Below are positions 1-21,883 of a stretch of DNA of 21,883 bases, one piece after another; within the stretch, counting starts at the first letter, position 1, and each line of letters begins with the position of its first letter. The DNA is from a virus. The position numbers were made by a program, and so were the translations under genes. The stretch covers positions 1 through 21,883 of the IMG/VR virus record IMGVR_UViG_3300025141_000881; one strand, written 5' to 3'. The notes below the pieces were generated by a model that worked only from the letters and a program-made list of their open reading frames with translations, was not told the origin of the DNA and ran no database searches.

Positions 1-215
1 CCCAACGCATGCAGCAGGTCGCAGACAAGTGCGAGCGCGTTGCGTGGAGGCGCAAGGGCATGCTTTCGGAGGGCTTCGGCTTGGACGAGTCGGCAATCGT
101 GTCCTCGGCCCTTAGGTGGAACGCGTTCCACCTGTGCCCGGAAGACCAGAAGGTCTTCGACATGCTGGTGAAGAAAGGGTTCTTTGTGCCAGACGAGGAA
201 GGAGAAGAGGGATGA
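1..215 (+). CDS. Small hypothetical protein, possibly cut by the window edge
   Basis: This frame is open to the left edge, so the true start may lie outside the window. Inside it, ATG codons at 9 and 60 are possible starts; 9 gives 68 residues. I do not recognise the protein. It begins with a basic stretch (ERVAWRRKG) and ends in a very acidic tail (DEEGEEG). It contains the run EDQKVF, which recurs as EDQKDF in the gene at 409-756. The stop TGA at 213-215 overlaps the ATG at 212 of the next gene, so it is the first visible member of a coupled run of early genes. No function can be given. Confidence 0.6.
   Translation, partial: QRMQQVADKCERVAWRRKGMLSEGFGLDESAIVSSALRWNAFHLCPEDQKVFDMLVKKGFFVPDEEGEEG
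141..159 (+). repeat. 19-base direct repeat, copy 1 (also an inverted repeat)
   Basis: GAAGACCAGAAGGTCTTCG matches 451-469 at 18 of 19 bases. This copy is itself a perfect inverted repeat (GAAGAC, 6-base spacer, GTCTTC). Both copies lie in coding sequence and both encode EDQK followed by a hydrophobic or acidic residue and Phe, so a shared protein motif or a partial gene duplication would explain them as well as a DNA-level function. Confidence 0.6.
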
Positions 216-412
216 AGCACCGGCACGCCTTTGGACCGTGGGTTCTCCACAAGGAGGGCCCCAACGCCCACCTTCCCGATAAAGAGTTCGTCGCAAGTCT
301 TCGGCTAGAGCCCTTCTGGACTCAGAAGTGCGACTGCGGATACGAACACTACGTCCGAACCATGTCGAGGCCCCGTGCGTCGTTCAGGTTCAGAGAGCTG
401 TCCCGGCGATGA
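212..412 (+). CDS. Small hypothetical protein (66 aa)
   Basis: The start ATG at 212 overlaps the previous stop (ATGA) and is preceded by a purine-rich ribosome binding site (GGAGAAGAGGG), which favours it over the in-frame upstream ATG at 116. The 66-residue protein is basic, with a Cys-x-Cys-Gly motif (C40, C42) next to His and aromatic residues, and an Arg-rich C-terminus. I do not recognise it. The stop at 410-412 overlaps the next ATG at 409, again as ATGA. Early phage operons often carry such small proteins, but nothing here shows a role. Confidence 0.6.
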   Translation: MKHRHAFGPWVLHKEGPNAHLPDKEFVASLRLEPFWTQKCDCGYEHYVRTMSRPRASFRFRELSRR

Positions 413-756
413 CTTGGCTTGTCCTCCTGCAGGCCGGGGTCTTGGAGGCCGAAGACCAGAAGGACTTCGTAGACACCTACGCCTTTCTGGTTGACGAAAA
501 GGAGGAGGACCGAGAGCTTTGGCACCTGAACGAGCCCGGTTCGACCATGAAGCCGATCTGTGGAGTCGTCGGGGAGCCCCGCTTTGCGGGCTGCTATTAC
601 GAAGACGAGCGTGTGGCCCTGTGCCCCGCCTGCTGCCGCATCCACAAAGAGAAGAGCCCCCCGAAAGAGCAAGTCTCTCGGGAGGCCCCAGGGGAAAAAC
701 CCGTCGCGCCGACCCAAGTGGGGGGACACAGGGCGCGTGACAAGCGACGGAGATGA
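409..756 (+). CDS. Small Cys-rich hypothetical protein, possible zinc binder
   Basis: The 115-residue protein starts at the ATG overlapping the previous stop. The N-terminal 40 residues are acidic and hydrophobic. A Cys cluster (C51, C62, then CPACC at 72-76, followed by H79) could bind zinc. The last 35 residues are a low-complexity basic and proline-rich tail ending in DKRRR. It repeats the EDQK motif of the gene at 1-215. The helicase frame is also open across its 3' half, but the helicase start at 761 with its own ribosome binding site makes this a separate gene. Function unknown; a nucleic-acid-binding role would be a guess. Confidence 0.55.
   Translation: MTWLVLLQAGVLEAEDQKDFVDTYAFLVDEKEEDRELWHLNEPGSTMKPICGVVGEPRFAGCYYEDERVALCPACCRIHKEKSPPKEQVSREAPGEKPVAPTQVGGHRARDKRRR
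451..469 (+). repeat. 19-base direct repeat, copy 2
   Basis: This matches 141-159 at 18 of 19 bases; the one difference (A for T) breaks the perfect inverted repeat of the first copy. It lies inside the Cys-rich gene at 409-756 and encodes EDQKDF. Confidence 0.55.
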
Positions 757-760
757 AAGA

Positions 761-2071
761 ATGCTAGCACCGGACCTCCTGTCCAGCAACCGAGGGAGCG
801 AGCGCGCGCTGCTGTCGCTCATGCTCACCGACGAGGACGCAATCCACGAAGCCCTCGGCTTGGGGCTGCAGCCCGATCACCTGAACGACCCGGGGCACAG
901 AGCCCTTCTTCGGGGGATCGCAGACGACCTAAAGCGCGGGGTGAGCCCCGACGAGGCCACCCTGTATGACCGGTTTTGCGGCGAGTGCGGGATGGGCAAG
1001 CCCTGGGACAGCCTAATGTCTCTGACGATCTGCCTGGAGCAGGTGGCCGACACCCGAGCCCTACGAGGCAACCTGAAGGCCTACGTCGAGAATGTCTTAG
1101 AGGCTACCCGACGAAGGCAGGTTGTGGAGTCAGCTCGCAGGCTCCTGGCCATGGCCGACAGCAAAAGATCCACGGACGCGCTAGTCGAGGAGACGCAGAG
1201 GGCTGCCATCCGAGCCGACCAAACCCGAGCCGTCGAGCAAGACCTACCCAGCATGGCTCAGATTGCCCAGCAGGCCTGCGACCGAGCCGTTGCAGTGGCC
1301 AGCGGCGAAGCAAGCGACACCATAGTGCCCCTGGGATTGCTCGACCTCGATAAGAAGTTCGCAGCCCGGAAGGGAGACTACATCCTGGTGGGTGCCCGAC
1401 CGTCGATGGGTAAGACCCACTTCATGCTTTCGATCATGGAACAGATCGCCAGGAAGTCTGGGCCGGTCCAGTTCCACAGCATCGAGATGAGGTCCAGAGC
1501 CCTCGGAGACCGGCTTTTTGCACACGACGCAACCGGTCCCTGGGCCACGAGTGTGAAAACGGCACAGGCGTCCTCTAGGGCTGTCATGCGGCGATGGGGG
1601 GACCTCCCCATCCGAGTCGATACGAAGGGCAGAAGCCTGGGACAGGTTCTCTCTTCGCTCCGGGTGGCGAAGCAGAAGTCTGGGATCATCGCAGCGGGCA
1701 TCGACTACCTGCAGCTAATGCGGCTCCCCCGAGCCGGAAGCCGAGAGCAGGAGGTCGCTACAGCCAGCCGCGAGCTGGCGGCCCTGGCATCCGAGCTAGA
1801 CATCGTCCTCTTCGTCCTGTGCCAGCTCAATCGACAACTGGAGCAGAGACCCGTGAACGACCGACGACCCCGAATGTCAGACCTACGGGAGTCGGGGCAG
1901 CTTGAGCAAGACGCAGACGGCATCCTTTTCCTCTTCCGAGATGCCGCCTACAACCCCAACAGCAAGACCCCCGAAGTCTTAGAGGTTGGGATTGCGAAAC
2001 AGAGAAACGGAAGAGCCCCCAGAACCGCCTTCTGCCGGTACGTCCCCGGAGACGGTTTCGTAACCAACTAA
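761..2071 (+). CDS. dnaB: Replicative DNA helicase, DnaB family
   Basis: This is a hexameric 5'-3' replicative helicase that unwinds the phage replication fork using ATP. The 436 residues are close to the size of E. coli DnaB (471). A DnaB N-terminal helical domain spans about residues 10-110 and a RecA-like ATPase domain about 185-436. Visible motifs are Walker A GARPSMGKT (211-219), a catalytic Glu in HSIEM (E242), Walker B IDYLQLM (314-320), QLNR (355-358), the DLRESG stretch (374-379) and KQRNG (413-417), whose Lys and Arg correspond to the ATP-sensing residues of the neighbouring subunit in DnaB. The start at 761 has GGAG at 749-752 upstream. The frame is open further 5' (GTG at 737), but that would overlap the preceding gene. 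No primase or polymerase gene is in the window. Confidence 0.93.
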   Translation: MLAPDLLSSNRGSERALLSLMLTDEDAIHEALGLGLQPDHLNDPGHRALLRGIADDLKRGVSPDEATLYDRFCGECGMGKPWDSLMSLTICLEQVADTRALRGNLKAYVENVLEATRRRQVVESARRLLAMADSKRSTDALVEETQRAAIRADQTRAVEQDLPSMAQIAQQACDRAVAVASGEASDTIVPLGLLDLDKKFAARKGDYILVGARPSMGKTHFMLSIMEQIARKSGPVQFHSIEMRSRALGDRLFAHDATGPWATSVKTAQASSRAVMRRWGDLPIRVDTKGRSLGQVLSSLRVAKQKSGIIAAGIDYLQLMRLPRAGSREQEVATASRELAALASELDIVLFVLCQLNRQLEQRPVNDRRPRMSDLRESGQLEQDADGILFLFRDAAYNPNSKTPEVLEVGIAKQRNGRAPRTAFCRYVPGDGFVTN

Positions 2072-2072
2072 C

Positions 2073-2077
2073 GGAGA
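2073..2077 (+). promoter_or_regulatory. Ribosome binding site of the mini-ORF at 2083
   Basis: GGAGA lies 5 bases before the ATG at 2083. It is much better than anything directly upstream of the methyltransferase ATG at 2133, so ribosomes probably enter here and reach the methyltransferase by coupling through the mini-ORF. Confidence 0.5.
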
Positions 2078-2082
2078 ACAGA

Positions 2083-2136
2083 ATGAGCGCAACGAACCGA
2101 TCCGCAGTGCGTCACGCAGACCGGGGCAGCCCATGA
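2083..2136 (+). CDS. 17-residue mini-ORF, possible leader of the methyltransferase
   Basis: A 17-codon reading frame (MSATNRSAVRHADRGSP) sits between the helicase and methyltransferase genes. It has a good ribosome binding site, and its stop TGA at 2134-2136 overlaps the methyltransferase start (ATGA). The peptide is basic and resembles nothing I know. The arrangement is what a leader for translational coupling looks like: ribosomes finishing it would restart on the methyltransferase. It could also be a chance open frame. No attenuator-like codon run is present. Confidence 0.35.
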   Translation: MSATNRSAVRHADRGSP

Positions 2137-3392
2137 GGGTCTGGGACATCCAGCAAGGCGACTGCATGGATCTGCTGCGCGCTCTGCCTGACAACTGCAT
2201 CGATGCCATCGTCACCGATCCGCCCTACGGTCTGAGCCCAGACGGCAAGGCCCGCACCTGGGACGACATCGAGGACGGGAAGGCTCGCGGTGGCTTCATG
2301 GGCAAGGGCTGGGACGCTGCCGTGCCTGGCGTGACCTGGGCGCGCGAGTGTCTGAGGGTCTGCAAACCGGGTTCTTGGATCGTCGCATTCGGCGGACAGA
2401 GGACTATTCATAGATTGATCTGCGGGCTGGAGGATGCCGGGTGGGAGATCCGCGACCTGGGCGCACACCAGCAGTGGCAAGGCTTCCCAAAATCGCTCTC
2501 GGTCGGCAAGGCAATTGACGCGCACCACGGCGCAGGGCGTGAGGTGGTGGGGCCTAACCCAAACAGTCGCCCGAACTCAGCAGGAAAGGTGCGCCCCGTC
2601 TGGTCTGTGCGAGTAGATGCGCCCATCACAGCACCAGCCACCGACGACGCCCGCAAGTGGGAAGGCTACGGCACCGCGCTCAAGCCTTGCCTTGAGCCTT
2701 GGACCCTGGCCCGCAAGCCGCTAGATGGGACGGTCGCTGAAAACGTCCTCAAGTGGGGCACAGGCGCGCTCAATATCGACGGGTGCAGGTACGGGTACGG
2801 CGATCCGGCGTGGCCTGGGCCGGGGGACGGCGACACAAAGCGCACAAGCAACGCCGGGACCAGCGGCGACGGCTGGAGAATGGGCACCACCGCGAACATA
2901 AACGGAGGATCGCCCCTAGGCCGATGGCCCGCCAACGTCTACGCCTGCCCGAAGGCATCCAGGGGCGAGCGTGAGGCGGGCTGCGGGCACCTCAAGGGCA
3001 AAGACCGCGTTGAGCTTACTGGAAGGGAGCCGGGATCTGCTGGCCTGGTCGGCTCAGACGGATCAGGGAACAATCCCTACACCGGAGCCAACTGGAAGAA
3101 CCTAACGCGCAACTATCACCCCACCGTGAAGCCTGCCGCGCTCATGGCTTGGCTATGCAGGCTCGTGGCTGGTCAACCCGGCAGCCTGATCCTAGACCCC
3201 TTCGCGGGCAGCGGCACCACCGGGATCGCAGCCTTGCGCGAGGGCTTCAGGTTCCTAGGCTTCGAGCTGGATCCCGACTACATCGAGATCGCAGAGGCCC
3301 GGATCAACGGGGACGCGCCGCTCTTCAACCGCCGGGGCGACCCTACGCCAGCACCCACTAATGCCTGCACAGAGGGGACAACAGCGACATGA
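2133..3392 (+). CDS. Site-specific DNA methyltransferase, beta class (N6-adenine or N4-cytosine)
   Basis: This enzyme transfers a methyl group from S-adenosylmethionine to DNA. The catalytic motif DPPY (residues 29-32) is near the N-terminus and the cofactor-binding motif DPFAGSG (355-361) is near the C-terminus. That order defines the beta class, and DPPY is more usual for adenine-N6 enzymes. The N-terminal GDC...L..LPD...D.IVTDPPYG pattern, the GFPKSL stretch and the HPTVKP...L box before motif I are typical of the family. The long middle part should hold target recognition. At 419 residues it is full length, with a Thr/Pro-rich tail. No restriction gene is adjacent, so it is best read as an orphan phage methyltransferase that may protect phage DNA from host restriction. 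It is coupled to the mini-ORF upstream and by ATGA to the gene downstream. Confidence 0.93.
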   Translation: MRVWDIQQGDCMDLLRALPDNCIDAIVTDPPYGLSPDGKARTWDDIEDGKARGGFMGKGWDAAVPGVTWARECLRVCKPGSWIVAFGGQRTIHRLICGLEDAGWEIRDLGAHQQWQGFPKSLSVGKAIDAHHGAGREVVGPNPNSRPNSAGKVRPVWSVRVDAPITAPATDDARKWEGYGTALKPCLEPWTLARKPLDGTVAENVLKWGTGALNIDGCRYGYGDPAWPGPGDGDTKRTSNAGTSGDGWRMGTTANINGGSPLGRWPANVYACPKASRGEREAGCGHLKGKDRVELTGREPGSAGLVGSDGSGNNPYTGANWKNLTRNYHPTVKPAALMAWLCRLVAGQPGSLILDPFAGSGTTGIAALREGFRFLGFELDPDYIEIAEARINGDAPLFNRRGDPTPAPTNACTEGTTAT

Positions 3393-3637
3393 ACAAACCC
3401 GAACCGCCTCTGTCCTTCCGAGGCATCTTTGCCGAAGCGATCTACGAGCGGATCATTGACCACACTCTCTGCCACTGCTGTGGAGGAGAGATTCACAAAA
3501 ACACCCAGTGGGGATGCCTAGGGGACGCTGTCAGACGAGACCGGAGGGGAGCCCAAGTCCGCTTCATCCGTCTCTGCGAGACCTGTTTCCGGGTGCCTCA
3601 CGACGCGATGCAAGAAATGGAGTGGGCATGGGAATGA
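3389..3637 (+). CDS. Small zinc-ribbon-like protein
   Basis: The 82-residue protein starts at the ATG overlapping the methyltransferase stop. Two CxxC knuckles (C28/C31 in a CHCC run, and C63/C66 in CETC) about 32 residues apart are the spacing of a zinc ribbon. An acidic, Trp-containing tail follows (MEWAWE). I do not recognise the family. A small zinc-binding accessory protein of the replication block is plausible, but no target can be named. The gene ends in an ATGA overlap with the next one. Confidence 0.6.
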   Translation: MNKPEPPLSFRGIFAEAIYERIIDHTLCHCCGGEIHKNTQWGCLGDAVRRDRRGAQVRFIRLCETCFRVPHDAMQEMEWAWE

Positions 3638-3885
3638 ATCTGCTGCAGTACCCGGGACAGCTCTTGTCCCGCCTCACAGGTAGAACGAACCCGCTGGGGA
3701 GATGCTCCAGATGGGGATGCCTGCTGCCCGTTGGAAAGGGTTCAGAGTTTGGCAGCGGACCCGTCTGCATCGTCTGCACCCACAACCTGAGACCCATTGA
3801 GTTCCCTAAACACCGAGGAGAACCATCGTGCACTACACCACCCGACACAGGGATCGAAAGTTCCTGCTCACCAACAGCGCTCTAG
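3634..3885 (+). CDS. Small Cys-rich protein, possible zinc finger
   Basis: The predicted 83-residue protein starts at 3634, where ATGA overlaps the previous stop; ATG at 3628 is an alternative. Four cysteines (C24, C29, C45, C48 in CIVC) could form one zinc site. The last 19 codons run through the start of the nuclease gene (58-base overlap). That overlap is longer than usual here and the Ser/Thr/Pro-rich tail looks less conserved, so the real functional part may end near residue 60. No homolog is recognised. Confidence 0.45.
   Translation: MNLLQYPGQLLSRLTGRTNPLGRCSRWGCLLPVGKGSEFGSGPVCIVCTHNLRPIEFPKHRGEPSCTTPPDTGIESSCSPTAL
3815..3820 (+). promoter_or_regulatory. Ribosome binding site setting a GTG start for the nuclease
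   Basis: GAGGAG lies 7 bases before the GTG at 3828. It fixes that GTG as the nuclease start although it is inside the preceding frame. Confidence 0.6.
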
Positions 3886-4790
3886 CTCGGCTCCGATCCT
3901 GTGAGCGCAAACACTACCTTCGCGACATCGCCGGCCTCGTTAGTCGATTCAAGAGCGCCGCGATGGGCACCGGCTCAGCCTTCCACATTGGCATCCTAGA
4001 GCAAAGCCCTCTGGCCGCAGCCCAATGTCTTAGGGGATCTGAAGAGGTCCCGTGGCCCGAGGGGGCTGTAGACGAGGCATTGGAGGAGCGCTGCCTGGTT
4101 GTCGAGGCGATGGTCGCTGCCGCCCTGAAAAAGTGGACAGATTGGCCTGAGAAGCGAGAGATCCCGTTTCGCCTTCCCGTCTTCAGCCTCAAGAACTACC
4201 CAAGCCACAACTACGACATGGCGGGAGTGGTCGATGGCTGGCCCTCGGACAACCCGATGAGCCACTGGCACGACAAGATTGGAGAGTGGAAGACGACGGG
4301 TCGGCTGAGCAGCAATTACCTGCTGGGCCTACAGACCCGGTCTCAGCCGACTGCCTACTGCTATGCGGCATCCGTGCTGCTGGGCAGGCCGATCCGAACC
4401 GTCGTCTACCGAATCGTTCAGCGCCCCACGATCAAGCGTCGAACGAAGCGACAGCCAGAGAGCCTGGAGGAGTACGCCAACCGGCTCTCCACCTACTATG
4501 ACGAGCGACCTGAGCTTCTTTTTGAGGAGCAAGTGACCCGAACAGACCACCAGATCCTTGAGTGGCAGGCTGAGATGTTCGAGGCATCTAAGAGAGCCCA
4601 CGAAATCCGGCGAGGCGACCGCTTCCCCATTATGAACGACGCCGCTTGCGTCACGTTTGGGAAGTGTTCCTACCTCGACCTTTGCGCCCGCAGCGTCACA
4701 GAAGAGGCCTACGACGTGGCCACCGACCCCCACCCCGAGATAACTGCTGCAATGAATGCAGCGAATGCAATGAATGGAGAGACCAAATGA
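3828..4790 (+). CDS. PD-(D/E)XK exonuclease, RecB/Cas4-like with probable Fe-S cluster
   Basis: The 320-residue protein starts at GTG with a strong ribosome binding site. The nuclease core is visible: His in GTGSAFH (H53), Asp in the GVVDG stretch (D136), the E-x-K pair in GEWK (E153, K155) and the QxxxY motif (Q173, Y177). These are the metal-binding and catalytic residues of RecB/Cas4/RecE-type nucleases. One N-terminal cysteine (C25) and three C-terminal ones (C274, C280, C286; the last two in KCSYLDLC) match the split four-cysteine arrangement that holds a 4Fe-4S staple in AddB and Cas4 proteins. The likely role is resection of phage DNA ends to give 3' single strands for the ATPase encoded next, with which it overlaps by ATGA. 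No cas1, cas2 or helicase partner is adjacent, so a CRISPR role is not supported. Confidence 0.85.
   Translation: MHYTTRHRDRKFLLTNSALARLRSCERKHYLRDIAGLVSRFKSAAMGTGSAFHIGILEQSPLAAAQCLRGSEEVPWPEGAVDEALEERCLVVEAMVAAALKKWTDWPEKREIPFRLPVFSLKNYPSHNYDMAGVVDGWPSDNPMSHWHDKIGEWKTTGRLSSNYLLGLQTRSQPTAYCYAASVLLGRPIRTVVYRIVQRPTIKRRTKRQPESLEEYANRLSTYYDERPELLFEEQVTRTDHQILEWQAEMFEASKRAHEIRRGDRFPIMNDAACVTFGKCSYLDLCARSVTEEAYDVATDPHPEITAAMNAANAMNGETK
4749..4776 (+). repeat. Short direct repeat at the nuclease 3' end
   Basis: GCAATGAATG occurs at 4749-4758 and again at 4767-4776, with a related GCGAATG between. It encodes the Ala/Asn/Met-rich end of the nuclease and brings five out-of-frame ATG triplets just before the next gene's start at 4787. 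Replication slippage in a non-essential tail would explain it. Confidence 0.5.
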
Positions 4791-5557
4791 CCCAGAACCT
4801 TCTGCCGAAGGGGCGACACAAGCCCCGCTCGTCCATCCTGGCGAGCCGACACATGATCCAGGGCCTCCCGAAGGTCGGAAAGACCACCTTTGCGAACTCC
4901 TGGCCGAAGCCACTCTTTTTGGCTACCGAGCCCGGAACCCATCTTCTTCAGGCTGCCGAAACCGAAATCAATAGCTGGGATAACCCGGGCGGATCTGGCG
5001 GCTTCATCCAAGTCCTCGATCAGCTCGCCGCTCTCGACCACCCCTATGAGACGATCATTCTCGACACTGTGGACAACCTCTACTCCCGATGCCAGGAACA
5101 CGTTTGTCAGGAGCTAGGCGTTACCCACGTCTCGGACAAGCCCTACAAGGGCTGGGACATCCTGAAAAGCACCTGGACCAAGGGGATCCACCGACTGGCG
5201 TCTCTGCGCGCCCGAGGCAACAGAAGCCTCTGCTCCGTGTTCATCGGTCACACCAAGCTAGATCCGATCAAGGAAAAGAGGGGATCAGGGATTGTCGATA
5301 CCGGCCTTCACCTTCATCGTTCAGCCCTTCCGCCCGCTGCACGAGGCATCCTGCACTCCGCAATGGACTTCCTCTACGGGGTGGAGGTCGAAGACAACGG
5401 AACCCGCTGGCTGATCACTCAGCCCACTCAAACGAAGTATGCCCGCTACGAATGCGGATCCCGGGGCGAGCCTGGAAGAATGCTCCCCGAGCGGATCCCC
5501 ATGAACTACGCAGCCCTATCCACCGCATTTGAAGAAACGTTTGGAGAGAAGAAATGA
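4787..5557 (+). CDS. Sak4-like RecA-fold ATPase (single-strand annealing / recombinase)
   Basis: The 256-residue protein starts at ATG overlapping the nuclease stop, with GGAGAG 5 bases upstream; the frame is open further 5' but that stretch lies under the nuclease gene. Walker A is GLPKVGKTT (26-34), Walker B is TIILDT (89-94), and a sensor-like Gly-His (IGHTK) lies at 153-157. This is the AAA_24/Sak4 pattern: a minimal RecA core found in phages, where it promotes annealing of single strands together with a phage SSB. The neighbours fit this closely, with an exonuclease before it and an SSB-like protein directly after it (ATGA overlap). A general RecA-like ATPase of unknown role is the fallback. 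Confidence 0.82.
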   Translation: MTQNLLPKGRHKPRSSILASRHMIQGLPKVGKTTFANSWPKPLFLATEPGTHLLQAAETEINSWDNPGGSGGFIQVLDQLAALDHPYETIILDTVDNLYSRCQEHVCQELGVTHVSDKPYKGWDILKSTWTKGIHRLASLRARGNRSLCSVFIGHTKLDPIKEKRGSGIVDTGLHLHRSALPPAARGILHSAMDFLYGVEVEDNGTRWLITQPTQTKYARYECGSRGEPGRMLPERIPMNYAALSTAFEETFGEKK

Positions 5558-6045
5558 GCTACTGGGATACCGCTAACACCGACGGAGCCGCGTCAAGATT
5601 CCCCTCCATGGACCCCACTATCCCCCCGGGCTTCTACACCTGCGAGGTCGTTGATTTCTTCGTCCACTACCGTGAGGAAGAGAGCGAGTGGTCTTGCAAG
5701 TGGACCATGCAAATCCTAGACGGGGCACAGCAGGGCAAGTTCTTGGTGCGCTGGGCGACAATGGTCCCAGAGAAGGCCCCCAACAACGCAGAGATTTTCA
5801 TGCACACGATGGGAAGCCTCCCCCCGTTCGACCCCGACCACGGCTTTGCGGACGTGGAGGCGGTCAAGCAGGCAACGCTCAACGCAGTGGTCAAGGTCAA
5901 GGTGGAGGCGTGGGCGAAGGCAAAGGCCGGAATCGTTGCCCACATAAACGGCTCTGTGAAGACCGGGGGGCCGAAGGACGCGAGTGCCCCTACGCAATCC
6001 GAGGCAGTTGCAGACTTCTCCGAGGAAGAGATCATTCCATTCTAG
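5554..6045 (+). CDS. Single-stranded DNA-binding-like protein (DUF669 type)
   Basis: The 163-residue protein should coat single-stranded DNA. The body (about 20-135) is a beta-rich, Pro-Gly-Phe-Tyr start followed by alternating hydrophobic strands, similar in pattern to the DUF669 phage proteins found beside recombination genes. A disordered Ser/Pro/Thr linker leads to the acidic tip DFSEEEIIPF (154-163), which closely mimics the DDIPF tip that bacterial SSBs use to recruit partners. The start overlaps the ATPase stop, and Sak4 ATPases are known to work with phage SSBs. It lacks a recognisable canonical OB-fold signature, so the assignment rests on the tip, size and place. Confidence 0.75.
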   Translation: MSYWDTANTDGAASRFPSMDPTIPPGFYTCEVVDFFVHYREEESEWSCKWTMQILDGAQQGKFLVRWATMVPEKAPNNAEIFMHTMGSLPPFDPDHGFADVEAVKQATLNAVVKVKVEAWAKAKAGIVAHINGSVKTGGPKDASAPTQSEAVADFSEEEIIPF

Positions 6046-6091
6046 CTGGGCCGTCTCCGTAAGAAAGCCGCTTTTCTTGTCCCCGGCCCAG
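6046..6091 (+). terminator. Bipartite stem-loop after the SSB-like gene, possible terminator
   Basis: Starting at the base after the TAG stop, CTGGGCC (6046-6052) pairs perfectly with GGCCCAG (6085-6091). Inside it AAGAAA (6061-6066) pairs with TTTCTT (6073-6078) around a short GC-rich loop. There is no T-run after the outer stem, so this is not a classic intrinsic terminator; a processing or stability element at the end of the early operon is equally possible. Confidence 0.45.
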
Positions 6092-6121
6092 CAGCGGTCA
6101 AACGCTTTGGGGGGCACGAAT

Positions 6122-6136
6122 GCAGCGCTAGGCTGC
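6122..6136 (+). repeat. Small inverted repeat in the 6046-6210 gap
   Basis: GCAGC (6122-6126) pairs with GCTGC (6132-6136) across a 5-base loop. Alone it is unremarkable; it matters as the second of three hairpins in a row in the only sizeable non-coding stretch of the window. Confidence 0.35.
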
Positions 6137-6151
6137 GGTCTCGGGCCAAAA

Positions 6152-6174
6152 CCCCTTCCTGCAAAAAGGAGGGG
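6152..6174 (+). promoter_or_regulatory. Hairpin enclosing an AGGAGG sequence upstream of the resolvase
   Basis: CCCCTTC (6152-6158) pairs with GGAGGGG (6168-6174) (one G-T pair) around a 9-base A-rich loop. The 3' arm includes part of AAGGAGG, a perfect anti-16S match that has no ATG, GTG or TTG at the right distance; the resolvase instead uses GGAG at 6201. Read on the other strand the hairpin is followed by TTTT, so it could also stop leftward late transcripts that run past 6671. Neither role is shown. Confidence 0.35.
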
Positions 6175-6200
6175 GACGAGACCATCAAACTTCCAGCACC

Positions 6201-6204
6201 GGAG
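6201..6204 (+). promoter_or_regulatory. Ribosome binding site of the resolvase GTG start
   Basis: GGAG lies 6 bases before the GTG at 6211. That start places the first catalytic Asp at residue 7, as in RuvC proteins. Confidence 0.55.
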
Positions 6205-6210
6205 AACCCC

Positions 6211-6696
6211 GTGATCCTAATCGGCATCGACCCCGGGCCAGAGAAATGCGGCTTCGTCGTCTACGACGGCGCTGCCGGCAAGGTACAGGTCGCCCTCAAC
6301 GGCATACCGGTCGAGGAGACCCTAAAGGCAATCGAGCGGTACTGCCTGAAAGCGGAAGTCGTCGCCATCGAGCGCGTCCAGAGCTACGGCATCGCCGGCT
6401 CCTCGCTGCTTCGCACGTCGGAAGTGGTGGGGAGGCTGTGGCAGCACACCGAAAAGTTCTCGGTTCCGGTGCGGCTCGTCTATCGCCGTGAGGTGCTTCG
6501 GGCCCTGGATGTCACCGGCAGGGGCTCACGGGATGCCCTGGTGCGCCAGAGGATCATCGAGATCCACGGAGGAACCCGGCAGACCGCCGTGGGCACAAAG
6601 AAGGCTCCTGGTCCGTGCTATGGGGTCTCTGGGCACGCTTGGGCGGCGCTAGCAGTTGCCCTGGCCCACGTCAGTAGTGCAGGTTCATCCGGGTGA
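6211..6696 (+). CDS. ruvC: RuvC-family Holliday junction resolvase
   Basis: The 161-residue protein has the RNase H-like fold of RuvC and should cut four-way junctions made during phage recombination and replication, leaving a packageable genome. Visible are GIDPG with the first catalytic Asp (D7), VAIERVQ with the catalytic Glu (E54), and the closing helix GHAWAALAVALAH. In Thermus RuvC the catalytic set is Asp, Glu, His and Asp; here H142 fits the His position, but the last Asp is replaced by Ala (A145). The enzyme might be weakened, or use another acid such as D108. The start is GTG at 6211. It follows a 165-base structured gap rather than overlapping its neighbour, and its 3' end overlaps the convergent late gene by 26 bases. 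Confidence 0.82.
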   Translation: MILIGIDPGPEKCGFVVYDGAAGKVQVALNGIPVEETLKAIERYCLKAEVVAIERVQSYGIAGSSLLRTSEVVGRLWQHTEKFSVPVRLVYRREVLRALDVTGRGSRDALVRQRIIEIHGGTRQTAVGTKKAPGPCYGVSGHAWAALAVALAHVSSAGSSG

Positions 6697-7102
6697 GCCA
6701 CTTGATGCACCTGTTCACCCGAATCTGCCAACCAACCGGCTGGCGGATTGACCGCTTCTTGAGCCTTGCCTGCAGGACATCGACCGGGGCCCTTCGGGAG
6801 CGCCCGTTTTTCTTGATCTCTGCCTCGAATATCCGCAATGCAGCGAGCGCAACGGCAAGGTGGGGAACCTCCCGATACCCCAGAAACGCGGGGTCCTCCA
6901 TGGCCACCGCTCTCGACATCCGACTGCTCAGCTCAACGGCAAACGCGCTCATCTGCTCCCCGCGCTTCAGGAGGTGGACCTCTTCCTGCATGTCGTGAAT
7001 GACCTCTGTCATCATGTTCAGCACAGGGAGCGGCCTAGCCACAAACGCATCGGCTGCCGCCTTTCGGTCTGCCAGCCTCCTGGCCCGGGGAGTGGACATC
7101 AT
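6671..7102 (-). CDS. Hypothetical protein, last gene of the late block (143 aa)
   Basis: The start ATG at 7102 overlaps the stop of the spanin-like gene (ATGATG); an ATG one codon on is an alternative, and the longer open frame upstream lies under the spanin gene. The protein is mostly helical and basic, with no membrane segment. A Met-rich helical middle (about 28-65, with a possible short coiled coil) leads to a Lys/Arg-rich C-terminal third (98-140). I do not recognise it. It is read with the lysis genes, but nothing in it points to lysis. Its last 26 bases overlap the resolvase gene on the other strand. Confidence 0.6.
   Translation of the reverse strand: MMSTPRARRLADRKAAADAFVARPLPVLNMMTEVIHDMQEEVHLLKRGEQMSAFAVELSSRMSRAVAMEDPAFLGYREVPHLAVALAALRIFEAEIKKNGRSRRAPVDVLQARLKKRSIRQPVGWQIRVNRCIKWLTRMNLHY
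6680..6721. repeat. Interleaved inverted repeats at the convergent gene junction
   Basis: CAGGTTCATC (6680-6689) is complementary to GATGCACCTG (6704-6713) at 9 of 10 bases, and CGGGTGA (6690-6696) to TCACCCG (6715-6721) perfectly. The arms are ordered A, B, A', B', so only one hairpin can form at a time. The segment spans the resolvase stop and the C-terminal codons of the opposing gene. It lacks T-runs, so it is not a standard bidirectional terminator. Confidence 0.45.
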
Positions 7103-7572
7103 TGTGGAGGCCGCGCCAGGACAGCGGTCAAGACCACAGCCAGGGTGGAGCCGACGCCGATGCCCACCCCGAGCCCCAACAGCTTGGGCTGCTTCTCCCG
7201 CGCCAGACGGATTTGCTCGTCTCTCGCCGCCACGATAGACGCAGCGTACTCTCTGTCGGCATCGCGCCCCTGGTAGGCGCTCGCGATAACCTTGCGGGTT
7301 TGCACCAGCAGATCGGCCTCGGTCATCAGCAGCCCGAGCCTGTGGGGGGGCACCAGAATCCCAACGCACTCCACATCCGAGCCGGGACCGACGGGCTTAG
7401 CCTCGTCGCACCAACCCTCATCTGGGGCTGGGGTCTCGGGATGGGGAATGTCAACCCGAGGAAAGGGGACAGGGAACAGGTCACCACCAACCGGAAGGTG
7501 CGAGCAGCCCGAGACCAACGCCCACACCAAGAAGCAGGCGAACCAGAGCCACAGTAAAACGATCTTGATCAC
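7099..7572 (-). CDS. Probable unimolecular spanin (u-spanin), outer-membrane lysis protein
   Basis: The 157-residue protein starts at GTG overlapping the previous stop. An N-terminal hydrophobic signal (4-22) ends in a lipobox VSGC, so C23 should be lipidated and sorted to the outer membrane. A proline-rich stretch (30-55) and a charged helical stretch (84-130) follow, then a C-terminal membrane helix (about 131-153) for the inner membrane. A lipobox at one end and a membrane helix at the other is the architecture of u-spanins such as phage T1 gp11, which fuse inner and outer membranes in the last step of Gram-negative lysis. Its position at the end of the lysis cassette fits. A plain two-anchor envelope lipoprotein of other function is the alternative. 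Confidence 0.72.
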   Translation of the reverse strand: MIKIVLLWLWFACFLVWALVSGCSHLPVGGDLFPVPFPRVDIPHPETPAPDEGWCDEAKPVGPGSDVECVGILVPPHRLGLLMTEADLLVQTRKVIASAYQGRDADREYAASIVAARDEQIRLAREKQPKLLGLGVGIGVGSTLAVVLTAVLARPPQ

Positions 7573-7928
7573 AGCTTTCCAAACCGATCATTGAACTTGT
7601 CGGCCAATTCTTGCAGATCCGGGGTTTCCTGGTTCTCCTCGACCATCTTCTCAAGCTCCGCCTGCACCTCTTCGGCGGTAGTAGCCTCGACCTCCATGGC
7701 CTCCTTGTGTTCCACCACGGCCTTCTTTACCTGTCGCTTCACCTGAACCTGTCGCACCGCAGCCTTTACATCTCCCTTGGCCGAAAGGAGGGCCACGATC
7801 AGGGCAGCGAGCCCCGCAACAGCGGCAGCCGCCAGCCCAAGGCCAGCCCTCAGCTTCGGGAGCTTCCACGCGGCAATCGCCAGCGCAATCGCCAGCAGCA
7901 CCAGCACCGCCACCAAGAGAGATTCCAT
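7569..7928 (-). CDS. Small membrane protein with two helices and acidic helical tail, holin candidate
   Basis: The 119-residue protein starts at ATG 7928, sharing one base with the previous stop (TGATG). Two hydrophobic helices (about 3-20 and 28-49) are separated by a short basic turn (WKLPKLR). After them comes a long charged helix (51-118), basic at first (KRQVKKAV) and then strongly acidic (EVEATTAEEVQAELEKMVEE). Short turn, two helices and a charged tail fit a class II-like holin that lets the endolysin reach the cell wall, but several other membrane proteins sit in the same cassette and I cannot say which one is the holin. Confidence 0.6.
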   Translation of the reverse strand: MESLLVAVLVLLAIALAIAAWKLPKLRAGLGLAAAAVAGLAALIVALLSAKGDVKAAVRQVQVKRQVKKAVVEHKEAMEVEATTAEEVQAELEKMVEENQETPDLQELADKFNDRFGKL

Positions 7929-8281
7929 CAATCCCTGAGGCCCTTCCCGCTCATCACGCGGGCCACAGCCGCCGGCAGAGCTTTCTTGACCGCGGCGTAG
8001 ATGCCGGGAGCCAGGGACCCGCCCACGAGGCCTAGGATCGGCCCCCACGCCCCCTGGAGGGTATCGGGCCAGAGGGGCAGCGAGCCCATCGCACCACCCA
8101 GAACAATCGCCGTCGCCCGGGTGAGCCACCGCAAGAGGGCCTCGGTACCCTTCGAGAGCTTGCCGTCGTCGTCCAGGTGCTTAGCGATCAGTCGTATTCC
8201 GGGCTTGGCAACCTGGCCCGTCAGGATGTAGGCCGCCACGCCGATCATCGAGAGGCGGATACCGAGGTCTAGGTATTCCAC
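7928..8281 (-). CDS. Small membrane protein of the lysis cassette, holin candidate
   Basis: The 117-residue protein starts at GTG 8281, sharing one base with the previous stop (TAGTG), with AAGGAG upstream. Hydrophobic segments lie at about 5-22, 54-72 (ATAIVLGGAMGSLPLW) and 79-98 (WGPILGLVGGSLAPGIYAAV). A charged loop (HLDDDGKLSKG) separates the first two, and the C-terminus is basic. Three membrane segments, small size and place downstream of the endolysin make it a holin or antiholin candidate. No specific family was recognised. Confidence 0.6.
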   Translation of the reverse strand: MEYLDLGIRLSMIGVAAYILTGQVAKPGIRLIAKHLDDDGKLSKGTEALLRWLTRATAIVLGGAMGSLPLWPDTLQGAWGPILGLVGGSLAPGIYAAVKKALPAAVARVMSGKGLRD

Positions 8282-8754
8282 TAGGGTCGTCTCCTTCGTT
8301 CTAGGAAGCCGACCCGCTGCTCCAGCAGCCGGACGTCCCCCCGCAGTTCTCCGATTGCTCGGAGGTGATCCAGGTTGGTTGGGGGTGCCTGAGAGGAGGA
8401 CTCGACCCGACGCAGAGACTCTTTGAGCGAAGCCAACTCCGCTCGAACCGCTTGAATCTCGGCCAAGGACACGAGGTCCTCGGCCTGCGGCTGGCTCTCC
8501 TGCAAACTTCTGACGTCGCCGCTCAGCTGGTAATAGAGCGTCGCCCCGGCGAGGGCCTGACTGACCACCCAGAGGACCAAGCCGATCACGACCTTGAGCG
8601 GTAGTCGCGCCTCTGTGATATCGCCTGCGCCCACCGCTTGACTCACCGCCTCGCTGATTCTTCCCTGCCTCTTCGCGCGCCGGGCGGCGTCTTCGATCAC
8701 GGCGACGGCCTCCGTGGTGTCCCACGTTGGTTCCTCGTGGTCGTCCTCGGCCAC
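8281..8754 (-). CDS. Single-pass membrane protein with coiled coil
   Basis: The 157-residue protein starts at GTG two bases after the previous stop. An acidic N-terminus (1-25), a basic patch (RRAKRQGR), one membrane helix (about 54-76) and a long heptad-like helix rich in Leu, Glu and Arg (about 90-153) end in a run of Arg. With the basic patch before the helix, the coiled coil should face the periplasm. Such proteins are common in phage lysis cassettes (spanin-like or antiholin-like), but lacking a lipoprotein partner of its own the exact role is open. The stop TAG shares its last base with the next GTG. Confidence 0.6.
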   Translation of the reverse strand: MAEDDHEEPTWDTTEAVAVIEDAARRAKRQGRISEAVSQAVGAGDITEARLPLKVVIGLVLWVVSQALAGATLYYQLSGDVRSLQESQPQAEDLVSLAEIQAVRAELASLKESLRRVESSSQAPPTNLDHLRAIGELRGDVRLLEQRVGFLERRRRP

Positions 8755-8756
8755 TG

Positions 8757-8936
8757 CTAGTCCCCAGAGTCGTCATCGCTCGCGCTATCGTCGTCGCCTG
8801 CACTGTCGTCATCTTGGACGCTGTCGTCATCGTCCGCCGGGTCCGGCACGCCCTGGAAAAGGGCCGCCAGGATCAGGGCAGCGCACAGCACGACGCACCC
8901 TCCCACCGTGATCGCCTGTCGCCTACGTCTCGTCAT
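8757..8936 (-). CDS. Asp-rich small membrane protein
   Basis: The start at ATG 8936 is chosen because GAGGG lies 6 bases upstream; a TTG at 8957 would add seven residues. The 59-residue protein has a strongly basic N-terminus (TRRRRQ), one membrane helix (about 9-28) and a C-terminal tail that is almost only Asp, Ser, Ala and Gly (34-59), built from repeats of DDDS. The basic side should stay in the cytoplasm and the acidic tail in the periplasm. Similar DDDS runs are frequent in myxobacterial and related lipoproteins, which is a weak host hint. A holin-modulating role is possible by location only. It overlaps the endolysin gene by 14 bases. Confidence 0.6.
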   Translation of the reverse strand: MTRRRRQAITVGGCVVLCAALILAALFQGVPDPADDDDSVQDDDSAGDDDSASDDDSGD

Positions 8937-9351
8937 CGTCAACCCTCGTGAGTTCAAAGTGGGGCAAGTCCATGAACGATTGATCTCGGAGCCCGTCGCC
9001 CCTGGTCATCGCATCGCCGTCCCAGTCGCCCCCCCATCTGAGCCGGTCCACGATGCCGAGACCAGCGGCAACGCCGAAGACGAAGCCGGCGAAGTGCCGC
9101 ATCCTCTCCTGACCTTGCGCCGACCAGTCAATGGGATTGCAGGGGACTACATCCACGGCCCAGCCCTTGAGGTGCTTGCTGTTGAGCGTCTTGCTCTTCC
9201 CCGTCCGCACAAGCTCTCGCTGCCGCTCAGGGGACCGGATGCCCTCAAGGATTGAGCAGTCATAGTGGTCGATCACCTCGAAGAAGAGCCGTTGGAGGTC
9301 CTCGTGGACCGTGAGGAGCCGGTCGAGACTCGCCTTGCTGAACTTGGGCAT
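8923..9351 (-). CDS. Endolysin, M15-family (VanY / L-alanyl-D-glutamate) peptidase
   Basis: The 142-residue enzyme should cut the peptide stems of peptidoglycan at lysis. Zinc ligands are visible in the family pattern: H60 and D67 in SKHLKGWAVDV, and H131 in PHFEL, with an acidic residue (D128) close by. The GIRSPERQ stretch (37-44) is the substrate-side motif of M15 peptidases such as the T5 endolysin. There is no signal peptide or separate wall-binding domain, so it needs a holin to reach the wall. GAGGTG precedes the ATG at 9351. Genes for small membrane proteins flank it on both sides. Confidence 0.88.
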   Translation of the reverse strand: MPKFSKASLDRLLTVHEDLQRLFFEVIDHYDCSILEGIRSPERQRELVRTGKSKTLNSKHLKGWAVDVVPCNPIDWSAQGQERMRHFAGFVFGVAAGLGIVDRLRWGGDWDGDAMTRGDGLRDQSFMDLPHFELTRVDDDET

Positions 9352-9354
9352 CCG

Positions 9355-9543
9355 TCACCTCGCCGGGATCACGACCTTGCCGGCATGGTCATGCTCATGG
9401 GTTGCCAAGTTTCGCTCAACGCAGTCCAACTTGGCCAAGATCGAGGTGAGCATGGCGTAGACTTTGGCGGCCCAGAAGCCGGCACCGAGAAGTGCCCCGG
9501 CCATCCCCGTCGCAAGCGGCCAGAACTCGACCAGGGCACTCAT
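9355..9543 (-). CDS. Small single-pass membrane protein, holin-like
   Basis: The 62-residue protein ends three bases before the endolysin start. A hydrophobic segment (about 8-34, ATGMAGALLGAGFWAAKVYA) is followed by a charged helix with a His-rich stretch (HEHDH) and a short basic end. This shape and position, directly before the endolysin, are common for small holins or haemolysin XhlA-like proteins. It is the best placed of the holin candidates, but sequence alone cannot decide. Confidence 0.6.
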   Translation of the reverse strand: MSALVEFWPLATGMAGALLGAGFWAAKVYAMLTSILAKLDCVERNLATHEHDHAGKVVIPAR

Positions 9544-9546
9544 GTC

Positions 9547-9822
9547 CTACCCCGGACCCGGGATCGTTGGAAACCAGCCGTCTGCGACCATCCAGGCCAT
9601 ATCGTGGAGACCGGCGACCTCGGCTGAAGTCAGGAGGGTTCGCATGTCGATCTTGGCCTCAGCCACCCACGACCAGAGGTCATCCACCACAGCCACAGCT
9701 CCACGCCCGTCCGGGTGGCTGAGCGGGTCTGTGGCGCGTTCCGTCTCGGTAGAGGGCCTGGGGTAGCCCATCTCCAGAGAAATCTCGGTGGATCGCGCCT
9801 CGGCACCCGCAGTGGTTGACAT
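9547..9822 (-). CDS. Hypothetical protein between tail and lysis genes (91 aa)
   Basis: ATG 9822 is preceded by AAGGAG at 9 bases and is preferred; a GTG at 9843 overlapping the previous stop (GTGA) would add seven residues. The protein is acidic in the middle, with a Trp-containing helical stretch (DDLWSWVAEAKIDM, DMAWMVADGWF) and a Pro/Gly end. No membrane segment or known motif is seen. It lies between the lectin-like tail protein and the lysis cassette and could belong to either. Confidence 0.55.
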   Translation of the reverse strand: MSTTAGAEARSTEISLEMGYPRPSTETERATDPLSHPDGRGAVAVVDDLWSWVAEAKIDMRTLLTSAEVAGLHDMAWMVADGWFPTIPGPG

Positions 9823-9839
9823 GATGAACCACTCCTTGA

Positions 9840-10661
9840 TCACAGCTCAACCCCGTAACGATCCGCCATCCAGGCCTCAAGCTCCTCGATCTCGGCGGTG
9901 CGAAGAGCCCCGTCGAAGGTCAGGATCTCGCTCATCGTGCCGTCGTAGTAGCTCGGAACCTTGCTGGAATCCCGGGTGCCCTTGCCGATGTTCACGGTGG
10001 TCGCCTGGGACTCGAGCGGGGCCATATCCGTCACAACAGCCCCCACCAGACCGTTCACGCGGACGAATCCGTTGGAGCCGCTGGAGACGCAGACAACGAT
10101 GGCAGCAGACCCCTCAGCTAGGCTAGTCGCCCCGCTGATGGCGACCCGCATCGCATCCGGCGAGGCCTCGTATACGTGATACCCAAAGCACCCGCTGCCC
10201 TGCGAAGTGATCCCGACGTTGTAGTAGGACCCGCCGCCCGACGGAGCGCCAAAGAGGCCCTCTGTGGCCCAGGGGTTTCCGCTGACGCCGAAGCTCCAGC
10301 CCCGAGTCAAGATGGCAACCGTCCACTCATCCTTTGCGGTGAGCGCTCCGTACAAATTGATCCCGGTCATCGTGTCAGATGTCCCGTCGAACTGGAGTTC
10401 TGGACGACCACCGAGGCCGATCTGGCTGTAGGGCGGCTGGTCCGAAGCGGTGGCCTGAGCCCAGTCGTTGGAGGACGTTGAGACGTTGTCCCACGCGGAC
10501 ACGTTGCCCGAGTTGAGCGTTATTCCCATGTCGGCCCGGGTCCAGACTAGTAGGTCGGCACTGAGCCCCCGAGGGTCGAAGCCAATCTTGGGGACATCCC
10601 GCAGGGAGTGGCTGTCCTGAGCCCCGCTCTGCCGGCGGGGATTGGAGCGGGTGGCCGGCAT
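9840..10661 (-). CDS. Concanavalin A/LamG-like distal tail protein, possible receptor binder
   Basis: ATG 10661 shares a base with the previous stop (TGATG) and gives 273 residues; a longer frame to 10700 is less likely. After a disordered basic start (1-25), residues about 33-272 follow the jelly-roll pattern of LamG/ConA-like lectin domains: W...NVSAWDN near 58, QPPYS at 75-79, PELQFDGTSD at 87-96, a central WTVAILTR strand, GFVRVNG at 198-204, YYDGTMSEILTFDG at 238-251, and the closing helix EELEAWMADRYG. Such domains bind glycans and occur on phage tail fibres. Its place at the distal end of the tail genes suggests receptor binding or virion decoration. Confidence 0.68.
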   Translation of the reverse strand: MPATRSNPRRQSGAQDSHSLRDVPKIGFDPRGLSADLLVWTRADMGITLNSGNVSAWDNVSTSSNDWAQATASDQPPYSQIGLGGRPELQFDGTSDTMTGINLYGALTAKDEWTVAILTRGWSFGVSGNPWATEGLFGAPSGGGSYYNVGITSQGSGCFGYHVYEASPDAMRVAISGATSLAEGSAAIVVCVSSGSNGFVRVNGLVGAVVTDMAPLESQATTVNIGKGTRDSSKVPSYYDGTMSEILTFDGALRTAEIEELEAWMADRYGVEL

Positions 10662-11035
10662 CAGTAAGAAATCGCTTGGATGTAAAACGTCAGGTTGCAA
10701 GTCTTGCTGGCGCTTGTGGCGTCTCCCTCAATCGTGAAGGCCGGATTTTCAAATAGGGGAATGGCTGCGCTCATCAGGTCGCTCGCGTTGGTCACACTGC
10801 CCGAGAAATCGAGGGTGACTTTGTACAGCTCGGACGTCTTGCTCTCATCAGAGTAAACCCGAACGATCACGGCCCCTGCGGTGCTGCTCAGCTTGCCGTG
10901 AACTCCCCAGAGGAGCCCGTCGGCTACTGCGCCCGAGTTCGTGGTGATCGAGGCCGCAGCGGTCTCGGAGCCATCGCTGATCGAGGCTGAGGTGATCGTA
11001 TCGACGTTGATGTATACGGGGATTGTCTGTGCCAT
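10661..11035 (-). CDS. Putative tail or virion surface protein (124 aa)
   Basis: AAGGAG lies 9 bases before the ATG. The protein is rich in Ser, Thr, Ala and alternating beta strands (IPVYINVDTI, AVIVRVYSD, YKVTLDFSG, CNLTFYIQAI) with no membrane segment. This is the composition of small phage tail or decoration proteins. It lies between a 195-residue beta-rich protein and the lectin-like protein and shares a base with the latter. Family not recognised. Confidence 0.55.
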   Translation of the reverse strand: MAQTIPVYINVDTITSASISDGSETAAASITTNSGAVADGLLWGVHGKLSSTAGAVIVRVYSDESKTSELYKVTLDFSGSVTNASDLMSAAIPLFENPAFTIEGDATSASKTCNLTFYIQAISY

Positions 11036-11077
11036 GTTTCGAGTCTCCTTGGCATGTTCCCAGGCCGCTCGTGAGGC

Positions 11078-11665
11078 CTAGGCGCTGATGTCCACACAAT
11101 AGACGGCGTAATATCCTACGAGGCCAGACGTGGCCCCGGTCTTCATCGAAAAGTTCACGTACTCGCTCGCCTTCCAGACCACAACGGATCGACCGCTGTC
11201 CCCAGCGTGCATCGACTTTATGTTGTCAGAGACGCCAGTCGAACCGTTTACGTCGATGCCGTCAAGCAGATTGTCATAGGAGGTCCCCGACCCACTCCCG
11301 GCCCCGGCATCAATGGTGCAGGCCCCGGATGAGACGGTGGTTACATGGATCATGGCCCGCGTGATGAGCATGTCACTGCCGTAGGAGTTGGTGATCTGAG
11401 CCACTCCAGCAACCGCATCGCTCGCAGTAAGCGCACCCCGGAACCATCGACCCGCATACTTGGAAACGACCGAGCGGGAGACCCCGTTCGCAAGGCTAGA
11501 CCCCGCGTCCTTGATCTGCATCTTGCCCGTCGAGCTAGACACCTCCACGGTGGCAGCGTCGGCTGCCGTAGATTTTAGCGCCTTGTCGCCAACGGACTGG
11601 CTTGTGATCTCACCGCCATCTTCGACAACGGTAAGATCCCCTATGAATGATATGCCTGCAGGCAT
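11078..11665 (-). CDS. Putative virion-associated beta-rich protein (195 aa)
   Basis: GGAG lies 6 bases before the ATG at 11665. The 195 residues are low in charge, Ser/Gly/Thr/Val-rich and strongly beta-patterned, with Gly-Ser-Gly loops (AGAGSGSGTSYD near 119-130). The last third (VVVWKASEYVNFSMKTG, YYAVYCVDI) looks like a compact beta-sandwich. This is typical of tail appendage or decoration proteins. It is expressed after the large tail-tip proteins, and a 42-base gap separates it from the next gene. Specific role unknown. Confidence 0.55.
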   Translation of the reverse strand: MPAGISFIGDLTVVEDGGEITSQSVGDKALKSTAADAATVEVSSSTGKMQIKDAGSSLANGVSRSVVSKYAGRWFRGALTASDAVAGVAQITNSYGSDMLITRAMIHVTTVSSGACTIDAGAGSGSGTSYDNLLDGIDVNGSTGVSDNIKSMHAGDSGRSVVVWKASEYVNFSMKTGATSGLVGYYAVYCVDISA

Positions 11666-11691
11666 CAGCTACTCCATCCTGTAATGGCCAT

Positions 11692-13800
11692 CTAGTCTAA
11701 TTCATCTGGCCGTTTTTTGGTCTCGATGTTTCCGCTGTACTTGATATCCGCACTTCCGGCTGCATCCGTAACTCTGCGCTTCGCCGGGTAGTGGTAGACA
11801 CGAACCGAAACGGTCTGCTTGTCCAGGTCCATCCTGAGCCCCCGTACCTGGCCCTTATCTGTGGTCACCCCGGGAATCGCATACCTGACGATGTCGCCAA
11901 GCTCAACACGACACGACGAATACCCATGCTCTGCCTCCGTCACCCACTGTGGTCGAGACTTTGCGCCCTCTGCCACGGCTGCGACCTGTCGGAACCCAGG
12001 CGAAGAGGTTACCGATCCGCTCGTCTCTTCGCCAAAAGACCAGTGATCGAAGGCGTACTCTCCCTCAATCACCTGGGCAGTGGCGCTAGCTGACTGCTCG
12101 TAGCCATCCGAAAGATTGATTCTGAGGTTGCGGGGAACCCTCATATTGTCTGCGACGAGGTCAGGGGTTCCCCACTGCTCCCCGGCAGAAATCGTTGTGC
12201 TGTTGGAGTAGTTCCTGTCGGGATCGCTCAGTTGCCTCACCCCCCTTTTGGGGGTTGTGTTGTAGAGGGCAGCCTCGGTGAAGGTGTACTTGGCCTCCTC
12301 AAGCCCGTTAGGCCGACCGATGATGTAGACCTTCCGGTTGAACATTGGGGAGGTCTGGTCACGCTTCAGGATGAGGTCGGCTGGAACAGACTTCAGGAAT
12401 CCCGCAATGCCCTCCCTAAAGGGCAGCGGCTCGTCTGTCAGGTCTGCGGGGACCGCACAGGTACGCTCAAATGCGGAAGTGATTCCCGTCCCATAAGTCT
12501 GCACCCCCCACGAAAGAAGGTCATTGATCGCCCCGGGGTGAACCGGGATCGCCTCGTCCACCAAGTAGGTGAAGATGTCGTCCACAAGGTCTTGGACGTT
12601 CTGCATCAGAACGGGCCCATAAGAGCCGCCGACATTCGCGGGATCGGGAACCACGGTTGCCGGGGGCACAGCAAACCCAATCACCGGACCCCAGTCCGCA
12701 GTAGTGCCAAACCCAATGTCCTTGTAGTCGGAGGGGCGACTGATGATCCTGCGCCCGCCCGCAACCTGTGCGTAGCATCTGCCCCCCTCCGTCCACCCAA
12801 AGCCACTGATCTTTCCGAACTTGACGCATGTGCCTACAGGGCCCCTCATTGCGTCGTTGTTATTGAAGACGTAGATGGCAAACCCAGCGTCCGCAATAAC
12901 GCGCTCGATGGTACCGGACGATGTCTCACAGGCGATCTCGTAGCAGAACTGATCAAAGCGAGGCGAGATCCACGCAAAGCAGAAATTGGGGCTGTCGGTC
13001 CCGTAGGGAACAATCTCCCTCCAGAGGTCCGCGCCCGGAGTCAGTCCAGCAACCCCACCAAAGATGTGCCCAAGCCACTGGCCCTTTTGCTCTGGGTTCA
13101 GCAGAAATTGGGCACCAAGGCCCGGGGGGCTAAGGTCGCCCGCAGCAGTCAGGTAGGTGAACGAGACGTTTTGATATTGATCAACATTGGTCGGAACCTG
13201 AGCAGATGGCCACTTGAGCGTGGGGGGGAACACCTGACCTACGTCAATCGTTAGGCTCATTTTATGAGACGTAATGCCTGTGGGATCCCGATCCCACGTT
13301 CCGTCTGCAATAAGCTCAAAGCGATCTATGTTGTCCATATCGACAACGATCAATCGGGCTGGCTGCCCCCTCCACCGGTTGCCAATGGCTGCATCGAGCA
13401 GCTTGTCAGGCTGAGTCCCACCCTCCTCGCCTACGTCATCGTCGCCAACGTCCACCGTGAACGAAACCTCCGACAGGACGAGGATGTTCTGGCTCAGCGA
13501 TCCCAATGAGCTGTCGAAGGTGCAGCCCGACAGCCGGCCTTCAAAGGGAACCCGGCCCGACGTAAGCAGATCCCCATACGTTTCCCCTACGGCAGCGGCA
13601 ACGACGGCATCCGGGTCGAACACCCCCATGCCCAGCATGGTCGGCCTAGCAACGAACCCGCTCCCCGTCCTGCTTTTTGGGCCGCACCACCGAACAACGT
13701 ACTCGTTGCCGTACTGGTCCCTGTGAATCCCCTCCACAAGGTAGGCAATCCGAAGATGGGGATCTGTCCAATCAATCGACTGGGACGTGGGCGTGACCAT
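11692..13800 (-). CDS. Large tail-tip / baseplate hub-like protein (702 aa)
   Basis: The start shares one base with the previous stop (TAATG). The 702-residue protein is mostly beta with several aromatic-rich stretches. Its last about 70 residues (CRVELGDIVRYAIPG, a loop, then VRGLRMDLDKQTVSVRVYHY) resemble the end of the hub domain in siphophage tail-tip proteins, where a D-x-x-x-x-T-V-x-V-x-V strand closes the domain. Size and place, second after the tape measure, fit a tail-associated hub or Tal-like protein that forms the tip and contacts the cell surface. No lysozyme or peptidase domain was seen. The specific assignment is from position and pattern. Confidence 0.65.
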   Translation of the reverse strand: MVTPTSQSIDWTDPHLRIAYLVEGIHRDQYGNEYVVRWCGPKSRTGSGFVARPTMLGMGVFDPDAVVAAAVGETYGDLLTSGRVPFEGRLSGCTFDSSLGSLSQNILVLSEVSFTVDVGDDDVGEEGGTQPDKLLDAAIGNRWRGQPARLIVVDMDNIDRFELIADGTWDRDPTGITSHKMSLTIDVGQVFPPTLKWPSAQVPTNVDQYQNVSFTYLTAAGDLSPPGLGAQFLLNPEQKGQWLGHIFGGVAGLTPGADLWREIVPYGTDSPNFCFAWISPRFDQFCYEIACETSSGTIERVIADAGFAIYVFNNNDAMRGPVGTCVKFGKISGFGWTEGGRCYAQVAGGRRIISRPSDYKDIGFGTTADWGPVIGFAVPPATVVPDPANVGGSYGPVLMQNVQDLVDDIFTYLVDEAIPVHPGAINDLLSWGVQTYGTGITSAFERTCAVPADLTDEPLPFREGIAGFLKSVPADLILKRDQTSPMFNRKVYIIGRPNGLEEAKYTFTEAALYNTTPKRGVRQLSDPDRNYSNSTTISAGEQWGTPDLVADNMRVPRNLRINLSDGYEQSASATAQVIEGEYAFDHWSFGEETSGSVTSSPGFRQVAAVAEGAKSRPQWVTEAEHGYSSCRVELGDIVRYAIPGVTTDKGQVRGLRMDLDKQTVSVRVYHYPAKRRVTDAAGSADIKYSGNIETKKRPDELD

Positions 13801-14990
13801 TACCGCACTTGTTCAAGGAGCAGATCGGCAGTGATGTAGGCGGACGCTGAACCCGCAAACGAATCTAGGGAGTAGTCCTGCAGCCCGCACCACAGTAGGA
13901 ACCCCTTATCTGCCTCGTCGTCAGCATCTCTGGTGGAATCCGTGATTTCATCCCACCGAAGGGCCCAAAGAAGCGCAGTAGCCTTTCCCTCCCTTACAAC
14001 AGGCGTAACGACAGAGCGAAAGTCGCTAGCTAGCCAGTTGTCAAAGGAGAGTGGCGTTCTCCACCGAATGAGTCCCTGAGATGGGTAGTAGGACTTCACA
14101 TTGATCGGGGCGGTCTCATCCACAAGTCCGTGGTTGGAGACCTCAGCCACTTGCCGAGTAGACGACGCCTTCTTTTGAAGCAGCTTCACGATCCCAACAG
14201 CATGAAAGGGATCAATGTCAAAGTAGCGCCAGGAAAACGCCCAGTACCTATAGCTCATGGACGCGCCACCAGAGTCATAGGCGACCTGAATCTTGTTCTC
14301 GTCCTCCCCCGGGCGGTCAGTAAAGGTCAGCGTCTTGGCTGCGTTGTCAACCCAGTCCTTCACATCTGTCGCACTAAGGGGCGAAGCGTTGGCAAACATG
14401 CGGACCAGGGAGGATGACGTGTTGAAGGAAACGCTGTCCCCCCCATCCAGTATCGTCGCAGCGACATCTGCAGAGAGGGTGGACCCTAGATCAAAAAAGG
14501 CCCAGTGGTCGGTTCCGTAGCGTCGGTAAATGCCGCTGTAAGAGGATGCCCCGCTAGAGTCTGTCGAGTTGGAAAACCCTAGCCACTTGTAGGGCTGGTT
14601 GGTGCCGTCTGTACCGGTACTCCAAAGGATACTGAATGTGCTGCTGGCTTCGATCTTGAACCTGTGATCTATGGTGTAGGTGACGGTGTACGAAAGGCTG
14701 GTAAGTGGGGTGTTGTTGAGCGTTTGCTCAAGATCAAGCGCAAGCCCCGGCCCCGAACCGGCGAAGTGGCTGAGCTTTACACGAAGCTCGCCGCCCCCCT
14801 CGTTCACGTCAAGGTACTGCCCAGAGTCAAGTGCAAAGTATCCATAGGGAGGCGTTTGCCACACCACCCTTGGGCGGTCATTCAGGCAGTTGACAAAGGG
14901 CGCACCCGGTCGCTCCCCGAAGGGGCCAATCGTATGGCCGGTATCGTCTGCGCCCAGCCGGTCGCCAATGAAAAATGCCGTGAACCCCAT
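13800..14990 (-). CDS. Tail protein directly after the tape measure, distal-tail-like (396 aa)
   Basis: The ATG at 14990 follows the tape measure stop with no gap. The protein is beta-rich with many Ser, Thr, Trp and Tyr residues (YRYWAFSWRYFDIDPF at 246-261) and no membrane segment. A Ser-rich middle (about 110-200) and a C-terminal part (SDFRSVVTPVVREGKATALLWALRWDEI) alternate strands. In siphophages this position holds the distal tail protein or a tail-tip component. I do not recognise the family and infer the role only from gene order. Confidence 0.6.
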   Translation of the reverse strand: MGFTAFFIGDRLGADDTGHTIGPFGERPGAPFVNCLNDRPRVVWQTPPYGYFALDSGQYLDVNEGGGELRVKLSHFAGSGPGLALDLEQTLNNTPLTSLSYTVTYTIDHRFKIEASSTFSILWSTGTDGTNQPYKWLGFSNSTDSSGASSYSGIYRRYGTDHWAFFDLGSTLSADVAATILDGGDSVSFNTSSSLVRMFANASPLSATDVKDWVDNAAKTLTFTDRPGEDENKIQVAYDSGGASMSYRYWAFSWRYFDIDPFHAVGIVKLLQKKASSTRQVAEVSNHGLVDETAPINVKSYYPSQGLIRWRTPLSFDNWLASDFRSVVTPVVREGKATALLWALRWDEITDSTRDADDEADKGFLLWCGLQDYSLDSFAGSASAYITADLLLEQVR

Positions 14991-17261
14991 CTACTTAGCC
15001 ATTCCGTAACCCACGCGCCGCTGGTAGCCCAGCCCGCGCTCCTGTGATCGTATTAGGTGGTTGTCAACCGTCTGCCCGAGTACGTGACCATCGATCTCCA
15101 GAGTGGTGTTCACCACTACCGGGTCGTTGGCCCCCCTACCCCCGATCTGCTGCTGAAGCATTTGGCTGATCGCGCGAGTGCCGACTGGATCCAGCACCAT
15201 CTCGTCCTTGCCAACGGCAAGTACGGTGTGGTTGTTCAGGCCCGCAGCCCTGAGCGCACCGGGGGGAAGCCCCGCGTCTGCCATGCCGGCGATGCCAGCA
15301 ATCGTAGTGGCTGCAATAGTGGCGATCTGAGCGCCACCCAGCACGCCAGCAGCCACTCCCTGCGGGATGGTATAGGGGACGCCAGGTGGGTTCGCCAGCG
15401 CGGCAGAAACGCTCTGTGCCGTAGTAACAATGGCAGACGCCAGGGCGAGACCCTGTGTTATAGCAAACACAACATGCGCCGCCTTTTTCGCCTCCTGGCT
15501 TTCCTCCCCGTAAACGGCAGAGATGGCCTCAGCCATGCCGGCAGCAACATCGGAAATGGCCCCCATGATGGCGACTGCGTTATCGACTTGCTGCTGCTTA
15601 TAGTCGGCCAACATCTCTATCCGCGCCGCGTTATCCTCTTTTTCCTTCTCCAGCTCTTCAGCCCGAAGCTGTTCGATCTTCTTTGAGGTCAGCGTCTCGA
15701 TTAGAAGATCCTGCTCAGTCCTAGCGAGGTGGGCCTTGCGAGCCCTCTCTCCTATCTCGCCCAGCCTGCGCTCCCTCTCCTCCGCGTCAAAAACCTTGGA
15801 GTTGGTAATAAACGTGGCCTGCTCCACCAGCATCTTCTGCAGCTCGTCGAACTCGGCCTTCACCCTCTCCTTGTCGAACATCTGCTCTGTCAGGAGGAGG
15901 TCGATGCCCTCCTTTCCGAATAGCTCGATCTCCTCTTTGAGGCCCCTGATGCCCTGCTGCATCGACTCGTAGGCCTGCCTCCACTTCTTGATCAGTCTGT
16001 CCAGCGCGGCCACCTGGCGGTCGAGTGCGTTGGTAGCGCCCCCTGTCTTCTTCCTGTTCTCCTCAAGCATGCCGAGGGCCTTCTTATACGCATCGCCCAA
16101 CGCCTTTAGTTCATCCGACAGCGTCTTCTGGGAAGCCGCTGCCTTGTCTGTTGCCGCAGATACTCCCAACGTCCGGTCGCCCAGTCGCGCCAAACGGTCA
16201 TAGGCAGCGCCAAAGTCAAACAACCCCTCAAGGTTGTACAGCTCCGCTGTTTGTCCCAACACCCGTTCGAGGTCTTCAATCTTCCCAATTTCAAGGCCAA
16301 CAAGGGCGGCGACATCCTTGATCATCCCGATGAACTGGCTTCCCCCCTCGATGAACGCTCCAATCACCTTTCCAAACATCTCCCCCCAGAAGACAAAAAG
16401 CCCAACCGAGGCCATTACCGCCTTGCTGAGCCCCCCCGACCACTCACTCCAGTCCCCGGCAGCAACCATCTCTCGAAGCTGCAGCTTGGTGGCAATGATC
16501 ACGGGAAGGAACTCGTTTGCGATCTCTAACTTTGCGCCCCGAATCGCAAACTCAAGATCAACGGTGGAGTCGTGATACAGCTCAGATACATTTAGGAGGT
16601 CGGTGCCCATGACGGCACCAAGATCCTTGGCAACCTCCAGATACTCGGCTAGCCCCTCGGATCCGTTGGCCATGAGGTTGGCCATCTCGGTGCCCGCACG
16701 CCCAAGCAGAAGCATGGAAGCGCCGGTTCGCTCCGCCGATGGGCCCATGGACGCAAAGCGATCCGAAAGGTCGGAAAAGACATCGAAACTGTCTCGGAGG
16801 GTCCCGTCCTGCTTTTTCAGCGTGATGTCTAGGGCAGCAAACGTCTCCTTGATCTGCCTAGAGCCGTTCTGCGCGTCGAGCATGACGCGACCCAGCTTCT
16901 TGAGGCCATGTGCAATAGCAGTGATTGAGACGCCTGATCGCTCAGCGGCAAACTCCAACCCCTGGTACTGCTCCGCAGTGATTCCCACCATCCGCCCCTG
17001 CTTGGCGATGGTGTTCCCCAGTTCCCCGATGGCTGTGGTTGACGAGATGGCAATGTTGGCAACCCTGTCAAGCGCACTCCTGAACAGGTTCGCCGCAGTT
17101 GTGATCCCCACAAATGCGAGGGTGCCCTTGACCATGGAGGAGGTAATGGTCTTGCCGGACTTCTTGGTTTTCTTTCCGGTCTCTTTGGCCTCAATCCCCA
17201 CGTCTTTTAGGGCCTTGATCGCGTCCTTTGCGTCCCCCTTGACTCTGAGTGTGAGTGCCAT
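14991..17261 (-). CDS. Tail tape measure protein
   Basis: The 756-residue protein should set tail length and be ejected ahead of the DNA. It starts with a basic, amphipathic region (5-45: VKGDAKDAIKAL, KKTKKSGKT) common in tape measures. A long helical part runs to about 560, with hydrophobic segments near 45-60, 279-305 and 590-660 (VVFAITQGLALASAIVTTA; AAGVLGGAQIATIAATTIAG) and coiled-coil stretches at about 375-545. The end carries the GLNNHTVLAVGKDEMVLDP-like motif (674-692) often seen at tape measure C-termini. By the rule of roughly 0.15 nm per residue, the tail would be about 110 nm. Its place directly after the frameshifted chaperones is diagnostic. Confidence 0.9.
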   Translation of the reverse strand: MALTLRVKGDAKDAIKALKDVGIEAKETGKKTKKSGKTITSSMVKGTLAFVGITTAANLFRSALDRVANIAISSTTAIGELGNTIAKQGRMVGITAEQYQGLEFAAERSGVSITAIAHGLKKLGRVMLDAQNGSRQIKETFAALDITLKKQDGTLRDSFDVFSDLSDRFASMGPSAERTGASMLLLGRAGTEMANLMANGSEGLAEYLEVAKDLGAVMGTDLLNVSELYHDSTVDLEFAIRGAKLEIANEFLPVIIATKLQLREMVAAGDWSEWSGGLSKAVMASVGLFVFWGEMFGKVIGAFIEGGSQFIGMIKDVAALVGLEIGKIEDLERVLGQTAELYNLEGLFDFGAAYDRLARLGDRTLGVSAATDKAAASQKTLSDELKALGDAYKKALGMLEENRKKTGGATNALDRQVAALDRLIKKWRQAYESMQQGIRGLKEEIELFGKEGIDLLLTEQMFDKERVKAEFDELQKMLVEQATFITNSKVFDAEERERRLGEIGERARKAHLARTEQDLLIETLTSKKIEQLRAEELEKEKEDNAARIEMLADYKQQQVDNAVAIMGAISDVAAGMAEAISAVYGEESQEAKKAAHVVFAITQGLALASAIVTTAQSVSAALANPPGVPYTIPQGVAAGVLGGAQIATIAATTIAGIAGMADAGLPPGALRAAGLNNHTVLAVGKDEMVLDPVGTRAISQMLQQQIGGRGANDPVVVNTTLEIDGHVLGQTVDNHLIRSQERGLGYQRRVGYGMAK

Positions 17262-17264
17262 TGT

Positions 17265-18130
17265 CTAACCCCGTCTTTTTGCGCGTTCTGTCGCGCGCTC
17301 TGTGCGGTAAGCGCGCACAAGTGCAGCTTCCGACTCGATAATCCCGATGGCGTCAAGAATACGCGAGGGCTGCTCTGCGAGCGACCCCGGATTCGGGAGC
17401 CCACCGAACACGCTCCACGCATGCCAGTAGTTGATGGCTCCCCACATCCACTCTTCGCACGCATCCATTGGGCAGCGATCTAGCCTGCGGTCTGCGGCAC
17501 CAACTCCGGGGGGTCGGCCCTTTGGCATCAGAACAGGGGTGCGGAACCGGGATCTGCCCGCCTCATCGGGATCCCCGTCGCGACATCGAGTCCCCTTGCA
17601 GGAGCCCCAGAGCTTGCAGCCGTTCCATCCCTGCTCCGCGAAGTAGTCTGCCTGGTCGGGCAGGATCTCGTTTCGGGCCACGTACTGGTAGGCAGCCCTT
17701 AGTCTTTTCCCTCTTCCGCACTCACCGATCCCTCTTGGACGATGTGACGAACCAGATCGGCAGCCGGACCCTCCAGGGTGACGAGCGCATCCACCAGGGT
17801 CTCGGGAGAGGGGGACTCTCCGTCGATTGTGAGTTCTCGGCATCCCGTAACCAGATCCAGCAGCATCTCGCGCTGGAAGTTGATCAGCGAGCGCATCGCC
17901 TCGGCGTGCGACTCCACAAGCTCCTCTATCTGCTCCTCGGAGAGGCCCTCTGGGTCCTCCACGAGGGCTGCCCCACCCTGGACCTTCCCTATTGCTTTCT
18001 GAAGGCGTAGAGAGACTTCTAGGTGCTTTGCGCGCCAACCCTGGGTCATGGGTCGATAGAGGATGTAGGCTTTTTCGCCCTCTTCGTCCGTCAGTTCGTA
18101 CTCTCGGACGTTCCATTTGTTCAATTCCAC
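17265..18130 (-). CDS. Tail assembly chaperone G-T fusion made by -1 frameshift
   Basis: If the ribosome slips at GGGAAAA (17711 to 17705), the first 142 residues of the G-like protein continue in the -1 frame for 146 residues, giving 288. The added part has no good start of its own, and its frame upstream of the slip site is only a shadow. It contains five cysteines (positions 30, 36, 41, 78, 83 of the extension, the last two in CPMDAC) that could bind zinc, then an aromatic stretch (EEWMWGAINYWHAW), a Pro-Gly turn and a charged helix. In lambda the G-T protein bridges tape measure and tail tube during assembly. The fusion ends three bases before the tape measure gene. Confidence 0.8.
17675..17698 (-). 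other. Possible stimulatory hairpin downstream of the slippery site
   Basis: On the transcript, GGGC starts 6 bases after the heptamer (17698-17695) and pairs with GCCC (17678-17675). With two G-T pairs and one more GC pair the stem reaches 7 base pairs around a 10-base loop. The distance is right for a frameshift stimulator, but the stem is modest. Confidence 0.35.
17699..18130 (-). CDS. Tail assembly chaperone, G-like (143 aa, zero-frame product)
   Basis: GTG start at 18130, with GGGAG 7 bases upstream. The acidic, mostly helical 143-residue protein begins with a short beta part (WNVREYELTDEEGEKAYILYRP) and continues with helices (EGLSEEQIEELVESHAEAM). Length, acidity, position between tail tube and tape measure, and the slippery heptamer 5 codons before its end all match lambda gpG-type chaperones. 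These coat the tape measure and are absent from the finished virion. The zero-frame product should be the more abundant of the two. Confidence 0.82.
   Translation of the reverse strand: MELNKWNVREYELTDEEGEKAYILYRPMTQGWRAKHLEVSLRLQKAIGKVQGGAALVEDPEGLSEEQIEELVESHAEAMRSLINFQREMLLDLVTGCRELTIDGESPSPETLVDALVTLEGPAADLVRHIVQEGSVSAEEGKD
17705..17711 (-). other. Programmed -1 ribosomal frameshift site GGGAAAA
   Basis: In the zero frame the codons read GAG GGA AAA GAC TAA. G GGA AAA fits X XXY YYZ exactly (X = G, Y = A), and both tRNAs can re-pair one base back as GGG AAA. The lambda G/T site is GGGAAAG. After the slip the reading continues AGA CTA AGG into a 146-codon open frame that ends next to the tape measure. 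Confidence 0.85.
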
Positions 18131-18160
18131 GGTGGTGCTCCCGTGTTTGGGGTTATGGCG

Positions 18161-19552
18161 TTAGCCGATCATGATGTAAATCTCGTCCTCGCTGGAAGTG
18201 CCGAGGGCTCTGCCGGTGAGGCCAATAGTCACCTCGTCGGCACCCCGATCCATGTCGGGCTCCTCCATGTAGAAGTTGGGAAGCTCGATGCCAAAGACTG
18301 CGCCCTCGCTCTCTCCCTGCTGCGCGTGAACCGACACAGAGGTGCGAGCGCGGGCCTCCATGGCGCGAACCATGGTGGAGTCGTAAAAGCTCCACCCGTC
18401 CATGGTGGCGGTGACGTTGCGCTTGCCGCCAACGTACCCATCCACAACGTACGTGCTTCCCATGACGTTCTCCCGGTAGACGATTCCTTGGTCAATCTCG
18501 ACCGAGACCGTTCCCGCCTGAAGCACTGCGCCAGCCACGAGTAGCTGCCCCGAGGTCGCCGGAATCGGGGTGCCGGCGTAGGTGCCCGAGGGCTGGTAGG
18601 GATAGAACTGTGACCCGTCAGCGTGGGTTGCAGCGCCGCCCCCAAGTCCCGTACTTCCACGGGTCGCAACGGTAACAGTGTTCCCACTGACCCCCGTCAC
18701 CCTGAAGACCTCGCTATCGATCTGGTAATAGAAAGGAAGGGACGAAGACGTGTCTGCTGGCAGCGCCGTCCCGTCCGTTACGGTAAACGTCGTGTCCGAG
18801 GTGTTGAGGGTGCCGCCATGGTTCAGCGTAGTCTGCACCATCCGGTTGTCCTGTCGGCCCGTTCCGCTAACCGTCATCCGAGCCGCCTCGTCGCCCCCCA
18901 TCGAAACGGACTGGCTACCACTCACTGCGCCGACAATCCGGTCGGCACTGTTGTTGTTGAATGCCCAGAGCGTCACGGAATCGGGGGTGGTGTCCTTGGC
19001 GTCCTTGGGCTTGTAGATGATTGCCGAAAGGATGTTGGCCCCAGAGGCGGGCGTGTTCTGCAGGGCTGGAGAGACGGTGAAGCTGGTCATTGCGCTCAGA
19101 TCCGTGATGCGACGGATCTCGTAAGCGCCCGTAGCAAGCCCCGTTTCAAAAATCGCAGCGTCACCCACGGTCCAGTTGGTTGTGTCCGCAGTGGTGATCA
19201 CGGTGGTGGTTCCGCCCGTGGCAGTGGTTGCGTCTCCGCCCCCCACCGTTTCCTGCCATCCCCCGTAGGTGAGGATGTCTGCCCAGTCAGGCGCAGTTCC
19301 CCGGGCGGTGAGATAGGCGTAGCACTCCAGGCTGAACTCGGCGGTTCGCTTCTGGTCGATGATCCCCAGCTCACTGGACGTGCCCCGCTTGTCCTCAAAT
19401 GTGGCAAAGGGGCTCTTTCCGTTGACCGACGCGGTAAGCACGCGAAGCGCATCGGCGGCAACCGGGTAGTCCGTTGCGGCAGACTTGAAGGTGGTCTGCG
19501 GATCCACAAAGACCACAAGGTCTCTTCCGATATCAGTTGAGGGGCCGGTCAT
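18161..19552 (-). CDS. Major tail tube protein
   Basis: The 463-residue protein should polymerise into the tail tube. It has the best ribosome binding site of the window, as expected for the most abundant tail protein. The N-terminal part (DIGRDLVVFVDPQ; then strands to about 90, with EFSLECYAYLTARG) and the C-terminal part (VDGYVGGKRNVTATMDGW, GIELPNFYMEEPDMDRGADEVTIGLTGRAL) follow the tail tube pattern of two halves of a beta-sandwich with a closing strand motif. The middle (about 105-340) is a long Thr/Gly/Ser-rich insertion, probably surface-exposed, which makes it larger than typical tubes. It lies directly before the chaperone pair, as in lambda-type tails. Confidence 0.8.
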   Translation of the reverse strand: MTGPSTDIGRDLVVFVDPQTTFKSAATDYPVAADALRVLTASVNGKSPFATFEDKRGTSSELGIIDQKRTAEFSLECYAYLTARGTAPDWADILTYGGWQETVGGGDATTATGGTTTVITTADTTNWTVGDAAIFETGLATGAYEIRRITDLSAMTSFTVSPALQNTPASGANILSAIIYKPKDAKDTTPDSVTLWAFNNNSADRIVGAVSGSQSVSMGGDEAARMTVSGTGRQDNRMVQTTLNHGGTLNTSDTTFTVTDGTALPADTSSSLPFYYQIDSEVFRVTGVSGNTVTVATRGSTGLGGGAATHADGSQFYPYQPSGTYAGTPIPATSGQLLVAGAVLQAGTVSVEIDQGIVYRENVMGSTYVVDGYVGGKRNVTATMDGWSFYDSTMVRAMEARARTSVSVHAQQGESEGAVFGIELPNFYMEEPDMDRGADEVTIGLTGRALGTSSEDEIYIMIG

Positions 19553-19553
19553 C

Positions 19554-20096
19554 TTAGTAATCCTCCTGCAAACGAACCATGTAGCTCGTACGCAACATCA
19601 TGTTGGGGGTGCTGGCCTGGATTTCGGGGTCAAATTCCAGGGCGTGCGCGTCAATCGTACACCGAATGACCCGACCTGTTGCCGCTGTTCCGCCGTTGGA
19701 CAGGGTCCACCCCTGCTTGCCAGTCGGCGTGCGACGAAGAAAGATTTTGGTCAACGCATCCCGGTAGCGGCAAACCGCTAGCCCGACGTCTGCCTCGGCT
19801 CCGTCCACGTTGAGATCCAACACCGTGAGGCGCGTCTCCAAAGAGAGGTTGATCATCCGAGAGTTGGCCTCTTGCTCTGCCGTGTCCGACAGATAGAGGG
19901 TGGTGAGGCTAGGGAAGCTGCGCGCCTGTACCCCCTTGGGGTAGTAGGTGGCGAACTCGGCCACATCGGGGAGGTTGTCGGTGGTAATTGACAGCACTGT
20001 CCGCATCGTGGCCAATTCTGCGTTCAGACCGTAGGTTGCCGCCTGCAGGAACTCGTCCATGGCCTCGACAGCCGCCTCTGCACCGTAATAGGCCAC
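19554..20096 (-). CDS. Tail terminator / tail completion-like protein (180 aa)
   Basis: GTG start one base after the previous stop, with GGAAG upstream. An alpha-helical N-terminus (AEAAVEAMDEFLQAATYGLNAEL) is followed by strands typical of small tail-completion proteins: a signature stretch of tail terminators lists a helix, then SLTTLYLSD, RMINLSLETRLTVLDLN and later TGRVIRCTIDAHALEF. It lies between the gp10-like gene and the tail tube, where siphophages encode the protein that caps the tail tube and joins it to the head. Assignment is by order and fold pattern; the family is not certain. Confidence 0.6.
   Translation of the reverse strand: MAYYGAEAAVEAMDEFLQAATYGLNAELATMRTVLSITTDNLPDVAEFATYYPKGVQARSFPSLTTLYLSDTAEQEANSRMINLSLETRLTVLDLNVDGAEADVGLAVCRYRDALTKIFLRRTPTGKQGWTLSNGGTAATGRVIRCTIDAHALEFDPEIQASTPNMMLRTSYMVRLQEDY
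19562..19567 (-). promoter_or_regulatory. Consensus Shine-Dalgarno for the tail tube gene
   Basis: AGGAGG on the minus strand lies 9 bases before the ATG at 19552, inside the end of the preceding gene. It is a perfect anti-16S match and stands out among the weaker sites of the late block. Confidence 0.65.
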
Positions 20097-20097
20097 A

Positions 20098-20811
20098 CTA
20101 CTTCCAGCCCTTGCGGATCATGGCCCGCACGGTCCTGTGATAGAGCCCGTACGCAGACTTCCCTACCTTGAGACCCTCTTCGCTCAAAAGATCGTCCACG
20201 TTAGCGAGCTTGCGTTGCATGACGATGTACGCCTGAAGGATCTGAGAGATGGCGTAGGCAAAGGAGGACCGATCTACAAAGGATGGCCTAAACCGAATGA
20301 GGGGCCTGCTGGGCAGCACATGGCCGCGACCAAGCGCCCAAACAGTGGCCCCCTGATCGTTGGCCTTGGCGTAGACCGGGAGCCTGGTCTTCTTGCCCTT
20401 GCGGTAGGGCTCTTTGGAGGTAACCCGGGCGCGCGGATTGATGCCCACAACCAGCGAGTTCTTGCCCACCTTTTCAAGTGAACCCGGGGCCCCCTTCCTC
20501 GTAAGTGCGCCGTGTAACACCCCACTGCGCTGGAGGATGGGTTGCCCCGGGTATCTGCGGGCTTTCCACCCGTCGTATCCCCCTTTTTTGCCCTTGTTCG
20601 AGAGGGCAGCCCACCGTGGGCCGGTCTGATTGCCCTCCGTTGCGAACTGCCGCTTCTCGTGGGAACGGAACAGCTTGGCGACATCGCGGAGGGGGACCTC
20701 CCAGTTGTCGATCTCTTTGGCCCAGTCCTCAAACGCAATCTGAACCGTCGCCATGCTGGGCGAGAACTCAAAGCTGAAGAAACTGGATACGCTTCCCCTT
20801 GGCTCTGCCAT
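20098..20811 (-). CDS. Phage virion morphogenesis / tail completion protein (HK97 gp10 or Mu gpG-like)
   Basis: The 237-residue protein shares one base with the previous stop (TGATG). The middle shows the pattern of the Phage_tail_S / virion morphogenesis family: FATEGNQTGPRWAALSNK (56-73), then a Lys/Arg/Tyr stretch, PILQRSGVLHGALT (91-104) and SLVVGINP (119-126), followed by ARLP-like strands and the closing SRPLIRFRP. These proteins join head and tail. The C-terminal helix (about 180-237) is basic and longer than in many homologs. The N-terminus contains a Phe/Ser-rich run (VSSFFSFEFSPS) before an alternative Met at 20, so the true start could be later. Confidence 0.72.
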   Translation of the reverse strand: MAEPRGSVSSFFSFEFSPSMATVQIAFEDWAKEIDNWEVPLRDVAKLFRSHEKRQFATEGNQTGPRWAALSNKGKKGGYDGWKARRYPGQPILQRSGVLHGALTRKGAPGSLEKVGKNSLVVGINPRARVTSKEPYRKGKKTRLPVYAKANDQGATVWALGRGHVLPSRPLIRFRPSFVDRSSFAYAISQILQAYIVMQRKLANVDDLLSEEGLKVGKSAYGLYHRTVRAMIRKGWK

Positions 20812-21305
20812 CAGATGTCTTCGCAGTCATTGAAGGCAGGGGGGCAAGCGTAGGGCCTGTCGCCGGTTCCGGGGTTGTAGTCGAAGTTGGGGTCGCTGTC
20901 CTGGGTCCAATGGCTCTTGGCGAAGATGGAGGGACCTGCAAGCGACCCTGCCGCGCCGTTAGCCAAGAGGAAGACCCGCTTCTCCCACACCTGTCGCAGC
21001 ATCTCTCTGCCACGCTCAATCAACTCGTCTGCAGTGGCCTTGCCGTCCGCACCGATAGACCCCTTGGCCAGAAGGATGAACCCGCTAGAGATGAACATCT
21101 CGGCGGTCTGAGCCCACGACTCGGCAACGCTAGATGCGGTGAAGCTGTCCGAAACGCCCGCACTCAGGAACGCAAGACGCACCTCGTTGTACGCCTTGTT
21201 CCAAATGACAGTGCCCTGCGTGGATGTCGGAGTGGTGGTTGCCGAGAGCGTCCCTAGCTGGGGAGCCATTGAGGTCGCTGTGGCGATGTCTGCGTTATAG
21301 GCCAC
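20811..21305 (-). CDS. Head-tail connector-region protein (164 aa)
   Basis: GTG start with GGGAGAGG upstream. The protein begins with Ala/Thr-rich sequence (ATATSMAPQLGTLSATTTPTS), has helical stretches (VIWNKAYNEVRLAFLSAGV, ELIERGREMLRQVWEKRVF) and ends in an Asp/Pro/Cys-rich tail (FDYNPGTGDRPYACPPAFN) with two cysteines near the end. It lies where siphophages encode the head-completion adaptor. I do not recognise the family; an adaptor or head-closure role is inferred from order only. Confidence 0.55.
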   Translation of the reverse strand: MAYNADIATATSMAPQLGTLSATTTPTSTQGTVIWNKAYNEVRLAFLSAGVSDSFTASSVAESWAQTAEMFISSGFILLAKGSIGADGKATADELIERGREMLRQVWEKRVFLLANGAAGSLAGPSIFAKSHWTQDSDPNFDYNPGTGDRPYACPPAFNDCEDI

Positions 21306-21316
21306 GGCACCTCTCC

Positions 21317-21490
21317 CTACTCAGCGGCGTCTTTCTTTGCCTTCTTCTTCGCTGGGGGCTTCCGAGCGACCTCTGTGGCCATCCGCTTGCGAAGCATCCG
21401 AACCGCATCGTCCTCGCCCACCTCGATCTCGGTACCGGCGGCAAGCCTTTCGCCACCCAGCTCAACGTCACATCGCAAGATGAGTTTCAT
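21317..21490 (-). CDS. 57-residue small protein with Lys-rich tail
   Basis: A 57-residue protein (MKLILRCDVELGGERLAAG...) fills the gap between its neighbours. ATG 21490 overlaps the previous stop (ATGA) and has GGGAGA just upstream. The first 35 residues look like a small beta fold that carries a Cys (C7). The C-terminus is very basic with alternating Ala and Lys (PPAKKKAKKDAAE). It is short enough to be missed by gene callers. Histone-tail-like Lys/Ala runs suggest nucleic-acid contact, but for a head-region gene that is only a guess. Confidence 0.6.
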   Translation of the reverse strand: MKLILRCDVELGGERLAAGTEIEVGEDDAVRMLRKRMATEVARKPPAKKKAKKDAAE

Positions 21491-21825
21491 GCTCTCCCAA
21501 GCTCCTGAATGCGCTCTCTGATTGCAGACCGACCACCGCTTCGGTTGTCAGCGGCCAGCATCTCGCGAAGAAGGCCCTCGTCGTCAATCTCCGCCAACAC
21601 GTCCCGAATGGACCGAAGGGGGACACTGCGGATGGACGAGGGATCCGGGCCATCTTGGGAAGAGGCAGGCTCCGCTGCAGGAGCCTGCTGACCATCGACC
21701 AGGACCAGGACCCCGACGGAGCAGAGCGCTTCTGCTGCCACTCCGTCGGGGGCGACTGAACCTGCGGAGTAACGAACCCCGCTGTGAATCAACTCCTGGC
21801 CTTCGGCTACCTTGTAGGTTGGCAT
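21487..21825 (-). CDS. Small head-region protein (112 aa)
   Basis: ATG 21825 with GGAGGA about 9 bases upstream. The N-terminus (YKVAEGQELIHSGVRYSAGSVAPDG, then a helix and GVLVLV) follows the pattern of small phage proteins found after the capsid gene, with an 'I.h.G..y..G' motif. A Pro/Ala/Ser linker (47-65) leads to a C-terminal helical part (LRSIRDVLAEIDDEGLLREMLAADNRSG) ending in RIQELGRA, similar in shape to a Rho-N/HeH-like helix-extended-helix motif. The role is unknown, and the C-terminal motif suggests DNA or protein contact. It overlaps the 57-residue gene by ATGA. Confidence 0.55.
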   Translation of the reverse strand: MPTYKVAEGQELIHSGVRYSAGSVAPDGVAAEALCSVGVLVLVDGQQAPAAEPASSQDGPDPSSIRSVPLRSIRDVLAEIDDEGLLREMLAADNRSGGRSAIRERIQELGRA

Positions 21826-21845
21826 GAGGGGTGTTCCTCCAATCC

Positions 21846-21883
21846 CTAGGCGTGGCTTAGGACGCCCATGGTTTCCCAGGACG
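21846..21883 (-). CDS. C-terminal end of an upstream late gene, possibly the major capsid protein (partial)
   Basis: On the minus strand a frame open to the window edge reads SWETMGVLSHA and then stops (TAG at 21848-21846), 20 bases before the next start. A Trp-Glu...Gly-Val-Leu end fits the last strand of some phage capsid proteins, and the position before head-completion genes agrees. Eleven codons are too few to identify it; a second frame also ends nearby (TAA), so the frame choice is uncertain. Confidence 0.35.
   Translation of the reverse strand, partial: SWETMGVLSHA

Follow-up and report, generated by a model that had tools for sequence, protein, structure and literature searches.

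A conserved slippery heptamer and a very probable −1 frameshift between two putative tail assembly chaperone frames of an uncultured tailed virus

The stretch of DNA analysed here (the window) is a 21,883-nt contig of an uncultured tailed virus, in which a 463-aa ORF, a G-like ORF, a T-like frame and the tape measure gene follow each other in this order on the minus strand. The 463-aa ORF (minus strand, 18161..19552) lies directly upstream of G. A counterpart of 461–490 aa occupies the same place at all 25 related loci examined, and 14 proteins from this position align at 39–74% identity. No match that identifies the ORF (19552-18161) was obtained in profile searches, and it is assigned, by position only, as the probable major tail (tube) protein. 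The G-like ORF (minus strand, 18130-17699) starts with GTG, ends with the TAA at 17701-17699 and encodes 143 aa, the normal unshifted product. Behind it, the T-like region (minus strand, 17265..17705) is read in the −1 frame and ends with the TAG at 17267-17265, which is separated by three bases (ACA) from the ATG of the tape measure gene at 17261. The tape measure gene (minus strand, 14991..17261) encodes 756 aa, and in profile searches this ORF (17261-14991) matches PHROG tape measure families with E values down to 4e-25; the gene holds the same position in the relatives.

The 3′ end of the G ORF reads GAG GGA AAA GAC TAA. The slippery heptamer G GGA AAA (minus strand, 17711-17705), which is conserved in the relatives, is separated from the TAA by a single codon (GAC), and its first G occupies codon position 3. 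Slipping back by one base would turn the reading into GGG AAA AGA CTA AGG and so on, with 146 sense codons past the Lys codon. The predicted GT fusion (minus strand, 17265..18130) has 288 aa, with the junction ...EEGK-RLRAAY.... A sequence-only reading of this DNA had noticed the in-phase heptamer just before the TAA and 146 open −1 codons ending 3 bases short of the tape measure gene, and had deduced products of 143 and 288 residues; the coordinates bear out the first two points, and the recomputed ORF and fusion lengths agree with the third. In random codons drawn with the codon usage of the window, a strong in-phase heptamer is expected within six codons with p of about 0.0017, and ten minus-strand ORFs with 3358 codons contain only three in-phase XXXYYYZ sites (Y = A/T). 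Openness of the −1 frame alone is weak proof, since it extends over 295 codons that include the upstream side of the heptamer, and the case rests on conservation.

Relatives were collected by five scans of a viral collection, which yielded 31 contigs with a readable junction, ranging from two near-identical ones down to 35% identity in T. All 31 share the layout of G, heptamer and −1 frame. A one-base indel in a single contig would look identical to such a junction, and a sequencing or assembly error splitting one true ORF might be suspected. The break, however, falls at the same base in 31 contigs from many metagenomes, most of them 35–58% identical in T, and cultured phages (below) have the same layout; because independent contigs break alike, this explanation is excluded but for a vanishingly small probability. 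The heptamer is GGGAAAA in 26 of the 31 contigs and GGAAAAA in the other five (L019, L021, L049, L050 and L051), which agrees with the proposal that homologs would keep it. The variant replaces Gly by Glu in frame 0 and is silent in frame −1 (GGG to GGA). With GGAAAAA, full re-pairing is available only to the Lys tRNA, and re-pairing of the P-site tRNA is weakened. The tool PRFect lists a motif named 'twofive' (PMC10885494), which, as read from its name, fits GGAAAAA. In most relatives the frame-0 stop stands one codon past the heptamer, and in four (L017, L018, L020 and L022) it stands two codons further downstream with the heptamer unmoved.

The conserved reading frame changes at the heptamer. 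When the window was compared with five relatives, identity before the heptamer was 46–54% in frame 0 and 24–39% in frame −1, and after the heptamer it was 53–58% in frame −1 and 24–31% in frame 0. Over the T region, identity to relatives was 53–58% in the −1 frame vs. 23–32% in the other two frames, and the third codon positions are the most variable, in frame 0 before the heptamer and in frame −1 after it. Identity thus switches frames at this point, and the −1 frame is conserved solely after the heptamer, as had been anticipated from the sequence. Over the full length, the window GT is 55% identical to the fused products of two contigs (L006 and L007). Codon choice within the heptamer is frozen as well. 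Among 19 non-redundant sequences, every Gly at this site is encoded by GGA (18/18) and every Lys by AAA (19/19), and the preceding codon ends in G in all 19; over the same genes as a whole, GGA makes up 24% of Gly codons and AAA 22% of Lys codons. Only three of 43 conserved-residue columns use a single codon, and two of these are the heptamer codons; in the genes as a whole, codons for the same residue differ between pairs in a median 54% of cases.

The family extends to cultured phages through its T part. The window GT itself found no match in phage records, and the link runs solely via the T part of one divergent contig (L025), which matches gp28 of Rhodobacter phage RcZahn, annotated as 'tail assembly chaperone', with an E value of 4e-4. 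From gp28, further T relatives were reached in Rhodobacter, Rhizobium and Agrobacterium phages, and the named ones are RcZahn gp27/gp28, RcTiptonus gp42/gp43, RHph_TM16, RHph_I4, L338C and Agrobacterium phage JP1. A T profile from the contigs matches a T profile from the cultured phages with a probability of 96%, whereas the G parts of the two groups are hardly alike (hhalign probability 19%). At the seven loci read, one of which is cut inside T by the end of the record, the preceding ORF carries an in-phase A AAA AAC, G GGA AAC or A AAA AAG, and T follows this heptamer in the −1 frame; in RcTiptonus the heptamer stands 81 bases ahead of the stop. T precedes the tape measure gene, as in the window, wherever the record shows it. 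These phages resemble the window in T profile, −1 frame and heptamer, and differ from it in their G parts and in the separate annotation of G and T: in the stretches examined, none of the cultured-phage records annotates a joined G-T product, and the relatives are given as two genes, or T as a hypothetical protein, with internal starts in GenBank. Neither the fused protein nor the T profile found a match in sequenced bacterial and archaeal genomes. The Rhodobacter phage paper states that a tail chaperone frameshift is not clearly evident in RcZahn (PMC8601537). However, close to its 3′ end gp27 of RcZahn (MW677529.1) contains A AAA AAC in phase (L036:2809-2815), with gp28 in the −1 frame; RcZahn shares the −1 peptide KKLRLGV(M/A)AIRLM with RHph_TM16, and its −1 frame is conserved upstream of the annotated ATG. 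The heptamer and the peptide argue that RcZahn does have a frameshift.

Such annotations raise the question of whether T is a separate gene, with its own start inside or just after G and translated by coupled re-initiation, next to an incidental heptamer. Three observations would suit this arrangement: many loci have an open −1 frame ahead of the heptamer as well, a GTG stands in the window 30 bases past the first base of the heptamer, and GenBank gives T relatives internal starts. Yet in 27 of the 31 loci, the window included, the −1 frame lacks ATG, GTG and TTG over the interval between 60 bases upstream and 30 bases downstream of the heptamer, and the −1-frame start codons in the remaining four are not widely shared. 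Moreover, conservation of the −1 peptide begins at the heptamer itself (GKRLRAA), RHph_TM16 has an Ala where the annotated start Met of RcZahn stands, and the frozen heptamer codons also speak against a separate start. A search for homologs that lack the slippery site and start each part independently, as separate genes, found none. We consider a separate T gene very improbable.

Slippage of the polymerase rather than of the ribosome could also give a second product, if it took place on the A-run during transcription. Bacteria are known to show polymerase slippage (PMC5009743). Runs of 7 A are present in some T relatives, which would favor such a route. The A-run of the window, however, comprises only 4 consecutive A, presumably too short for strong transcriptional slippage, and conservation acts on a two-tRNA heptamer in codon phase rather than on a long homopolymer. 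This route seems even less likely than a separate start.

The sequence-only reading had also pointed to a possible hairpin 6 bases downstream of the heptamer. The hairpin exists (GGGCUGC-10 nt-GUGGCCC; minus strand, 17675..17698), with a 7 bp stem and a 10-nt loop, and it begins 6 nt 3′ of the heptamer, but shuffling the sequence gives structures of comparable strength (z −1.4 for 65 nt and z −0.55 for 45 nt), and it is not conserved. The RNAalifold consensus fold across the relatives predicted zero pairs, and the proposed stem could pair in 68.4% of cells vs. 69.0% after shuffling; the hairpin was rejected as a conserved stimulator on both grounds. No conserved stimulatory structure was found among the relatives. 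A stem of 6–7 bp occurs at the same place in five contigs (L019, L021, L023, L024 and L026) and may have a clade-specific role. Some 20 bases ahead of the heptamer lies a Shine-Dalgarno-like stretch, which a conserved EEG(S/T)V peptide explains equally well.

The conserved heptamer and the conservation of the −1 frame behind it support the lambda-style frameshift that the sequence-only reading had put forward, and a programmed −1 ribosomal frameshift that yields two tail-assembly chaperones from one start is, in our judgement, very probable. Most ribosomes would read G to the TAA and release the 143-aa product. At the heptamer, tRNA-Gly in the P site would be paired with GGA and tRNA-Lys in the A site with AAA, and in a small fraction of ribosomes both tRNAs would slip one base back and re-pair with GGG and AAA, after which translation would continue in the −1 frame to give the 288-aa GT. 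On the model of lambda, the G part would bind the tape measure protein, tail tube subunits would be recruited by the T part, and both would leave before the tail is completed. The layout, the heptamer and the switch of frame are read directly from the DNA; that ribosomes slip, how often they do so and what G and T bind are what we infer.

In phage lambda, the G/GT frameshift takes place at the heptamer GGGAAAG with a rate of a few percent. Lambda makes G and GT at a molar ratio of 30:1; the partner of the G part is the tape measure protein, and that of the T part is the tail tube subunit (PMC5009743). The window shares with lambda the two overlapping ORFs adjoining the tape measure gene, the second of them in the −1 frame, a short and a long product (predicted for the window), and a −1 shift site of the form G GGA AA(A/G) where the first ORF ends. 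The in-phase X XXY YYZ near the end of the first ORF is conserved, with GGAAAAA in five relatives, and the second ORF is coding only after the heptamer and lacks its own start, as is characteristic of the lambda class. Unlike lambda, the window has GGGAAAA instead of GGGAAAG, its T has four invariant Cys, and its G and T match no known chaperone family. A text search of papers on phage tail frameshifts did not find GGGAAAA. A frameshift of the lambda G/GT type would be a mechanism of a known kind; the G/T protein family itself appears to be new.

Neither G nor T matched any Pfam, PHROG or NCBIfam family in profile searches, which places them, as judged by sequence, in no described family, their class being assigned by mechanism and position only. 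Since no known tail chaperone model matches, the names 'G' and 'T' likewise rest on position and mechanism. The predicted model of G has a pLDDT of 80. In a Foldseek search with it, HK97 gp14 (2ob9) ranked 4 and 8, the match at rank 4 being weak (E 0.5, probability 0.38), and a second fold comparison returned only common helical arrangements, with 2ob9 not among the 50 rows shown. The HK97 tail assembly chaperone gene has what we take to be the same genome position as G, whereas the fold match between the two proteins is not significant and sequence similarity was not found. Fold searches with T gave nothing significant, and the Cys region of its model has a pLDDT of around 50. Four Cys of T (window 17268-17705; residues 30, 36, 41 and 78) are invariant in 19 T proteins, and a similar set of four is conserved in the T of cultured phages, with the last Cys in a CP motif. 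These four residues may hold a metal, a guess made from the sequence. It seems to us an even choice whether G and T form an undescribed chaperone family that spans uncultured viruses and large alphaproteobacterial siphophages, with a four-Cys, possibly metal-binding module in T, and in which one clade has swapped the two-tRNA site GGGAAAA for GGAAAAA, re-paired mainly by the Lys tRNA.

With this locus, a textbook recoding site gains a sequence family that lies outside the profile libraries. The approximately 30 contigs form a clean test set: the slippery site is retained although its surroundings, the position of the stop and the hairpin vary. Gene callers split such genes, as the annotations of the cultured phages show.

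Several further features were observed in the window and its relatives. A second strong in-phase heptamer, GGGAAAG, is found at 13989 on the minus strand, within an ORF (14990-13800) that follows the tape measure gene. The search with the tape measure gene also led to regions of Paracoccus phage Shpa and RcapNL. A protein resembling peptidase M15 (Pfam PF13539, E 2e-7), possibly an endolysin, is encoded on the minus strand at 8923-9351. The plus strand, opposite to the tail genes, carries replication and recombination genes at 560-6696, namely those for a DnaB-like helicase, a DNA methyltransferase, a PD-(D/E)XK exonuclease, an AAA ATPase and a Holliday junction resolvase.
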